Shown piece by piece: positions 1 through 64,000 of a stretch of 64,000 bases of DNA (within the stretch, counting starts at the first letter, position 1; each line of letters begins with the position of its first letter). This DNA is from an uncultured Draconibacterium sp. (lineage in GTDB: Bacteria > Bacteroidota > Bacteroidia > Bacteroidales > Prolixibacteraceae). The notes under the pieces are model-generated. The model was not told the origin of the DNA. It saw only the letters and a list, made by a program, of their open reading frames with translations, and did no database searches. Position numbers and translations under genes: made by a program. The stretch covers positions 3,282,501 through 3,346,500 of the forward strand of contig NZ_OY781884.1 of assembly GCF_963677155.1 (NCBI RefSeq). The letters are read 5' to 3'.

Positions 1-1
1 G

Positions 2-163
2 AGAATTATTCTTACACCGGAACATGCCAAACGTTTGTTAATGGCTTTGCAAGATAATGTAGCTAAATTTGAAGCACAGCATGGCCCGATTAAAAACGTT
101 ACTCCGGGATCCGATCCGAGTTTGCCACCAATGAATTTTGGTGGACCTACAGCCCAGGCGTAG
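2..163 (+). CDS. DUF3467-type protein, C-terminal part
   Basis: This is the last 53 codons of a gene whose start lies left of the window. The reading frame contains TPEHAKRLLMALQDNVAKFEAQHG and a Pro/Gly-rich tail ending GGPTAQA. The TPEHAKRLLMAL..N..KFE pattern is the one I know from small DUF3467 proteins, which are about 100 residues long, common in Bacteroidota and of unknown function. A strong intrinsic terminator follows 22 bases after the stop, so the gene probably ends its transcript. The family call rests only on the C-terminal half. Confidence 0.7.
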   Translation, partial: RIILTPEHAKRLLMALQDNVAKFEAQHGPIKNVTPGSDPSLPPMNFGGPTAQA

Positions 164-185
164 TATAAAGTATTAAAAAGTATAG

Positions 186-220
186 AAAAAGGCTTTCACA
201 ATTGTGAAGGCCTTTTTTCT
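186..220 (+). terminator. Intrinsic terminator after the DUF3467-type gene
   Basis: A 16-bp stem (186-201 with 202-217) has one G-T pair and almost no loop beyond the central AATT. It ends in a run of T. Confidence 0.85.
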
Positions 221-408
221 GCTTTATTGTGTCTTTCTTTTTTTCAGGAAGATGTGCATATCTGTTTATTTACTGCCAAAAAAATATTAGTTTGGTGCTA
301 ACTTTACAATTCGAACCAGGCGACTGGAGGTAGTTCATTCCGAAAATTATATTTTGGGATCTATAACTGACAGCCTGCCAGTTTGTATAAATAATAAAAA
401 ACCGACAG

Positions 409-1194
409 ATGAAATATCTTTTCTTTTTTGCATTTTTAGTTGTTACCAGTAGTTTGGTTAACGCCCAACCGACTTATAAGTATGTAATTATTCCAACTCA
501 TTTTAACGATCTTGGCGACGGACTTAATCCACATGGAGTTTGTTCTTCGCTTCAGTCCCAGCTCTCTGAACGTTCAATAAACGTCGTTTTTGAAGGTACA
601 GAGGTGCCCGATGATTATTGCGAAGCATTAACGGTTGATTTAATAAAGGTTTCGTCGATGTTGACGAATAAAATAAAAGTTGAATTTCGGGATTGTATGA
701 ATCGTGTGGTATGGTCAGAAGAAGGAACAGGTACCTCGAAGGAATATAGAAAAGGATATTCAGAAGCGATTGCAGATGCTTTAAAAGATTTTAATCAACT
801 TCCGGTAAATCAATCACTCAAAAGGGCAGAAAAAGCCGGAGTTGTTAGTGAGGTGAAAAACAAGAAGCCCATTGTAAAAGAGGCTGTCCCAGTAGATAAA
901 GACTCGTATAAACCTGTAAATCCGTACTATAATAGCACTTATTTGGTTGATGTAATTGAATCTGATAAGAACGAGATGCAGATACTTATTTTAAATGGCG
1001 AGTTATTAGGTTACAATAATCATCAAATCATTGCCACTCTGAGTCCATCTGGGTTGAAAGGGATTTATACCGTAAGCTGGATAGATACCGAAGGCGGTAA
1101 TATTTCGGGTGTTGCAAAACTTGAAGGTACAGAACTTGAGATATCGCTGAAAACAGAACCGGAAGAACAAGTTATAGTGCTTCAGAAGTTATAA
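409..1194 (+). CDS. Secreted hypothetical protein, Bacteroidota family
   Basis: The 261-residue protein starts with a Sec signal peptide (MKYLFFFAFLVVTSSLVNAQ, cleavage probably after NAQ). The next 110 residues (YKYVIIPTHFNDL, CEALTVDL, VEFRDCMNRVVW, YSEAIADALKDF) resemble a family of uncharacterised Flavobacteria/Bacteroidota secreted proteins with a conserved YVIVP..F..L start and a K/RDC motif. After a charged linker (about residues 140-170) comes a second beta-rich domain that I do not recognise. It stands alone, with a hairpin terminator about 45 bases downstream. The function is unknown. The gene call itself is firm because of the signal peptide and family resemblance. Confidence 0.8.
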   Translation: MKYLFFFAFLVVTSSLVNAQPTYKYVIIPTHFNDLGDGLNPHGVCSSLQSQLSERSINVVFEGTEVPDDYCEALTVDLIKVSSMLTNKIKVEFRDCMNRVVWSEEGTGTSKEYRKGYSEAIADALKDFNQLPVNQSLKRAEKAGVVSEVKNKKPIVKEAVPVDKDSYKPVNPYYNSTYLVDVIESDKNEMQILILNGELLGYNNHQIIATLSPSGLKGIYTVSWIDTEGGNISGVAKLEGTELEISLKTEPEEQVIVLQKL

Positions 1195-1240
1195 TTTTTA
1201 TAGCAAAATATTTTCTGAATGCCCTTATCGGACGGTTGGC

Positions 1241-1300
1241 TATTTTTTGTTTTTCTGAAACAAAAAATAAAGCCGATTCAGAAAACCGACTTTATTATTT
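1241..1300 (+). terminator. Paired hairpins after the secreted hypothetical gene
   Basis: A perfect 12-bp A/T inverted repeat (1241-1252 with 1258-1269) is followed at once by an imperfect hairpin with ATAAAG/CTTTAT arms (about 1266-1297). Together they probably end the upstream transcript. Confidence 0.5.
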
Positions 1301-1437
1301 AATTTGGTTAGATTTGGTTTGAAACCCGCTGATGAAGTTAGTAAAATAATCGATATATAACAACCCGTTAAGAATGATGTTGTTAATCTGCTTTAATCGT
1401 TTGCAAATTGCTTGTTTTGTGCCTGAATAAAAGTGGT

Positions 1438-1668
1438 TACTGTTTGACTTAAAAAGCGCATTGCTTTAATTGAAATACTTATTGCTTTAGTTGAAGGACT
1501 CATTGTTTAGCTTGAAGAGGTCATTGCTTAACCCGAAGTACTCAATGTTTGGGTTGAAGAGCTTATTGCTTGAATTGTAGCACTTATTGCTTTACTCATA
1601 AAGCTTATTGCTTAACTTGAAGAGCTTAATGTTTTAGTTGAAATACTTATTGTTTGAAAGAAAGCTGC
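1438..1668. repeat. Degenerate tandem array, 21-bp period, about 11 units
   Basis: Units begin at 1438, 1459, 1480, 1501, 1522, 1543, 1564, 1585, 1606, 1627 and 1648, with no indels. The core consensus is ATTGCTTNANTTGAAG followed by a variable A/G then GCT or ACT. Units differ at several positions, so the array is old or under loose selection. All six frames contain stops across it, so the period of 7 codons does not reflect a protein repeat. The last unit fades out. The rest of the 892-base gap (1195-2086) holds the terminators before it and the etfB promoter after it; I see no gene. Confidence 0.85.
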
Positions 1669-1963
1669 TCCGGCGGAAAAGCGACAAAACATCTGAAACA
1701 AAAGAAGATTTGTATAATTCGTGTCGTTACACATTTTTGAACCAAAATGGTTGGTTGAAACGCCTGAAATCAGCCTAAAACCTTCTGTTTTTAATTAAAA
1801 TGGTTTTAAATTAATTTCCACTTTCTCCGCACAAAATTTTGGAATATTGAAGTTGATTGTTTTAAAGTATTGTCAGCATTGCGTTTGGACGGGTACGTGC
1901 TTGCTGAATGCCTTGGGTACTCTGCTTTTTAACAAACATTAAAGGTCTCAGAGTCCTAATCTC

Positions 1964-1995
1964 TTTGGTTAGTTTTCCGCCGATTTCTATATTTG
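1964..1995 (+). promoter_or_regulatory. Bacteroidota-type promoter of the etf operon
   Basis: TTTG at 1964-1967, a 20-base spacer and TATATTTG at 1988-1995 match the TTTG/TAnnTTTG consensus exactly. Transcription would start near 2000, about 87 bases before etfB. Confidence 0.7.
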
Positions 1996-2086
1996 TTAGC
2001 TTTCAAATTGCAGGAGTAGTTAAAAAGCTCCGGTAATAGATCGAAAAATAGAAAAATTATATATCAATCAACAAAAATCTTATTGA

Positions 2087-2962
2087 ATGAAGGCTTATAA
2101 CATTATTGTTTTGGCGAAGCAGGTTCCCGACACACGAAATGTGGGGAAAGATGCTATGAAGGCTGACGGGACGATAAACAGGGCAGTGCTTCCTGCTATC
2201 TTTAATCCCGAGGATTTAAACGCCCTGGAACAAGCATTGCGTATAAAAGATCAATTTCCTGAATCAAAAATCAATATTTTAACCATGGGGCCGGGTAGGG
2301 CTGCCGATATTATTCGCGAAGGTTTATATCGCGGTGCCGACGGTGGTATTTTGCTAACCGACCGTGCTTTTGCCGGTTCAGATACTTTGGCAACATCGTA
2401 TGCCATTGCTCAGGCGTTGAAAAAAATGGGTAAAATTGATATGATCATTGCCGGTCGTCAGGCTATTGATGGTGATACTGCCCAGGTTGGCCCTCAGGTA
2501 GCCGAAAAGCTCGGTATGTTGCAAATAACATACGTTGAAGAGGTGCTGGAGGTAAAAGACAAATCGGTTACCGTAAAACGCCGTTTAGAAAATGGTGTGG
2601 AAACAGTTAAATGCCCGATGCCATTGGTAATGACAGTAAACGGCTCTGCTCCTGATTGCCGCGCTCGCAATGCCAAACGAATCATGAAATTCAAGAAGGC
2701 AAGAACAGTTACCGAACTTCAAAAGGAAAATGAAGACTATACTGCGTTGTACAACGAACACCCTGACCTGATGATTCAGGAATGGACCGTTAACGATATT
2801 GAAACTGACGCTTCGCAGCTTGGGCTTACCGGCTCGCCAACCAAAGTTAAAACGGTGGAGAATGTTGTTCTTCAGGCAAAAGATTCGAAAGTAATTTCTG
2901 CTGCCGACGACGAGATTGAAGCTATGATGGTTGAATTAATTAAGAGTCACACAATTGGCTAA
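2087..2962 (+). CDS. etfB: Electron transfer flavoprotein, beta subunit
   Basis: EtfB pairs with EtfA to carry electrons from acyl-CoA dehydrogenases. The N-terminus (YNIIVLAKQVPDTR) and the stretches PEDLNALEQALRIKD, ILTMGPGRAADIIREGLYRGADGG and GRQAIDGDTAQVGPQVAEKLG are typical of the AMP-binding beta subunit. At 291 residues it is somewhat longer than the roughly 250 of mitochondrial-type EtfB, as is usual in Bacteroidota. It heads a compact operon: etfA follows after 32 bases and the dehydrogenase after a further 22. A consensus promoter lies about 90 bases upstream. Confidence 0.97.
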   Translation: MKAYNIIVLAKQVPDTRNVGKDAMKADGTINRAVLPAIFNPEDLNALEQALRIKDQFPESKINILTMGPGRAADIIREGLYRGADGGILLTDRAFAGSDTLATSYAIAQALKKMGKIDMIIAGRQAIDGDTAQVGPQVAEKLGMLQITYVEEVLEVKDKSVTVKRRLENGVETVKCPMPLVMTVNGSAPDCRARNAKRIMKFKKARTVTELQKENEDYTALYNEHPDLMIQEWTVNDIETDASQLGLTGSPTKVKTVENVVLQAKDSKVISAADDEIEAMMVELIKSHTIG

Positions 2963-2994
2963 GGCCATTAAACGAACATTTAAAATTTGAAGAA

Positions 2995-4014
2995 ATGAGC
3001 AACGTATTTGTTTATTGCGAAATAGAAGATGGCCACGTAGCTGATGTTAGTCAGGAATTATTAACCAAAGGGCGTGGACTGGCAAACGAATTAAACTGTA
3101 AACTGGAAGCCATTGCTGTTGGGCACAAGCTTGATAAAGTTGCAGAACAGGTAATCCCTTACGGCGTAGATACACTTTATCTTGCTGATGACGAACGTTT
3201 ATATCCTTTTCAAACACTTCCACACACTTCTGTAGTGGTGAACTTGTTTAAGGAGAAAAAGCCGCAGGTTGCTTTGATGGGAGCATCTTCGATTGGTCGT
3301 GATTTAGGACCACGCGTTTCGTCTGCATTACACAGCGGTTTAACTGCCGACTGTACCAGTCTTGTTATTGGCGATCATTACGATAAAAAACAAGACAAGA
3401 AATACGAAAACCTGCTGTATCAGATTCGTCCGGCATTTGGGGGAAATATCATTGCAACGATTATCAATCCTGATTGCCGTCCGCAAATGGCAACGGTGCG
3501 CGAAGGTGTAATGAAAAAGGAAATCCTCGATCCGAAATACAAAGGAAAAGTGGTTAAACTTGATGTGGCAAAATATGTAAACGACGAAGACTTTGTTGTT
3601 GAAATTATCGAGCGCCACATGGAAAAAAGTAAGGTGAATGTAAAAGGCGCACCTATTGTTGTTGCCGGTGGTTACGGTGTAGGCTCGAAAGAAAACTTCC
3701 AGCTACTGTACGATTTGGCCGAAGTGCTGGGAGGCGAAGTTGGAGCATCGCGTGCCGCTGTCGATTCTGGCCTGGTAGGACACGATCGCCAGATCGGGCA
3801 AACCGGTATTACCGTTCGTCCGAAACTGTACATTGCCTGCGGTATATCGGGGCAAATTCAGCACCGTGCCGGAATGGAAGAATCAGCACAGATCATCGCA
3901 ATAAATACCGATCCTGAAGCTCCTATCAATTCCATAGCCGACTATGTAATTACCGGAGATGTGGCAGAGATCATTCCTAAAATGATCAAGTATTATAAAA
4001 AGAACAGCAAATAG
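2995..4014 (+). CDS. etfA: Electron transfer flavoprotein, alpha subunit
   Basis: The 339-residue protein has the N-terminal EtfA/B-like domain and a C-terminal FAD-binding domain from about residue 220. Its signature is visible: GGYGVGSKENF, SRAAVDSGLVGHDRQIGQTGITVRP and LYIACGISGQIQHRAGM. It forms the FAD-carrying half of the soluble electron carrier and passes electrons from the neighbouring dehydrogenase to a quinone or other acceptor. The gene sits between etfB and the dehydrogenase with short gaps, so the three are surely co-transcribed. No ferredoxin or Rnf genes are in view, so whether this Etf bifurcates electrons cannot be judged here. Confidence 0.97.
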   Translation: MSNVFVYCEIEDGHVADVSQELLTKGRGLANELNCKLEAIAVGHKLDKVAEQVIPYGVDTLYLADDERLYPFQTLPHTSVVVNLFKEKKPQVALMGASSIGRDLGPRVSSALHSGLTADCTSLVIGDHYDKKQDKKYENLLYQIRPAFGGNIIATIINPDCRPQMATVREGVMKKEILDPKYKGKVVKLDVAKYVNDEDFVVEIIERHMEKSKVNVKGAPIVVAGGYGVGSKENFQLLYDLAEVLGGEVGASRAAVDSGLVGHDRQIGQTGITVRPKLYIACGISGQIQHRAGMEESAQIIAINTDPEAPINSIADYVITGDVAEIIPKMIKYYKKNSK

Positions 4015-4036
4015 TCACGATTTAAAATTGTAAAAA

Positions 4037-5749
4037 ATGGCAAATTATTATACAGATAACAGCGAGTTAAAATTTCACCTGAATCACCCGTTAATGAAAG
4101 AGATCGTTCGGTTAAAAGAACGTGAATATGCTTTCAAGGATGAATTTGATTTTGCTCCACTGGATTACGAAGATGCAATTGACAGTTACGATCGTGTACT
4201 TGATGTTGTAGGTGAAATTTGCGGTAACATTGTTGCCGAGAATGCAGAAAGTATTGATGCTGAAGGACCGTCAGTAATTGACGGACGTGTAAAGTATGCT
4301 CGTGGAACCGAGGAAAACATCAAAGCACTGAACCAGGCCGGATTAATGGGAATGTCGTTACCCTACAAATACGAAGGCTTGAACTTCCCGATTGTGCCTT
4401 ACATTATGGCTGCCGATATTGTATCGCGTGCCGATGCCGGTTTTGTAAACATTTGGGGGCTGCAAGACTGTGCCGAAACCATTAACGAATTTGCTTCGGA
4501 AGAGCAAAAAGAAAAGTACCTTCCTCGTGTTTGCAATGGCGACACTATGGCGATGGACTTAACCGAGCCGGATGCAGGTTCTGATCTTCAGGCGGTGCAG
4601 TTAAAAGCCACCTGGAACGAAGAAAAACAAGTTTGGTTACTGAATGGGGTAAAACGATTCATCACCAATGGCGATGGCGATATTTCGCTTGTTTTAGCCC
4701 GCTCGGAGCCCGGAACATCAGATGGCCGTGGCTTATCGATGTTTATTTACGACAAGCAGTCGGGTGGAGTAACCGTTCGTCGTATCGAGCATAAAATGGG
4801 AATTATTGGTTCGCCAACCTGCGAATTGGTATTTAAAGATGCGCCAGCGGAATTGGTTGGTTCGCGAAAAATGGGACTGATAAAATACGTTATGGCATTG
4901 ATGAACGGTGCGCGTTTGGGTATTGCAGCACAGTCGGTAGGAGTATGCGAAGCAGCTTACCGCGAAGCTATGGAATACGCCAAAGAACGTATGCAGTTTG
5001 GTAAGGCCATTATTAAATTTCCTGCTGTATACGAAATTCTTTCGCTAATGAAAGCCAAGTTGGATGCATCGCGGACTTTGTTGTACGAAACTTCGCGTTT
5101 TGTTGACATGTATAAAACTTACATGCACATTGCCGAAGAGCGCAAACTGGAGAAAGAAGAGCGTAACGAGATGAAAAAGTATCAGCGTTTGGCCGATATC
5201 TTTACTCCACTAGTGAAAGGTATGGCGAGCGAATACAGCAACCAGTTGGCTTACGATGCGGTTCAGATTCACGGTGGATCGGGTTTTATGAAAGATTACC
5301 CGGTTGAACGTATCTATCGCGATGCACGTATTACATCGATTTACGAAGGTACAACACAGTTGCAGGTTGTTGCTGCCATCCGTGGTGTAACTACAGGTGG
5401 TTATCTTAACCAGATTCGTGCATACGAAGCTGAAAAGGTTTCTCCAACCCTGGAATACCTGAAACGTACATTGATTATTTTAACTGCCGACTACGAAGAA
5501 GCTGTTAAGAAAGTAACTGCTGCAGGCGACAACGAGTTCGTTGATTTCCATGCACGTCGTTTGGTTGAAATGGCAGGCCACATTATTATGAGCTACCTGT
5601 TGTTGCTGGATACCAATCGCGAGGCTTCATTCTTGAAATCGACTAAAAACTACATCGCTTTTGCAAAAGCACAGGTTAAAGCACATGCCGAGTTTATCCG
5701 TGCATCGGAATTGAGCGACATGGGCGATTATAAATTTGAAATGCAATAA
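4037..5749 (+). CDS. Acyl-CoA dehydrogenase family protein (Etf-linked)
   Basis: This 570-residue flavoenzyme oxidises an acyl-CoA to the 2-enoyl-CoA and hands electrons to EtfAB, encoded just upstream. The family's FAD region appears as AMDLTEPDAGSDLQAVQLKAT, and AYDAVQIHGGSGFMKDYPVERIYRDARITSIYEGTTQLQ carries the catalytic glutamate in YEGT (about Glu437). It is longer than the usual 380 residues because of about 70 extra N-terminal residues and a C-terminal helical extension; such long forms next to etfBA are typical of Bacteroidales. A short-chain (butyryl-type) substrate is plausible from that context but not proven. A terminator follows. Confidence 0.93.
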   Translation: MANYYTDNSELKFHLNHPLMKEIVRLKEREYAFKDEFDFAPLDYEDAIDSYDRVLDVVGEICGNIVAENAESIDAEGPSVIDGRVKYARGTEENIKALNQAGLMGMSLPYKYEGLNFPIVPYIMAADIVSRADAGFVNIWGLQDCAETINEFASEEQKEKYLPRVCNGDTMAMDLTEPDAGSDLQAVQLKATWNEEKQVWLLNGVKRFITNGDGDISLVLARSEPGTSDGRGLSMFIYDKQSGGVTVRRIEHKMGIIGSPTCELVFKDAPAELVGSRKMGLIKYVMALMNGARLGIAAQSVGVCEAAYREAMEYAKERMQFGKAIIKFPAVYEILSLMKAKLDASRTLLYETSRFVDMYKTYMHIAEERKLEKEERNEMKKYQRLADIFTPLVKGMASEYSNQLAYDAVQIHGGSGFMKDYPVERIYRDARITSIYEGTTQLQVVAAIRGVTTGGYLNQIRAYEAEKVSPTLEYLKRTLIILTADYEEAVKKVTAAGDNEFVDFHARRLVEMAGHIIMSYLLLLDTNREASFLKSTKNYIAFAKAQVKAHAEFIRASELSDMGDYKFEMQ

Positions 5750-5792
5750 AAGCTTCGAGTTGCGAGCTATTAGCTTTTAGCAAAATTATAAT

Positions 5793-5830
5793 AAAGCCAC
5801 TTTCCGGATTCGGAGGGTGGCTTTTCTTTT
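5793..5830 (+). terminator. Intrinsic terminator of the etf/acyl-CoA dehydrogenase operon
   Basis: A 14-bp stem (5793-5806 with 5811-5824, two G-T pairs) has a GATT loop and is followed by T-rich sequence. The remaining gap to 6002 shows no gene. Confidence 0.85.
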
Positions 5831-6002
5831 GAAATTTTCTAAGGCTTTCAATTTATTTGCGGCCCTACAGTAGAAAGTTTCTTCTTTACAAAGAAAAGAA
5901 TTGTGTATTTCTTCTTGTTTACAAAAATCGCAAAATGAGACTTGTCCTGAATGCGTAGGGCGGGTTTCTTATTGCCAATTTCAGACTAGAACTACACTTT
6001 AA

Positions 6003-6038
6003 AAAATAAGCTGCCCTTTTTGCAAGACAGCTTATTTT
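6003..6038 (-). terminator. Terminator of the 6.1-8.3 kb lipoprotein genes
   Basis: An 11-bp perfect stem (6003-6013 with 6028-6038) lies 22 bases past the stop of the minus-strand gene. On that strand it ends in a T-rich tail. Confidence 0.75.
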
Positions 6039-6059
6039 CTTATAAAAGAAAGTATCCTC

Positions 6060-7871
6060 TTACTTGGCAGTGGTTGTCGTAGTAAAGGTTACTCTGCCTT
6101 TCTCTTTCAACGAACCATTTTTAACATAGCAATAAGGGGCAAATGTTCCTGCCTCGGTCGGATGCCACGTGTTTTTTGTTGTTCCCAATCCGGTTAACGT
6201 AATAGGATGTTCCCAGTATCCGCCACCGTCAGAAATCCATTCTACAAACATGGCAGGTGCTGGTATAGTCCACGAATCTTTTACTTCTATTTCTACTTCC
6301 TTTGCTTCTCCAACAACCGTTTGGGCAAAATCGTTATCCGCTTTCTTTTCCATCGATTCAGGAGTGTGCCAAATAGGGATGTTTGGCAACAAGGTAAGTG
6401 TTGGAATGTCAAGATGTTTATTGGCGACTCCAAAACAATCAATCCAGACTCCACCACCTGCACCCACTTTCGTGGACCACTTGCTGCCCCAGCCAATGTA
6501 TGCCTCAGGCGCCTTGGGTTCTTGCAGATCAATGCTAACACCTCCACCTACACTAAAATCGACCTCGGTACCGATGGCAAGATTTATTTCCGGCCCGGCA
6601 GCACGATACGCACTGATTCCCATTGTGGGCTTAAGCGTGTACACCTGCTTCAAGGTAGCCATCGCTTCCAATTTCAAAGGGTGTACTTCTTGTTCAACGA
6701 TATGACCTTCTGTATAAGCATACTTTGGATTAAGTCCATGATGCCACGCATCAGGTACCTTTACCCAACCGTGTGCTCCCACTTGCATTTTGGGGACATT
6801 ATATTTAACGGTGTAACCGGTCGATGCCTTCATTGCTCCTTCAACCGAAATATCTACGCCGAGGTCAAGGCCAAACTCAACCCCCAATATAACAGGAACT
6901 GCACCAACAGGAAACTCAAACTGTAGTTGGAGATTAACGATTGGATCCGTTTCGCTCACCAAAGGAAGCTTTCCGTCAATTATTGCGGCAATATCAAACC
7001 ATGCTTCAATATCCATGTCGGTTGCAGTAAGAGTGAAATCCACATCTTTTTCGTAAGCGGTGTCCCATTTTTTACATCCTACCCACTTAATACAAGTTTT
7101 GTGATGATGATATCTTGTACTCGTTGAATAATTTGCTTTTAAATCGGAGTACCATGAGAATCCGAAATCTTCCAATTGCAGTTTAACCGGACCAACTTCA
7201 ACAATGGTTTTATTGGTATTGAATTGATGATCAAATCCTACCCGGCTGCCATTGGCTGTTGATGTTTGGCTCGTGGCTGATTTGGTTGTAGCGAGCGGAA
7301 TATCTTTTTCTACCGAAAAAATAACTTGTTCCGTATCACCAATTATTATTCTGATTTCGCTGGGATGAATGGCATTTTTGCTATCGGTTAACTCCTGTGA
7401 AAGTGTTTCATTATTGAGCTGGCTTAGGCTTGCTGATTTCATCTTGTTGTCGCTATACTGCGGGTTAAAGTCGAAAGCAAGGTCAACATCGTCAAATACA
7501 TCATGAATGAAGCCTCTTTCTGTTTCAACCGTGTATTGTCCATCTTCTTTTGTTACCTGGTTCACTCTTAATAAAAGTACGTCATCCTCCCTGTCAATAA
7601 GAATCACATTGGAGGTGTCTATTTCACTTTCTATGCCTATTGTGTCAAGAATTAAAACCTGACTTTCTGCGTCATAAAACGCGCCTTGTTCGCCACCGCC
7701 ATGTGTTAATTCGCTGTCGTCCAATACTAGCAAGTAGTTGTTTATTTTTATTCGTTTTCCCGGGTCGTAAAAAGCTTCCGGTTCATTTTCAATCATCTCT
7801 TTCTGACACGAAACAGTCAATAACGAGAAAATAGCAACAAAAATTAGTACGTTGATCTTTAATATTTTCAT
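6060..7871 (-). CDS. Large lipoprotein, function unknown
   Basis: The 603-residue protein starts with a lipoprotein signal (lipobox LTVSC, Cys22), so it should be anchored in a membrane facing the periplasm or cell surface. Residues about 30-130 are acidic. The middle is beta-rich, with repeated aromatic strands and a segment with two cysteines (CIKWVGCKKWD). The last 100 residues (about 500-603) look like an Ig-like or PKD-like domain, with a WxxDGGGYWEHP motif and a closing beta strand. I cannot place it in a named family. It is the second gene of a pair with a smaller lipoprotein whose stop lies only six bases upstream, so the two probably act together at the cell envelope. Confidence 0.8.
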   Translation of the reverse strand: MKILKINVLIFVAIFSLLTVSCQKEMIENEPEAFYDPGKRIKINNYLLVLDDSELTHGGGEQGAFYDAESQVLILDTIGIESEIDTSNVILIDREDDVLLLRVNQVTKEDGQYTVETERGFIHDVFDDVDLAFDFNPQYSDNKMKSASLSQLNNETLSQELTDSKNAIHPSEIRIIIGDTEQVIFSVEKDIPLATTKSATSQTSTANGSRVGFDHQFNTNKTIVEVGPVKLQLEDFGFSWYSDLKANYSTSTRYHHHKTCIKWVGCKKWDTAYEKDVDFTLTATDMDIEAWFDIAAIIDGKLPLVSETDPIVNLQLQFEFPVGAVPVILGVEFGLDLGVDISVEGAMKASTGYTVKYNVPKMQVGAHGWVKVPDAWHHGLNPKYAYTEGHIVEQEVHPLKLEAMATLKQVYTLKPTMGISAYRAAGPEINLAIGTEVDFSVGGGVSIDLQEPKAPEAYIGWGSKWSTKVGAGGGVWIDCFGVANKHLDIPTLTLLPNIPIWHTPESMEKKADNDFAQTVVGEAKEVEIEVKDSWTIPAPAMFVEWISDGGGYWEHPITLTGLGTTKNTWHPTEAGTFAPYCYVKNGSLKEKGRVTFTTTTTAK

Positions 7872-7877
7872 GGTTGT

Positions 7878-8258
7878 TTATCGTTGAAGTTGAGTATCCA
7901 TAATTTTCACAAACAGTTCCGATTTTCGGCCTATTTGAAGGGGGGCGGATAAGGCGGCAATATCTGCCAGGTTGTTGAGATCGCCTTTTTCCACATAGAA
8001 ATAGTAGGTCTGTTCGTCCAGATTTTCAAAAAGAGCCTGGCCCTTTGCATCGGTTTGTAGTGATGCTACTACATTGGAATCGTTTTCCCAATCCTCTTGA
8101 TTGTTAAAAAGACTTACCGTTGCGCCTTCAACAAATATCAGGTCATCTTCAACGACCGTAAAGAATAATTGAGGAGCCGGGTCTACATATTCCTCTGTTG
8201 TACAGCTTAAAAGAGAAATTACGAATGCCAAAAAGGCAATAAAGTTAATTTTTGTCAT
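7878..8258 (-). CDS. Small lipoprotein with a prealbumin-like domain
   Basis: This 126-residue protein has a clear lipobox (SLLSC, Cys19). The rest reads as one beta-sandwich: VEGATVSLFNNQEDW, LQTDAKGQALFENLDEQTYYFYVEKG and a final strand ELFVKIMD. The order (an xGATVxL start, a TDxxGxAxFxxL turn, then YYxYVEKG) is that of carboxypeptidase-regulatory or Cna-B-like domains, which usually serve as structural modules. It lies directly upstream of the 603-residue lipoprotein in the same transcript. No enzyme residues are apparent. Confidence 0.75.
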   Translation of the reverse strand: MTKINFIAFLAFVISLLSCTTEEYVDPAPQLFFTVVEDDLIFVEGATVSLFNNQEDWENDSNVVASLQTDAKGQALFENLDEQTYYFYVEKGDLNNLADIAALSAPLQIGRKSELFVKIMDTQLQR

Positions 8259-8482
8259 TGTTTTGTTATTGTATTAAAAATGAATTCAACCAGTTAGAGA
8301 TTTAATAGGAACCAACACACTAATAGATAGTGCATGATTCGGCATACATTATTATGTTCCTGGAGTATCTTTTCCGAAAGGTTTGGTTTTACGTCCTTTT
8401 AGTTTTGGTTTATTGTATTGTTGATATTTGTCTTTTGTATAAATCAGGATTTGTAATGACAAAATTAGCTAAAGGATTAAAT
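8259..8482. other. Divergent intergenic region, no gene seen
   Basis: This separates the minus-strand lipoprotein pair from the plus-strand regulator. It should hold both promoters. I see no complete TTTG/TAnnTTTG pair. A copy of the motif ATCAGGATTTGTAATGACA sits at about 8442-8460 and resembles half of the dyad described next. Confidence 0.5.
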
Positions 8483-8508
8483 CAGGATTTATCATATGAT
8501 AAATCTTG
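8483..8508. promoter_or_regulatory. 26-bp dyad upstream of the Crp/Fnr-type gene
   Basis: Arms 8483-8495 and 8496-8508 pair over 13 positions with one G-T mismatch; the inner 20 bases (GATTTATCATATGATAAATC) are a perfect palindrome. A related half site lies about 40 bases to the left and a partial one (TTGACTTGTCATAAGG) just to the right. Position and symmetry suggest a binding site for a dimeric regulator, quite possibly the adjacent one. Confidence 0.55.
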
Positions 8509-8578
8509 ACTTGTCATAAGGTAATTTCTTTATTTTTTAAATAGCTTTATAGCATAAAAATTGGAACCCATTGAAACA

Positions 8579-9262
8579 ATGACGACGCTTGATAAGAATG
8601 AACTTGTACAATACCAAGAACAATTTTACAAATTTGTACAAGCAACCAGCCCTATTTCAGATTCCTCCTGGAAAAAAATGTGTGAAATAATGCGTTTTTA
8701 TAAGGTTGAAAAAGGGACTCGTATGCTGGAATATATGCGAATAGAACGTGCTGTTCGGTTTCTGGTAAAGGGAATTGTTAAATGTGAAGATCATCTTAGT
8801 GAAAAAACCTTTGTATACGACTTTAGAGTAGCTCCAATTATTTTGTGTGAAACGGTATCGTTTTTTAATAATAATCCTTCTCGTATTAGCCTTGAAGCGG
8901 TTACTGATTGTGAGTTTATCGAATTATCTGGCGACTCTTTTCTTCCGCTGATTTATTCTAATCAGGACATCTCAAAATTTGGGATCATCGGTATTGCCAA
9001 TTATTTAGGAATGATTCACTATAAGGCAGTTTTGTTACGAACAATGAGTGCCGAAAAACGGTATAAACAGTTTTTGCGAGAGTTCCCATCTGTTGCAAGG
9101 TATTGCGAGTTAAAAGATATATCTTCATATCTTAATATTACTCAGCAAAGCCTGAGTAGGATTCGAAAAACAATTCGATGGACTGATGATGAAAAAGAAC
9201 TGGAAGCTTTAAGTAACGAATTGGATGTAGTGTACAGTGTTAATTCTCTGTCATATTCATAA
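8579..9262 (+). CDS. Crp/Fnr-family transcriptional regulator
   Basis: The protein has a cyclic-nucleotide-binding-like N-terminal domain (about residues 20-140: FLVKGIVKCEDHLSEKTFVYDFRVAPIILCE) and a C-terminal helix-turn-helix whose core ISSYLNITQQSLSRIRKTI matches the ASYLGIT.ETLSRIRK motif of Bacteroidota Crp-like regulators. The glycine and arginine contacts used for cAMP are not evident, so the ligand is unknown. I place the start at the ATG at 8579; the frame stays open to a TTG at 8561, which would add six residues. A striking palindrome lies about 70 bases upstream and may be its own operator. The gene is monocistronic. Confidence 0.85.
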   Translation: MTTLDKNELVQYQEQFYKFVQATSPISDSSWKKMCEIMRFYKVEKGTRMLEYMRIERAVRFLVKGIVKCEDHLSEKTFVYDFRVAPIILCETVSFFNNNPSRISLEAVTDCEFIELSGDSFLPLIYSNQDISKFGIIGIANYLGMIHYKAVLLRTMSAEKRYKQFLREFPSVARYCELKDISSYLNITQQSLSRIRKTIRWTDDEKELEALSNELDVVYSVNSLSYS

Positions 9263-9574
9263 TTGATTTCGCGTGAACAGTCAGATGTCTGCCAATTCTC
9301 TGGGCTTTTCCAGTTACAATTACATGTTTTTTCGTAGGATTAATCTCCTACAATAAAGTTAATCAAATTTCAATTGTTTCATTTCTGTTCGAGTTTCAAA
9401 AAATGGATGTCTATCCAAATACTTTTTAGTAAAGCTTGTTTAAAGCAGAAAGCACTACATTTTTGTAGGATCGCCACATTTTTCTTACAAAAAAGAAATG
9501 TTTAGCTGCTGGTCAGTTTTTCAAATAGCTGGTTTCCAGTAATCTGATTTTTTTGGTATTTCATTTGCCTGTTT
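9263..9574. other. Intergenic, no gene seen; short GTAGGA repeats
   Basis: This 312-base A/T-rich gap holds a small hairpin, GTAGGA-TTAATC-TCCTAC (about 9335-9353), and a further TTTGTAGGAT near 9463. These may be regulatory sites for the NifX-like cluster, but nothing is decisive. Confidence 0.4.
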
Positions 9575-10000
9575 ATGCCAAACAATTTAAATGTGCAGGA
9601 TATGAGAGTGCTATTACCCGTTGCCGGAGAAGAAACAGGAAGTGAGAAAATCGCACGAGGTTTTCATAATGCAAAATTGGTGTGTATCTACGATTCGGAG
9701 TCGAAAGCATTTGAGTGGAAAGAGACCTCCGAAATTAGCCCCAATCCGGGCGATCTTACGCACGAGTTAAAACGTTTGCAAATAAATACCATCATTAGCG
9801 GCTATATACCGCCCATGGTTTTGCAAATTTTTACCCGAAATGGTTTTTCAGTATTAAAAGCACGCGGTAGGAGTGTACAGGAAAACATTAGCTTTTTTAC
9901 CCAAAACCAGTTGGAATCTTTTACCTCGCAGGCAGCACGCGAATTGTGGGGCTGCCAGAGTAGTTGTAATTCATGCAGTTCAACATCATGTAAAAACTAG
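9575..10000 (+). CDS. NifX/NifB-type cofactor-binding domain protein
   Basis: The 141-residue protein matches the dinitrogenase iron-molybdenum cofactor-binding fold (NifX/NafY/NifB C-terminus): MRVLLPVAGEE start, SEKIARGFHNAKLVCIYD, then LQINTIISGYIPPMVLQIFTRNGFSVLKARG. The last 15 residues are Cys-rich (CQSSCNSCSSTSCKN), a possible metal or Fe-S site not found in all family members. The start may instead be the internal ATG at 9602, which gives the usual family N-terminus. No nitrogenase genes are in view, so a role in carrying a metal cofactor is inferred from fold only. Two small genes follow closely. Confidence 0.75.
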   Translation: MPNNLNVQDMRVLLPVAGEETGSEKIARGFHNAKLVCIYDSESKAFEWKETSEISPNPGDLTHELKRLQINTIISGYIPPMVLQIFTRNGFSVLKARGRSVQENISFFTQNQLESFTSQAARELWGCQSSCNSCSSTSCKN

Positions 10001-10006
10001 TGACTT

Positions 10007-10228
10007 ATGGCAATCGATAAAGCAATAACGTTTGTAAAACGGGCAACTTCCGAAAGCGATTTTCGAAAAGCTTGTTACCGGGCCCCGTCGAGAGAAAGCT
10101 TGCTAAAAGAAAAAGGTTTTACCGAGGTAGAGTTCGACGACGCCATAAATATGCAGCTGGTAAAATGCCAGACTTACGAGCAGGCCGAAGTGTTTCAACA
10201 GATACGCATGTGGTTTTTATCCTTATAA
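10007..10228 (+). CDS. Small protein, possibly Nif11-like
   Basis: This 73-residue, mostly helical protein starts 7 bases after the NifX-like gene and so is probably translated with it. The pattern (AITFVKRATSESDFRKACYRAP..ESLLKEKGFTEVEFDDAIN) loosely follows Nif11 domains, where an N-terminal helix is followed by a short hinge and GFxxxEFxxA. Nif11 proteins accompany nitrogen-fixation genes or serve as peptide leader sequences. Here there is no double-glycine cleavage site and the protein ends in an aromatic helix (QIRMWFLSL). The family assignment is tentative; the gene itself looks real from spacing and codon use. Confidence 0.55.
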   Translation: MAIDKAITFVKRATSESDFRKACYRAPSRESLLKEKGFTEVEFDDAINMQLVKCQTYEQAEVFQQIRMWFLSL

Positions 10229-10283
10229 TTATTAATTGATACCGAAGAACGGAACAGCTGAATTCGGACCAAAATTTTATACT

Positions 10284-10583
10284 ATGAATTACAGAGACCT
10301 GGAAGCCGTTAGGCAAATTGTTAACGACGCAACCGGATTAGATATTAGCTATGCATACGAAGACCTTGTTTTCCCGGAGCATGGTGCATTTATTATACAA
10401 TTTAACGAGGAAAGTACCGATAAACTGCATTGTTACTTTCATGAAGATTGTATTGAGAAGGATGCTGCAACGATTTTCGCCAACCTTAAAACTGAAACCG
10501 AAAAACGTAAAGGCGAACTTCTGCGCGAGGGAGCCTACAATTTTGAGCAGGTTGGAGACAACATCCAAATACAATTTTTGTAG
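10284..10583 (+). CDS. Small hypothetical protein, third gene of the NifX-like cluster
   Basis: About 99 residues from the ATG at 10284 (MNYRDLEAVRQIVNDATGLDISYAYEDLVF). The frame is open up to a TTG at 10236, but the ATG gives the more natural N-terminus. It has an alpha/beta pattern with FIIQFNEES, a strand LHCYFHED and a closing amphipathic segment (GAYNFEQVGDNIQIQFL). I do not recognise a family. It lies 55 bases after the Nif11-like gene on the same strand, so a shared transcript and a shared role in metal handling are reasonable guesses only. Confidence 0.55.
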   Translation: MNYRDLEAVRQIVNDATGLDISYAYEDLVFPEHGAFIIQFNEESTDKLHCYFHEDCIEKDAATIFANLKTETEKRKGELLREGAYNFEQVGDNIQIQFL

Positions 10584-10953
10584 CTGCAAATCACCCATTT
10601 CTACCCCGTTGGCTACTAATATGTCGGGCCAAAACGACGCAATTTTCTTGCATATTCGAAAATATAGCTGCTTGTTGGCAACTGAATTGTCATAAATGTT
10701 GCCGGTTTGTTAACAGTTTGATTAATATAGGGGTGTTTATTAAAACTTTTTATCTGCGATAGCTGTTAGGGTATGTTGTCGAAATATATCCTTTTTTTAA
10801 TCGCGATGCTATCCTTTTTTAGGGGGCAAATGAAAAAAAGAAATAAAACATGAGGAACATGCCTTGTAAAGAATGGGGGGATTGTTCAATTTTGAATTGT
10901 TAAAATGTTTTATTAACTGCTATTGGAGACTTAAAAAGACAGTTAATTGTTAA
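10584..10953. other. Intergenic, no gene seen
   Basis: A long A/T-rich stretch between the small NifX-like cluster and asnB. I found no convincing ORF, RNA gene or terminator hairpin in it. The asnB promoter occupies its right end. Confidence 0.5.
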
Positions 10954-10984
10954 TTTGGATAGAAATTTGTCAGTAATAATTTTG
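10954..10984 (+). promoter_or_regulatory. Bacteroidota-type promoter of asnB
   Basis: TTTG (10954-10957), 19-base spacer, TAATTTTG (10977-10984), followed by CCG. This matches the phylum's consensus and leaves a 5' leader of about 58 bases before asnB. Confidence 0.7.
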
Positions 10985-11046
10985 CCGTATTGACAAAGTG
11001 ATTATTTTTGACACAAAATATTTGACAGCTAAGAAAATTTACGAAT

Positions 11047-12732
11047 ATGTGTGGAATTGTTGGAGCATTTGATTTAAAAATTGAAGCAGAGGATCTCCGC
11101 CCTCAGGTGCTGATGATGAGTAAAAAAGTTCGTCACCGCGGACCAGACTGGTCGGGTATTTATTGTGGCGAGAAAGCAATAATTGCTCATGAGCGTCTAT
11201 CAATTGTCGACCCGGAATCGGGAGGGCAGCCATTGTACAGTAAAAACGGGAAACTGATTCTGGGAGTAAATGGAGAGATATATAATCATCGTGAACTGAG
11301 AAAACGCTACGATGGTAAATACGAATTTTTAACCGGATCGGATTGCGAAGTAATCCTGGCTTTGTATAACGATAAAAAGGAGAAGTTTCTGGATGAGATG
11401 AACGGAATTTTTGCCTTTGCTCTTTATGATGAGGAGAACGATGCTTATTTGATCGGGCGCGATCATATTGGTATTATTCCCTTGTACCAGGGATGGGACA
11501 AGTGGGGAAATTACTATGTGGCATCGGAGCTGAAATCGTTGGAAGGATTTTGTACCAAAATAGAAGAATTTCCTCCGGGACATTACTTGTATAGTAAAGA
11601 TGGTGAGATTAAAAAATGGTATGTTCGCGAATGGGAAGAATTTGATAATGTAAAAGATAATCCTGCAAATGTTGAAGAGTTGTCGCAAGCTCTTGAGGAT
11701 GCGGTACAGCGCCAGTTGATGTCTGATGTTCCTTATGGAGTATTACTTTCAGGAGGACTTGACTCATCGATTACTTCGGCATTAGCAAAAAAATTCTCAT
11801 CAAAACGTATTGAAGATGGTGGCGAGAAAGATGCCTGGTGGCCACAGTTGCACTCGTTTGTAATTGGTTTGGAGGGGTCTCCCGATTTGGCTGCTGCGCG
11901 TAAAGTTGCCGATCATATCGGAACCGTTCATCACGAAATTCATTATACAATTCAGGAAGGACTGGATGCCATTAAAGATGTAATCTACCATATTGAAACG
12001 TACGATGTAACCACTGTACGGGCATCAACGCCAATGTATATGATCTCGCGAGTGATTAAATCGATGGGAATTAAAATGGTTCTTACCGGAGAGGGTGCCG
12101 ACGAGATTTTTGGCGGATATCTGTATTTCCACAAGGCACCAAATGCCGAAGAATTTCACAAAGAATGCGTACGTAAAGTTAGCCGTTTGAATATGTATGA
12201 CTGTTTACGTGCCAATAAATCGTTGGCGGCATGGGGTGTTGAAGGACGTGTGCCTTTCCTCGATAAAGAATTTGTTGACGTGGCAATGCGTTTTAATCCT
12301 GAAGCCAAAATGGCCAAAGATGGAAAAATGGAAAAACACTGTCTGCGCGAAGGTTTTGCCAAATATCTGCCCGAGGAAGTTGCATGGCGTCAGAAAGAAC
12401 AATTCTCTGACGGTGTTGGTTATGGCTGGATTGATACGCTGAAACAAATTGCAGAAGATAAGGTGAGTGATGAGATGATGAAGAATGCAAAATATCGTTT
12501 CCCTGTTAATCCTCCGAGGAACAAAGAAGAATATGTATACCGCGAAATATATAGCGAACACTTCCCCTCGGATGCTGCTGCAGCATGTGTGCCGTCTGAG
12601 GCCTCAATTGCGTGTAGTACAGCTGCAGCTATTGAGTGGGATGCTTCATTTCAGGGTAATGCCGATCCATCAGGTCGTGCAGTAAATGCCGTTCACTCAC
12701 AGGGAGCAACGTTCAAAGACATTAAAAAATAA
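11047..12732 (+). CDS. asnB: Asparagine synthase B (glutamine-hydrolysing)
   Basis: AsnB makes asparagine from aspartate, ATP and glutamine. The N-terminal glutaminase domain begins MCGIVGAF, with Cys2 as nucleophile once Met is removed, and shows VRHRGPDWSG and LSIVDPESGGQPL. The C-terminal synthetase domain has the PP-loop SGGLDSS at residues 235-241 and GEGADEIFGGYLYFHKAP. The length (561) is close to that of E. coli AsnB (554). A consensus promoter lies upstream and a terminator just downstream, so it is a single-gene unit. The C-terminal Ala/Ser-rich tail (about 510-561) also occurs in bacterial AsnB. Confidence 0.97.
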   Translation: MCGIVGAFDLKIEAEDLRPQVLMMSKKVRHRGPDWSGIYCGEKAIIAHERLSIVDPESGGQPLYSKNGKLILGVNGEIYNHRELRKRYDGKYEFLTGSDCEVILALYNDKKEKFLDEMNGIFAFALYDEENDAYLIGRDHIGIIPLYQGWDKWGNYYVASELKSLEGFCTKIEEFPPGHYLYSKDGEIKKWYVREWEEFDNVKDNPANVEELSQALEDAVQRQLMSDVPYGVLLSGGLDSSITSALAKKFSSKRIEDGGEKDAWWPQLHSFVIGLEGSPDLAAARKVADHIGTVHHEIHYTIQEGLDAIKDVIYHIETYDVTTVRASTPMYMISRVIKSMGIKMVLTGEGADEIFGGYLYFHKAPNAEEFHKECVRKVSRLNMYDCLRANKSLAAWGVEGRVPFLDKEFVDVAMRFNPEAKMAKDGKMEKHCLREGFAKYLPEEVAWRQKEQFSDGVGYGWIDTLKQIAEDKVSDEMMKNAKYRFPVNPPRNKEEYVYREIYSEHFPSDAAAACVPSEASIACSTAAAIEWDASFQGNADPSGRAVNAVHSQGATFKDIKK

Positions 12733-12759
12733 TTTTAATTTATTATCAATCAATTCAGG

Positions 12760-12790
12760 AAGCCATTCGTTTTATGCGGGTGGCTTTTTT
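12760..12790 (+). terminator. Intrinsic terminator of asnB
   Basis: A 10-bp stem (12760-12769 with 12777-12786, two G-T pairs) with a 7-base loop is followed by TTTT. Confidence 0.85.
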
Positions 12791-12831
12791 GTTGAAAAAA
12801 ATTGAGGGTTAAAGAAGCTTGGTGTCTGGAA

Positions 12832-13395
12832 CTATTTACACAATTCAATAAAATTCCGAATAAGCTGGTGGTTATAAAATTCCGGGTGAAACTGGCTGGT
12901 GTATAAGGGTTTCTTTTTATGTTTCATCAATTGGTTTTTGCAGCTTGCCGAAGTAAGCAGCAATTCAAAATCGTTGGGCAAAGTTATCGAGTCGTTGTGC
13001 ATTTGCCTCACTGTAAACTTTTGCGGCAGCTTATTCAAAATCGGATCGGTTTCAACGATTTCTACCTCAAAATCGCCCGACTCCGATTCCAGGCTTCGCA
13101 GCAATTTCGATCCGTATAAATAACCGGTAACATGATGCCCGGCACAAATACCAAGTACCGGTTTCCCAAAATCTTTTATCCATTCAAAATAGGGAGAGTG
13201 ATGCTTAACAATGTCGTCGCCTTGCGGAGAGCCGGTTAAAATTATACCGTCAAAAGCATTCAGGTTCATAGTTGTACAAGCAGCATATTCAATAAGAGTT
13301 GGCGTTGAACCGGTATCTGAAATGATTTGTATAATTGGTTTGGCAAACTCCCGAATTCCGGGCTCGGCACTATTTACAACTAACATTTTAGTCAT
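12832..13395 (-). CDS. Class I glutamine amidotransferase-like protein
   Basis: The 187-residue protein has the GATase triad: the nucleophile in GICAGH (Cys84) and the His-Glu pair in SQFHPEFY near the C-terminus. An oxyanion-strand equivalent reads ILTGSPQGDD. It would release ammonia from glutamine or cleave a gamma-glutamyl bond. I choose the ATG at 13395 (MTKMLVVNSAEPG) because it overlaps the patatin gene's stop by eight bases, a usual coupling arrangement; the frame extends further only by running inside the patatin gene. No partner synthase domain is adjacent. Its substrate is unknown. Confidence 0.8.
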   Translation of the reverse strand: MTKMLVVNSAEPGIREFAKPIIQIISDTGSTPTLIEYAACTTMNLNAFDGIILTGSPQGDDIVKHHSPYFEWIKDFGKPVLGICAGHHVTGYLYGSKLLRSLESESGDFEVEIVETDPILNKLPQKFTVRQMHNDSITLPNDFELLLTSASCKNQLMKHKKKPLYTSQFHPEFYNHQLIRNFIELCK

Positions 13396-14269
13396 TGAAT
13401 TTTTCTTTGTCGAGTTCCAGAATAGCCGAATAGCGTCCGATTTCAATTACCTCTTTTGCTTTGTAAAAATCGTAGGTTCCGCAAGCATCGCGCGAAACGT
13501 TAATAACCACATCCGGTTTTCCTTTTTCAATGGCATAGTCAACTTGTTTTAACATTCCGGTAGCTAAGGCCTGATCCATAAGCGAAAGAAATCCGAGTTG
13601 CTCTTTTTTTTCTTTTGGATGGTTAATATGCAGAAAATCGTAAAATTCGTTCATCCATTTTCTGTATTTCGACTCTTTTTCTGTCTCGTCTTCTTGTTCA
13701 TTAAAATGTTGCGGAACCGGAATAGCTGCATTTACATGAACGGCAACCAGTTTATCGCCTTCGGTGCGCTGTACATTCGAAATAGGAAGGTTGTTCATAA
13801 CGCCGCCATCAACCAATATTGTGTTATCGCTGGTAATGGGCGTAAATACCGACGGAATAGCAATTGATGCCCTGATTGCGTTAAACAAACTACCTTTGGT
13901 AAACACCACCTCTTCCCGATGTTTTAAATCAACGGCAGTTGCGGAGAACGGAATCGGCAAATCTTCGATAAGCGCGTCGGGGATAAACTCTTGAATTTTA
14001 GACAACACTTTTTCTCCTTTTATCAGGCCGTTTCCGCCAAACGAAAAATCTACCATGCGAAACATATCGTGGCGTTCCAGAGCTATCGCCCATTTTTTAA
14101 ACTCTGGTAATTTTCCCAGCGCATAAATGCCACCAACCAATGCTCCCATTGATGTGCCGGCAACTGAGGTAATGTTATAACCGCGTGCTTCTAATTCTTC
14201 AATGACGCCAATATGTGCCATTCCGCGTGCAGCTCCGCCCGAAAGTACCAAGGCAACGTTTTTACTCAT
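13388..14269 (-). CDS. Patatin-like phospholipase (RssA-type)
   Basis: The protein carries the patatin signature: oxyanion loop SGGAARG (residues 10-16), the GTSMG elbow with Ser40 as nucleophile, and the DGGVMNNLP motif with the catalytic Asp. This makes it a serine hydrolase acting on lipid esters. There is no signal peptide, so it is presumably cytoplasmic, as in the short RssA-type members. The ATG at 14269 gives the usual MSKNVALVLSGGAARG start; an ATG eight codons earlier is possible. It overlaps the downstream amidotransferase gene, so the two are translated together. Confidence 0.88.
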   Translation of the reverse strand: MSKNVALVLSGGAARGMAHIGVIEELEARGYNITSVAGTSMGALVGGIYALGKLPEFKKWAIALERHDMFRMVDFSFGGNGLIKGEKVLSKIQEFIPDALIEDLPIPFSATAVDLKHREEVVFTKGSLFNAIRASIAIPSVFTPITSDNTILVDGGVMNNLPISNVQRTEGDKLVAVHVNAAIPVPQHFNEQEDETEKESKYRKWMNEFYDFLHINHPKEKKEQLGFLSLMDQALATGMLKQVDYAIEKGKPDVVINVSRDACGTYDFYKAKEVIEIGRYSAILELDKEKFND

Positions 14270-14393
14270 TTTGCTTTTAATTAATTCTTGCAAATTAATT
14301 AAATTCCAGAGTATAATTCAAACTATCATTTCTTTAGAATGTTCAGAATGCGTATATTCGGCCAAAATTCAATAAATAGAAAAAAACTGTAAG

Positions 14394-15491
14394 ATGAGAA
14401 AATTATTAGTTGTTATTATCGGTTTAGCCTTGTTTGCCTGTTCGCAACCGCAGGATGGTTATAAAATTACCGTTAAACTCGATGGTGCTGACGGCAATGT
14501 GGTATTGGAACAACGTGGAGCCAGCCAGTGGATTGGCATTGATACCGCCGAGGTGGTTGATGGTGTTGCTGTTCTTGAGGGACAAGTGAAATTCCCGGGT
14601 ATGTATTATTTGTCGGTTAACGGAGAACGTGAAAAAGCTGTGTTGTTTGTTGAAAATACGAACATGACGGTTACCGGAAAGGCCGATTCTATTGTTGGTA
14701 TTCAGGTTAGCGGATCTACTACACACGATGAGTTTAAAGCGATAAACGACGAGATACAAAAAATTAGCGAAGAATACATGGCTATATACGAGGAGGCTCG
14801 CACTGCAAATGCTGCTGGCGATACTGCTAAAGCCAATAAACTGATGAAACAGGTTGAAGACCTGTACGCCAACGTTGGGGTACTGCAGGAAGAGTTTGTA
14901 AAAGAAAATCCGGCTTCGTATGTTGCTCCTTTGCTGTTAAGCCAAATTCAGTACGAAAAAGAGGTGGATGAACTGGACGCTTTAGTGAGTAATCTGGATG
15001 CGAAATTAGATTCAGTTCCTGCGATTATTGATTTGAAAGCAAAGATTGAGAAAATGAAAACGGTAGCTGTTGGAAAAACTGCCCCTGATTTTACGCAAAA
15101 CGACGCAGATGGAAATCCGGTTAAGTTTTCGGATATCTATTCAAAGAATGAGTTGACATTGCTCGACTTCTGGGCATCGTGGTGTGGACCTTGCCGTGCC
15201 GAAAACCCGAATGTAGTTGCTACGTATAATAAATACAAAGATCAGGGATTTAGTGTGCTTGGCGTTTCGCTCGACAGAGATAAGGATGCATGGTTAAAAG
15301 CCATAGACGATGATGGTTTAACCTGGGATCATGTTTCGGATCTTGCATACTGGAACAATGCGGCAGCAAAAATTTATGCTGTTAGTTCAATTCCTTCGAG
15401 TTTGTTGGTTGACAAAAACGGAGTAATTGTTGCTAAAAATAAACGAGGCGAAGAGTTGGGCAAAACCGTAGCTGAATTTCTTAGCAAGTAG
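14394..15491 (+). CDS. TlpA-like thioredoxin lipoprotein with DUF4369 domain
   Basis: A lipobox (ALFAC, Cys16) starts the mature protein, which is probably periplasmic. Residues about 20-120 form a beta-rich DUF4369-type domain (GYKITVKLDGADGNVVLEQRG...DTAEVVDGVAVLEG). A helical linker follows (about 120-225). The C-terminal thioredoxin fold has LLDFWASWCGPCRAENP with the redox pair Cys264 and Cys267, and a cis-Pro region SSIPSSLLVDKNG. It likely reduces or exchanges disulfides of envelope proteins or cytochromes. The architecture is common in Bacteroidota. A perfect terminator follows. Confidence 0.92.
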   Translation: MRKLLVVIIGLALFACSQPQDGYKITVKLDGADGNVVLEQRGASQWIGIDTAEVVDGVAVLEGQVKFPGMYYLSVNGEREKAVLFVENTNMTVTGKADSIVGIQVSGSTTHDEFKAINDEIQKISEEYMAIYEEARTANAAGDTAKANKLMKQVEDLYANVGVLQEEFVKENPASYVAPLLLSQIQYEKEVDELDALVSNLDAKLDSVPAIIDLKAKIEKMKTVAVGKTAPDFTQNDADGNPVKFSDIYSKNELTLLDFWASWCGPCRAENPNVVATYNKYKDQGFSVLGVSLDRDKDAWLKAIDDDGLTWDHVSDLAYWNNAAAKIYAVSSIPSSLLVDKNGVIVAKNKRGEELGKTVAEFLSK

Positions 15492-15519
15492 AACAAGCTT
15501 AAGTGCGATAAACAACGAT

Positions 15520-15556
15520 AAACCGTTTTAAGGAGTTTTCTTAAAACGGTTTTTTT
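15520..15556 (+). terminator. Intrinsic terminator of the TlpA-like gene
   Basis: A perfect 13-bp stem (15520-15532 with 15540-15552) has a 7-base loop and a seven-T run. Confidence 0.9.
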
Positions 15557-15643
15557 GTGTCTCCTTGTTGCCTGGTGATTAGATGAATAAGCAAAAGAGA
15601 AGATGAGATTCAGTTTTTGCCGCTGTATTAATCAGCAATAGTT

Positions 15644-15840
15644 TTTGTCGTTATTACCTTCATTGAGTATATATTTGTAATTACAAACTAAGAGTATTGA
15701 AGATTAAAATTATTAAGTAATTGGTTAAATTGTGATGAAGGAAGCGGTAGAGAATCAATTATGAATGTGTGACCAAATTTAAGTTGTTTTTTGGATTAGA
15801 GAGGAGAGAAAAATCCTGACATTTTTGTCAGGATTTTTTT
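15644..15840 (+). ncRNA. Candidate small RNA: promoter-like motif to orphan terminator
   Basis: Between the TlpA-like gene's terminator and the EamA gene lies a second strong terminator with no gene before it: an 11-bp perfect stem (15811-15821 with 15826-15836), TTTT loop and T run. About 135 bases upstream is TTTG (15644-15647), a 22-base spacer and TATATTTG (15670-15677), within a 14-bp palindrome. A transcript from about 15683 to 15840 would be near 158 nt. The only ORF inside is nine codons long. A small regulatory RNA is the simplest reading; a lost gene that left its terminator is the alternative. Confidence 0.4.
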
Positions 15841-15908
15841 GTTATTACTAATCTTTACGGCCAAAGGAAAACGACAAAAACATCGGTTGTAATTTGTACA
15901 TTTGCCTC

Positions 15909-16820
15909 ATGCAAAATCATTTTGGAGAAATAGCCGGTGTATTGACTGCCGTATTTTGGACAGTAACTTCGCTGGCATTCGAATCGGCCGGGAAAAAGGT
16001 AGGTTCGCTGGCCGTAAATTTAATTCGATTGGTTATCGCTTTTTTTCTGGTTGGTACCTATAGTTGGATAAGTCGTGGTTTTTTCTTTCCGACTGATGCA
16101 AGCTTATACGCCTGGAAATGGCTGGCTCTTTCCGGCTTGGTTGGTTTTGTCATCGGCGATTTGTTGCTTTTTCAGTCGTTTGTATTAATTGGTGCACGAA
16201 TTGCTATGTTGTTAATGGCGTTGGCACCGCCTTTTGCTGCACTTATAGGCTGGCTGCTTTTGGGCGAGGTTCTTGCTCCGCAAAGTTGGTTGGGAATGAC
16301 TGTTACCATGACCGGAATAATTATCGTTATACTGAAACGAGAGAAATCGGAAGAGAATGGTGTTAAAATCCGAAGGTTTAAATCATCGTATCCCATAAAA
16401 GGAATTCTGCTGGCTTTGGGTGGTGCCATGGGGCAGGCAGCTGGTTTGGTAATCAGCAAAAAAGGAATGGGCGATTATGATGCTTTCTCTGCTACGCAAA
16501 TTCGGATTTTGGCGGGAACTGTTGGTTTTTCCATCCTTTTTATCTTCATAAAACGCTGGCCGCGCGTTTGGGGTGCCTTAAAAAATGGCCCGGCTATGAA
16601 ACGTATTACATTGGGGGCTTTCTTTGGACCTTTCCTTGGGGTTTCTTTTTCTTTATTGGCTGTTCAACATACGCAAGCCGGAATTGCCGCTACTTTAATG
16701 GCCATTGTTCCGGTACTTATTATCGGGCCTTCAATTTTATTGTTTAAAGAAAAAGTAAACTGGAAAGAAATTCTGGGAGCTGTAATAACCGTTGGAGGTG
16801 TGGCAATGTTCTTTTTGTAG
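15909..16820 (+). CDS. EamA/DMT-family transporter
   Basis: The protein has ten hydrophobic segments in two EamA repeats (about residues 5-145 and 165-300), as in drug/metabolite exporters such as RhaT-like and YdcZ-like permeases. The ends of the two repeats resemble each other (GWLLLGEVLAPQSWLGMTVTMTGIIIVIL and PSILLFKEKVNWKEILGAVITVGGVAMFFL). The substrate cannot be told. I take the ATG at 15909 (MQNHFGEIAGVL) over a TTG five codons earlier. A TACATTTG box ends only four bases before that ATG, suggesting little or no leader. It converges with the peptidase gene across a REP-like hairpin. Confidence 0.9.
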   Translation: MQNHFGEIAGVLTAVFWTVTSLAFESAGKKVGSLAVNLIRLVIAFFLVGTYSWISRGFFFPTDASLYAWKWLALSGLVGFVIGDLLLFQSFVLIGARIAMLLMALAPPFAALIGWLLLGEVLAPQSWLGMTVTMTGIIIVILKREKSEENGVKIRRFKSSYPIKGILLALGGAMGQAAGLVISKKGMGDYDAFSATQIRILAGTVGFSILFIFIKRWPRVWGALKNGPAMKRITLGAFFGPFLGVSFSLLAVQHTQAGIAATLMAIVPVLIIGPSILLFKEKVNWKEILGAVITVGGVAMFFL

Positions 16821-16852
16821 AAGTAGCCTCTTTATTTTGTTTGGATGTCAGT

Positions 16853-16899
16853 CTGAGCGAAGTCGAAGACTGTGGAGATAGCACTTCGACTTCGCTCAG
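16853..16899. repeat. REP-like palindrome between convergent genes
   Basis: The 16-base arm CTGAGCGAAGTCGAAG (16853-16868) returns as its exact reverse complement at 16884-16899, with a partial match further out. This sequence type is widely dispersed in Bacteroidota intergenic regions. Here it may end both converging transcripts. Confidence 0.75.
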
Positions 16900-16924
16900 T
16901 GTGACGTTTATTGGATGAAAACTT

Positions 16925-18226
16925 CTATAACTCAATATTAACTTTCATATCCAGCCACTTTTCAAGTGTTTCTTTTACCTGCTGTTTTTGTTCTTTAGGT
17001 AAATTCGCAATTCGTGTGTTGTGGCTTCCTTTTGGTTTTACAATTTTCAGGAAATTCGGTTTGTTCGGAACTTCAAACGCCGAAGCCGACCACGGATCCC
17101 ACTCTCCATAAATAAATAGCATTTTTGCATCGGTTTTTTTGATGAATTTCTTCACTTCTTTAGCTGTCTTTTTATTGTATTTAATATCCAGCTCGGGCAG
17201 GTAAATACGGTTTAACCAGCCTTTTGCCGACTTTATCGACAGGTAATCTTTAAACGGTTTTACATCGTAACCGTAATACCCCAGTTCGTGTGCAGCCTGT
17301 ACATAAAACGATTTAAAAATGTCAACACCTTCTCTCGACAGATACATCGGCGATGATACTTTTACCAATTCTGCAAACAAATCTTTTGCCGGTGCATCCA
17401 GTGCCGGAATATCATCTAACGAATTGTCGTATTGCCAAAAGCCATAGGAAAATTCGAGCACTATATAGTCCAGCATTTCGTTGTTGTTTAGCAGAGGATG
17501 TAGATTTTTATCGTTGCAATACTGCTCAAGTAATGGTAGATAAGTCTCCCGATTTTTAAGAATTTGCAGTTGGAATGCCCGTACTTTTGCCCGGCCTTCG
17601 GGCGTGCCAGTGGTATTAGCAATAAAAGGCTGGTGCCGGCCATCTTCAATCCCAAAGTTCAGTGGCCCTACATATGGTACCGAAACGTCAACATCGTTGG
17701 GGTAAAGCCAGCGGTGATAAACAGTTGTTTGCCCGCCTTTGCTAATGCCGGTGCTTATCCATTTTCCAGTATAATATTCTTTCATCATCTGAATGATATG
17801 GTGATGATCGGCAGCAGCATTGCGCACAGTCAGGTAATCATAGTTTATTGGCTCCGGCATCGATTCGCCAAAATAGCGGTGATCCATACAGATTTGATTA
17901 GCTCCAAGTATCGGGCATAATTCGTTAATGTAATCTGGGTTTTCGGAATAAGCACCATTGTAACCTTCGGTGATAAAAACTACAGGCTGGTCAACGCCTT
18001 TGTCGGCGATCAACGCCCGTTGCAAAAAGGTTCCTTTTGACGGATCAGTATGGTCAACAGGCTGCTCTACCATAATTTTGTATTTCGCGACAAAAAAATC
18101 GTTGCAAGGCATTTGTTCAACACTTTTAATCTCGGGTTGATTTTCGAGAAAGGCTTTTAGCGTGGTTTGCGAAAAAGTTACTGCCGACAGCAACAGTAAA
18201 ACCAGCAAGATTTGAAATTTCTTCAT
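16925..18226 (-). CDS. Secreted serine peptidase, S28/S37-like
   Basis: The 433-residue protein has a Sec signal peptide (MKKFQILLVLLLLSAVTFSQ) and an alpha/beta-hydrolase pattern. QPVVFITEGYNGAY precedes the oxyanion region, DHRYFGESMPEP matches the S28/S37 hallmark, GISKGGQT is the nucleophile elbow with the catalytic Ser, WDPWSASAF supplies Asp, and KGSHNTRI supplies His. Families S28 (prolyl carboxypeptidase) and S37 (tripeptidyl aminopeptidase PS-10) share these motifs; the length fits S37 better. It should trim peptides outside the cytoplasm. No partner gene is next to it. Confidence 0.85.
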   Translation of the reverse strand: MKKFQILLVLLLLSAVTFSQTTLKAFLENQPEIKSVEQMPCNDFFVAKYKIMVEQPVDHTDPSKGTFLQRALIADKGVDQPVVFITEGYNGAYSENPDYINELCPILGANQICMDHRYFGESMPEPINYDYLTVRNAAADHHHIIQMMKEYYTGKWISTGISKGGQTTVYHRWLYPNDVDVSVPYVGPLNFGIEDGRHQPFIANTTGTPEGRAKVRAFQLQILKNRETYLPLLEQYCNDKNLHPLLNNNEMLDYIVLEFSYGFWQYDNSLDDIPALDAPAKDLFAELVKVSSPMYLSREGVDIFKSFYVQAAHELGYYGYDVKPFKDYLSIKSAKGWLNRIYLPELDIKYNKKTAKEVKKFIKKTDAKMLFIYGEWDPWSASAFEVPNKPNFLKIVKPKGSHNTRIANLPKEQKQQVKETLEKWLDMKVNIEL

Positions 18227-18319
18227 GAGCTTTATTTTGTATTATGCTTTGACTTTGGTTATCCAAAGCCGTTTTTTGTACATTTGGTTGCAAATAAAAA
18301 ATAATATTCAACTTAAATT

Positions 18320-18433
18320 ATGAGGAAAGCTATAATCTTTATCATTCCTGTTCTGCTATTGGTGTTTCGTGCCGCTACTCAGAAACTTCCTCGTGTTGAA
18401 ATAAAAACTGATCTAGGGAATATGGGGCAATAA
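18320..18433 (+). pseudogene. Remnant of a cyclophilin-type peptidyl-prolyl isomerase
   Basis: A 37-codon ORF reads signal-like MRKAIIFIIPVLLLVFRAATQ, then LPRVEIKTDLGNMGQ and a stop. VEIKTDLGN is the usual first strand of secreted cyclophilins (VEIxTxLGxIxxELYPEKAP), and the match ends after nine residues. The rest of the domain is absent; a GNAT gene begins ten bases later. The likeliest story is a deletion that removed all but the first exported segment of a ppiA-like gene. The match is short, so chance cannot be excluded. Confidence 0.45.
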
Positions 18434-18443
18434 AAATAAAGGA

Positions 18444-19004
18444 ATGAGTAATTCTGAAATAATAACTTTAAAAACTGAACGGCTGAGCTTATTGGAGATT
18501 GAAATGGATGATTTAATAAGCCTGCACCGGTTACATTCAATTCCTGAAGTGGACGAATTTAACACCCTTGGAATTCCAGAATCAATAAAAGATACAGAGA
18601 AATTTGTAAGGCAACAGTTAGAGGCTAAGAGTAAAATTCCGCGAAGTTCTTTTATGTGGAAAGTTTTGCTGAAAGATTCAGGAGCCTTTATTGGTGTGGC
18701 TGGATTTTCATTGTCGAATAATAAGTTTAAGCTTGGTGAAATTTACTACAAACTCGATCCTGCTTATTGGGGAAAAGGTTATGCCACTGAACTTGCAAAA
18801 CGGCTGGTTTTGCTGGGGTTTGACACTTTTTACCTACACAAAGTGGAGGCAGGTGTAGCCACCGAAAATATAAAATCAGTAAAAGTGCTGGAAAAAATTG
18901 GAATGACCCGCGAGGGACTGCGCCGAAAAATTTTACCCATACGCGGAGAGTGGAAAGATAATTTCCATTACGCCATTGTTGAAGACGATCCGCGTGATTA
19001 TTAA
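18444..19004 (+). CDS. GNAT-family N-acetyltransferase (RimJ/RimL-like)
   Basis: The 186-residue protein begins LKTERLSLLEIEMDDLISLHRL, typical of the RimJ/RimL branch, and contains the acetyl-CoA-binding strand and loop YYKLDPAYWGKGYATELAKRLVLLGFD (RxxGxG/A variant WGKGYATE). It closes with HKVEAGVATENIKSVKVLEKIGMTREGLRRK. It would acetylate an amino group on a protein or small molecule; the target is unknown. AAAGGA lies six bases before the ATG. A degenerate cyclophilin remnant precedes it. Confidence 0.9.
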   Translation: MSNSEIITLKTERLSLLEIEMDDLISLHRLHSIPEVDEFNTLGIPESIKDTEKFVRQQLEAKSKIPRSSFMWKVLLKDSGAFIGVAGFSLSNNKFKLGEIYYKLDPAYWGKGYATELAKRLVLLGFDTFYLHKVEAGVATENIKSVKVLEKIGMTREGLRRKILPIRGEWKDNFHYAIVEDDPRDY

Positions 19005-19080
19005 AAACTTCTTCAGGTTACGCAACCAATCCAGTCTTACCTTCATCATGTAATAAACATAAAAATCAAATTTTACTGGT

Positions 19081-19479
19081 ATGAAAAAATTGCTTTTACT
19101 TATTAGTTTATTCACAATCATTTCGTGTTCGAAGGATAAAGATTCACTCATTGGTATATGGGATGATAACATCAAACTATCTCAAAAAGAAGTTGAATTT
19201 GATGCCAGTGAAAACTCAGTAACCATAACAACTGAAGGTGAGTGGTGGTGGATTGATAGTATTAAATTTGATGGAGAATATCCAAGTCTGGAAGGTCTAC
19301 ACAATAGTTCTGATGACTTTATAATTGAAGAGCCTGAATTTAAGATTGAGCGAAAAAATGCCACTGAGATTTATATTACTATGAGCGAAAACCCTGGAGA
19401 TAGTCCAAGGGAGCTGCGTATTGTTCTGGAGGCTGGAGATTATTTCGATTATATTATGGTTACTCAAACGGCTAATTAG
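19081..19479 (+). CDS. Small lipoprotein, hypothetical
   Basis: The 132-residue protein has a lipobox (TIISC, Cys16) and an acidic, beta-rich body beginning SLIGIWDDNIKLSQKEVEF, a GxWxD start seen in lipocalin-like lipoproteins of this phylum. WWWIDSIKFDGE is a striking aromatic cluster. No family is certain. It is followed at once by a terminator. Confidence 0.75.
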   Translation: MKKLLLLISLFTIISCSKDKDSLIGIWDDNIKLSQKEVEFDASENSVTITTEGEWWWIDSIKFDGEYPSLEGLHNSSDDFIIEEPEFKIERKNATEIYITMSENPGDSPRELRIVLEAGDYFDYIMVTQTAN

Positions 19480-19498
19480 AAAGAAATTACGTAAATAG

Positions 19499-19530
19499 AA
19501 AAGGGCTGCCTTTAGGTAGCCCTTTTTTAT
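19499..19530 (+). terminator. Intrinsic terminator of the small lipoprotein gene
   Basis: A 12-bp stem (19499-19510 with 19515-19526, one G-T pair), TTTA loop and T run. Confidence 0.85.
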
Positions 19531-19547
19531 TTATTGCATTAATGATT

Positions 19548-19874
19548 TTAATCTTCATCCTCTATAAATCCTGTTTTTCGCGTATCAATAGCCTGGTAAG
19601 TAACATCTGGTTCGTCGCCAAACGAAATTTCGAATGATATTTTCGTTACATTACAGGTAGTTGAAAGGCCTGCATCAGGCTCAATCCATCTATTTGAAAG
19701 GGTAATGGTAGTATCTGAATTGATGTAATCAAGTCCGCTTCCGCCAAATGTAAGGTCTGCAATGTTTCCCGGACATTTAAACGTCATGTTTTTCCAGTTT
19801 CTATTGTCCGAAATCCACATCTCGGGAACCACATCATCGGCAGTATTAAAAGTCAGTACTTTAAAATAGCTGGT
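19548..19874 (-). pseudogene. Headless fragment of a Bacteroidota lipoprotein gene
   Basis: An open frame of about 108 codons runs from an upstream TGA near 19875 to the stop at 19548. It reads TSYFKVLTFNTADDVVPEMWISDNRNWKNMTFKCPGNIADL and onward, a protein-like beta-rich sequence with two Cys. There is no ATG near its beginning (only a GTG and an internal ATG) and no signal peptide, although its neighbours are secreted lipoproteins. It also lies beyond the terminator of the upstream gene. I read it as the C-terminal part of a lipoprotein that lost its head. A short cytoplasmic protein starting at the GTG (19832) is less likely. Confidence 0.45.
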
Positions 19875-19926
19875 TCATGTACTTAAAGATGGAGATCACT
19901 TAATTAATTACTTTACAAAAGCAAAA

Positions 19927-19953
19927 AGCCGGCTCCCTTTATGAGAGCCGGCT
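19927..19953 (-). terminator. Terminator of the sus-type operon
   Basis: A perfect 9-bp G/C-rich stem AGCCGGCTC/GAGCCGGCT (19927-19935 with 19945-19953) is followed on the minus strand by TTTTT. It ends the SusC-SusD-lipoprotein transcript. Confidence 0.85.
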
Positions 19954-19979
19954 GTATATTATAAAATATACACAATCTT

Positions 19980-20855
19980 CTATTCCGATGGTGTTAGTTT
20001 AAATGATAAATTGTTGCCATCCAGGAAATTAGTTGAGAACTGTACGGTAACAGTAATTTCACCGCCGTTTTTTTGTGCAGTTCCAGAAACCGGAAAGTTA
20101 GATTCGTAGCCTCCGGCACCTCCAAAAGTTGACAGTACAAATTGCCCATTTCCTATATGGAAGATAACATTGCTAAGTTGCGGGATAAAATCATATGTTT
20201 TTGGAATTACATTCATAGAAATATCTTGCAAACTAAACTGTGATCTAGATGTACCTGGAACAACAGTTATTTGATAATTATTAATTGTCTCATCTGGATT
20301 TACTCCGTTAAAATCGCTTGAAATTAAAGAGGCAGTATATGAACCCTCAATCTGCTCTTCTAGAGGAGAGGCAAAGTAAGAGCGGAAATCCGGGAATGCT
20401 TCCGTAAGGGCATCATCGTTAAATTTGATATCTGGGTCGTCAAACTCAATCATAAACGACCAGTCAATAAAATCACCACCTACTACCTCTTCTGGAGTAA
20501 CTTCGAAACCCGAAACGGCATCGGAAATATTAATAACCACATCTTTCGGTATCTCAGATGCTGGAATTGTCATATGCACAATAGGGTCGCTACCGTTAAA
20601 TGACTTGCTAATGACTACTTGTTTAAAATCGGAGTATTGTCCAACAGTGGCAACATTCATTTTAAATTTTAGTGCTGTATTTGCCGCATCGGCAACATCA
20701 AAGATCTTTGGTGTAAGAAATGTTACATTGGGCATTACTCCACCCAGATCAGTTCCTTCCATAACGTAAGATTGTTTTTCAAACTCGTCCTTGCATGAAA
20801 CGAACAAAATTAATACTGAGAGAATCAGTACAATAGGTTTAAATATATTTTTCAT
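19980..20855 (-). CDS. Lipoprotein associated with the SusC/SusD pair
   Basis: The 291-residue protein has a lipobox (LFVSC, Cys21) and a beta-rich body that I do not match to a named domain. It sits 12 bases after the susD-like gene and before the operon's terminator, the position usually taken by SusE/SusF-like surface lipoproteins or the substrate-specific third component. VTFLTPKIFDVADAANTALKFKMNVATVGQYSDFKQVVISKSF resembles the first Ig-like domain of such proteins. A role in ligand capture at the cell surface is inferred from position. No catalytic motif is visible. Confidence 0.75.
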   Translation of the reverse strand: MKNIFKPIVLILSVLILFVSCKDEFEKQSYVMEGTDLGGVMPNVTFLTPKIFDVADAANTALKFKMNVATVGQYSDFKQVVISKSFNGSDPIVHMTIPASEIPKDVVINISDAVSGFEVTPEEVVGGDFIDWSFMIEFDDPDIKFNDDALTEAFPDFRSYFASPLEEQIEGSYTASLISSDFNGVNPDETINNYQITVVPGTSRSQFSLQDISMNVIPKTYDFIPQLSNVIFHIGNGQFVLSTFGGAGGYESNFPVSGTAQKNGGEITVTVQFSTNFLDGNNLSFKLTPSE

Positions 20856-20867
20856 GTGTTTATCATT

Positions 20868-22346
20868 TTAATTATCCCAAAATACTTTCATGTTATTCTC
20901 CAGAGCTTCAGGTGCATTTGGATTGGAATTCAGTTCGTCATTTGGATATGGATATCGGTTAGCAACTACATTGTTACTTGCAGTAAGAGGATCAGGAAGT
21001 ACTGGGTAACCGGTTCTTCTGTAATCGTTCCAAGCTTCAATGGCATTCCCAAACATGGCGATCCATTTCTCTTGCATAACTACAGCAAGTTTTTCTTCAT
21101 TAGTCGCGGCATTATCAAACATATCCAATACAGAGGTAATGTATGCATTTCTAACATCATCAGTAATATCGGGTGCACTTAATGAATTGATTTCTGTAAA
21201 AGTGGCTTTTAATGCATCCTCCAGCAAGTTCTTAGGAGTATCCGATACATTGGCATCAAGAGCCAAAGCTGCTTCACATTCGATAAATAAACGCATAACA
21301 TTTGTAATCATTCTATAGCGACCGTTTCCGGTAGCATCGCTACCACCAGCAGTCTCCGCTTCTCCGTTATCGTATTTTCCGCCAACCGGATACAGTCCTT
21401 GAATTGAACGAGTATCACCATCATTCCCGGTAGGTGTAGGATCTCCGGTATATCTCCCTTCAAAATCAGTATTTTGATTGTAGAAATAATATGGAAGTCT
21501 AGGATCTGATTTATCGAACATTGTGTCGTAGAAGAATTTGTTTACATATGCTTCACCTTTTGTTTCATAATCTGTAATGAATCCAGGGTGACGATTTTCG
21601 GGACTGGTGGAAGTTCCAAACTGGAATAGGAAATCATCAGAATTTTTGCTCATCAAATTTCCCGAAGCTACAAGATTCTCTATTTGCGTTTTTGCAAGTC
21701 CGGGGTCTGTCAACCTGATTTGATTATACATTTTAAGTTTTAGAGTATAACCCATCTTTTTCCATGAGTTGATATCACCATTATATACCAGGTCTACACT
21801 TGACAAATCGGCAGCTAAGTCTGGCAATGGTTTATCAAGATCGGCGATTGCTTCATCAATAAGTAAAAATAAGTTATCGTAAACTGAACTTGCTTCATCA
21901 AATTCAGGGAATTCGAACTCGGGATTGTTTGCTTGAGAAAATGGGATATCGTTCCATAAATCAACCATTATGCTGTACGCATAAGCTTTATAAAGTTTGG
22001 CAACGCCTACAAAATGATAGTTCTCAGTTTCTGTTGCTTTGATAATTACTTGTTCAAGATCGGCTAAACCACCGGCATATAATGCGAACCTCCATCCATT
22101 TGAAACATCTGAAGGTGTAATATTCCAGGAATCATATCTGCCAGAAAAGTATTGAACATTATCTGATGCTATACGATTTAATGCGTTTGAAAAGCCAAAA
22201 ACAATGCCCGCCTGACCTGCCGGCAAAAGTTGCACAATCGTTGCATCTGAAGGATCATTGGGATTATCGTTGATGTCCAGAAAATCGTCACAGGCATTAA
22301 ATACTAATGCCAAAGAGATTAATAGGCTGAATAATATCTTTTTCAT
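20868..22346 (-). CDS. SusD/RagB-family outer-membrane lipoprotein
   Basis: The lipobox (VFNAC, Cys19) is followed by DDFLDINDNPNDPSDATIVQLLPAGQ, the typical N-terminus of the SusD-like_2 group. TPR-like helices follow (VAKLYKAYAYSIMVDLWNDIPFSQA) and near the C-terminus comes EKWIAMFGNAIEAWNDYRRTGYP, a strong SusD hallmark. SusD proteins lie on the cell surface over a SusC barrel and capture the nutrient. The 492-residue length fits. The gene follows susC with 17 bases between them. No glycoside hydrolase is nearby, so the substrate may be a peptide or other oligomer. Confidence 0.95.
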   Translation of the reverse strand: MKKILFSLLISLALVFNACDDFLDINDNPNDPSDATIVQLLPAGQAGIVFGFSNALNRIASDNVQYFSGRYDSWNITPSDVSNGWRFALYAGGLADLEQVIIKATETENYHFVGVAKLYKAYAYSIMVDLWNDIPFSQANNPEFEFPEFDEASSVYDNLFLLIDEAIADLDKPLPDLAADLSSVDLVYNGDINSWKKMGYTLKLKMYNQIRLTDPGLAKTQIENLVASGNLMSKNSDDFLFQFGTSTSPENRHPGFITDYETKGEAYVNKFFYDTMFDKSDPRLPYYFYNQNTDFEGRYTGDPTPTGNDGDTRSIQGLYPVGGKYDNGEAETAGGSDATGNGRYRMITNVMRLFIECEAALALDANVSDTPKNLLEDALKATFTEINSLSAPDITDDVRNAYITSVLDMFDNAATNEEKLAVVMQEKWIAMFGNAIEAWNDYRRTGYPVLPDPLTASNNVVANRYPYPNDELNSNPNAPEALENNMKVFWDN

Positions 22347-22363
22347 TGTTTAATAATTTTCGA

Positions 22364-25300
22364 TTAAAAATTAACTTTAAGACTAAGTGCAAATCTACGT
22401 GCATTAGGTATGTAGTAGAAGTCAACACCCTGTCTGTTACCTGCTCCATATCCATTGGTTTCAGGATCGATATGTGGAATATTAGGAGCATACATCCACA
22501 AATTCCTTCCTATTAAGGTTAAATTTAATCCTTCTACCGGAAGTTTATTTAGCATTTTTTTCGGAAGTGAATAGCCCAGTGTTACTTCACGTAATCTAAA
22601 AGTTGTGGCATCAAAAATACCTGATTCAAACCCGGGGAATCCGCTAAAATAATAGTCATTAGTAGTGATAATGATTTTATTTGGAACTTTTTTCCCGTCA
22701 ACAAGCATTGGCTTGCTCGGGTCTTCCGGATCTGCTAACACACCTTTGATAATTCTACCCGCTTCACGATTGTCTGCCGTTTCAACAACAACGCCACGTT
22801 CACGGAGAGAACTAACGGTGTTACTGTATAAATCTCCGCCTTTTTTATATGAGATTAAGAAGCCAAATGATAATCCTTTATACTTTAATTGATTATCTAA
22901 CGACATAATATAATCCGGATTTGGATCAGCAGCAACCGAAGGAGTCGTTTCTTGAGTTGCGTATCCCGTTTCGGGGTTAATTAACAAATTACCTTCATCA
23001 TCACGTCGTAATTTTTCAATTTCCAAATTTCCAAATGATTCTCCTACCCGATGTACAATATCAAAACCAGTGAAGTTTGTGCCTACACTTATTTGATCAA
23101 TTCCTTCATATAGTTCAACAATCTTAGATCGGTTTTTGCTAAAGTTGTAATTCATTTCCCATTTCAGGCCGTTTGGGTTATAAATTGGGCGTGCTTTAAT
23201 GGCCATTTCATAACCTTTGTTTGTTATTTTTCCGGCATTTTTAACTTCCTGAGTATAACCGGTTGAGGCCGGGATGGTTACCATAAAAATTTGATCCTCG
23301 GTTGAACGATCGTAATAGGTTAGGTCAAATCCAAGTCTTGAATTAAAAAGCTGAATATCAGCTCCAAATTCATAATCTCTTGTGATTTCTGGTTTAAGGT
23401 TATTATTCCCCCTGACATTTCCAACCTCTAATGCGGCAACAGAACCAAATGGGAATTCAAATCCGGCAACGTTATTTCCGTAATTTGGGTTTACGGTATA
23501 AGTTGTTTTTGTTAAATAGGTGTCAGCGTCGCTTCCGATCCGTGATACTCCTCCATATACTTTTAGGTATGAAAGAATCGGGGAATCTATTTTTAGAGCA
23601 TCGGTTACAATAACGGAAGCAGTTGCTGAAGGATAAAAATAGTTGTTATTATCAATCGGCAAGGTCGAAGACCAATCATTACGAGCGGTCATATTCAGGA
23701 AAGCCCAATTCTTGTAACCCAGTGTGATGTCGCCAAATACACCTACTAGTCGTGCCTTATCGAGATCGTTATTGAAATTGTCTCCGGGGACAATGCTCTT
23801 TGTATTTTGAATACGATTAATACCATGAACAATAATGTCATTTCCAATAAATCCTTGTCGATCCATCGTTGTTTGATTTACATTGTATCCGCCGATAGCA
23901 GTTAATTCAAAATCACCCGCTATTTTTTTGTTGAACGTAAGCAGTAGATTTGATTCAATTTCAGAATAAGTAATGTCATCATCGAATATCGCACCTTTTT
24001 TTCCGTTGTACTGAGTACTCTTTGCATAAATTTGCTGCCTTCTATCGGTATAAACATTAAATCCTAGCTTATAGCTTAGTTTCAAACCTTTAATAATGCT
24101 GTAATTGAATGAACCATAACCGAATGTTCGATTTACATTACTGGTAAAAGTGTTCTCTTGTGAGATATAATATGGATTGTCATAATCTGTCCGATAATGG
24201 ATGTTTTCTTTTGTAATAGGATCTATATATGGGAACCCGGATAGATTATAACTTCTTGGAATGATCCAAAGCTGACCAAATATATTGGTATTTGTTACTC
24301 CAAAACCTCCGATTGGGGCACCATTCTGTTTAGTATTAACAAAAGTTAGAGAGGCACCAACAGTAAGCTTATCACCTACCTTTTTATTTCCCGCTGCTTT
24401 TATAGAGTATTTATCTAATCCCGAGTTAGGAATAAAACTATTGTGATTGGATGAAGATATACTTGTTATGAAATTAGTGTTTTCATCTCCTCCTGAAATA
24501 CTTAGCGAATTTTCAAGAACAACTCCTGTTTCAAAAAAGTCGGAAACATTATTGGGAAATGCTTTGTATGGAACCGTATTCCCTAAATGATTAACATATG
24601 ATATAACGCCGTTATCGTTAAAAAGAAAGTCGCCGCCAATTCCATTTCCATCTAAATCAGGAGCATCAAAACGTGGGCCCCATGTGCCAAAGTATCCGCT
24701 GTTGAAATTAAAATTAGCCCCTTGTCCGTATTCATTTTGATACTCTGGCATTTTTGCGGGTTGTTCCATTGCAATCGTTGAAGAAAATGAAACTCGATAA
24801 TCTTTGGTTCCTTCAGTTCCACCCGATCTTGTGGTAATAATTATTACTCCGTTTGATGCTCTTGAACCGTACAATGCCGCGGCAGAACCGCCTTTAAGTA
24901 CCGAAATGGATGCAATATCATTAGGATCAATATCCAATGCTCTATTGGAATAAGTTGCACCATGAATATTCAGATTCTGGGTATTAGATTGGGAATTGTC
25001 GAATGGAATTCCATCAACTACAAAAAGAGGCTGGTTATTCCCCAATGCCGATGAATTTCCTCGTATTGTAATGTTGGTTGACGATCCGGCTGCACCACCA
25101 GACCCTGAAATATTTACCCCTGCAACTCGTCCGCTTAATGCCCTGATAACGTCAGTTTCTACCTTTTGGTTGACTTCATCGCCACCAACCTTTTGAACTG
25201 AATAAGTAAGGCTCCGGGCGTTTCTTTTAATACCTACAGCGGTAACAACAACTTCATCAACACCAATGGATTCTGCTTTGAGAACCGCGTTGTAGACTGT

Positions 25301-25561
25301 TGCGTCGGTAATCAGAACTTCTTTGGTCTGCATACCTACAAACGAGAATTTCAGCATCTCGTTCTTGGGGGCGGTGAGTTCGAAAAATCCGTCAATGTCG
25401 GTGGTAGTTCCGATAGTCGTTCCTTTTACTACAACCGAAACACCGGGAATGGGTAGTCCATCGTCGGACGAAGTAACCGTTCCCCTAATTTGCTTTGTTT
25501 GTGCGAATAACATACTTACTCCACAGACTAAAGCCATAACTAATAGAAGTAGTTTTTTCAT
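22364..25561 (-). CDS. SusC/RagA-family TonB-linked outer-membrane transporter
   Basis: From the ATG at 25561 the protein has a signal peptide (MKKLLLLVMALVCGVSMLFAQ) and a carboxypeptidase-like domain (IRGTVTSSDDGLPIPGVSVVVKGT). The SusC-specific motif VVVTAVGIKRNARSLTYSVQKV and a plug domain with VDGIPFDNS and DIASISVLKGGSAAALYGSRASNGVIIITT come next. A beta barrel follows and ends in F. It imports a substrate across the outer membrane using TonB energy, with the neighbouring SusD as lid. The frame continues 30 codons further upstream, but those residues cover leader hairpins and should not be translated. No anti-sigma/ECF sigma pair lies next to it. Confidence 0.95.
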   Translation of the reverse strand: MKKLLLLVMALVCGVSMLFAQTKQIRGTVTSSDDGLPIPGVSVVVKGTTIGTTTDIDGFFELTAPKNEMLKFSFVGMQTKEVLITDATVYNAVLKAESIGVDEVVVTAVGIKRNARSLTYSVQKVGGDEVNQKVETDVIRALSGRVAGVNISGSGGAAGSSTNITIRGNSSALGNNQPLFVVDGIPFDNSQSNTQNLNIHGATYSNRALDIDPNDIASISVLKGGSAAALYGSRASNGVIIITTRSGGTEGTKDYRVSFSSTIAMEQPAKMPEYQNEYGQGANFNFNSGYFGTWGPRFDAPDLDGNGIGGDFLFNDNGVISYVNHLGNTVPYKAFPNNVSDFFETGVVLENSLSISGGDENTNFITSISSSNHNSFIPNSGLDKYSIKAAGNKKVGDKLTVGASLTFVNTKQNGAPIGGFGVTNTNIFGQLWIIPRSYNLSGFPYIDPITKENIHYRTDYDNPYYISQENTFTSNVNRTFGYGSFNYSIIKGLKLSYKLGFNVYTDRRQQIYAKSTQYNGKKGAIFDDDITYSEIESNLLLTFNKKIAGDFELTAIGGYNVNQTTMDRQGFIGNDIIVHGINRIQNTKSIVPGDNFNNDLDKARLVGVFGDITLGYKNWAFLNMTARNDWSSTLPIDNNNYFYPSATASVIVTDALKIDSPILSYLKVYGGVSRIGSDADTYLTKTTYTVNPNYGNNVAGFEFPFGSVAALEVGNVRGNNNLKPEITRDYEFGADIQLFNSRLGFDLTYYDRSTEDQIFMVTIPASTGYTQEVKNAGKITNKGYEMAIKARPIYNPNGLKWEMNYNFSKNRSKIVELYEGIDQISVGTNFTGFDIVHRVGESFGNLEIEKLRRDDEGNLLINPETGYATQETTPSVAADPNPDYIMSLDNQLKYKGLSFGFLISYKKGGDLYSNTVSSLRERGVVVETADNREAGRIIKGVLADPEDPSKPMLVDGKKVPNKIIITTNDYYFSGFPGFESGIFDATTFRLREVTLGYSLPKKMLNKLPVEGLNLTLIGRNLWMYAPNIPHIDPETNGYGAGNRQGVDFYYIPNARRFALSLKVNF

Positions 25562-25612
25562 ATGATTCAATTTGTTGATTAATAAGCTATCAGGCGAAAC
25601 TTGCACTTTAAA

Positions 25613-25765
25613 CCTGTCCCGCAACAGACAGGCTATCGGTGTTTGTTTCACTGATAAAAATTTATGTTTTACTCAAGCGTTTTTACCCTTCGCTTTCTTT
25701 GCCTTCTCAAAAAAAGGAAACTCCCGTCGGGGAAACGGGAGTTTTATTATCTGCCAGCCGGCCAG
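25613..25765 (-). promoter_or_regulatory. Structured leader of susC with terminator-like hairpin
   Basis: Reading toward susC the leader can form four hairpins. TTATCTG/CAGATAA lies near 25747-25771. A perfect 10-bp G/C-rich stem (25735-25744 with 25718-25727) is followed within two bases by a seven-T run (intrinsic-terminator form). An ATCGGTG/CACTGAT arm pair lies at 25635-25655. CCTGTC/GACAGG lies at 25613-25632. The terminator-like hairpin is about 155 bases before the susC start, as expected for attenuation. The other 700 bases of this gap (25772-26479) show no gene. Confidence 0.5.
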
Positions 25766-26479
25766 ATAATTGCACTTTTTACATTTTAAATGCTGTTTAA
25801 TCGTGTTTCTATGTAAAAAAAGGAGTGCCTCTGTTAACGTTTCTAATTTCCCCGAATCCCCTGTTTAATTATGTTTTCTAACCAAAAATATTTTAAGTAT
25901 TTTTTTGGTATTTTAACTTTTGTTCAAACATAAAAAAAGCACAAATACACTGCGATTTTTATCAACCAACGGTAAGCATTGGTCGGTTAACGCCACTGAT
26001 ATTTAGATATTCGCAAGAATATTGGTTGCTGTGTTATTTGTAGACGAGAAATGGTATCTGGTCGATAGAAACGTTGTATTTATATTTATTTTATGTTGTA
26101 TATGTTCCTCTGTTGTACTATATTAAGGCATGTAAAATGTGCAAAGATTAAAAAATGTGCATAAGGAATGAAGCAGGTAGGGAGGAATGTAAAGTTTCTT
26201 TATTTGGTTGGAGGTTGAAAAAGCAATGCGTCAGTATGTGTTTGAATTCAGAAAAAACACTTCTGGATTGTGGGAGTGGGCAATTAACGAAGTCGATACA
26301 GGAAAAATAATGATGTGAAGTAGGACGCGCTTATTATTTTTATAAATTACATCATTACAAAAACTCGAAAGGGGAGGCTGAAATAATCTTTTCAGAAAAG
26401 TTGTTATAAGCGATAACCTGGATTGTGGGCGATACATTGAAAGCTGGCAAAATTGTATGATCATTTAGAATAAATAGCA

Positions 26480-29400
26480 ATGTTTGAAAATGATAAATTT
26501 CAGAATACACCCTCCAACGAATTGATTCGAATGCGTAAAGAGTACGATTTGTTGAAATCTGAGTTAAGTCGAGTGAAGAAGGAACTCGAAACCAGTTATA
26601 AACTTAGCTCTATGCTTACGGGGTCTATTTCTTTATCCAAATTTTTGAAAGAAGTAATTCATAGTATTTCCGACGATGATATCTATTCGGAGGCCTGTTT
26701 TGTAAGGATTATCTTTAAAGAAAAAGAATATCGAAGTTCTGTTTTTAAAGAAACCAATTGGAAACTCGCAGAAGACATTGTTGTTGACGGTGAAAAAAAA
26801 GGAGTAATAGAAGTTTTTTATGATGATTATAAAGCTCCTTTTGAGGAGGATAAAAAAAGACTAGTAAAAGCCATTGCTGAAAAAATTAGAAGTGCAATAA
26901 ATAAAAGATTACTGGAAAAGGGGGGGCTTATTTCTGATGAGTGTTTTTCGATGGTTTTTATGAAAAATCCTACCGCGATGCTTATGACCGATTTTGAAAA
27001 TGAGAACGAAGTTATTGAAGTAAACGAAACCTTTATAACAAAAACGGGATATAACAGAGAGGAAATTATTGAAAAGAAAGCGACCGACCTGAAGCTCTTT
27101 AAGGATGTATTGATAAACGAGGAGCTTATTCGTGAATTGGAGCAATTGGGGTTTGTTGATAATAAAGAGGTAAAACTAACTCCTTACAACGGAAACGAAT
27201 TTCACGCTACATTAAGTGCCAAAACTGTAGTTGTTAAAGATAAAAAGCATATCCTTTTTTCGTTTGTTGATATTTCTGAAACAGAATTGGCCAAACAGCA
27301 ACTTGAGGAAAAGAACAGGCAAATGCTAAATATTCTTCGTGCATTTGATGATGCTTATCTTCAGGTTAATAATGATGGAATTATATTGGCTGTAAATAAT
27401 GCAGCTGTTAAAATGTTTGGGTACGACTCGAAAGAAGAGATGATTGGCATGTCTTCTGCAAAAATAATTAGTAGTGAAGACCGAACGAAAGTGGTGAAAA
27501 AGTTATTCAAGGATAAAACCTTAAAGGATTATACTTTACAAGCAAAACGAAAGGATAATTCCCAACTTTGGATTTCATTCAACATGCGACCAACCTACGA
27601 TTCTAACGGTAATATTGATGGGCGACAGGAATTTGCCCGTGATATTACCCAGAGAATTCTGCTGGAAAAGGATTTAATATTATCTAAAGAAATAGCCGAA
27701 AAAAACGAACGCTTGTTAAATGAAGCACAGGACATTGGACGTACAGGAAGTTGGGATTGGATTATTGAAACAGAAACGGTTACCTGGTCTCAAAATTTTT
27801 ATCATTTACTAGGACTTGATCCTGATACTAAACCACTCTCATTTGCCGAGATGAGCAAGTTCTTTTCCCCCGAAAACTATGAAAAGTTAAAACAAGCCGT
27901 AGACGAAAGTTTAGCAACAGGTGAGCCGTATCAGATAGAATTGGAGGTTATAAAAAGCGATAATAGCCATACATTGCTTCAGATAAGAGGACGCGTAATA
28001 AAAGATGAATTGGGTAATGTAATTGGAGTTCGTGGAATTGTAGCAGATATAAACGAACAAAAGAAACTTGAACGAGATTTAATACAAGCAAAGGAAAAGG
28101 CGGAAGAGAATGAATCAAAATTCAGAAACGCTTTCGAAAACTCGGGTATTGGAATGTGTTTGGTAAGTTTAGAAGGAACTTTTATGGAGGTTAACAAAGC
28201 AATGACCAGAATTTTGGGCTATTCTGAGAATGAATTTCTTAACCTAACATTTCAACAAATAACTCATCCCGATGATTTAGTTCTTGATTTAGATTTACTG
28301 AACGAAACGGTGGAAGGGAAACGCAGTAGCTACTACCTTAAGAAACGGTATTTCCATAAATCGAAAAAATTGATTTATGCCAATTTAAATGTTTCTTTAA
28401 TCAGAAATGATGAAGGTGCTCCTTTGTTTTTTGTGTCGCAAATAGAAGATGTTACCAAGCAGGAAGAATATGTACATGAATTAGAGCTGGCAAAAGAAAA
28501 AGCAGAGGAGAGCGATCGCTTAAAAAGTGCATTTTTATTAAATGTTTCGCATGAGATTAGAACTCCAATGAATGGAATTCTCGGATTTTTGGAGCTTCTT
28601 AATCAGCCCGATCTTGCAAATGAAGAACGTTCAGAGTTTATAAATCTTATTAATAAAAGTGGTGAGCGATTGACAAACACAATAAACGATATTGTAGAAA
28701 TCTCGAAAATAGAAGTTGGTGATTTGAATCTGACTTTTGAAGAAGTCGATATTTTGGAATTAATGAATTACCACTACCGTTTTTTCAAACACCAGGCCGA
28801 AGAAAAGCAGCTGGAATTTAAGATTGATAAACAAATTGAAGGGGAAAGCGCTTTAATAAAAACGGATAAGCACAAACTCGATGGTATTCTTATGAACCTA
28901 ATTCGAAATGCCATAAAATTTACTGATGAAGGAAAAGTTGAAATTGGGAACTACATTGTAGATGACAAACTATGGTTTTATGTAAACGATACGGGGAGGG
29001 GAATTCCTAAAGATCGTTTAGGTGCGATTTTTAACCGATTCGTTCAGGCCGATCAAGGAATAACACGGGGCTATGAAGGTTCTGGCATCGGTTTGTCGAT
29101 AGTTAAAGCGTATATTAACGTTTTGGGAGGAGAAATTGAAGTGCAGTCGAATCCGGGGAAAGGAAGTATTTTTCTTTTTTATATTCCGTACACCCCGGTT
29201 TCTATAATGGATGATTTAATGAGTGAAAAAAATATGAAAGAAAATATTCCTACTATTTTAATTGCAGAAGACGACGATTTAAACTGTCAGTTGTTGAAAC
29301 AAATGCTGGCCAAGGATTATCAGTTATTATTTGCCAGAACAGGAAAAGAAGCTGTAGATTTATTCCAGGAATATCCTGAGATTTCGCTGGTTTTAATGGA

Positions 29401-29602
29401 TATAAAAATGCCGGGAGACTTTAACGGACTGGAAGCAATTCGAAGGATTAAAGCAATAAATGATAAGATTCCTGTTGTGGCACAAACCGCGTTTGCAATG
29501 GATATAAATAAAAGAGAAGCGTTTGAGGCCGGATGTGACGATTATATTTCGAAACCGTATGGGATTGAGAGTTTAAAATCAGTAATTAGGAGTTTGTTAT
29601 AA
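26480..29602 (+). CDS. PAS-domain hybrid sensor histidine kinase
   Basis: The 1040-residue protein has no membrane segment, so it senses cytoplasmic or diffusible signals. Order: a coiled-coil and GAF-like part (about 1-150), four PAS domains (about 155-270, 285-395, 410-530, 545-665) and HisKA with phospho-accepting His691 in NVSHEIRTPMNGILGF. The ATPase domain shows NLIRNAIKFTDEG, DTGRGIP and GSGIGLS. A C-terminal receiver domain (about 925-1040) has acidic residues AEDDD, Asp974 in LMDIKMPG and a Lys in YISKPYG. It phosphorylates itself and its own receiver; an output regulator is not encoded nearby. It is transcribed away from susC, and a link between them is only positional. Confidence 0.95.
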   Translation: MFENDKFQNTPSNELIRMRKEYDLLKSELSRVKKELETSYKLSSMLTGSISLSKFLKEVIHSISDDDIYSEACFVRIIFKEKEYRSSVFKETNWKLAEDIVVDGEKKGVIEVFYDDYKAPFEEDKKRLVKAIAEKIRSAINKRLLEKGGLISDECFSMVFMKNPTAMLMTDFENENEVIEVNETFITKTGYNREEIIEKKATDLKLFKDVLINEELIRELEQLGFVDNKEVKLTPYNGNEFHATLSAKTVVVKDKKHILFSFVDISETELAKQQLEEKNRQMLNILRAFDDAYLQVNNDGIILAVNNAAVKMFGYDSKEEMIGMSSAKIISSEDRTKVVKKLFKDKTLKDYTLQAKRKDNSQLWISFNMRPTYDSNGNIDGRQEFARDITQRILLEKDLILSKEIAEKNERLLNEAQDIGRTGSWDWIIETETVTWSQNFYHLLGLDPDTKPLSFAEMSKFFSPENYEKLKQAVDESLATGEPYQIELEVIKSDNSHTLLQIRGRVIKDELGNVIGVRGIVADINEQKKLERDLIQAKEKAEENESKFRNAFENSGIGMCLVSLEGTFMEVNKAMTRILGYSENEFLNLTFQQITHPDDLVLDLDLLNETVEGKRSSYYLKKRYFHKSKKLIYANLNVSLIRNDEGAPLFFVSQIEDVTKQEEYVHELELAKEKAEESDRLKSAFLLNVSHEIRTPMNGILGFLELLNQPDLANEERSEFINLINKSGERLTNTINDIVEISKIEVGDLNLTFEEVDILELMNYHYRFFKHQAEEKQLEFKIDKQIEGESALIKTDKHKLDGILMNLIRNAIKFTDEGKVEIGNYIVDDKLWFYVNDTGRGIPKDRLGAIFNRFVQADQGITRGYEGSGIGLSIVKAYINVLGGEIEVQSNPGKGSIFLFYIPYTPVSIMDDLMSEKNMKENIPTILIAEDDDLNCQLLKQMLAKDYQLLFARTGKEAVDLFQEYPEISLVLMDIKMPGDFNGLEAIRRIKAINDKIPVVAQTAFAMDINKREAFEAGCDDYISKPYGIESLKSVIRSLL

Positions 29603-29646
29603 CGGTGGGGTGAAATGGCAGACCGTTGGGCGTGTTTTTAAGTAAA

Positions 29647-29668
29647 AAGGCGGGATAAAATCCCGCCC
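29647..29668 (-). terminator. Terminator of the 63-residue protein gene
   Basis: An 8-bp G/C-rich stem GGCGGGAT/ATCCCGCC (29649-29656 with 29660-29667) is followed on the minus strand by TTTTT. It may also end the kinase transcript from the other side. Confidence 0.8.
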
Positions 29669-29678
29669 GGTTAATACT

Positions 29679-29870
29679 TTAAGCCGCGATGTTGGCAAAT
29701 GCTTCTGCCAGTACATCAGGGTAAATCTCTTTAAAATTTTCATAACACCAGTTGCGTAAGGTTGGCAACTGATCGGGTTCTACCCAGTTAATGCATTTGG
29801 ATAACTCTTTACTGAACAATTCTCTGCTAAAACTAACTTTGGGTAGAATTACTTTTGCGTATTCTAACAT
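29679..29870 (-). CDS. Small conserved protein of Bacteroidota
   Basis: This 63-residue, helical protein reads MLEYAKVILPKVSFSRELFSKELSKCINWVEPDQLPTLRNWCYENF and ends in a short tail. I recall similar proteins of about 60 residues (MLEY.K.IL.KVSF...LF.KEL.K....L.P.EL..L..WC...F) across the Bacteroidota, with no function assigned. The match over the whole length, its own terminator and isolated position support a real gene. Nothing in the neighbourhood indicates its role. Confidence 0.8.
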   Translation of the reverse strand: MLEYAKVILPKVSFSRELFSKELSKCINWVEPDQLPTLRNWCYENFKEIYPDVLAEAFANIAA

Positions 29871-30070
29871 GGCTTTTTCTTTTATTGTTCGCTACTAAAA
29901 ATAACATTCAAAATTGAAATAAAGTATGCTGTAAAATATGCTTTAACACTAATTAACGTGCCCTTTTGGATCGTTTTTCTCTATCGTATTGAGCTTGTGT
30001 TATTTAGAATGGTTCTACTCTTTTTGTGTTTAATAACATCCCGATTTGTTAAACTTTTGAAGCCTTTAAA

Positions 30071-30853
30071 TTAACCTGAATTGAGCATATTCTTCACAAA
30101 TTGTTTTACCGAATCTGCAATCGCTTCCTCTTTGCTAAACGAGCTTACAAAAGCACTCCCAATAATCGCACCGCTGGCATATTTACATGCATTGGTAAAC
30201 GTTGCATTGTCGGAAATTCCAAACCCAATAAGGCGTGGATTCTTTAGATTCATATTCTGAATACGTTCAAAATAATCTTTATGAAAATCTTCCACTTTTT
30301 TGCCGGCACCTGTTGTCGACGATGAGGAAACCATGTAAATAAACCCTTCGCTGGCATCGTCAATCTGGCGGATACGCGCTTCCGATGTTTGTGGTGTAAT
30401 CAGCAAAATATTATGTAGGTTGTTCTGCTCGAAAATAGTTTTGTATTTTGCTTCAAATTCATCAAGCGGAAGGTCGGGGAGGATTGTACCGTCAATGCCA
30501 ATTTCGTTGCATTTTTGGCAGAATTTCTCTACGCCGTATTGGTAAACGGGATTAAAGTACCCCATTAAAACCAGTGGAATAGAAACCACTTCGCGAATGG
30601 TTTTTAATTGCTCGAAAAGCACTTTAATAGACATGCCGTTTTTTAAGGCAATTTCGCTGGTGCGCTGAATCGTTGGTCCGTCTGCTGTAGGATCAGAAAA
30701 AGGCATTCCAATTTCGATAAGGTCGACACCATTCTTTTCCAGCTGCTGAATAATTTCAATGGTATCATTCAGGTTAGGAAATCCGGCAGTAAAATATACC
30801 GAGAGTATGTTTTCTTTTTTTCTTTCGAAAAGTTGATTTATTCTGTTTTTCAT
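30071..30853 (-). CDS. trpA: Tryptophan synthase, alpha subunit
   Basis: TrpA splits indole-3-glycerol phosphate and passes indole through a tunnel to TrpB. The catalytic pair is present: Glu47 in DLIEIGMPFSDP and Asp58 in TADGPTIQ, with the 11-residue spacing known from E. coli (Glu49, Asp60). The phosphate-binding end reads GFGISDNATF and GAIIGSAFV. The length (260) is typical. It is the last gene of the trp operon. A 104-base gap with a REP-like palindrome separates it from trpB. Confidence 0.97.
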   Translation of the reverse strand: MKNRINQLFERKKENILSVYFTAGFPNLNDTIEIIQQLEKNGVDLIEIGMPFSDPTADGPTIQRTSEIALKNGMSIKVLFEQLKTIREVVSIPLVLMGYFNPVYQYGVEKFCQKCNEIGIDGTILPDLPLDEFEAKYKTIFEQNNLHNILLITPQTSEARIRQIDDASEGFIYMVSSSSTTGAGKKVEDFHKDYFERIQNMNLKNPRLIGFGISDNATFTNACKYASGAIIGSAFVSSFSKEEAIADSVKQFVKNMLNSG

Positions 30854-30875
30854 GATAATAGTTTTAATAGAACGC

Positions 30876-30952
30876 AGGTGACGCTGATTTTTCAGATTTT
30901 CGTTGATTATTATCCGTGGAAATCATTTTAAATCTGTGTTGTCAGCGTTCGG
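30876..30952. repeat. REP-like imperfect palindrome between trpB and trpA
   Basis: Left and right ends mirror each other in pieces (GAACGC/GCGTTC, ACGCTGA/TCAGCGT, CAGATTT/AAATCTG). This arrangement recurs as a dispersed intergenic element in many Bacteroidota. It lies inside the operon and could trim or attenuate the trpA message. Confidence 0.6.
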
Positions 30953-30957
30953 TTTTT

Positions 30958-32139
30958 TTAGTATCCAAAATAATTCAGGTAGGTTTCCATATCCTTGTTT
31001 CCGCTACCCGAAAGGTTAATAACATTCACATCGTCAGGATTCATTTTTATTTTATCTAACGCTGCAAGAGCGTGAGCCGATTCCAGTGCCGGAATAATAC
31101 CTTCTTTTTGTGTTAGCAGTAATACCGCCTTTAAAACTTCCTCGTCGGTGGCAGCCAAAAACTTCGCACGACCGGTTTTAAAAAGGTGCGCATGTAAAGG
31201 TCCAATTCCCGGGTAATCCAGTCCTGCCGAAATAGAGTACGGTTCGGTAATCTGCCCGTCATCATTTTGCATTAACACCGTTCTGCTCGAATGCAATACG
31301 CCGGGTGAGCCAACGGTTAAGGTAGCTGCTGTTTCTTCGGTATCAACTCCTTTTCCGGCAGCTTCCACCCCGATCAGTTCCACCTGTTCGTCATTTAGAT
31401 AGTGATAGAAAGCACCTGCTGCGTTACTTCCTCCGCCCACACACGCCAAAATGCGTGTTGGAAATTCCGATCCGGTTTGTTCCAGCAATTGTTTTTTCAT
31501 CTCGGCACTGATTACCGACTGGAAACGTGCAACCATATCGGGGAAGGGGTGTGGTCCAACTACCGATCCGATAATGTAGTGTGTATCTTCAGGATTATTG
31601 ATCCAGTCGCGCATGGCTTCGTTGGTAGCGTCTTTTAATGTTTTATTGCCGCTGTGCACCGGAATGACTTCGGCGCCGAGCATTTTCATTTTCTTTACGT
31701 TTGGTGCCTGGCGCGAAACATCCAAAGCTCCCATGTAAACAATACATTTTATTCCTTTCAGCGCACAAACTGTTGCTGCTGCTACACCGTGCTGCCCGGC
31801 ACCGGTTTCGGCAATAATGCGGGTTTTTCCCAGTTGTTGTGCCAGCAGAATTTGCCCGATGGTATTATTCAGTTTATGCGATCCAGTATGATTCAGGTCT
31901 TCCCTTTTCAGGTAGATCTTACTGCCGTAATGCTCTGAAAGACGGCTGGCATAATATAGTGGAGACGGACGTCCCACATAATCTTTTAACAGCTGATCAA
32001 ATTCTTTTATGAATGAATCTGATTCCATAATCTCCAGGTAACGGCGCTTTAGCTCATCAACATTGGTGAACATCATTTCGGGTATCCATGCCCCGCCAAA
32101 TTCGCCGTAATATCCTTTTTCGTCTACTTGATACTTCAT
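30958..32139 (-). CDS. trpB: Tryptophan synthase, beta subunit
   Basis: TrpB condenses indole with serine using pyridoxal phosphate. The PLP lysine is Lys89 in REDLNHTGSHKLNNTIGQ. The substrate and phosphate loops ETGAGQHGVAAA and CVGGGSNAAGAFY are intact, as is the C-terminal NLSGSGNKD. I start at the ATG at 32139 (MKYQVDEKGYYGEFGG), the normal family N-terminus, giving 393 residues; the frame opens 11 codons earlier, where it would touch the trpF stop. It is the classical TrpB1 type that partners TrpA. Confidence 0.97.
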   Translation of the reverse strand: MKYQVDEKGYYGEFGGAWIPEMMFTNVDELKRRYLEIMESDSFIKEFDQLLKDYVGRPSPLYYASRLSEHYGSKIYLKREDLNHTGSHKLNNTIGQILLAQQLGKTRIIAETGAGQHGVAAATVCALKGIKCIVYMGALDVSRQAPNVKKMKMLGAEVIPVHSGNKTLKDATNEAMRDWINNPEDTHYIIGSVVGPHPFPDMVARFQSVISAEMKKQLLEQTGSEFPTRILACVGGGSNAAGAFYHYLNDEQVELIGVEAAGKGVDTEETAATLTVGSPGVLHSSRTVLMQNDDGQITEPYSISAGLDYPGIGPLHAHLFKTGRAKFLAATDEEVLKAVLLLTQKEGIIPALESAHALAALDKIKMNPDDVNVINLSGSGNKDMETYLNYFGY

Positions 32140-32171
32140 AATCCTTATTGCTTTGGCGCAAAATTTCAGCA

Positions 32172-32801
32172 TTACTCTGCCTTCAATTGCGCAATAAAAT
32201 GTTTTAGTTTTTCAATGTTTTTTAATCCGGGCTCGTCTTCAAAACCACTGTTCAGATCTACTCCGGCGAGCATTGGATGGTTGAGTTCTTTAATCTCGGC
32301 TGCATCGTCAGGATCAATTCCGCCACTCAGAAAGAAAGGTGTGTTTCCGGTGTAGTTTTCCAGCAGCTGCCAGTTGAATTTTTTACCCGAACCACCGTGT
32401 TGTTTGGTTTTTGTGTCGAATAAAAAGTAATCTACATTTCCCTCATATGCTGTAGTTGTTGCAAATTTGAAATCGTCATCCATAGGGAAAGCTTTTAAAA
32501 CATGCAAACCTTGTTTCTTTAACAATCCACAGGTTTTGGGATTTTCCTTTCCATGCAATTGAATGTATTCGAAATCAAAGTTCTTTGCTAAACCAAGAAT
32601 TTCAAAAGCATTCTCGTTTACAAAAACACCCACCTTGGGTTTGGCAGATTGAAAGAGTCCGGCATCTGGAGTATCACCTACAAATCGTTTCGACGGGCCG
32701 TAAAAAATATAGCCCAGCAGGTCGATTCCAAGTGCTTCCACCTGTTCCCGATTTTGTGTGGACTTTATGCCGCACACTTTTATTTTTAGATTTTTTGTCA
32801 T
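32172..32801 (-). CDS. trpF: Phosphoribosylanthranilate isomerase
   Basis: TrpF performs the Amadori rearrangement of phosphoribosylanthranilate. The general base is Cys10 in IKVCGIKS and the acid Asp129 in YFLFDTKTKQHGGSGKKFNW. The phosphate-binding loops SGGIDPDDA and GVDLNSGFEDEPGLKN close the TIM barrel. At 209 residues it is a stand-alone enzyme, not fused to TrpC. It sits between trpC and trpB on the same strand; a REP-like hairpin lies in the gap before it. Confidence 0.96.
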   Translation of the reverse strand: MTKNLKIKVCGIKSTQNREQVEALGIDLLGYIFYGPSKRFVGDTPDAGLFQSAKPKVGVFVNENAFEILGLAKNFDFEYIQLHGKENPKTCGLLKKQGLHVLKAFPMDDDFKFATTTAYEGNVDYFLFDTKTKQHGGSGKKFNWQLLENYTGNTPFFLSGGIDPDDAAEIKELNHPMLAGVDLNSGFEDEPGLKNIEKLKHFIAQLKAE

Positions 32802-32814
32802 CGTATTCCAGTTT

Positions 32815-32896
32815 TGTCATTTCGAACGCTGAGAGAAATCTGTATCAATAAAACTCGGAAGTAAGAGATTTCTCCTCGTACCTTGTCGAAATGACA
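32815..32896. repeat. REP-like palindrome between trpC and trpF
   Basis: Outer arms TGTCATTTCGA (32815-32825) and its exact reverse complement (32886-32896) enclose inner arms GAGAAATCT (32833-32841) and AGATTTCTC (32866-32874). This is the well-known dispersed 'GTCATTTCGA...GAGAAATCT' type seen in many Bacteroidota genomes. Confidence 0.75.
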
Positions 32897-32897
32897 T

Positions 32898-33680
32898 TTA
32901 TAATTCCTCAATCAGTTTTTTACAAGCCGCACCCGGATCATCAGTTTTCATAAACGTCTCACCAATCAGGAAGCCTTTAAAACCATTCGCTTTCAAATAC
33001 TTTATTTCAGCCGCTCCCGCCAATCCACTTTCCGATATTTTTACAAATTTGGACGGAATAAGTTTCGAAAGCTCCACCGAGGTTTCAACACTCACCTCAA
33101 AAGTTTTCAGGTTGCGGTTGTTTACGCCAACAACATCTACATAGTCGTTAACGATTTCCAGTTCTTCGGTGTTATGGATTTCCATCAGCACATCCAATCC
33201 CAGTTCTTTGGCTTTTTTTGCCAGTTCTAGTGCTTTTTCTTTCGAAAGACACGCGGCAATTAAAAGAATTACATCCGCCCCAAAAGCTTTGGCTTCCACA
33301 ATCTGGTAGGTGTCAATCATAAAATCTTTTCGCAGAATAGGAATATCAGGATTAGCTTCACGTGCTTTTGTTAGGTTCGCCAATGTTCCTCCAAAATATT
33401 CAAAATCGGTGAGGACCGAAAGGCATGAAGCACCCGCCGCGTTGTAGGTTTTGGTAACCTCTTCCACTTTTGCCGAAAAGTTGATCTCGCCTTTTGATGG
33501 CGATTTTTGCTTGAATTCGGCAATAATACCGGAAGCTCCATCTTTTTGCAGGTTTTCTTTTAGCGAATTACATTCTCTTGCAAAACCCGGGTATTTCTCC
33601 AATTGCTCAATGCTAACCACTTTCTTTTGGGCAGCTACTTCCTCTTTTTTTGTTGCTATTATTTTATCAAGAATATTCAT
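32898..33680 (-). CDS. trpC: Indole-3-glycerol phosphate synthase
   Basis: TrpC closes the indole ring. The 260-residue barrel has the N-terminal MNILDKIIATKKEEVAAQK helix, the catalytic lysines in IIAEFKQKSPSKGEI and ILRKDFMIDTYQI, the glutamate in LDVLMEIHNTEEL, and VVGVNNRNLKTFEVSVETS and SESGLAG for phosphate binding. It lies 20 bases downstream of trpD and is surely co-transcribed. Confidence 0.97.
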   Translation of the reverse strand: MNILDKIIATKKEEVAAQKKVVSIEQLEKYPGFARECNSLKENLQKDGASGIIAEFKQKSPSKGEINFSAKVEEVTKTYNAAGASCLSVLTDFEYFGGTLANLTKAREANPDIPILRKDFMIDTYQIVEAKAFGADVILLIAACLSKEKALELAKKAKELGLDVLMEIHNTEELEIVNDYVDVVGVNNRNLKTFEVSVETSVELSKLIPSKFVKISESGLAGAAEIKYLKANGFKGFLIGETFMKTDDPGAACKKLIEEL

Positions 33681-33700
33681 TGTCTCTTATTTGCTCTGTC

Positions 33701-34696
33701 TTAAAAGGATTTGTTTGTAACTGCTTTCAGCTTTTTCAATGCATTTCCGCTTAGCAAAGATTCGCGTGCCATTTCAACACATTCTGTCAATGTTTTACCG
33801 GGAAAAACTACTTGTAAACCAACAGCCGCGTTTGCAAGAACAACATTGGTTTGTTCTGTTGTACCCTTGCCTTTTAATATATCGATAAATATTTTTGCAG
33901 CATCCTCAATCGACTCGCCACCAAAAAGCTTTTCCGGGGCAATTGGTGGCAATCCAAATTCGGATGCGGACACTAGTTTATCTTCCGACTTTGAGGCAAA
34001 GTGCGTGTCAGCAGTCAGCGAAACCTCATCGTAACCATCAACACTATTTACTATTGCAAAGTTAACATCCATTGTTTTGTACACGTTCTTGTAATGCTCG
34101 AAATTTAAATTGTTATTCACTCCTAGAACCTGGTATTTTGGTTCCGAAGGATTAATCATCGGCCCGAGTATATTAAAGAAGGTTGGTACTTTTAAGGCCC
34201 TGCGCACCGGAGCGATGTGTTTCATTGCCGGATGGAATAACGGAGCATGTAAAAAGCAAAATCCACCTTTTTCCAGATCGCCTTTTAATTTATCGGTTTC
34301 GTTGCTGAATTCGTAGCCCAGAAATTCCAAAACGTTTGATGAACCGCTGGTTGAAGTGGCTGCATAGTTGCCGTGTTTAGTTACATTTACACCTGCACCA
34401 GCAACAACAAAACAAGATAATGTTGAAATATTGAACGTGTTTTTGCCGTCGCCGCCAGTACCAACAATATCAATTGCGTTGTAGTTCGACAGATCAACTT
34501 TTTTACTCAATTCCACCATGGCATCGCGAAAACCACCCAATTCTTCCGATTGCAACGGACGCATTTTAAAAACGGTCAAGAATGCAGCAAATTCAGCTTC
34601 AGAATAAAGGCCTTTTCCGACTCCGGTTAAGGCTGCTTTTGCTTCTTCGCGTGTGAGGGTGTTTCCTTCAAACAGGTATTGTAATGTTTCTTTCAT
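33701..34696 (-). CDS. trpD: Anthranilate phosphoribosyltransferase
   Basis: TrpD joins anthranilate to PRPP. The 331-residue protein shows the PRPP/Mg motif GTGGDGKNTFNIST, KHGNYAATSTSGSSNVLE for anthranilate and PRPP, and FLHAPLFHPAMKHIAPVRRALKVPTFFNILGPMINP. DGYDEVSL supplies the Mg-binding acids. It is a separate protein, not fused to TrpG as in enterobacteria, and lies between trpG and trpC. Confidence 0.97.
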   Translation of the reverse strand: MKETLQYLFEGNTLTREEAKAALTGVGKGLYSEAEFAAFLTVFKMRPLQSEELGGFRDAMVELSKKVDLSNYNAIDIVGTGGDGKNTFNISTLSCFVVAGAGVNVTKHGNYAATSTSGSSNVLEFLGYEFSNETDKLKGDLEKGGFCFLHAPLFHPAMKHIAPVRRALKVPTFFNILGPMINPSEPKYQVLGVNNNLNFEHYKNVYKTMDVNFAIVNSVDGYDEVSLTADTHFASKSEDKLVSASEFGLPPIAPEKLFGGESIEDAAKIFIDILKGKGTTEQTNVVLANAAVGLQVVFPGKTLTECVEMARESLLSGNALKKLKAVTNKSF

Positions 34697-34741
34697 TGTA
34701 TTAGCAGTTGAGTTTTTTGTAATTGATTTTACTTAACTTTT

Positions 34742-35317
34742 CTATTTGTTGGGATACAACCAGTTTTCGATCATTTTTTCGCCTAGCGGAGTGAGTACCG
34801 ACTCCGGATGGAACTGCACACTTTGCACATTGTATTCTTTGTGTTGCATCGACATTACCAAACCATCGTCATCGTAGCTGGTAACTTCAAAACATTCGGG
34901 CAGTTGTTCATCCTGCACAATCCACGAGTGGTAGCGGCCCACATCGAATGATTCGGGCAATCCTCTAAATAGTTGCGATTTTATTCCGGTTTGTTTTACC
35001 GGTGTGGCAATGCCGTGCAAAACGCGGTTCATGTTGTGCAGTTTTCCTCCAAATGCCTCGCCAATGGCCTGGTGACCCAGGCAAACACCCAGCATGCTTT
35101 TAGTTGGTGCATAGGCTTTTATAATATCGAGTAAAAGCCCTGCTTCTTCAGGAATTCCCGGGCCCGGGGAAAGAACGATTTTATCGTATTTGTCTATCTG
35201 TTCCAATGCAATCTGGTCGTTGCGAAATACATCAACCTGCTCTCCGGAAATCTTCTTTATGGCATGTACCAGGTTGTAGGTAAATGAGTCGTAATTATCG
35301 ATAACTAATATTTTCAT
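34742..35317 (-). CDS. trpG: Anthranilate synthase, glutamine amidotransferase subunit
   Basis: TrpG supplies ammonia from glutamine to TrpE. The 191-residue protein has the oxyanion loop LSPGPGIPEEAG, the nucleophile Cys79 in GVCLGHQAIGEAFGG, and the His/Glu pair in VQFHPESVLT. In many bacteria the same subunit also serves aminodeoxychorismate synthase; whether it does here depends on other pabA genes outside the window. It follows trpE by 12 bases. Confidence 0.95.
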   Translation of the reverse strand: MKILVIDNYDSFTYNLVHAIKKISGEQVDVFRNDQIALEQIDKYDKIVLSPGPGIPEEAGLLLDIIKAYAPTKSMLGVCLGHQAIGEAFGGKLHNMNRVLHGIATPVKQTGIKSQLFRGLPESFDVGRYHSWIVQDEQLPECFEVTSYDDDGLVMSMQHKEYNVQSVQFHPESVLTPLGEKMIENWLYPNK

Positions 35318-35329
35318 TGTTTCCTATTT

Positions 35330-36739
35330 TTAGTTGATTCCTTTAGCCATTTCGATGGCCTTTTTCAATGCCGCCAGTTTGTTATTCACCTCCTGTAATT
35401 CACTTTCTTCTTGCGAGTCGGCCACAATTCCGGCACCTGCCTGGTAAAACAGTTTTTTGTCTTTACTCAAAAACGAACGAATCATAATCGCATGGTTCAC
35501 CGAATTATCAAAACCCAGGTAACCAATACATCCGCCATAGTACCCACGGTTCTGGTTCTCGTATTTATCTATCAGTTCCATGGCTTTATACTTGGGAGCT
35601 CCCGAAAGTGTTCCGGCCGGGAATGTTTCTCCCAGTACTTTAATGAGGTTGGTATCGTCAGTTATTTCGCCCGAAACCTGCGAAACCAAGTGAATTACAT
35701 GCGAAAAGAATTGCACTTCGCGATAGGTTTCAACAATTACATTGTCGGCATTTCTGCTTAAATCGTTACGGGCAAGATCCACCAACATCACGTGCTCGGC
35801 ATTTTCTTTTGGATCTTTGCTCAGCTTTTCAGCCAACTCTCGATCCTGATCGTCGTTACCGGTTCGTTTAAAAGTTCCGGCAATGGGATGAATGTATGCT
35901 TTATTGTCTTTAATTCTGATTTCAGCTTCCGGGCTTGAACCAAAAATACTGTAAGTGCCGTAATCGAAATAGAACAGGTAGGGCGATGGATTTATCGAAC
36001 GAAGTGCACGGTAAACATTAAAATCGTCACCAACAAATTCCTGTGAGAACTGGCGACTTAAAACAATCTGGAAAACGTCACCACGGTAGCAGTGCTCTTT
36101 CCCTTTGGTAACCATTTGCATGTATTCTTCGTCGGTGATGTTCGATTTTTCTTCGCCACGCACATCAAAACTTGCGGTTGAAAAGTTGAGATTCACCAAC
36201 AAATGATGAACGTAATCCATTTGCGATTCTTCGTCTTCCAACAGGTTTTCTACAATGTGGATCTGGTTTTTGTGATGATCGATGGCAACTACATATTTGT
36301 AAAAACTGTAGTGTACTTCTGGTGTTTGGTATTCTTCAGTTTTTGGCGATGAAAAACGAATGCTTTCAAAATGCTGAATGGCATCGAAATTCAGGTAACC
36401 AAATAAACCGTTGGCGGGCAGTTCAATTTCTTCCGAATCAACATTAAATGTTTTGAAGAACTTGTCCAATTCATCATGTAGCTTTTTTTCGGGTGAAAGA
36501 CTAAAATTTTCTTGCTCTCTGCCTGGCAAATTGATGCTAACCTCGCCGTTTGTTACTTTAAAATTGGCAATTGGGTTAAAAGCAATAAATGAGTAAGCAT
36601 TTTCCACTCCGTGGTAATCGGAGCTTTCCAGCAATATCGACTTGGGATAAAGCGTGCGAAGTCGTAAATAAATGCTAACCGGAGTTACGGTATCGGCAAG
36701 TATTTTACGTACGACAGGTTTAAAATTGAGTTTTTCCAT
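35330..36739 (-). CDS. trpE: Anthranilate synthase, component I
   Basis: TrpE turns chorismate into anthranilate and is normally feedback-inhibited by tryptophan. The 469-residue protein has the N-terminal domain that carries the Trp-binding site in this family (LLESSDYHGVENAYSFIAFNP, with the LLES motif). The C-terminal chorismate-binding domain shows GDVFQIVLSRQFSQ, PIAGTFKRTGND, AEHVMLVDLARNDLSR, GTLSGAPKYKAMELI and YYGGCIGYLGF. It is the first structural gene of the operon. Two Trp-codon-rich leader peptides and two terminators lie between promoter and start. Confidence 0.96.
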   Translation of the reverse strand: MEKLNFKPVVRKILADTVTPVSIYLRLRTLYPKSILLESSDYHGVENAYSFIAFNPIANFKVTNGEVSINLPGREQENFSLSPEKKLHDELDKFFKTFNVDSEEIELPANGLFGYLNFDAIQHFESIRFSSPKTEEYQTPEVHYSFYKYVVAIDHHKNQIHIVENLLEDEESQMDYVHHLLVNLNFSTASFDVRGEEKSNITDEEYMQMVTKGKEHCYRGDVFQIVLSRQFSQEFVGDDFNVYRALRSINPSPYLFYFDYGTYSIFGSSPEAEIRIKDNKAYIHPIAGTFKRTGNDDQDRELAEKLSKDPKENAEHVMLVDLARNDLSRNADNVIVETYREVQFFSHVIHLVSQVSGEITDDTNLIKVLGETFPAGTLSGAPKYKAMELIDKYENQNRGYYGGCIGYLGFDNSVNHAIMIRSFLSKDKKLFYQAGAGIVADSQEESELQEVNNKLAALKKAIEMAKGIN

Positions 36740-36797
36740 TTTGTATTTTTTGTTTGTAATTCTATTCTAAAATTGCTGTAACCAAGGTGTTTGAACT

Positions 36798-36829
36798 AAA
36801 AACGGCTCACCGTGAAATCCGATGAGCCG
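36798..36829 (-). terminator. Second trp attenuator terminator, just before trpE
   Basis: Stem arms 36820-36829 and 36803-36812 pair over 10 bp (one G-T) around a 7-base loop. A five-T run follows on the minus strand. It lies 58 bases before trpE and 32 bases after the stop of the second leader peptide. Confidence 0.85.
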
Positions 36830-36860
36830 CTTTTAATTTATGCAATGACGTATCCTCTCT

Positions 36861-36917
36861 TCACGATATTTGTAAAAAGTTGCTGCGCCACCACCAAATG
36901 TTATTGTTTGTTCTCAT
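36861..36917 (-). CDS. trpL: trp leader peptide 2 (three consecutive Trp codons)
   Basis: An 18-residue ORF reads MRTNNNIWWWRSNFLQIS. The three adjacent TGG codons (36888-36896) are what a ribosome-stalling leader needs: when charged tRNA-Trp is scarce, translation should pause there and change the folding of the RNA ahead of terminator 2. Ten-base arms, TTTATGCAAT and its exact complement (36837-36846 and 36930-36939), bracket the ORF and offer a competing structure. It lies after terminator 1 and before terminator 2. Confidence 0.8.
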   Translation of the reverse strand: MRTNNNIWWWRSNFLQIS

Positions 36918-36936
36918 AATAATTAATCTATTGCAT

Positions 36937-36964
36937 AAAAAAACCTGCTCTTGTTAGAAGCAGG
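36937..36964 (-). terminator. First trp attenuator terminator
   Basis: CCTGCT/AGCAGG arms (36959-36964 with 36944-36949) are extended by a G-T pair and followed on the minus strand by seven T (36937-36943). It lies 45 bases after the first leader peptide's stop. Confidence 0.8.
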
Positions 36965-36986
36965 CCAGTCATATCTTTAAAAATAG

Positions 36987-37044
36987 CAATATGGCTCTTA
37001 ACTCCTAACTTACGTAAGAAGACCCCACCACGGAAGCCATATTG
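36987..37044 (-). promoter_or_regulatory. Pairing arms of the first trp attenuator
   Basis: CAATATGGCT inside leader peptide 1 (37035-37044, containing its first Trp codon) has an exact 10-base complement after the stop codon (36987-36996). A ribosome stalled on the following Trp-Trp codons would cover the first arm and free the second. The second can then pair in part with ATATGACTGG (36965-36974) at the foot of terminator 1. This is the layout of a classical attenuator with alternative pairings. Confidence 0.65.
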
Positions 37045-37060
37045 TATTTATTTTTTGCAT
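37010..37060 (-). CDS. trpL: trp leader peptide 1 (three Trp codons)
   Basis: A 16-residue ORF reads MQKINTIWLPWWGLLT, preceded by AGGAA. Three of its 16 codons are TGG, far above expectation. It lies directly upstream of a terminator and then of leader peptide 2. It belongs to the kind of element described in this phylum as the Bacteroid-trp RNA motif, from memory of that family. No exact TTTG/TAnnTTTG promoter is seen between it and sprA, so the transcript start is not fixed. Confidence 0.85.
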   Translation of the reverse strand: MQKINTIWLPWWGLLT

Positions 37061-37164
37061 TTCCTAATTTTAATCTTCTGCAAGAAAAACGTTTTTTTTG
37101 AAAAAACAAAATATTGTTGACAGAAGCTTAAAAAACTATTTCTCAAATAAAGTTGGTTTAACAA

Positions 37165-40100
37165 TTAGTTAGCCAGCGTGAAACGGAAACTTATTCCAAA
37201 ATTTGCATTGGTTGTACGGTACGATAGCGAGGTAAACGGATCGTTAATAATACGATCGTAGTACACACGCATTTCGAACTTATCGCTCAGGCGGTAGTCG
37301 GCATAGGTTTTTAAGGTGAAGTTAGCCTGGCCTGCGGTAATCTGGTTGCTGTTGTCGTCTAACTGGCGTAAGAGTGTTTTTGTTTTACGGTACGAAATAT
37401 CAGCACGAACATTTAGATCATTCGAGTAAGCCCGTTGAGAATTTTTTGTTTTAATAATCAAATCCATTCGTGTAAATCGATAGCCCAATCCTAAAATATA
37501 TTCGTTACTTAAAATTTCAGTAAGCTGGTTGTTCGATAACGAGAGGTTCAGGTTACGTGCACGTTTAATTTCACCACGAGTAGTAAAGTCGTTAAGCCAC
37601 ATGATGTCGATATTGATCAGTGGGTTGAAAGCTTCAACAATACTTACGGTATTAAAATCGTAAGCCGAAACAAAGTTGTCTGCCAGGTCGCGCACCATAG
37701 TATAACCATCTTCTCCGGCGATAAAATTCAGATTGGTTGAGTACGATCCAATGTTGTAGGTTGAACGATAGGTATGTTGGAAATTCAGCGAACGCATCAC
37801 ATTGTTTAATCCCGGAATTCGAGATACCATTCCTTCGTAGCGAATACTCCAGTTCGGACGGATATATTTTAAGGATGGGAACAAGCTCAGCGAAACATCT
37901 TCAGGACTTTTATTTTGGTAAGCTGCCAGGAATGCCGGAACAAGAACTTCAACCGAATTTGGCCCGTAACCATCAGGGTATCCCGGATAGTTTTCGTTCT
38001 GAGCATTCGGATCATAACCTGCACTTGTGCCACGCTGTTGAGCCAGACGTCTGGCTATAGTCAGGCGGTTCTCTTTCATTTTTTCGAAAGCAGCTGAGCT
38101 GGTTACTTCTTCTTTTCCTATTTTGAAAAAGGCAGTTCCCAATGTCAGTGTCGACATGCTAAAGTTGCCGCTTTCGGAGAAGCTATTGGCAACAAAACTA
38201 CCAGAGTTTGTATCGTAGTTGTAGAATTCAGTAATGTTTCTCGATATCGAACGGTTGGCTGTTAAATCAATGCGCAGGTCGGGGAGAGGCTCCCACAGCG
38301 CGCGCAGATTAATCCGCTTGTTTTCCATAATCTGAAACGGTTGATTTAATGTTGTATCGATGGTCAGCCAGCCATTTTCCGCAGCTTTTATCGCAAAGTC
38401 GCGGTCTTGCCAGCCAAACAGAAATGGAAGTCCGGGAGCCAGTTTCTGATCGAGTGTTTGTGTTCCCCATTCCGGATCGCCACTAAATTTACCTGTACCA
38501 AATAAGGTTGGTTCAGGAAGGAAGCCTGGCAAAACAGTACCTCCGTTTTTGCTGTAGTTTACAGTGAAAGTGCGGATTCCAATAACCATTCTTGTGGTGA
38601 TGTCCAACATGTCTTTTATGAACGTCTGGTCGCCGCGTTTCCCGGTAACAGTAAGCATAGCCTGCTGTACGTCAACCGATGGAACAAACTCTATGGTATT
38701 GGCATCAATAATATTCGTTTTTCCCGGAACAGCTTTCCCGTCCACATCGGTAACCAGAACTTTTATTTTTTTTGTATTTAGCTTGTGGGCAAATTGTTGT
38801 CCTTTATCGGCTGTAAATCTTGCACTTCGGCTAAACGTTTCTTCTTGTTTGCGTTGCAGAGGCTGAGTTTGTTGGTTTGTTCTTCCTCTTGTACTCCGGC
38901 TGTTAAGGCTACCTCGTCCGCGTCCTGTTCTTCTGAATTTCTGGTTGACTTCTTTAAAATAGGGCACCTTATTAAACAGGGTTTGAAAGTTGGAAGTACC
39001 GCTTAGTGTAAGGTTGCGCGAGTTGGTTATTATATTTCCAATGTTAATGTCGTCGTTGGTTAACGATCCGGCAGCCCACTCGTAAGTTCCCGAGTAGCGA
39101 ACGGTTCCGCTCATAAAATTCAATGCTTTAATACTTCGGATAGGCAACTGGTAGGTGGCATTGAAACTGTGATTGTATATGGTTGGTCGTCCTAAATTCC
39201 ACAGGTTGGTAAGAATGGAATCGCGTTTCCATTCGTAATCGTCGTCGTTTTTATTTATCCGGCCTTCGGGTTCATCAATTCGTGAGGTTCCGCGCGATGA
39301 AAAATCGACTTTCAGCGAACGGGTAACATCATAACGAATATCAAGGTAACGGTTCCAAAGGAAATCCTTGTCGAAGGTGGTCGGCAGAATCAGGTTTGGA
39401 TTGGTAATATTTCTTGATTGACGCTCGTGGTATTTTCTATATAAATCGGTACGATACGAAATTTGTGTTGGCAGCGGATAGAAATTAAAGTCGCCAATTA
39501 ATTTTAACGGCCCCTTTTGCAGGAACTGAACTTTGCTAAGCGGTTGAATTAGTTTTGGTCGGTTGCTGTAGTTGTACGAGAACATAAAACGGTGCGTTCT
39601 ATCCACGTTATACTCCGTTGTAATGTTACGTTTCGAAGTTTCGTTGTACGAATAGGTAACTGCAAAGTTTGCCGGATCCCACAAATGTGTTTTTTCTTTC
39701 TTGCGTTGCGGCTCCACTTTTACGTTGGTAAAATTGAGGCTTTTTCGCTCAATCACATCCTGCGATATATTTTTTATCGAATCCCTCTCGCTTCTGTTTC
39801 GCGCATGACTCAGCGATTCTTTTAATTCAATATCCGGATTTACCGGATCGTATTTTGGCGTTGCGGTGCTGTTTGAGTAGCCATAGTACATTGGAATACG
39901 CACACCGGCTCTTTCCGGGAAGAAGCGTCCCCAGTCGATAGATGCTGACACATCGATTTCATCCAGATCATCGATCATCCTGCTGTTAATATTTTCGTCG
40001 ATACTGCCAAAACCCGCGGTACGTTTACGTCCGGCAACTACTACGCTACCCAGGTCGGCCAAACGTGTTGAAACCCGTGCATTAGCTGCCCAGCCACCTT

Positions 40101-43100
40101 CATCATCGAAATCGGTTAAGCGTAACTCATTGGCCCAAACAATTGCTGATTTTGGTCCTGTGTTTACCTGTCCTCTTTTGTTTCGAACACCCATCATCAT
40201 AACTTCCACATTACCCAGGTTTGGGCTACCTTTTACTTTTACGCGGTTTTTACCGTCGTTCCAGCCAGTGTGTGAACCTTCAAAAACATCCTGCATCGAA
40301 ATGGTTGAACCTTCCACTCGCATGGCATCGTTGCGCTCCAGTTTCAGGTTAGTAAAAAGTTCGAGCGGAATATTTATCCGGTTTTGATCGGGCCAAACGA
40401 TATAACGGTCGCTTTCAACGTCGCCTCTGTAGTTACTACTAGGTGGAGTAAGTACCAATGGCACTTCGTATTCGTAATAGTTATAATTGTAATCCGATCC
40501 CAGACGAATAAAGAAATACAGTTCATCATCTTCCAGCGGGTATTCTTCAATTTCTTCGGCATGTACTTCCATTTTCAGGGTTTTATACCTTCTGAAATCC
40601 ATGTACAACGATTTGTATGCCGCACGTGCGTCGCCTTCTGCCAGCTCGGTTACTTTCATCTCAATCGATTGCTCGTTTAGCTGGCGCAGCTGTGGATTGG
40701 CCGGGTCGATTACCCTTGATACCCCCGGAGGTAAGATATAGTTTACCGGTTCGCGGCTTGAGTTTTCTTCGATACTCACGGCAGAAATGTCAAACTGTGC
40801 ATTTGTTGAAGGAATTCCACCTTCTTCCAAAATATCGCCGGTGTAACGACGCCAATCGGCGCGAACAAGGTCGAGTGTGGCAAAACGCAGAACCGTAGAA
40901 TCCTGAAATCCGTGTAAGAACATTCTCATAAAACGAATGGAACTAAAATCATTGATACCACCGACTACTGCATCAGGTTTAGTTACCGGAATCTTAAACT
41001 GATACCAAGCTGCTTCTCCTGTTTTTCCATTTTTTAACGAAACCGGTCTGCTTCTTTTATCAACAATATAGTTCTTGCCAACAACCATATCCTCTTTTTT
41101 TATACTAACCTTGTATTGAAAATAGCGTTCGTATTCATTCAGAGTGTTGTCTCCGTTAATGTCTTCAATATCAGGTAGTGTTGTCGCCGAAGTTGGGTAG
41201 GGCTCCTTTGACATTTCCGTAGTTGGTGAGTTGCCATCGGGGCCGTTATATTTTTTGTAGCGTTCCAGAATCCCCAGTTCCTGCCCATCGTAATCTGATC
41301 CGCGGTAATAGTGGAAGTTATCCGAGGAGGGGTCGTTCATGACCTGCTGGTAAACATCGTCGCTTACCTTTTGCTGCAATTCCTGCAAGTATCTTTCAAA
41401 ATGTGTACGCTCGTCATCATCGTTCAATCCGTCAAAGCCAATATCCTGATACTGGCGGGAACTTGCGGTATTGTCGAAGGCATTTACAAGCGACTGTTGT
41501 GTTGATACGCGGCCCCAAATGGTCGTGTCGACATTGGTTAATTCGGCAGTTGTAGGTAATCCGTTCTCGAACGATTTTCGCGAGTCTTTTAATACATCTT
41601 CCGATATTTCTCCGAGGTTGAAATACAGTTCTCCTTCATTTTCCATTGGTTCAAGCGGGCCCCAATCATCATCAGGGTCAACGTATGGATCCATCATCCA
41701 GAATTCGATGTACTCGATGTTGGCATTTTCAAAGTCGCTGGTTTGAATTTCGCGCATAATACCACCCCAGCGCGATTCTGGATCGCGTAAAGTACCGTCA
41801 GGATTTACACCTGCCGCATTACTGGAGTTACCTGTGTCGTAATTGTACGGACCACGCTCTTTCGGATAAAAAGCCAGGTCGAGCACGGCAATGTTTGTTG
41901 GCTCTCCGGTTGTAAACTCACGTTCCGGAAATATCTCTTGTTCGAACACCTCGCGCACCAGGTGGTTCGACTGTAAATTCTTGTCGTTTTTTATATAATT
42001 GGGAGTAAGCGAATTGTTTCGCAGAAACAACGGATCGATGTTATACCATGCTAACCTTGCACGGTTCATACCGTAATCAAGCGATTTATTCAGGTTGGCT
42101 TCAGGGAACATATTCTCCTGATTCTGTGGGGTACTGGCCAGCATCCATGCCGAACGGGTTCGCATGTCGATAGCTGTTTTTGTTGCCTCAAAGTCATCAA
42201 TATAAACAGCTCCGTTAATCGATTTTGAGCTTCCCGGAACCAATCGAGCAAATTCCGCCTCTACATCAATTGTAGATGTAGCGTTGGTTGAATAAAAAGG
42301 TAATGCGTTTAATGCTTTGGTAATAAAAGGCGCTTCGGTATTGTAACGGGCATCCATTCCGTATATCAGGTTCGAAATCGGATCTTCGCCATAATCCACT
42401 TTCTCCGTTAAAGGGCGTTCGTTCATCCACAACATGGTGGCTCCGATATTGAAATTATCGGAGAAGGCGTAGTTGGCATGAGTTCCCATCAGGGTTTTGC
42501 GCTGCATGGTAAACAGGTCTTCGCTTTCGGTGGCAACCTGAATTGGCGTTCCGGCTTCGAGTAGTGCCTGGTTAATAATTTTTACACGGCCCAATGTGTA
42601 GTCTACTGTGTAATCTACGTTTTCGGTAAGCACCTGCCCACCGGCGGTAACTTTTACCGAACCTTGTGTAAGATTTAAAGTCCCCAGTGCGATATCGGAA
42701 CTGGACGAACCTTTGTAACTACCGGTGAGCCGGAATTTATTGTGTTCGGCATCTTGTTCTGCCTTTACCTGTGTAGAATCGTATAGCGTTTGGAAAGAGA
42801 ATTGCTCAATATCGGACGGACTTTGAAGGGAATCGGCCAGATGACTGCCAAATGGTTCAATCACCGGGAAAATTATACGACCCGAGTTGGAGTTAATCGT
42901 AATGCCTTCAACATAATCGAACACGCCGTCTTTTGTTGGATCGAGCTGCGAATTGAGCATATCCAAACGCATTACTTCCAAAAGAATATGTCCCTGGATT
43001 CGTGATGACGGCAGGTAATTGATGTAGGTACCTGTTGAATCGTTTTGGTAAACTACATTCAGTTCGAAATCGTCGTTGGTTAACTGATAGGCGTTCAGGT

Positions 43101-44655
43101 TGTAAATGTTTTTCATCATCAGGTTCCATGTTGGCTTTCCCGGCGACAAGTTTGTGCCTTTCAGTAGTTTCATAAACAGTGTTTGCGGCGCATCAATACC
43201 ATCGGTTGAGAATTCACCCACCTGGAATGTTTGTCCGTTGTAAGTAAAGTTAAAGGCTACTGCCAAAACTTCATCGGTATTTAAAGCACTGTTTAACGAA
43301 ATATATCCCAATTGTTTGTTGATGGTAAATTCGCTATCGTTTAGTTTGCGTGCCTGCTCAATTTTTTCGAAGTCGGTACCGCCTTTAAAATTCTCCCCGA
43401 ATTCCGACATAGTGCTGGTAACATTCTGTATCTGGCGCACATTGCTGTAGGTGGTCTTCATTTCGTTGTAAAGACCGTTGGCTTCGTTGTTCGGAAAAAT
43501 ATTTTTAGGGTAGGGCAGCCCGTTATTTTGCTGAAATTGTGAAATAGGGTTGTAAATGTGTGGATTGTGTTCTGCTAAATCCTGAAAGGCCAGAATGTTT
43601 CGCGAATCATCAAAATCGTTTGATTTGTTGGTTACCCAAACTTCTACTTTGTTAATGGTGATGGGCGAACGCGGAACGGCAGTACTTTGCAACCATTCGT
43701 TGTAATGATCGCGAAAATATTGTGCCAGAAAAAAGTGGCGGTTGGCATCGTAATTTGCTGCTGAAATATCGAAAGTGGCTACCTGGGCACCTCCTTCGGT
43801 TTGCACGGTTTTCGATTCGCCGCGATGTTGCGAAAATAGTGTGGTAAGTGTAAGCTTCCCGAACTGCATTTCGGCTTTAACACCAAACAGGTTGGAGGCT
43901 CCTGTAATTAACGACCCGTTTAATGGTAACGATACATTTCCGGCTTCAATGCGTTGTAGAATTTCATCTTCGTCGCCGGTGTACTCAAGGTTCATTTTGT
44001 TTTCGTAATCAAAAGTAGCCTCGGTGTTGTAGTTCACCCGCATATTCATTTTTGTACCGATTTGGCCGGTAACGTTCATCTGAATTTTTTCGTCGAAATC
44101 AAAAGTTGGAACTTTTCGCAAACGTTCAGGAATCGATGGATTTTCGGTTTTATTTACCTGGTAGCCAAAACTTACTTCAACATAACCTTGCGGCTGAATA
44201 TTGATGGTGTTTCCTCCGAAAATACGGTTAAAGGCTTCGCTGCCAATTGTAAGTTTAGGGAGTAGTCCGCCACGGGCATCAATCGATTCCTGCTGTGTTC
44301 TCGTGCGCCAGTAATCACGTATCGATTTATCGAAATCATATTCGAGGTAATCGTCGAGCGACATACTTTGCGGCAAACGGTAATTCAGCGATCCCACCTT
44401 TTCGTAAAACACGTACTGACCAGTAATCGGGTCGTACACAATTTCATATTTTATGTTGCTGGGCTTGTTGAGGTATAATTTCGACGAATCCTGGTCGGGA
44501 TATCCAAAAGCCGGCTGGTCTTCAAAAGGGTATGGCAATGTGCCCGTTGTATCTATTTCAGACACTTCCTGAGCTTCTCCATTGAAAGGAACTGAAAGGG
44601 CAAAAAATACAAATAGAATGAAGAATATTTTAGGTAAACTTCGGCTAAGTGTCAT
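37165..44655 (-). CDS. sprA: Cell-surface/T9SS translocon protein SprA
   Basis: The very large protein (2496 residues) starts with a signal peptide (MTLSRSLPKIFFILFVFFALSVPFNGEAQ). An N-terminal SprA region follows (LNYRLPQSMSLDDYLEYDFDKSIRDYWRTRTQ, and GGNTINIQPQGYVEVSFGYQVNKTENPSIPERLRKVPTFDFDEKIQMNVTGQIGTKMN), both well-known SprA stretches. The rest is a huge beta barrel ending KTYADYRLSDKFEMRVYYDRI...NFGISFRFTL. SprA is the outer-membrane channel of the type IX secretion system, about 2400 residues in Flavobacterium johnsoniae. Its neighbour ruvA is the one commonly found beside sprA. The trp operon begins just downstream on the same strand. Confidence 0.96.
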   Translation of the reverse strand: MTLSRSLPKIFFILFVFFALSVPFNGEAQEVSEIDTTGTLPYPFEDQPAFGYPDQDSSKLYLNKPSNIKYEIVYDPITGQYVFYEKVGSLNYRLPQSMSLDDYLEYDFDKSIRDYWRTRTQQESIDARGGLLPKLTIGSEAFNRIFGGNTINIQPQGYVEVSFGYQVNKTENPSIPERLRKVPTFDFDEKIQMNVTGQIGTKMNMRVNYNTEATFDYENKMNLEYTGDEDEILQRIEAGNVSLPLNGSLITGASNLFGVKAEMQFGKLTLTTLFSQHRGESKTVQTEGGAQVATFDISAANYDANRHFFLAQYFRDHYNEWLQSTAVPRSPITINKVEVWVTNKSNDFDDSRNILAFQDLAEHNPHIYNPISQFQQNNGLPYPKNIFPNNEANGLYNEMKTTYSNVRQIQNVTSTMSEFGENFKGGTDFEKIEQARKLNDSEFTINKQLGYISLNSALNTDEVLAVAFNFTYNGQTFQVGEFSTDGIDAPQTLFMKLLKGTNLSPGKPTWNLMMKNIYNLNAYQLTNDDFELNVVYQNDSTGTYINYLPSSRIQGHILLEVMRLDMLNSQLDPTKDGVFDYVEGITINSNSGRIIFPVIEPFGSHLADSLQSPSDIEQFSFQTLYDSTQVKAEQDAEHNKFRLTGSYKGSSSSDIALGTLNLTQGSVKVTAGGQVLTENVDYTVDYTLGRVKIINQALLEAGTPIQVATESEDLFTMQRKTLMGTHANYAFSDNFNIGATMLWMNERPLTEKVDYGEDPISNLIYGMDARYNTEAPFITKALNALPFYSTNATSTIDVEAEFARLVPGSSKSINGAVYIDDFEATKTAIDMRTRSAWMLASTPQNQENMFPEANLNKSLDYGMNRARLAWYNIDPLFLRNNSLTPNYIKNDKNLQSNHLVREVFEQEIFPEREFTTGEPTNIAVLDLAFYPKERGPYNYDTGNSSNAAGVNPDGTLRDPESRWGGIMREIQTSDFENANIEYIEFWMMDPYVDPDDDWGPLEPMENEGELYFNLGEISEDVLKDSRKSFENGLPTTAELTNVDTTIWGRVSTQQSLVNAFDNTASSRQYQDIGFDGLNDDDERTHFERYLQELQQKVSDDVYQQVMNDPSSDNFHYYRGSDYDGQELGILERYKKYNGPDGNSPTTEMSKEPYPTSATTLPDIEDINGDNTLNEYERYFQYKVSIKKEDMVVGKNYIVDKRSRPVSLKNGKTGEAAWYQFKIPVTKPDAVVGGINDFSSIRFMRMFLHGFQDSTVLRFATLDLVRADWRRYTGDILEEGGIPSTNAQFDISAVSIEENSSREPVNYILPPGVSRVIDPANPQLRQLNEQSIEMKVTELAEGDARAAYKSLYMDFRRYKTLKMEVHAEEIEEYPLEDDELYFFIRLGSDYNYNYYEYEVPLVLTPPSSNYRGDVESDRYIVWPDQNRINIPLELFTNLKLERNDAMRVEGSTISMQDVFEGSHTGWNDGKNRVKVKGSPNLGNVEVMMMGVRNKRGQVNTGPKSAIVWANELRLTDFDDEGGWAANARVSTRLADLGSVVVAGRKRTAGFGSIDENINSRMIDDLDEIDVSASIDWGRFFPERAGVRIPMYYGYSNSTATPKYDPVNPDIELKESLSHARNRSERDSIKNISQDVIERKSLNFTNVKVEPQRKKEKTHLWDPANFAVTYSYNETSKRNITTEYNVDRTHRFMFSYNYSNRPKLIQPLSKVQFLQKGPLKLIGDFNFYPLPTQISYRTDLYRKYHERQSRNITNPNLILPTTFDKDFLWNRYLDIRYDVTRSLKVDFSSRGTSRIDEPEGRINKNDDDYEWKRDSILTNLWNLGRPTIYNHSFNATYQLPIRSIKALNFMSGTVRYSGTYEWAAGSLTNDDINIGNIITNSRNLTLSGTSNFQTLFNKVPYFKEVNQKFRRTGRGRGSLNSRSTRGRTNQQTQPLQRKQEETFSRSARFTADKGQQFAHKLNTKKIKVLVTDVDGKAVPGKTNIIDANTIEFVPSVDVQQAMLTVTGKRGDQTFIKDMLDITTRMVIGIRTFTVNYSKNGGTVLPGFLPEPTLFGTGKFSGDPEWGTQTLDQKLAPGLPFLFGWQDRDFAIKAAENGWLTIDTTLNQPFQIMENKRINLRALWEPLPDLRIDLTANRSISRNITEFYNYDTNSGSFVANSFSESGNFSMSTLTLGTAFFKIGKEEVTSSAAFEKMKENRLTIARRLAQQRGTSAGYDPNAQNENYPGYPDGYGPNSVEVLVPAFLAAYQNKSPEDVSLSLFPSLKYIRPNWSIRYEGMVSRIPGLNNVMRSLNFQHTYRSTYNIGSYSTNLNFIAGEDGYTMVRDLADNFVSAYDFNTVSIVEAFNPLINIDIMWLNDFTTRGEIKRARNLNLSLSNNQLTEILSNEYILGLGYRFTRMDLIIKTKNSQRAYSNDLNVRADISYRKTKTLLRQLDDNSNQITAGQANFTLKTYADYRLSDKFEMRVYYDRIINDPFTSLSYRTTNANFGISFRFTLAN

Positions 44656-44740
44656 TTCATTTAAATTACTACAACAAAGGCTTTTCGAAAAAAATGGTTG
44701 CTATTTCTTGTTAGGTTTTCTTTTTCGAAAACGGTAAATT

Positions 44741-45322
44741 TTATAACCTTTTTAATGCTTGTTTTATAACGCTTTCAACGTTTGTGTCAGGTTGTTCCTG
44801 AAGTATCTTCGTTACTATCTTTTCTGCATCTTTCTTTGCAAAACCAAGCATGACTAATGCAGATAACGATTCATTTCTGATAGTATTGTCTGCAACATGT
44901 AAAATTTGCCCCGAATCGGGTATTTTTCCAAGTTTATCTTTTAAATCGATTATGATACGTTGTGCCGTTTTTGCTCCGATACCTTTTACGGCTTTTAACA
45001 CCGCCACATTTTCGGTTGTTACTGCTGCTTTTAATTCATCAGGATTTAACGACGAAAGCATCATGTTTGCCGTGCTGGAACCAACTCCATTCACCGAAAT
45101 CAGGTTCCGAAATAATTCACGTTCGGTGGTGGTGGCAAAACCATACAATGTATGAGCGTCTTCGCGAACTACCTGGTGTAAATAAACTTTCACTTCCTTA
45201 TTTCCGTTTAGAGCGCTGTAAGTGTTCAACGAGATATGAACAAAGTAGCCAACACCAGAAGTTTCTACCACAACATGTGTTGCGCTTATTTCGGCAATGT
45301 TACCTTTAATGAATTCGTACAT
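44741..45322 (-). CDS. ruvA: Holliday junction branch migration protein RuvA
   Basis: RuvA binds four-way junctions and guides the RuvB motor. The 193-residue protein has the OB-fold N-terminus (MYEFIKGNIAEISATHVVVETSGVGYFVHIS) and two helix-hairpin-helix motifs (LISVNGVGSSTANMMLS and LKAVKGIGAKTAQRIIIDLKDKLG). A flexible linker leads to a C-terminal three-helix RuvB-binding domain (RNESLSALVMLGFAKKDAEKIV). It lies 12 bases after pdxA and upstream of sprA on one strand. Confidence 0.97.
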   Translation of the reverse strand: MYEFIKGNIAEISATHVVVETSGVGYFVHISLNTYSALNGNKEVKVYLHQVVREDAHTLYGFATTTERELFRNLISVNGVGSSTANMMLSSLNPDELKAAVTTENVAVLKAVKGIGAKTAQRIIIDLKDKLGKIPDSGQILHVADNTIRNESLSALVMLGFAKKDAEKIVTKILQEQPDTNVESVIKQALKRL

Positions 45323-45334
45323 CTCAAAGCTCTT

Positions 45335-46441
45335 TTATAGTGTATCTTCCTCTTCTGATGCTTCAATATCAACACTTTCATCAACCTGGTTGGGGTTAAT
45401 GTCGTATCTTCTCAGCGGATTTTTACTGATCTCGCTGTAAATACTTCGGTTTTTATAAACATCGATGGCAAGGTACAAAGCCTGGCGGAATGATTCGGGT
45501 GATGCTTTTCCTTCTCCGGCAATAGCATAAGCGGTTCCATGTGCTGGCGATGTGCGAATGGCTGGAAGTCCGGCAGTGTAGTTTACGCCACGTTCGAAAG
45601 AGGCCAGCTTAAACGGAATTAATCCCTGATCGTGGTACATGGCTAAAATGGCATCAAATTTCCGGTAATCTTCCGATCCAAAAAATCCATCGGCAGGATA
45701 GGGCCCTAAGGCCATAATCCCTTCTTTTTTAGCCTGAATAACAGCCGGCAGAATTATTTCTTTGTCTTCACTGCCAATCAATCCGTTGTCGCCGGCATGT
45801 GGATTTAATCCAAATACTGCAATTCTGGGTTTTGTAATGGCAAAGTCTTGCTGAAGAGATTTTGCTATGATCCTGATCTTTGAAAGGATGACTTCTTTGT
45901 TCAGGCTTTCAGCTACTTTCGAAATAGGAATGTGTGTTGTTACAACACCAATTTTTAGCGATTCGCTTACCATTAACATGGCATAGTCTTTTGTGTCGAA
46001 TTTTTGTGCCAGAAATTCGGTATGCCCCGGGAAATTAAATTCTTCACTTTGAATATTGTCTTTGTTGATTGGTGCTGTAATCAGTGCATCAATATATCCT
46101 TTTTGAAGATCGCTGGTAGCGCGTTCGAGAGCATTAAATGATGAAAGTCCGGCTTCGGTGGTTGATTTTCCCAATTCAACCCGAATATTTTCGTCAACAC
46201 AATTTATTATGTTTGCTTTTCTGGGTAGTAACTCTTTGGTGCTGCGAATGTGGTTGAAGCTTACGTCGTTTATATCGAGTGCTTTGCGGTGGTAGGCTGC
46301 TACTTTGGGAGAGCCATAAACAACCGGTGTACACATTTCGAGAATTCGCGGATCGGAAAGTGTTTTTAAGATTACTTCATATCCAATTCCGTTTATATCT
46401 CCGTGAGTAATTCCTATGCGTATTGTATCTTGTTTTGCCAT
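45335..46441 (-). CDS. pdxA: 4-Hydroxythreonine-4-phosphate dehydrogenase
   Basis: PdxA oxidises 4-phosphohydroxy-threonine in the DXP-dependent pyridoxal phosphate pathway. The 368-residue protein has the substrate start IGITHGDINGIGYEVILK, metal-binding histidines in FPGHTEFLA, LNPHAGDNGLIG and AMYHDQGLIPFK, and the late GLPAIRTSPAHGTAYAIAG. It has a slightly long, acidic C-terminal tail (ESVDIEASEEEDTL) that is not part of the enzyme core. A TAACTTTG box at 46484-46491 probably drives it. Confidence 0.96.
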   Translation of the reverse strand: MAKQDTIRIGITHGDINGIGYEVILKTLSDPRILEMCTPVVYGSPKVAAYHRKALDINDVSFNHIRSTKELLPRKANIINCVDENIRVELGKSTTEAGLSSFNALERATSDLQKGYIDALITAPINKDNIQSEEFNFPGHTEFLAQKFDTKDYAMLMVSESLKIGVVTTHIPISKVAESLNKEVILSKIRIIAKSLQQDFAITKPRIAVFGLNPHAGDNGLIGSEDKEIILPAVIQAKKEGIMALGPYPADGFFGSEDYRKFDAILAMYHDQGLIPFKLASFERGVNYTAGLPAIRTSPAHGTAYAIAGEGKASPESFRQALYLAIDVYKNRSIYSEISKNPLRRYDINPNQVDESVDIEASEEEDTL

Positions 46442-46483
46442 CGTGTTTTATTTCAGAAAATTTGCCTTTTATGTAAAGTGTCG

Positions 46484-46491
46484 CAAAGTTA
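46484..46491 (-). promoter_or_regulatory. -7 box upstream of pdxA
   Basis: TAACTTTG on the minus strand matches TAnnTTTG and is followed by CG, as usual. The TTTG partner is missing at the expected distance. It lies about 45 bases before the pdxA start. Confidence 0.45.
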
Positions 46492-46703
46492 ATTTATTTA
46501 ATTTAAATTTACATTGTATTGAAGCCGGAGGAAAACAGTTGACTAAGGAAAGATATTGGAGCCAGATGGATATTGCAAGTGGGTTCTTTTTAAAAGCATG
46601 TTTATTGGTTGGGACCAGTCATGTTATAATAATAGTTGCTTTTTTGCGAAAAAAAGTGAATGGTTGTAACTATGTCGTAACACTTTATAGATTAAAATGG
46701 GTG
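46492..46703. other. Intergenic, no gene I can support
   Basis: An open frame runs through 46416-46748 on the plus strand, with GGAGG before a TTG at about 46542. It crosses a terminator stem and has no recognisable protein features. I treat the stretch as non-coding. Confidence 0.4.
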
Positions 46704-46744
46704 AAAACTAAAGTAAGTAGTGATGTTACCATTACTTTAGTTTT
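46704..46744 (-). terminator. Terminator of the radical SAM/peptide operon
   Basis: A perfect 13-bp stem (AAAACTAAAGTAA at 46704-46716 with 46732-46744) has a 15-base loop and flanking T on both strands. It lies 45 bases beyond the stop of the small peptide gene, which fits the end of that operon; it could also work on the plus strand. Confidence 0.7.
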
Positions 46745-46788
46745 TTGAGTGAACCTATCTTTGAAACTAAATTTGGTTGTGAAAACAC

Positions 46789-46932
46789 TTATGTATTGTT
46801 ACAACTATTATTTTTGTTTGAATGGAGTCTTGAAAAAAATAGGCCTTTACTGCCTGCAGCTGCACTATTGCTTTTCACTTTTTTGTTCTTTTCACTAATT
46901 AGATTTTTTAAAATTTGATTGTTTCCTTTCAT
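46789..46932 (-). CDS. Small peptide gene after the radical SAM gene (candidate precursor)
   Basis: A 47-codon ORF begins ten bases after the stop of the radical SAM gene and ends 45 bases before a terminator. The peptide has a charged helical first half (MKGNNQILKNLISEKNKKV), then KSNSAAAGSKG, and a distinct last part LFFSRLHSNKNNSCNNT with one Cys. This split is the layout of a ribosomally made, modified peptide with leader and core; AAAGSKG could hold a cleavage site. I know no close family. Short ORFs arise by chance, but the tight coupling and the terminator position support it. Confidence 0.5.
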   Translation of the reverse strand: MKGNNQILKNLISEKNKKVKSNSAAAGSKGLFFSRLHSNKNNSCNNT

Positions 46933-46942
46933 AATGTGTTGA

Positions 46943-48004
46943 TTAAAATGAATTAATTATGTCTGTAATAACTCTGCTACGTTTTTGAAGAATAGCTTCA
47001 AAATTTCCTTGTTTATATCTTAAAAATGTGTCTTTTAGAGCAGTGTCGTTGTAATCTATATCAACTTTGGGCAGAATAAATCCATCAGCACTGACACACA
47101 ATTGTCTGTAAAAAGGTAGATTGAAAAAGTCAAGCGAAAACTGAATGATATTTGAGCTCGCTTTTATGATTGGATCTTCTCCTTCTGATAAATATTTCTG
47201 ACAGATTTTTTTTATTAATGAGTCGTTATTCCAAAAGTCAGTTAATGAATGATGCTGAATACAGAAGAAAGTGTTGATGTCAAGAGGCTTGCTATGCAAT
47301 AACGTATTCAAAGATAAGATTGTTTCTGAAAACTGAGATTGATCAATTAGTTCTTGCTGCATTCTTGTAGCATTTCCAAGCGGAAGAATAGGTGCAGCAA
47401 AAAATCTAGTAATTCCAATTGAAGCTAGTTGGCGCGTCAATTCCGCATAAGATTTATAGTTGCGCTTGTATAGTGACGTTGAGATGCTAATTTTTGATGG
47501 GTTGATCAGTTTTTGTATTGCTTTAATGCTTTTTATTGTGTTGTTAAAGTTACCTTTTCCTCTTAAATAATCATGGTTGTTTTTGAAACCATCTATACTG
47601 AATTCAATATAATCAATATAGCTAGATATTTGGGAGTAGTATTCTGAACTGCCACTTCCATTAGATATTACTCCGCAAAATGTATCAGGAAAGGTGGTTT
47701 TTATATATCGAATTATTAGCATAGTCTTTTTGTCAAGTGAACTTTCTTTGCCCGAAATATGGAAGTGTCGGCATCCAACAGAATGCCAATTGTTAATTAG
47801 GCTAATCCATTCGTCAAGTTCTAGTTCTTTGTTGCATAAGGTTGACTCGCCATAATAACAATGCTTACATTTTAGATTACATTTATGGCTAACTGATAAA
47901 TCAATTATTAAAGAAGAGTAATTGTTTCGTTCGAGCAATAAAGTGTTTTTTAATTCTTCATTGTCAAAATATATTCTTAAAATTTCCAATACATTACTGT
48001 CCAT
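46943..48004 (-). CDS. Radical SAM protein, possible peptide maturase
   Basis: The 353-residue protein binds a 4Fe-4S cluster through CNLKCKHC in LIIDLSVSHKCNLKCKHCYYGES. It shows the barrel strands expected of the family (GCRHFHISGKESSLDKK, FCGVISNGSG, IEFSIDGFKNNHDYLRGKGNF). The C-terminal part ends RQLCVSADGFILPKVDIDYND, which recalls the twitch/SPASM region (LCVTxDGxILPC), but the usual cysteine set is absent. The HisXGKE stretch replaces the GGEP SAM-binding motif. A small peptide gene follows by ten bases and a membrane protein precedes by 12, so peptide modification is a fair hypothesis. Confidence 0.75.
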   Translation of the reverse strand: MDSNVLEILRIYFDNEELKNTLLLERNNYSSLIIDLSVSHKCNLKCKHCYYGESTLCNKELELDEWISLINNWHSVGCRHFHISGKESSLDKKTMLIIRYIKTTFPDTFCGVISNGSGSSEYYSQISSYIDYIEFSIDGFKNNHDYLRGKGNFNNTIKSIKAIQKLINPSKISISTSLYKRNYKSYAELTRQLASIGITRFFAAPILPLGNATRMQQELIDQSQFSETILSLNTLLHSKPLDINTFFCIQHHSLTDFWNNDSLIKKICQKYLSEGEDPIIKASSNIIQFSLDFFNLPFYRQLCVSADGFILPKVDIDYNDTALKDTFLRYKQGNFEAILQKRSRVITDIINSF

Positions 48005-48016
48005 TCGAATAACTAG

Positions 48017-48904
48017 TTATGTTTCATAATAAAGAAGGTAGTCCGCATCTTTTTCAGGATTCATTAATTCAAATATATATAGGTCTTTATTTAAATTTGA
48101 TGGGTAGACAGCTCTAAGGAATGTTGGTTTGTCATCAGAAATTCCATATTTATAGGCCTCAACAACCCTTAGATTCATCTCATTAGATTTTTGCAACATA
48201 ATTCGTAAATTTTGTGTTCGATCTGAAAAAATATTGGGTAAGGCAATGTAGTCGCTACTGAAAAATAGCATTTTAGGCCATTCCCATTCCAATGTTAGAT
48301 CAAAATATTCATTTTCTTTTTTTAGTGTGTCAAAAGAAATGATAATATCTTTAACGGTAGTATTTCTTCCTTTATCTGATATTCTTGCTCTAAGCGTCAT
48401 ATTCCTTAAATTGTCAACGGCAGAGAACTTTAATTGACTGTAATCAATAATTCCATCTCCACCTATTACTATTTTGATATTCCATGATTCTTTTGTGTGC
48501 TTTCCGACAAATCGGTATGAACAGAGAGCATCCCTGAATTTATTTCCATCTCTTATCTTAACTTTTAGTTCCAAGTTTACTAGGTCGATTTGATTATTTG
48601 GAGTAACTTCTCCTGATTTCCAAAGATGTGAATATATTAATGGCCATTTTTTAAAAAACGGAACGCGTTGAGTTTTTTCCAAAATACCAACGCGGACCTG
48701 AAGATCCCTTATCTCTTTTCTTCTCCTATAGAGGTAATTTGTTGTCAGATAGACTATTGTGCCAATTACTAATAGGAGACCTACTATTATTGTTGGTTTT
48801 TGGAATTTGGGTTCAGAAATAATTGCTGCAATACTTGCTATGGAACCGATGATTCCTAGTATATAAATTCCTTTAGTAACAATGCTCTTTAAAGATAAAT
48901 TCAT
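48017..48904 (-). CDS. Membrane-anchored protein, first gene of the radical SAM operon
   Basis: The 295-residue protein has two N-terminal membrane helices (about residues 12-32 and 38-58), then a short coiled coil (YRRRKEIRDLQVRVGILEKTQ). A soluble beta-rich domain of about 200 residues ends in LYIFELMNPEKDADYLLYYET. I do not recognise the domain. With both helices at the N-terminus, the large part probably faces the cytoplasm. Its stop and the radical SAM start are 12 bases apart, so they form one transcript. Base composition is A+T-rich compared with the neighbouring core genes, hinting at acquisition. Confidence 0.65.
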   Translation of the reverse strand: MNLSLKSIVTKGIYILGIIGSIASIAAIISEPKFQKPTIIVGLLLVIGTIVYLTTNYLYRRRKEIRDLQVRVGILEKTQRVPFFKKWPLIYSHLWKSGEVTPNNQIDLVNLELKVKIRDGNKFRDALCSYRFVGKHTKESWNIKIVIGGDGIIDYSQLKFSAVDNLRNMTLRARISDKGRNTTVKDIIISFDTLKKENEYFDLTLEWEWPKMLFFSSDYIALPNIFSDRTQNLRIMLQKSNEMNLRVVEAYKYGISDDKPTFLRAVYPSNLNKDLYIFELMNPEKDADYLLYYET

Positions 48905-48983
48905 ATTGAGATGGAAGTTAGACTTTGATTATGTTAAAAATAAGTAGAAATTGGTTCGAAATATTACATTTTAATAAATAGCA

Positions 48984-49015
48984 GAAATATAGGTTTTTAT
49001 AACTACATACACAAA
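48984..49015 (-). promoter_or_regulatory. Probable promoter of the radical SAM operon
   Basis: On the minus strand TTTG (49012-49015), a 20-base spacer and TATATTTC (48984-48991) match the consensus at 11 of 12 positions. The leader would be about 75 bases. Confidence 0.5.
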
Positions 49016-49266
49016 AAGGTAGTATAACTATTTTATTTTAATTCTGTTATTTTAAAATTTTTTAGGATCATAGCAATTGTATTTTTTGCTAAAATACTGA
49101 TCTATAATTGTTACAACAGAAGTTTTAAATTAAACAGTTGACAGCGGAGTGTTAATTCACCGGAGAACTTTGCCTGTTCAAATGATTTTAAAGATCGAAT
49201 GTTGGTTAGCAGACACAAAAAAGGACCTTGATTTAAGGCCCTTTTCTATTTTGTTGTTTCTTGTTT
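49016..49266. other. Intergenic with terminator of the Ni-SOD gene
   Basis: The only structure I see is a hairpin at 49219-49245 (AAAAGG/CCTTTT and CCTT/AAGG arms around one mismatch). It ends the minus-strand superoxide dismutase transcript. No gene is apparent. Confidence 0.6.
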
Positions 49267-49743
49267 TTAATGATCGTCGCCAAAATAGGCATGCTCAAAA
49301 AGGTGAAGCTTTTCGCGCAGTGTATCAATAATGCTTAAACCGGTGCTTTGTTTACTCTTCATTGCAAAAACCGAAATGTGGTGTAACAGTTCCAGTTGTT
49401 TTGCATATTTGCGATAAGCAGCCTCGTCGGCCGATGAGGTTATTTTTACACGTTGGTGCAAAAAATACTGGCTAACAATTTCCTGCATTTCTTTGGCATG
49501 CTCTTCTTTGTTCATTACCCAACGAACCAGCTGATTGTAATCGGGATTTTCCGATTTTGATAATTCGTTGATCTGGTTCATCGATTTTTCAATGGTTTCA
49601 ATGTGCTCGTATAACAGGGCAATGCGAACCGAGTCGCCATAAATTCCACAAGGAATTTCGCAATGTGCTTTTGCCTGAAAACTTGAAAGTGTAATTATAC
49701 CCATTATTAAGGCTACGGAAAAAACTTGTGTAATTTTTTTCAT
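49267..49743 (-). CDS. sodN: Nickel superoxide dismutase with Sec signal peptide
   Basis: Ni-SOD removes superoxide using nickel bound by the first residues of the mature protein. The motif HCEIPCGIYGD (HCxxPCGxY) is exact: His27, Cys28 and Cys32 become His1, Cys2 and Cys6 after cleavage. It is preceded by MKKITQVFSVALIMGIITLSSFQAKA, a textbook signal peptide ending AKA. Signal peptidase I would thus expose the nickel-binding His by itself, instead of the SodX protease used by Streptomyces and cyanobacteria. The rest (132 residues, four-helix type) fits. Export to the periplasm follows. No sodX gene is adjacent. Confidence 0.92.
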   Translation of the reverse strand: MKKITQVFSVALIMGIITLSSFQAKAHCEIPCGIYGDSVRIALLYEHIETIEKSMNQINELSKSENPDYNQLVRWVMNKEEHAKEMQEIVSQYFLHQRVKITSSADEAAYRKYAKQLELLHHISVFAMKSKQSTGLSIIDTLREKLHLFEHAYFGDDH

Positions 49744-49882
49744 TTTGTGTTTTTTATGAGTTCAAAGAATTATTTCTTAATAACTGTCTGTATAACAATA
49801 AATGAAGAATGAGGTTTGAGTTCGTTTCATATTCCTCTTTGATGGGAAACAGAATTTTAATTGATTTTTTTAGAAAAAAAGT

Positions 49883-49912
49883 TTTGACTTTTAAGAAAAG
49901 CTATTACTTTTG
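49883..49912 (+). promoter_or_regulatory. Promoter of tRNA-Asn
   Basis: TTTG (49883-49886), 18-base spacer, TACTTTTG (49905-49912). The start of transcription would be about 40 bases before the tRNA. Confidence 0.55.
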
Positions 49913-49956
49913 CATCGCTTTTGAAAAGCAAACGTTCTCACAGAGGGAATTAATCT

Positions 49957-50033
49957 TCCCCAGTAGCTCAGTTGGTTAGAGCGGCGGACTGTTAATCCGT
50001 AGGTCGTTGGTTCAAGTCCAACCTGGGGAGCCA
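49957..50033 (+). tRNA. tRNA-Asn (GTT), intact, target of the island
   Basis: The acceptor stem TCCCCAG/CTGGGGA, D arm AGCTCAGTTGGTTAGAGC, anticodon loop CTGTTAA with GTT at 49991-49993, T arm GTTGG-TTCAAGT-CCAAC, discriminator G and an encoded CCA are all present. From base 49978 on the sequence is repeated at 59065-59122, marking island integration. The gene stays whole because the inserted element restores its 3' half. Confidence 0.97.
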
Positions 50034-50035
50034 AA
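49978..50035. repeat. Left attachment repeat (58 bp) within tRNA-Asn
   Basis: Identical over 58 bases to 59065-59122. It covers the tRNA from the end of the D-loop to two bases past CCA. Crossover lies somewhere within it. Confidence 0.92.
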
Positions 50036-50037
50036 AG

Positions 50038-50073
50038 AAAAGCGCTTAGAATCTTTGATTCAGGCGCTTTTTT
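50038..50073 (+). terminator. Terminator now serving tRNA-Asn, brought by the island
   Basis: AAAAGCGC (50038-50045) pairs with GCGCTTTT (50064-50071), with inner GAATC/GATTC pairing and a six-T run. It lies directly after the left repeat. Confidence 0.75.
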
Positions 50074-50167
50074 GTTTTTATACACTTTCTTACAATTATT
50101 TCAATTTCTTCTTTTCTACGCCGGTTTTGGTGCAAAAGGTAAACCGAGATGTAAACCAAAATTTATC

Positions 50168-51367
50168 ATGAATGCATCTATTAGCGTTATTTGTTACAAG
50201 TCAAAAACCTTGGCGAACGGAGAACACCCATTAATGGTTAGAATCACTAAAATGGGTAAAAGAACTTATCAAAGTCTTGGACTCTCAATCCATCCAAAAT
50301 ACTGGGACTTCAAGCGAAACCAACCTAAACGAAATTACCCGAATAAGGAAGAACTACAAAACCTAATTACTACAAAGAAAAATGAATTTCAGAAAACGAT
50401 TTTAGAGTTAAATATTACTCAAAAAGAATACTCTGTTGGGACAGTAAAAGACAAAATAGGTAAACCAAAAACAGTAAAAATGGTAGACCAAGTCTTTTTA
50501 GAATATATTGATAGCCTAAAACAGTCGAAAAGGTTACGTTATGCAGAATCCTGTAAACTGGTTTATAACTCGTTAATCCACTTCAATAAACATCTAAACA
50601 TTTATTTTTCTGAAATTGATCTTAGTTGGCTTCGTAAATACGAAAAATGGCTGCAATCGCAAAAGCTTGCAATTAATACTGTTGGAATACGGTTTAGAAC
50701 TTTAAGGACTATTTATAATTATGCAATAGTAGAAAATCATGTAAGTGCTGAATGTTATCCTTTTAAGAAATTTAAAGTTTCAAAATTTCAGCAGGCTACC
50801 GCTAAACGCTCTTTAACCAAAAAGGATATTGATAAGGTTCTTAATTATATTGCATCCAATAAAAACCAACAATTAGCAATTGACATATTTACTTTTTCCT
50901 ACTTAATGGGCGGAATAAATTTTGTCGATATTGCTAACCTTACACAAGAATCCATAATTGACGATAGGCTCATTTATATCCGCAAAAAAACAGGAAAGCT
51001 TATAAAAATGCCTCTACATGTAAAAGCGGTTGAGATAATGCAGAAGTACATCAATAATCGCAGTAGATACATATTTCCAATTCTTTTTAATCACCATAAA
51101 ACGGAGCTACAAAAAACAAATAGAGTAAATAAAATTACTAGCAAAATAAACAAACAGCTTAAAGAGGTTGGAAAAGAATTAGGCCTACCTATTGATTTAA
51201 CTACCTATGTTGCAAGACACTCATTTGCAACTGTTTTGAAAAGGGCTGGCGTTTCAACTTCTTTAATTAGTGAATCTTTGGGGCATAGCTCTGAAAAGGT
51301 TACACAGTTTTATTTAGATAGCTTTGAGAATAAGCAATTTAATGAAGCCATGAAACATTTGCTCTAA
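50168..51367 (+). CDS. Tyrosine recombinase/integrase of the island
   Basis: The 399-residue protein (ATG at 50168; an in-frame ATG upstream would overlap the tRNA terminator) has the N-terminal arm-binding domain of Bacteroidota integrases (VICYKSKTLANGEHPLMVRITKMGKRTYQSLGLSIHPKYWD), a SAM-like core-binding domain and a catalytic domain. LTTYVARHSFATVLKRAG gives the His-x-x-Arg-type box, ESLGHSS the second His, and VTQFYLDSF the nucleophile Tyr. The first Arg is not at its usual place (LMGGINFVDIANL), a variation I recall from related Bacteroides integrases. It catalyses insertion at tRNA-Asn. Confidence 0.93.
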   Translation: MNASISVICYKSKTLANGEHPLMVRITKMGKRTYQSLGLSIHPKYWDFKRNQPKRNYPNKEELQNLITTKKNEFQKTILELNITQKEYSVGTVKDKIGKPKTVKMVDQVFLEYIDSLKQSKRLRYAESCKLVYNSLIHFNKHLNIYFSEIDLSWLRKYEKWLQSQKLAINTVGIRFRTLRTIYNYAIVENHVSAECYPFKKFKVSKFQQATAKRSLTKKDIDKVLNYIASNKNQQLAIDIFTFSYLMGGINFVDIANLTQESIIDDRLIYIRKKTGKLIKMPLHVKAVEIMQKYINNRSRYIFPILFNHHKTELQKTNRVNKITSKINKQLKEVGKELGLPIDLTTYVARHSFATVLKRAGVSTSLISESLGHSSEKVTQFYLDSFENKQFNEAMKHLL

Positions 51368-51377
51368 AAAAAATACT

Positions 51378-51448
51378 GCTTACGTTAATATTATTGATAA
51401 TTTTGTAAAAGCTGAAACGTCAGCAATTTTATTGATTTTAACGTAAGC
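51378..51448. repeat. Large interrupted palindrome after the integrase gene
   Basis: Arms GCTTACGTTAA (51378-51388) and TTAACGTAAGC (51438-51448) are exact complements, with inner GCTG/CAGC arms at about 51411-51424 flanked by A and T runs. The whole 71 bases could extrude as a cruciform. There is no T run, so it is not a typical terminator. Confidence 0.75.
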
Positions 51449-51667
51449 GTAAGGCATTATTCTTTAACTCAGAAATCGCCAATTTCAAAAACAGTACAAG
51501 AATAATAGCGATAGCGCTCGCGCCACCTTATATGGCGTGGGATGCTGTTGTCTATTTGTGTACTGTGGGTGTTTGGCGATACCTTGAGTTAATCGGATAG
51601 GCTTTCAGTTCCCACGCTTTCTATTTTTAACACCTAACGAGGGAGCGGTCAGGTCAACACTCATAAT
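51449..51667. other. Island intergenic region with a G/C-richer segment
   Basis: No ORF is seen. The part 51509-51535 (AGCGATAGCGCTCGCGCC) is notably G/C-rich for this island and can fold with GGCGTGGG nearby; it may be an RNA structure or recombination site. GCTTTCAGTTCCCAC at 51601-51615 recurs almost exactly at 58115-58129, each time just before a gene. Confidence 0.45.
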
Positions 51668-51850
51668 ATGAAAAAACTAACCTTGTTTCTTGTAGCGTGT
51701 TTCTCTTTATTTCTTACAAGTTGCAATGATGCTGTTGAGGCTGCTTACGGTTTGGCAACATTCTTCTTTATTGTTATTAAATGGGGGCTAATATTGTTAG
51801 TCGCAGCTTTTATCATTGCATTTATAATTAGTCTTTTTAATCGAAAATAA
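51668..51850 (+). CDS. Small lipoprotein with one membrane helix
   Basis: The 60-residue product has a lipobox (LTSC, Cys19), a short spacer (NDAVEAAYG) and a second hydrophobic helix (FFFIVIKWGLILLVAAFIIAFIISLF) ending NRK. It is followed after six bases by another small membrane protein gene, so they likely act together. Such tiny envelope proteins are common mobile-element cargo, for example as immunity or exclusion factors, but no function can be assigned from sequence. Confidence 0.6.
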   Translation: MKKLTLFLVACFSLFLTSCNDAVEAAYGLATFFFIVIKWGLILLVAAFIIAFIISLFNRK

Positions 51851-51856
51851 AACACT

Positions 51857-52186
51857 ATGCTAAGTAAAAGAGACCGGGTTTTAGTAACACTTACAATTGC
51901 AATAGTGATTTATATAATTGTTGGGCTAATTGCAAAAAATGTTTTTCACATAGATAGCTATTTCCCGGAGGATAAACCACTACAGCAGACATTTAAGGGA
52001 ATTGGAGACTCAATATTACATGTTGACGAAGGTATGTTCGTTAGTAAAGATACGCTTACAATTAATAGGGATACAATTACTAATGTTGAGCATGGCACAA
52101 ATGAAGATTCTGTGGAGAACGTTTATAATCTTACTATACGTGTTCAGGATAACAAAATAATCGGAGTTAAACTTGACGATCAATAA
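51857..52186 (+). CDS. Single-pass membrane protein, hypothetical
   Basis: The 109-residue protein has one N-terminal membrane helix (VLVTLTIAIVIYIIVGLIAKNVF). An acidic extracytoplasmic part carries a repeated T-L-T-I/D-T-I-T pattern (KDTLTINRDTITNVEH) and ends in a strand RVQDNKIIGVKLDDQ. No family is recognised. It follows the small lipoprotein by six bases. Confidence 0.6.
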   Translation: MLSKRDRVLVTLTIAIVIYIIVGLIAKNVFHIDSYFPEDKPLQQTFKGIGDSILHVDEGMFVSKDTLTINRDTITNVEHGTNEDSVENVYNLTIRVQDNKIIGVKLDDQ

Positions 52187-52452
52187 AAAAGATTATCAAC
52201 GAGATAAACAGAAAAGAACAAAAAATGTTAAACTAGATATTAGGGAAATACTTGCACACAATATGGCGCTAAGCGTAACATTTGTTGACGTAAAACGACA
52301 TTATGCCCCATTCGAGAGGTCATCAAAATGCTTGACGGAGTCATGTACTCACATATCGTTAAAACCTCAGGTGAATAGTTTTGGAAAAATGGCTGATTAC
52401 TGAAACACATCATACCAATAAGCATTATAAAAATTTAGACATACTTTGTCCT
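52187..52452. other. Island intergenic region, no gene I can support
   Basis: A 76-codon frame opens at a TTG inside the previous gene (52173-52403), but its composition is not protein-like and there is no ribosome site. It may hold a decayed gene. The first 85-bp dyad follows it. Confidence 0.4.
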
Positions 52453-52537
52453 CGTAATTCAAGAATGAGGTAAATTTTTATTTCCGGTTTATTTAGGTAG
52501 CAATATTTCAAAAAAATATCCCATCTTTAAATTACGA
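52453..52537. repeat. Island dyad element, copy A (85 bp)
   Basis: CGTAATTCAAGAATGAGGTA at the left end is roughly complementary to the right end (TATCCCATCTTTAAATTACG), making a long imperfect hairpin. It aligns over its whole length, about three positions in four, with copy B at 57848-57933. Copy A lies 32 bases before the helicase-like gene. Confidence 0.65.
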
Positions 52538-52569
52538 GACTTGCAATATCTTTAAACTATTGATTACTA

Positions 52570-54438
52570 ATGGAGACCATAAAAATAAAATTTCATAAAG
52601 AAGATGAATATTTAACTACTGTTTTTGAGAGAGAGGCTTATGCATATAATTCAATCCCAACAAACTGCATTTTAGATAAAACATTACCGGGTCTTGGTGC
52701 AACTTATAGCGAAATTCTGGCTAAACGGAATTCCATCATTATAGAGCCAAATATTCCGGTAATACTTGGTAAAACTAATAACGGAAAAGATAAACAGTTA
52801 CTTGCAGTTTATGAAAAGCAAACAGATAAAACGATTGAAAAATATCTAAACAATGCTCGAATCCGGTTTAAAAAGATACTCTGCACTCCTGAAAGTTTTA
52901 TGCGAGTAAGGAGAATTGCAGCCAGTTCTGGAATTAATATTTATGTGGATTACTTCTGCTTATTTGATGAATGTGAAAAAATAACTCAGGATATAGATTT
53001 TCGTGAAAACATTGCATTGCCAATGAATGATTTTTTTTCATTCACCAACAAAGCATTTGTTTCGGCTACTCCATTAGATTTAAGAAATCCGAATTTTGCA
53101 GAACACGGTTTCTTCAAATTAAAGGTTGATCCACAATTCGATTACAAAAAGGATATTGATCTGATTGTTACTAACCGATACGATAAAACGGTAATCGATA
53201 AACTGGAAGAATTAAGGGATAGTGAATGTGTTTGTGTTTTTCTGAATAGTACGAACGGAATAAATAAGATAGTTACTCATCTGGAAAGTAAACGGATTAA
53301 TGACTATAAAACTTTTTGCTCTGATAAAAGTGTAATCAAGTTTAAAGATCGGGAGATTTCAAACAGCTTCGAAAATCTGGACTTACCGTTAGCAAAATAC
53401 AACTTCTTTACATGTAGGTTCTTTTCTGCTGTGGATATTAAAATTGATAAAAGGCCGGATATTTTGATTCTTACTGATCTAAATGAAGCAAAATATTCCA
53501 GAATCGACCCGGTAACAAATGCGATCCAGATTTATGGAAGATTTCGAAATGTTTTTGAAGATGGGCGTTCTTTTAAATCACTTACCCATATTACCAATGT
53601 GGACGAATCCGAAAACGTGCTAGCTGAACCGGATATTGAAACATATTTGGAAGAATCAGAATTACAGTACGACACAATCAAAAATAAACTTGAATCAGAA
53701 ACGAATACAGGGAGAGCCGAACTTTTAAAAACCGATTTAAGAAAGATTACGTTTAATCGCTTCATTAATGAAGATGGCTCAAAAAATTATTTTGCTATTG
53801 ATAATTTTTACGATGATGAACGAGTAAAAGGATATTATCTTACAGCTGAATCGATTGAATCCGCATACTGTAAAACGAATCATTTTAATGTAAATCCTGA
53901 CCAAAAAATTGAGATTGTTGGTGACCGGGAACTATTACATTACAAACGGCTCCGATCTGATTTAAAATCCAGAGAATACATAGTTAAAATTCTTGCTTCT
54001 TTGGATGAAAGTGATGTGGAATCAGATATTATCGAAGTGGTAAAGAATCAGTTCCGAAAGCATGAGGTAAGGGAGAAAGCAGAAGTAGCGAAATACATTA
54101 TTGATGCCTACGAAAAGTTAGGTGCGGAAGCACTTAAACAAACAGAATTTAAAAAGAACCGGATTGATTCATTATTAAATCAACAGAATAAAGAATTCAA
54201 CCACAGAAAGATGTTTTCTCAACCTGTAAGGGAGACAATAAAAAACAGGCTTTCAGAAAATACCGAATATCCGTTTGAAGATGTGGTTAAAGTTTTTGAA
54301 GAAATTTTTACTGCTAACGGAGTTGAGGCAAAATATAATCTAGCGACTATTCGAAAATTTTTCGGCGCAGATATGCGCGGAGGGAAAAAAGACGGTTGGG
54401 TAAAATTGTGGCTATTTCAACCAGATGAAGAATTGTAA
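52570..54438 (+). CDS. SF2 helicase-like protein with degenerate Walker A
   Basis: The 622-residue protein keeps most helicase-like positions. A P-loop-like ILDKTLPGLGATYSEI lacks the Lys of GxGKT. A DExx box is seen in LFDECEKITQDIDF, motif III in VSATPLDL, motif IV in CVFLNSTNGI, and motif VI in AIQIYGRFRN. After about residue 400 comes a long helical C-terminal part without recognisable domains. I recall similar proteins (PGxGAT...NSIIIEPNxPVIxGK) in Bacteroides mobile elements. It may bind nucleic acid or nucleotide without classic motor action; a replication or defence role is open. Confidence 0.65.
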   Translation: METIKIKFHKEDEYLTTVFEREAYAYNSIPTNCILDKTLPGLGATYSEILAKRNSIIIEPNIPVILGKTNNGKDKQLLAVYEKQTDKTIEKYLNNARIRFKKILCTPESFMRVRRIAASSGINIYVDYFCLFDECEKITQDIDFRENIALPMNDFFSFTNKAFVSATPLDLRNPNFAEHGFFKLKVDPQFDYKKDIDLIVTNRYDKTVIDKLEELRDSECVCVFLNSTNGINKIVTHLESKRINDYKTFCSDKSVIKFKDREISNSFENLDLPLAKYNFFTCRFFSAVDIKIDKRPDILILTDLNEAKYSRIDPVTNAIQIYGRFRNVFEDGRSFKSLTHITNVDESENVLAEPDIETYLEESELQYDTIKNKLESETNTGRAELLKTDLRKITFNRFINEDGSKNYFAIDNFYDDERVKGYYLTAESIESAYCKTNHFNVNPDQKIEIVGDRELLHYKRLRSDLKSREYIVKILASLDESDVESDIIEVVKNQFRKHEVREKAEVAKYIIDAYEKLGAEALKQTEFKKNRIDSLLNQQNKEFNHRKMFSQPVRETIKNRLSENTEYPFEDVVKVFEEIFTANGVEAKYNLATIRKFFGADMRGGKKDGWVKLWLFQPDEEL

Positions 54439-54453
54439 CTTTATTAAATCAAA

Positions 54454-55317
54454 ATGGACGGAACCAAACTTATTAGTTTAAAAAGCATTCAAAGGGGAAT
54501 CTCCTTAATCCCTGCGTTAACCATATTTTTAATCTTTTTTGCAGCATTAAAAAACTATTTCTATTACACACATTTCGGTTTAAACATTTTTGATTTTTGG
54601 TCGCTGCAAGAAATTATAATATCATTTTTAGATGAGATAGTGTTCATTATAATAATGATCCTCGCCATTTCTACTATTCTTCCAACGAGGATTCCATCTC
54701 CATTAAAACTTCTTTACGAGTTTAGGAATGAGAAAAAGATCATTGATATAAAACCAAAGAATCCTGTAGAAAATCAAAAAGCAGTGGTCGAAATTACTAA
54801 GATTTATCGAATTATAGGGCTGTTAACATTCTCTCTAATTTTTATATTTAGTCTCTTTCAATTTTTCACAAAAAAAACAAATGAATATCAGTTATGGCTA
54901 TCAATCTTAGCAACAAGCACTTTGATTGCTGGTACAATAGTTCTTTCAAGTCAGATAATTAAAGCCAAAGATTTTTTCCCGTTAATTATTTATTTTCCGG
55001 TTTTACTGACTATTGCATTATTCGGATTTTCTTTGATCTTAGCCTCATTTGACATAACTTCTGTAAAATTTAATGGGAAATATGCAGGTACTGTTATTGA
55101 ATTTAAAGATCGAACAATTGTCTCTGATGCACACTGCTATTACATTGGAAAAACTAAAGATTATATTTTTATGCATGATGAACGCGAAAAGAAAAACATT
55201 ATTTATAAAACTGACGATATTAAAAAAATTACATATCCTTTGAAAAATGAAGTAGAAACGGAGAAGGACGATTTAAAGGGTTTCAATATTATTATGACAA
55301 ATATTTTTAGTTGTTAA
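54454..55317 (+). CDS. Multi-pass membrane protein beside the alarmone synthetase
   Basis: The 287-residue protein has about five membrane helices (near residues 20-38, 50-72, 117-137, 150-170 and 180-200). A cytoplasmic or periplasmic C-terminal part of about 85 residues includes VKFNGKYAGTVIEFKDRTIVSDAHCYYIGKTKDYIFMHD, a small beta-rich unit. I know no family. The gene starts 16 bases after the helicase-like gene and its stop lies 48 bases before the RelA/SpoT start, so the three form one unit. A membrane partner next to an alarmone synthetase suggests a sensor or effector pair. Confidence 0.65.
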   Translation: MDGTKLISLKSIQRGISLIPALTIFLIFFAALKNYFYYTHFGLNIFDFWSLQEIIISFLDEIVFIIIMILAISTILPTRIPSPLKLLYEFRNEKKIIDIKPKNPVENQKAVVEITKIYRIIGLLTFSLIFIFSLFQFFTKKTNEYQLWLSILATSTLIAGTIVLSSQIIKAKDFFPLIIYFPVLLTIALFGFSLILASFDITSVKFNGKYAGTVIEFKDRTIVSDAHCYYIGKTKDYIFMHDEREKKNIIYKTDDIKKITYPLKNEVETEKDDLKGFNIIMTNIFSC

Positions 55318-55364
55318 TAATCAGATGTCAAACTACTTTTAAACCATTAAAACTATTTTACCCG

Positions 55365-56462
55365 ATGAACAATAAGCTAGTTGAAGAGTTCAAAACTAAC
55401 CGAAAATTATATGAGGCATTTTGTAAACGAGTAGAAAATCTTATTCGCGAACTAATAATGGGATTAGACATAAAACCGTTTTCAATTGAAAGTAGAACCA
55501 AAAGCCTTGAAAGCTTTGAGGGGAAAATTAGAAATAAGGATAAGTACAGTAGCTTGGATGAAATTACGGATCTTGCGGGAGTCAGAATTATCACATATTT
55601 GGAAAGCGATGTAGATAAAATTGCGGATTTGATAGGTTCTGAGTTTTTTGTCGATCCCAGAAATTCAGTAGATAAACGCAATGTCGAATCTAACGAGTTT
55701 GGTTATCGTTCATTACATGTAGTTGCTTCATTAGATCGAAAAAGAGAAAAGCTCCGTGAATACAATCGATTTAAGGGATTAAAATTTGAAGTTCAAATTA
55801 GGTCTATTTTGCAACATGCATGGGCGGAGATCGAACATGATATTGGTTACAAAGGAAAATTTACTTTACCCAAATCTACGAAACGCAGTTTTAATAGGTT
55901 GGCTGCATTATTGGAAACAGCAGATGTTGAGTTTGATAGATTGAAGAAGGCCCTAGGCCAATATGCAGAGAATATTGATAAAGAAATTGAGAATAATCCT
56001 CAGATAGTTGAGTTAAATAAAATATCGCTTAAGTCTTATTTAAAAGATGATTTTGTGACGCAACTTGAACTTTATATATCTCAACAAACTGAGTCTACTT
56101 TCGAATCAGAAACTTTTATGGACGTGGAGTTTCTCATAAAGGATCTGAGTTATTTTGAAATAGATACCATTGAAAAATTAGATGGGGAGTTAAAAAAGAA
56201 TTATGAAGAAATATCTAAATTAGTTGACGTGTTTTTTACTCTTATTGATAGAGCTGTAGGAGGACATCATGAGCGAGGGATTAGTGTGTTTTTTTTATGT
56301 TATGCATTAATAATAAAACCAGAAAACGTAGAAATGATTGATAATTATTTCAAATTTGTTTGGCCTAACGACAAATCTACTGATGTAAAAGAGGCATTAC
56401 TAAAAATATCCTCTGAGTTTTATCCAAAACAGTTTGTTATAAATAAAAATACCCCGCCATAA
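55365..56462 (+). CDS. RelA/SpoT-domain alarmone synthetase
   Basis: From the ATG at 55365 the 365-residue protein has a synthetase domain (about residues 10-190) with the ATP-binding loop IESRTKSLESFEGKIRNK, DLAGVRIITYLESDVDKI (Mg-binding Asp), GYRSLHVVASLDR and FEVQIRSILQHAWAEIEHDIGYKG. The hydrolase, TGS and ACT domains of full-length Rel are absent. The C-terminal 170 residues are helical and of unknown fold. Such short synthetases make (p)ppGpp or related alarmones; some (toxSAS, CapRel) are phage-defence toxins. Placement in an island beside a membrane protein fits that idea, but which nucleotide it makes is unknown. Confidence 0.85.
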   Translation: MNNKLVEEFKTNRKLYEAFCKRVENLIRELIMGLDIKPFSIESRTKSLESFEGKIRNKDKYSSLDEITDLAGVRIITYLESDVDKIADLIGSEFFVDPRNSVDKRNVESNEFGYRSLHVVASLDRKREKLREYNRFKGLKFEVQIRSILQHAWAEIEHDIGYKGKFTLPKSTKRSFNRLAALLETADVEFDRLKKALGQYAENIDKEIENNPQIVELNKISLKSYLKDDFVTQLELYISQQTESTFESETFMDVEFLIKDLSYFEIDTIEKLDGELKKNYEEISKLVDVFFTLIDRAVGGHHERGISVFFLCYALIIKPENVEMIDNYFKFVWPNDKSTDVKEALLKISSEFYPKQFVINKNTPP

Positions 56463-56484
56463 AGACGGGGTACAAATTGTTTAA

Positions 56485-57135
56485 TCAAGCTTCCAATATT
56501 CGAAATAGATTCTCTTTTTTGTACACTTTGGTAAAAGATTCAAGCCCTTTAATCAGCTCTTTAACCTTTTCTTTACTTGGTTCTGGTAGCTTATTATTAC
56601 CACTATCAGCACCGATATTCACATACTGAGGTTTGCAGCTTTCAATTAACGGTAGAAACTTATCCGGGTTAAAATCCATTATAGGTTCAATAGTAATTGA
56701 ATGACCTTTAGGCATTGCTTCTGCTCTTTCTTGGGGAGTTGGGGCGGCTCCCATAAATTCTTTATGAATTAAATCCGATTCGAGCGTTGTACAAACATGA
56801 TATTTGCTTTTCATAAAGTTAAACTCTTGAAAGCGTTTCGGATTCTTAGTCTGCAAAAAGTAATGATTATTAAACTTGTCACAGTGTTCAAGTGTTCTTT
56901 CAATCCACTCAGCTTTTACTCCGTCGGCGAACATATCTCCATTGCTTCCAACATAAATAAAATTCCCCCATCTAAGGTGGGTTCTTAACTCGCTTTCATC
57001 TAAATAAAGTTTATCAGATTTACAATATTTGTGCATGTAACAATATTTGCAGTTGTAAGGACATGCTCCTTTTATCGTGTTCCAAGTGTGGGTAACAAAT
57101 TTATACATGTTCCCAGTTGGTAAATTTAAAGCCAT
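56485..57135 (-). CDS. DUF5131 (phage Gp37/Gp68-type) radical SAM protein
   Basis: The 216-residue protein has WNTIKGACPYNCKYCYMHKYCK, with the cluster motif CxxxCxxC, then IYVGSNGDMFADGVKAEWIERTLEHCD, YFLQTKNPKRFQEF and SITIEPIMDFNP. This pattern marks the DUF5131 group found in phages and genomic islands. Its substrate is not known. It is the only island gene on the minus strand and converges with the alarmone synthetase across 22 bases. In other genomes it often sits beside a three-Cys-motif partner protein; none is present here. Confidence 0.85.
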   Translation of the reverse strand: MALNLPTGNMYKFVTHTWNTIKGACPYNCKYCYMHKYCKSDKLYLDESELRTHLRWGNFIYVGSNGDMFADGVKAEWIERTLEHCDKFNNHYFLQTKNPKRFQEFNFMKSKYHVCTTLESDLIHKEFMGAAPTPQERAEAMPKGHSITIEPIMDFNPDKFLPLIESCKPQYVNIGADSGNNKLPEPSKEKVKELIKGLESFTKVYKKENLFRILEA

Positions 57136-57847
57136 AGCAATAAATTTTAATGATCTTTTCGAGATCGTTAAAAAAATAAATGTTATTTCGTGATTCGAAG
57201 TCGTAAAATGAGGGTTGTGTGCTTCACTATTGAATTCAAATTTTGAATCCCGTCATCCGCTTAGCTTTCGACTTTTTTTGTTTCATGCGAGATATCACGT
57301 GACTCGCAATGCTCCCTTACGGGGAAATTTGATTTTTTCAGTACCAGTTACAATTTCGAAAGTTAATATCCCATTGTAGACTGGATTTTCAATAACTTTT
57401 ATGGACACTCACCTGTAAATGATAGTCCGTTGGACAATTAATTATGTCCCGCCCTTATAATAATCGTTACAAAAGTAGAATAAATATCGTTACATCCGAA
57501 AACAAAATTTTATGCTGAAAAACATGCGAAAATTATTGATACCCAAAATCGGCTGATATGATGAGGATTAACTTTTAATAGCACACATTTAATTAAAACG
57601 ATTCTACGCAAATGGCTTTACAGTGATTTTAGTCATTGTTCCCGGAAATGTACAAGTTTTATTCTCTAAGCTTACCTATTTAAAATACATTGTGTCAAAC
57701 ATTTACCAACCTTTCATATAATAGGAAAAGTTTTGTCCATAATTCGTAAAATTTTGTCCTATAACAAAGTAGACATATTTTGCACCCGAAATCCATTCAA
57801 ATTCACACATAAAATCTCCCTTATCTATTCGTGGCTGATTTTAACCC
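57136..57847. other. Long island intergenic stretch, no gene seen
   Basis: About 700 A/T-rich bases with stops in all frames. A short dyad AATGATCT/AGATCGTT (57149-57169) lies just before the DUF5131 start and may be an operator. I found no tRNA, terminator or protein-like frame in the remainder. Confidence 0.5.
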
Positions 57848-57933
57848 CGTAATCCGAGGATGAGATATTTTTTTTAGTCTGGTTTATATAAGGGGAAAAT
57901 ATTTTTAAAATTATCCCACATCTGGATTATACT
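57848..57933. repeat. Island dyad element, copy B (about 85 bp)
   Basis: CGTAATCCGAGGATGAGATA at the left mirrors TTATCCCACATCTGGATTAT at the right, with the shared centre GGTTTATATA. It aligns end to end with copy A at 52453-52537. Confidence 0.65.
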
Positions 57934-57965
57934 GGTTAAAGTGTAGTTTGCTGATGTAGGTCAAT

Positions 57966-58082
57966 ATGAAAAAAATATTTTTATTTTTCGGTTGTATGCA
58001 GAGTCCACTAATACCCCCCATAGTGTTTTGTATGGGGAAAGCGAATTATATAAATAAATTCTTACTCTTTGGTAAGCATTAG
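57966..58082 (+). CDS. Possible 38-residue hydrophobic peptide
   Basis: The ORF reads MKKIFLFFGCMQSPLIPPIVFCMG then KANYINKFLLFGKH and stops exactly at the start of a terminator stem. The MKK-plus-hydrophobic start resembles a signal or single membrane helix, as in the small lipoprotein at 51668. Evidence is limited to that and to the terminator; it may instead be a small RNA. Confidence 0.3.
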   Translation: MKKIFLFFGCMQSPLIPPIVFCMGKANYINKFLLFGKH

Positions 58083-58111
58083 AAGCGATCTATTTCAGGT
58101 CGCTTTTTTTG
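58083..58111 (+). terminator. Orphan terminator upstream of radC
   Basis: Stem AAGCGATC/GGTCGCTT (58083-58090 with 58098-58105, one G-T) is followed by a T run. It ends a transcript arising between 57933 and here. Confidence 0.75.
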
Positions 58112-58153
58112 TGCGCTTTCAGTTCCCGCATGTGAAACTTTTAAAATTTTAAT

Positions 58154-58615
58154 GTGATGAAAACTGATTATTCTAAGGTTAGTGAAGTTAAACTTACCTA
58201 CTCAACTAAAGTGAGAGCTTCTGAACGCTACTCTATTACAAGTCCAGATGATTTGTACAAATTCCTACGAAACTACGTGTTTGATCCTGAAACCATTGAA
58301 TTACGAGAATCTTTTAAACTGATCCTCTTAAACAGAGCGAACAAGGTACTTGGCTTCTCATCGCTGTTTGAAGGTGGAATTAGTTCTACTGTTGCAGATA
58401 TTAGAATGATTATGCAAACTGCTTTATTGGCTAATGCATGTTCTATTATTGTGGCACATAATCATCCTAGCGGACAATTGAAAGCTAGTGACGCTGATAA
58501 GCAAATAACAACTAAAATTAAGGAAGCAGGCGCATTTCTTGATATTACACTGTTAGATCATATCATTGTTACAACAGCAGACTATTTCAGTTTAGCAAAT
58601 GAGGGATTATTATAG
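58154..58615 (+). CDS. radC: RadC-family JAB-domain protein (short form)
   Basis: The 153-residue protein is the JAB/MPN metalloprotease-like domain alone: ILLNRANKVLGFSSLFEGGISSTVADIRMIMQTALLANACSIIVAHNHPSG, with the metal-binding HNHPSG and the acid in KASDADKQIT. The helix-hairpin-helix part of chromosomal RadC (about 225 residues) is missing, as is usual for RadC genes on mobile elements. Its role there is unclear, with DNA repair or anti-restriction proposed. It is the last gene of the island, 400 bases from the right attachment repeat. Confidence 0.88.
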   Translation: MMKTDYSKVSEVKLTYSTKVRASERYSITSPDDLYKFLRNYVFDPETIELRESFKLILLNRANKVLGFSSLFEGGISSTVADIRMIMQTALLANACSIIVAHNHPSGQLKASDADKQITTKIKEAGAFLDITLLDHIIVTTADYFSLANEGLL

Positions 58616-59017
58616 TTTTATTGCTATGCCAAAAGAATTAATCAATTTTGGCAAAAAAGAAGACATTCCAACGGTTTTTATTTTATGATCGTCGGGTGTG
58701 TTCTTCTTTCTCTCTCTGTCCAAGGAATAGGAAAAACAAATTTCGCTTTTTAAAGCTAAATGAAATTCTTTATATACAATCAAACGAAAATTGAGGAATT
58801 TTTAAGATCAACGCGCTTTTTTTTTGTTACTCAAAGATTCCCATTTTTCTAGATTAGAAAAGCTTGGATAGATAATTAAAACAGCAATTATTTTAGTAAA
58901 TTCACATAGTACATATTATTAATCAATCTTGGTGAAACTTGGCACAAAAGTAAACCGTGAGGTAAACCAGAAGATTTTAAAATGTAGAAGAATTTAAAAA
59001 CAATAAGCGCAACAGGA
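58616..59017. other. Right end of the island, no gene seen
   Basis: About 400 bases of A/T-rich sequence with no protein-like frame. Within 58935-58971 is AACTTGGCACAAAAGTAAACCGTGAGGTAAACCAGAA. This resembles the stretch just after the tRNA at the left end (GGTGCAAAAGGTAAACCGAGATGTAAACCAAAA, 50129-50161). The two are probably inner integrase-binding arm sites. Confidence 0.5.
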
Positions 59018-59120
59018 AGTAGCTCAGTTGGTTGTGTAGGAAAGCGCAGCTTTCTTACGCTTTAAGAGCGGCGGACTGTTAATCCGTAGGTCGTTGGTTC
59101 AAGTCCAACCTGGGGAGCCA
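59018..59120 (+). pseudogene. tRNA-Asn copy broken by a 31-bp hairpin insert
   Basis: The D-arm piece AGTAGCTCAGTTGGTT (59018-59033) equals that of the intact tRNA (49962-49977). Then 31 foreign bases (59034-59064) intervene, and the rest of the tRNA resumes at 59065 with no mismatch. The insert can fold into a stem of 10 bp (GTAGGAAAGC/GCTTTCTTAC, one G-T). The acceptor 5' strand (TCCCC) is lost, so no functional tRNA can form. Confidence 0.85.
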
Positions 59121-59122
59121 AA
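59065..59122. repeat. Right attachment repeat (58 bp)
   Basis: Exact copy of 49978-50035. It marks the right boundary of the island; chromosomal sequence starts after it. Confidence 0.92.
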
Positions 59123-59125
59123 GTT

Positions 59126-59153
59126 AAAGAGGTCTTTTTAGACCTCTTTTTTT
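59126..59153 (+). terminator. Likely original tRNA-Asn terminator
   Basis: A 10-bp stem AAAGAGGTCT/AGACCTCTTT (59126-59135 with 59140-59149) has a TTTT loop and T run. It lies four bases past the right repeat, where the tRNA's own terminator would have stood before integration. Confidence 0.8.
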
Positions 59154-59288
59154 ATGCCCGAATTTTTGAAACGAATCACCGAATTCTTGGGGAGAATTTC
59201 ATCGAATATCTTTAAAATCAATTAATCTTAGTGTGGTAAATCCTCAAAAGTAGTTACTATTTCATATTTTTTATACTGCCAAAAACTC

Positions 59289-59594
59289 ATGCTTTACTCT
59301 GATATTGAAGCGAGGATAGCAGAAACTTTTACAGAAAAATCGGGCAAGAAAAATCAGGCGATTACTTTGGAGTGGGGAGAGGAACTAATCGAAACACTCG
59401 GGACTCCCGATAATTTTTTGGAGGAGGTAGGTGAATAGGGACCAGTGGCAGGACATAAATCGAGTAAGAGAAAACTTTATCGCGATCCTGAACAAACAGT
59501 TATAGCAGGAGTATGTGGTGTTCTGGCTGCTTATTTTTACATGGATCTGGTAGTTATTCGATTAATCGAGTTTGTTAATACGGAAGAAACCTGA
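59289..59594 (+). pseudogene. Decayed PspC-domain gene
   Basis: One frame reads LYSDIEARIAETFTEKSGKKNQAITLEWGEELIETLGTPDNFLEEVGE, a TAG at 59436, then GPVAGHKSSKRKLYRDPEQTVIAGVCGVLAAYFYMDLVVIRLIEF and a TGA at 59592. Both halves match consecutive parts of Bacteroidota PspC proteins (SDIEARIAELFQE...EEVI..MGTPEDF, then KRLYRDPD..VIAGVCGGLAAYFGID). The start of the N-terminal domain and everything after the first helix of PspC are missing. An internal stop and two missing ends show a dead gene. The rest of the gap to 59873 shows only a terminator-like hairpin near 59653-59690. Confidence 0.75.
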
Positions 59595-59816
59595 TCACTG
59601 TAAAATGTCATTATCAAATCAGGTTGTAATTGCCAGCTGGCAGGGGAGCCAAGAAAAGGGGCGTCAAAAAATGATGACCTTTTTTATGTCTGTTTTCTGA
59701 AGATACAGTACGCTAACTTTAAAAAATAATTCGTGTACCGTGCTGACCCCACAGAATCCGGATAATATAAATTGATAATTTTGGGTGTTGGTTTTTTATT
59801 CAAACACAGTTTTAAG

Positions 59817-59824
59817 TAGTTTTG
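59817..59824 (+). promoter_or_regulatory. -7 box upstream of the DUF1080 gene
   Basis: TAGTTTTG matches TAnnTTTG; the partner at the expected distance is TTTT instead of TTTG. It lies about 50 bases before the start codon. Confidence 0.4.
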
Positions 59825-59873
59825 TGATTATAAGAATCAAGATGAACAATTTTATTCATCAAAATAAATAACT

Positions 59874-60860
59874 ATGAACAAACTAAAACCTATTTTTTTA
59901 TTAATTGCAATTGCACTAACGGCTTTTGTTCCGGTGCAGGCCCAGCGTGTTGAAAGCGACTCGCCATTAATTGGCAAGTGGGATTTAACCATAAATATGA
60001 CTCCTGCTCAGATAGAGAGTCTCGGACTTTTTCGACACGGTTTAATGGCTGCCGACGGTTTCCCGGGATGGCTTATGGTTAAATTATCTGGTTTCTCAAC
60101 ACTAACCGGATACTATGTTGGTTACGAGGGAAGTGCCCGCCCAATTGCCGAAGTAGTTTACGATGAAGCCACTGATAAATATCATTTCACCATTCCTCCG
60201 CAATGGATGGATATTGATGATTTGTATTTTGAATTTTCGCTAAAAGACGATAAGCTTACAGGCTATCAGATGCTCGATGGTAATAAGCTGGAATGGACAG
60301 GTGTTCGGGCTCCTTCGCTTAAAAGAACAGAACCGCCAATTTGGGGAAATCCTATTGAAATGATTACCGAAAATATGGACAAATGGGTAATTCCGCAGAA
60401 CAGCAAATTTCAGATGATTGATGGTGTTATGGTTAACACTGAATCGGGTGGAAACCTCATTAGTATTCAGAAATTTGAGGATTTCAAACTCCACGTTGAA
60501 TTCCGTTACCCCGCCGGAAGTAACAGCGGAATTTATCTTCGTGGCCGTCATGAACTACAGATCGAAGATTCAAAAGGAAGAACCGACGATGTGAGTATTG
60601 GTGGTATTTATGGTTTTATTGCACCTGCAGTTTATGCCGCTAATGCTCCGGGCGAATGGCAAACTTATGACGTGACACTTGTTGGGCGTCATGTTACAGT
60701 TTTGCTTAATGGTGTAGAAGTTATTTCCAATCGTCCTATTCCCGGAATTACAGGTGGTTCGTTGGATAGCAAAGAAGGAGAACCTGGTCCATTTCAGATT
60801 CAGGGTGATCACGGACCGGTTGAATTCCGCAAATTCACCGTTACTCCGGCAGTTAACTAA
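59874..60860 (+). CDS. Secreted DUF1080 protein (3-keto-disaccharide hydrolase-type domain)
   Basis: A signal peptide (MNKLKPIFLLIAIALTAFVPVQAQ) is followed by a first domain of about 120 residues (SPLIGKWDLTINMTPAQ...GWLMVKLSG) that resembles lipocalin-like turnover domains. From about residue 150 comes a DUF1080 concanavalin-like fold: WVIPQNSKFQMIDGVMVNTESGGNLISIQKFEDFKLHVEFRYPAGSNSGIYLRGRHELQIEDS, then APGEWQTYDVTLVGRHVTVLLNGVEVI and GPFQIQGDHGPVEFRKF. Members of this fold act on 3-keto-glycosides or bind carbohydrate. The substrate here is unknown. A terminator follows. Confidence 0.9.
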   Translation: MNKLKPIFLLIAIALTAFVPVQAQRVESDSPLIGKWDLTINMTPAQIESLGLFRHGLMAADGFPGWLMVKLSGFSTLTGYYVGYEGSARPIAEVVYDEATDKYHFTIPPQWMDIDDLYFEFSLKDDKLTGYQMLDGNKLEWTGVRAPSLKRTEPPIWGNPIEMITENMDKWVIPQNSKFQMIDGVMVNTESGGNLISIQKFEDFKLHVEFRYPAGSNSGIYLRGRHELQIEDSKGRTDDVSIGGIYGFIAPAVYAANAPGEWQTYDVTLVGRHVTVLLNGVEVISNRPIPGITGGSLDSKEGEPGPFQIQGDHGPVEFRKFTVTPAVN

Positions 60861-60925
60861 AAATTTAAAAAAATATAAGTTTTGATTAATCAGGTTTCCA
60901 ATTCCTGTAATTGGGAGATAAAACT

Positions 60926-60952
60926 AAAGAGGTCGCTCAGACCTCTTTTTTT
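60926..60952 (+). terminator. Intrinsic terminator of the DUF1080 gene
   Basis: A 9-bp stem AAAGAGGTC/GACCTCTTT (60926-60934 with 60940-60948), GCTCA loop and T run. Its arms are almost identical to those of the tRNA terminator at 59126. Confidence 0.9.
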
Positions 60953-61133
60953 ATGCACAAAACGGTCAATAAGCAATCTTTCCGAAAATTTTCCTTCGCA
61001 TTTCAAGCCAACTTTAAATTACAGGCAATAATTCGTGCTTTCGAAAACTATTCTAAATACAATGTGTTAATTTCAAAAGTTATTACGAAAGGGAACATTT
61101 CTTTGCATTGGAAGATTTCCCGTAAAACAATTT

Positions 61134-62141
61134 ATGATGATGGAAAAAAGCAACTACAATTTTAAACCGCTGCCTGGTTATGAGCATTTTGAAGCCACAA
61201 CCCAGATTATTATTGCTGAAATTCTTCGTCGCAAATTGGCTTTTGAGATTGTTGATGCGGATAATAATCTCATTTCTGTTCAGCACAACAATAAAGAATA
61301 CGTTATTCACGAAGGAACCATTTCGGATGCCAACAGCTTGATTGCCTTCTGGATATCGAACGATAAGTGGATGACACGGCAATTCCTTCAGCGGAAAGGT
61401 ATTCACCAGGCAAAAGGCATTTTGATAAAACCCGGTTATCAAACGGAGGTGCTGGATGCGATTGAGTTACCGGCTGTGGTGAAACCTGCTGACACCGATC
61501 ATGGAATTGCAGTAAGTACAAATATTCAAAGTCGCGAAGAGCAAATTGCCGCCATCAACAATGCTTTTAAATATTCCAAAAAAGTTATTGTTGAAGAGTT
61601 TTGCCCAGGACAGGAATACCGTTTTCTGGTGATCGATTATCATGTACGTGCCATTGCCTGGCGCGAGCCGGCAAATGTTAGCGGCGATGGGAAATCTTCC
61701 ATTCAGCAATTGGTTAACGAGAAGAATAAAGGGCGTGGAACGGATTACACGCACCCTTTACTAAAAATAAATATTGATGAGGAAGTAATTCGGCATTTGA
61801 ATGCAGTTTCAATGACACCGGAAACGATTTTGAAGGACGGAGAGAAGGTGTACCTGCGCAAAAACTCAAACCTGAGTACCGGTGGCGACAGCATTGATGT
61901 AACCGATGAAATTCCTGATTTTTACAAAAATGTAGCTGTTGAAGCAGCAAAGTCGGCAGGCCTTAAAATTGCCGGAATCGATATTATAATCAGAGATATG
62001 GAAGGGCCTGCATCGAATGATAATTATATTGTAGTTGAACTGAATGCGCCGGCTATGTTGTCGATGCACGATTATCCGTACATCGGGAAAAATCGTCATG
62101 TGGAGAAATACGTTCTCGACAGCATTCTTAATTCGAAGTAA
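61134..62141 (+). CDS. ATP-grasp ligase, probably the glutathione-synthetase step
   Basis: The 335-residue protein has ATP-grasp motifs. The ATP-binding region reads LPAVVKPADTDHGIAVSTNIQSREEQIAAINNAF and KKVIVEEFCPGQEYRFLVIDYHVRAIAWREPANVSGDG. The metal-binding end is IAGIDIIIRDMEG...YIVVELNAPAMLSMHDYP, with the Glu-x-Asn pair. The sequence style is that of cyanophycin synthetase and of the second half of bifunctional GshF. A glutamate-cysteine ligase lies 29 bases downstream, so joining glycine to gamma-Glu-Cys is the natural guess. Three tandem ATGs (61134-61142) leave the exact start open. Confidence 0.75.
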   Translation: MMMEKSNYNFKPLPGYEHFEATTQIIIAEILRRKLAFEIVDADNNLISVQHNNKEYVIHEGTISDANSLIAFWISNDKWMTRQFLQRKGIHQAKGILIKPGYQTEVLDAIELPAVVKPADTDHGIAVSTNIQSREEQIAAINNAFKYSKKVIVEEFCPGQEYRFLVIDYHVRAIAWREPANVSGDGKSSIQQLVNEKNKGRGTDYTHPLLKINIDEEVIRHLNAVSMTPETILKDGEKVYLRKNSNLSTGGDSIDVTDEIPDFYKNVAVEAAKSAGLKIAGIDIIIRDMEGPASNDNYIVVELNAPAMLSMHDYPYIGKNRHVEKYVLDSILNSK

Positions 62142-62170
62142 CTGACGAGGAGAATAACAAGAAATTGGAG

Positions 62171-63538
62171 ATGACAGAACAAGAAAAAAAGATAGAAATA
62201 AACCATAAATCGCAACTAATCGATTATTTTGAGCGGGGAAGTAAACCGCCTGAAAAATGGGGAATCGGAACGGAGAATGAAAAGTTTTTATTTCGCCGAA
62301 AAGATTTCGGGCGACTTTGTTTCGATCAGGATGGCGGAATACTGAAGATTCTGAACAAGATGCAACAAGATGGCTGGCAGCCAATTCTTGAAAATAATAT
62401 TGCAATTGGGCTTCTGAAAAATGGCGCTTCAATAACGTTGGAGCCTGGCGGACAATTTGAGCTTTCGGGCGATAATTTTAGTACTGTTCACGAAACGTAC
62501 CGCGAAACCAAAAAGCATTTTCAGGAACTCAATACGATAAGTCAGCACTATAATTTTTTTAGTCTGCCAATGGGCGTTGATCCGTTGACAGAAGTGGCTG
62601 ATGTGCCGTGGGTGCCTAAAGAGCGTTACCGTTGGATGCGCAATTACATGCCCACAAAAGGACAACTTGGGCTGCACATGATGACAAACACCGCTTCAAC
62701 ACAGGTAAATCTTGATTTTGGCAGCGAAAGCGATATGGTGAAAAAGATGCGCGTGTCGCAAGCCTTGCAAGCTATTGTTACTGCCATTTTTGCCAACTCT
62801 CCGTTTTCGGCTGGAAAACCCAATGGCTATTTATCGTATCGTTCGCATATTTGGAACCATACCGATCCGGATCGTTGCGGACTTTTACCCTTTATTTTTG
62901 ACGAGGGGTTTAGTTTTGAGCGCTGGGTAGACTATTTACTGGATGTGCCCATGTATTATATTTTACGCGACGGGGAGTATATATTGGCAAATGGTCTTAC
63001 CTTTCGTGGATTTTTTGAAGGCAAGCATTCGCTAAAACCAACCTTGGAAGATTGGGAGACGCATGTATCAACTATTTTCCCGGATGTACGCCTCAAACAG
63101 TTTATTGAAATGAGAGGCGCTGATGCCAGTTGTGTATCGCACATTGCAGCGGTTTCGGCTTTGTGGGTTGGCTTGTTGTACGATGCTGAAAGTCTGGCAG
63201 AAGCTGATGAACTTATTTCGAAATGGGACGTTGACACCATGCAGGAGCTTCGTGCCCAGGTGCCGGTAAAAGCGTTAAAGGCAGAAAGTGGTAACCTGCA
63301 TGCCGGAACCATTGCCAAACAAATTTGCAGAATTGCTTCAGATGGACTTTCCAGACGTGCCAAAGTGTGTTGCTGCGAGGATGAAAGTAAGTTTTTGGCT
63401 CCGGTTCAGGAAATTACCGAGAGCGGGATTACCGTGGCCGAAAAACTGTTGAAACGCTACCGTGAGGGGAACGAAACCTTGCCGGAATTGGTTTACAACT
63501 GGCAAAACGAACAGATGCAAAAATATATTGATGCTTAA
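62171..63538 (+). CDS. gshA: Glutamate-cysteine ligase, plant/proteobacterial GCS2-like type
   Basis: This enzyme links glutamate to cysteine with ATP. The 455-residue protein (ATG at 62171; a TTG two codons earlier is possible) has WGIGTENEKFLFRRKD, SITLEPGGQFELSGD, GQLGLHMMTNTASTQVNLDFGSE, SPFSAGKPNGYLSYRSHIW and FIEMRGADASC. These are the known landmarks of the plant-type enzyme also found in alphaproteobacteria. The preceding ATP-grasp gene can complete glutathione synthesis. The next gene, 17 bases away, encodes an ABC exporter and may belong to the same transcript. Confidence 0.92.
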   Translation: MTEQEKKIEINHKSQLIDYFERGSKPPEKWGIGTENEKFLFRRKDFGRLCFDQDGGILKILNKMQQDGWQPILENNIAIGLLKNGASITLEPGGQFELSGDNFSTVHETYRETKKHFQELNTISQHYNFFSLPMGVDPLTEVADVPWVPKERYRWMRNYMPTKGQLGLHMMTNTASTQVNLDFGSESDMVKKMRVSQALQAIVTAIFANSPFSAGKPNGYLSYRSHIWNHTDPDRCGLLPFIFDEGFSFERWVDYLLDVPMYYILRDGEYILANGLTFRGFFEGKHSLKPTLEDWETHVSTIFPDVRLKQFIEMRGADASCVSHIAAVSALWVGLLYDAESLAEADELISKWDVDTMQELRAQVPVKALKAESGNLHAGTIAKQICRIASDGLSRRAKVCCCEDESKFLAPVQEITESGITVAEKLLKRYREGNETLPELVYNWQNEQMQKYIDA

Positions 63539-63555
63539 ACGGCAAAACAGGAATC

Positions 63556-64000
63556 ATGTTATCGAAACTTAAATTCTTATTAAAATACACGCATCAATAC
63601 CGGTGGTGGTACACAGGAGGAATTATCTTCCTGATGCTTACTGTCTGGACTTCGATTACGATTCCCGGATTTATCCAGAAAACTATTGACTTGATAGCCG
63701 CTGGTCGTGCCGGAAATGAAGCTGAATTTCATAAAAATGTATTGATTATAGTAGGCTTGGCCGCAGGGTTGATCTTGGTGAGAACCCTTTCACGGATTTT
63801 GATATTTTTTCCGGCCCGCCTGATTGAGCGACAATTAAAAGGCGAGATGTTCCAAAAGCTTTCCTCTTTCGGAAAGGATTATTACGATAAAAATTCTACC
63901 GGAAATATTATTTCGCGGGTTAATAATGATATTAATGGTGTGCGCATGATTACCGGATTTGGGATTTTGCAAATCGGGAATATTCTGCTTTCGTTGTCGC
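63556..64000 (+). CDS. ABC exporter, N-terminal membrane part (cut by window end)
   Basis: The first 148 codons are in view: MLSKLKFLLKYTHQYRWWYTGGIIFLMLTVW...PGFIQKTIDLI, then ILVRTLSRILIFFPARLIERQLKGEMFQKLSSFGKDYYDKNSTGNIISRVNNDINGVRMITGFG. This is the start of a type I ABC exporter membrane domain (MsbA/MdlA-like), with the coupling-helix region SxGNIISRVNNDI. The nucleotide-binding half lies outside the window. It starts 17 bases after gshA; if co-transcribed it could export a thiol peptide, but that is only a positional guess. Confidence 0.85.
   Translation, partial: MLSKLKFLLKYTHQYRWWYTGGIIFLMLTVWTSITIPGFIQKTIDLIAAGRAGNEAEFHKNVLIIVGLAAGLILVRTLSRILIFFPARLIERQLKGEMFQKLSSFGKDYYDKNSTGNIISRVNNDINGVRMITGFGILQIGNILLSLS

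Follow-up and report, generated by a model that had tools for sequence, protein, structure and literature searches.

The window, the whole 64,000-nucleotide stretch of uncultured Draconibacterium sp. DNA analyzed here, carries a trp operon on its minus strand. Downstream of trpE, more trp ORFs extend as far as 30071 (minus strand); we take these to be trpG, D, C, F, B and A. The leader lies on the same strand between trpE, which starts at 36739, and a 2496-aa ORF ending at 37165 (Table 1). It comprises two units in series, each with a leader ORF containing three Trp codons (LP1 and LP2) and an intrinsic terminator (T1 and T2). Both leader ORFs and both hairpins with T-tracts were found at the minus-strand positions given by the original prediction. 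The 2496-aa ORF (37165-44655), directly upstream of the leader, presumably encodes a protein resembling the type IX secretion protein SprA. Elsewhere in the window, 59059-59109 matched part of the Rfam tRNA model (36.4 bits, model positions 10-63) without an ARAGORN call and may be a tRNA fragment.

Table 1. Features of the trpE leader and first operon gene, in window coordinates.
Feature	Coordinates	Strand	Basis
Promoter-like motif TTTTG-N18-TTTTCTTG, upstream of unit 1	37081..37111	-	Read from sequence; transcription start inferred a few bases downstream
LP1, leader ORF MQKINTIWLPWWGLLT, 3 Trp codons	37010..37060	-	Sequence; plan shared with relatives
Unit 1 P1 5' arm CAATATGGCT, overlapping first Trp codon	37035..37044	-	Sequence and genus comparison
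Unit 1 P1 3' arm AGCCATATTG	36987..36996	-	Sequence and genus comparison
Unit 1 antiterminator 5' strand GTTAGGAGT, running on into AG and GCC within 36993-36998	37001..37009	-	Swap test
Unit 1 antiterminator 3' strand GGCCTGCTTCTAAC, also terminator 5' arm	36953..36966	-	Swap test
T1, first intrinsic terminator with T-tract (tract ends 36937)	36937..36966	-	Fold, consensus scan, swap test
LP2, leader ORF MRTNNNIWWWRSNFLQIS, 3 adjacent Trp codons	36861..36917	-	Sequence; conserved
Unit 2 region 1, CTTTTTAC	36872..36879	-	Pairs with GTGAAGAG in fold; fixed-window swap test
Unit 2 region 2, GTGAAGAG, across LP2 stop codon	36857..36864	-	Fold and swap test
Unit 2 antiterminator 5' strand CGTGAA	36860..36865	-	Swap test of region 2 with the loop and 3' arm of T2
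Unit 2 antiterminator 3' strand TTCACG, in T2 loop and 3' arm	36811..36816	-	Per-genome scan and swap test
T2, second intrinsic terminator with T-tract (tract ends 36798)	36798..36830	-	Fold; -19.5 kcal/mol in per-genome scan
trpE, first gene of the operon	35330..36739	-	ORF list; TrpE relatives found

Folding of the 271-nt leader, a check proposed with the original prediction, gave -80.6 kcal/mol compared to a mean of -56.5 kcal/mol for 200 shuffles (z -5.9), none of which was as good. T1 was the sole terminator listed by the consensus scan (1 found, 0.5 expected in shuffles). T2 was visible in the leader fold and the per-genome scan, though missing from the consensus scan. Upstream of unit 1, a TTG-spacer-TANT-YTTK pattern was present in 86/94 regions compared to 0.06 in mononucleotide shuffles; the pattern was composed after the sequences were seen, so this count is descriptive. 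No sigma-70-type site was found in the leader by the consensus scan (2.3 expected in shuffles), and to our knowledge promoters of this type are not expected to be in use in Bacteroidota. Transcription starting between the units had been named as an outcome that would defeat a tandem arrangement. The position of the promoter-like motif fits a single transcript across both units, and an internal start may still exist.

Base pairing in the two units

The P1 arms of unit 1 were located where predicted and form at least 8 contiguous pairs in 32/32 regions of the genus. A further strand, GTTAGGAG...GCC, has alternative partners, either within LP1 (CTTCT plus the P1 5' arm) or in the T1 5' arm. Swap tests compared each leader's own pairing with pairings exchanged between genomes. 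For the unit 1 antiterminator, own pairing gave -14.7 kcal/mol and swapped pairing -11.6 kcal/mol, and 58 of 68 unique pairs favored the leader's own partner. By lineage, own pairing was better in 24/32 (g1-like), 13/16 (g2 and g6) and 13/15 (g9 and g17). The T1 stem (56/64) and P1 (14/19) behaved likewise, and P2 gave 30/57 overall and 12/16 in the group lacking T1 (L144 counted in). The antiterminator excludes the terminator and varies with T1 between species. As predicted from these sequences, the pairing of unit 1 is the plan of classical attenuation. Alignment A1 comprised 61 sequences (74 unique cores minus an empty row, L012, and 12 near-duplicates) and alignment A2 50 of 56, with the antiterminator strand shifting by one column between lineages.

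Unit 2 had been predicted to use its own pair of 10-base arms, TTTATGCAA(T) and its complement. These exist in the window. The arm is kept in 5/32 genus members, compared to 32/32 for the unit 1 arms. A match of at least 8 was seen in 7/32 genus regions (two of these being T/A runs only), and own pairing was no better than swapped (12/31 unique pairs). The overlap through which the two switches were proposed to influence each other involves this arm, and is likewise not conserved.

It is more likely that unit 2 uses CTTTTTAC:GTGAAGAG and CGTGAA:TTCACG. The first of these strands lies 3' of the LP2 Trp codons, with its partner over the stop codon, and own pairing was better in 63/87. The antiterminator, formed by region 2 with the T2 loop and 3' arm, was better with its own partner in 65/85; the control pairing of region 2 with the T2 5' arm reached just 33/82. 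Within g1 the region 1:2 and antiterminator tests gave 21/29 and 23/28, respectively. Both were neutral in g9 (6/12 each), as was the antiterminator test in g2 (6/10). For seven genomes without unit 1, the region 1:2 test failed (3/7) and the antiterminator held (6/7). A compensated change, identified by eye, makes CGGAAGTT:AACTTCCG the antiterminator pair of the g4, g5 and g19 genomes. Energy differences for this antiterminator are about 1 kcal/mol, and pairing with the terminator loop and 3' arm is an unusual layout. As a separate observation, the acceptor stem of a tRNA-Trp gene (L257:1469-1542) contains CACGG and CCGTG, as do the unit 2 antiterminator pairs of relatives; this may be chance.

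Distribution of the tandem leader

Of the 140 GTDB family genomes, 127 yielded a TrpE relative (E up to 1e-100). A total of 120 upstream regions were read, giving 121 with the window. Left out of the 121 were G014, G079 and G123 (upstream sequence or full gene wanting) and G062, G063 and G067; the upstream regions of genomes lacking a TrpE match, G040 and G059 among them, stand outside the count. Near-identical TrpE sequences in named records belong to Draconibacterium, and slightly more distant ones to Maribellus and Mariniphaga. Both units were complete (an LP1 starting with ATG, T1, an LP2 with a Trp run, and T2) in 77/121 regions, and in 32/35 regions of the window's genus. Because the genomes share ancestry, neither these counts nor the others given here for relatives are independent. 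The comparison with relatives that the original prediction called for was therefore favorable on both Trp codon sets and both terminators, which are kept, and unfavorable on the second arm pair.

By pattern, a unit 1 type leader was present in 98/121 regions, 94 with the fixed hairpin core and four, all g23 members, with a diverged core. The core is present but was missed by the pattern in three more: G132 and G008, in both of which it sits some 1 kb ahead of trpE, and G100. A covariance model, R1, built from 61 unit 1 cores matched 102/140 family genomes under stricter filters. The G068 match is weak and on a different contig from trpE; those of G014, G022, G059 and G097 are on contigs without a TrpE match, and the gene neighbor is therefore not shown. 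The R1 search found no second core copy of comparable strength in any family genome. Second matches within a genome come from the near-palindrome read on the reverse strand; one further weak match was seen in G052. Among 393 genomes drawn from the order, R1 revealed no new trp locus. Six had matches, three being family members (the window's genome included) and the others G185, G217 and G462. The latter three were rejected as chance hairpins, the ~3 kb stretches around them encoding no TrpE, G, D or C.

Relatives that by name lie outside the family, including Labilibacter, Plebeiobacterium and Tenacibaculum, have one WWW leader within 450 bases of trpE. L078, a family member with TrpE 60% identical, also has one leader. 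Given the single WWW leader of relatives outside the family, where no unit 1 core was found, we regard unit 2 as probably the older and unit 1 as a later addition. In L024 (Tangfeifania diversioriginum; matches G132) and L027 (matches G008), about 700 bases separate the units. The insert spans roughly -1000 to -270 relative to trpE and encodes an NTP_transf_2 nucleotidyltransferase and HepT-like pair (toxin-antitoxin type) in L024 and a similar, partly broken nucleotidyltransferase/HepT-like pair in L027. Longer inter-unit gaps with apparent remnants of such a pair were seen by eye in g16 genomes.

A single unit might be the real Trp switch and the other a decaying duplicate, as relatives with one working unit exist. 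Thirteen of the 16 regions lacking T1 have unit 2 by pattern, and the search ahead of trpE in L130 and L132 (g23) revealed just a WxWW leader and its terminator, unit 2 not being found. However, 32 of 35 genus regions retain both units complete, with antiterminators that match their own terminators, and we judge decay of one unit to be improbable.

The unit 1 core in leaders without T1

T1 is absent from 16 of the 94 core regions, and none of the 16 has an ATG in frame at 45 nt or less from the first TGG. An in-frame ATG is present in 81/81 regions with T1 and 0/16 without, the exception being L144, in which the ATG is kept and T1 damaged. Eight of the 16 have an in-frame stop within 39 nt upstream. 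The nearest ATG is out of frame in four g15 members, and three g8 members carry ATT at -9, a possible near-cognate start. In the 12 regions outside g8, ATAAATACAATATGGCTTCCGTGGTGGGG is identical across 29 bases with variable flanks. Because TGG...TGGTGGG and an arm resembling GCCATATT were part of the search pattern, conservation of those bases is partly selection; the pattern left the remaining bases of the 29 unconstrained. The loop lacks CCG in the four g8 members, and that of G100 is also different. A TrpE-G-D-C tree was built for 41 genomes, with G117 and G068 chosen as the root and G100 mislabelled as core-less. On it, tips without T1 were scattered among lineages with T1, occupying four or more places: g8, G130, G052 and the g21-g15-g7 group.

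Codon choice in LP1 is similarly fixed. In genomes with T1, CCG encodes Pro in 56/56, ATA Ile in 72/72 and GGT Gly in 58/59 at their positions; across the seven trp genes of the window these codons are used at 0.30, 0.19 and 0.31, respectively. The unpaired loop UUCCGUGGUGGGG is fixed in most genera. Attenuation alone leaves these codons, and a hairpin that outlives its ORF in 16 regions, unexplained. As the core persists without T1 and ATG, a role without the leader peptide seems likely. The fixed LP1 codons and the 29-base identity, read from the DNA, likewise make the core seem to act at the RNA level.

Among seven swap tests on leaders lacking T1, each with few sequences, no convincing switching partner for the hairpin was found. 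With the LP2 body as partner, own pairing of region 2 beat swapped pairing in 10/13 (-10.0 compared to -9.5 kcal/mol). With the T2 5' arm it did so in 10/12, yet with a worse mean (-6.8 compared to -7.0). The five remaining tests gave 3 to 6 better of 7 to 12. P1 was also considered as a terminator in its own right in these genomes (at least 4 T in the next 8 bases); in L154 the run is just TTT and the stem AT-rich.

These features could indicate that the core serves first of all to sense or bind Trp, tRNA-Trp or a protein as RNA, with the leader peptide and T1 added in some lineages. It would then be a small, translation-independent element specific to the family's trp operon, perhaps sensing Trp or tRNA-Trp, whose loop TGG-TGG doubles as terminator-driving leader codons in several lineages. 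Its persistence without T1 and ATG, the 29-base identity, its fixed Pro and Ile codons and the lack of a second copy of comparable strength in family genomes are in keeping with this. If true, one sequence would serve at once as RNA structure and as codons. Several observations weigh against it, and we consider it unlikely. T1 and ATG co-occur, as expected if translation drives T1, and Ile ATA is also held by P1 pairing. The g23 members L128, L129, L130 and L132 lack the core sequence yet have a WxWW ORF and T1, like a plain leader peptide. The altered loops of g8 and G100, the partial selection of core bases by the search pattern and the want of a clear switching partner in leaders without T1 point the same way. 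By inspection, the tRNA-Trp acceptor 3' end showed no good fit to the loop.

By analogy with Sinorhizobium, the terminated leader RNA or LP1 may instead act in trans and so hold the loop fixed. The Sinorhizobium leader RNA rnTrpL is said to act in this way. One study reports the same of its leader peptide, peTrpL (PMC7298713). The fixed loop would fit action in trans, which we nevertheless consider highly improbable here. We favor attenuation by both units, with additional constraint on the unit 1 core. What a Trp-codon hairpin that nothing seems to translate does in lineages lacking T1 and a start codon is a question that these leaders pose.

Proposed mechanism and relation to known systems

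Both units place a leader ORF with Trp codons ahead of the trp operon. ORFs, terminators and conservation are present in each, as are antiterminators matched to their own terminators, strong in unit 1 and weaker in unit 2. We consider it highly probable that the trpE leader constitutes two complete ribosome-mediated Trp attenuators in series, the unit 1 core being constrained independently of the peptide as well. From these elements we infer translation, stalling, termination and a multiplicative response. In each unit, the leader peptide would be translated during transcription of the leader. With sufficient charged tRNA-Trp, the ribosome would reach the stop codon and the terminator of that unit would form. 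A ribosome stalled on the Trp codons would cover region 1, allowing region 2 to pair with terminator sequence and RNA polymerase to pass. The unit 1 Trp codons lie within region 1, so a ribosome stalled there would be expected to free region 2. Polymerase would have to clear T1 and then T2. As both must be passed, the two readthroughs should combine multiplicatively, with less leakage at high Trp than one unit would allow. A steeper or two-step response to Trp, as originally suggested, may result. Two units with the same control codons represent a natural experiment in cascaded attenuation: does the cascade provide tighter repression or a steeper response?

No Rfam family matched the trpE leader above its cut-off. 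Its best weak match was to Trp_leader (RF00513), in unit 1, at 24 bits with a cut-off of 41. The E. coli trp attenuator described by this family shares Trp codons and mutually exclusive hairpins with the leader studied here. It differs in being a single unit, and the window scores under its cut-off. No T-box family was among the 13 Rfam matches in 36600-37200 (E up to 10).

Bacteroid-trp (RF01692, cut-off 49 bits) had been put forward for comparison and gave no match, either in 36600-37200 (E up to 10) or genome-wide (E up to 0.001). The single leader of L078 matched it at 65.1 bits, the sole match among 20 loci scanned. The alignment of L078 shows the likeness: a Trp-codon leader ahead of Bacteroidetes trp genes, with a hairpin including the Trp codons followed by a terminator arm. 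Unlike the window's leader, this family has one unit. In Weinberg 2010, Bacteroid-trp is classed as a probable cis-regulatory RNA and not as a switch (PMC2864571).

No account of a double Trp attenuator was found in the literature searched, which covers few subscription titles, and the available part of PMC4833913 mentions no case. Tandem riboswitches such as B. clausii metE also place two switches with terminators in one leader; there the RNA directly senses two ligands (PMC3641672). The nearest precedent found is the Salmonella mgtCBR operon, on which tandem attenuators with two leader ORFs act. The two leader ORFs of mgtCBR respond to two signals, ATP and proline, without intrinsic-terminator-like hairpins, whereas both units of the trpE leader combine Trp codons with a terminator (PMC3641672).
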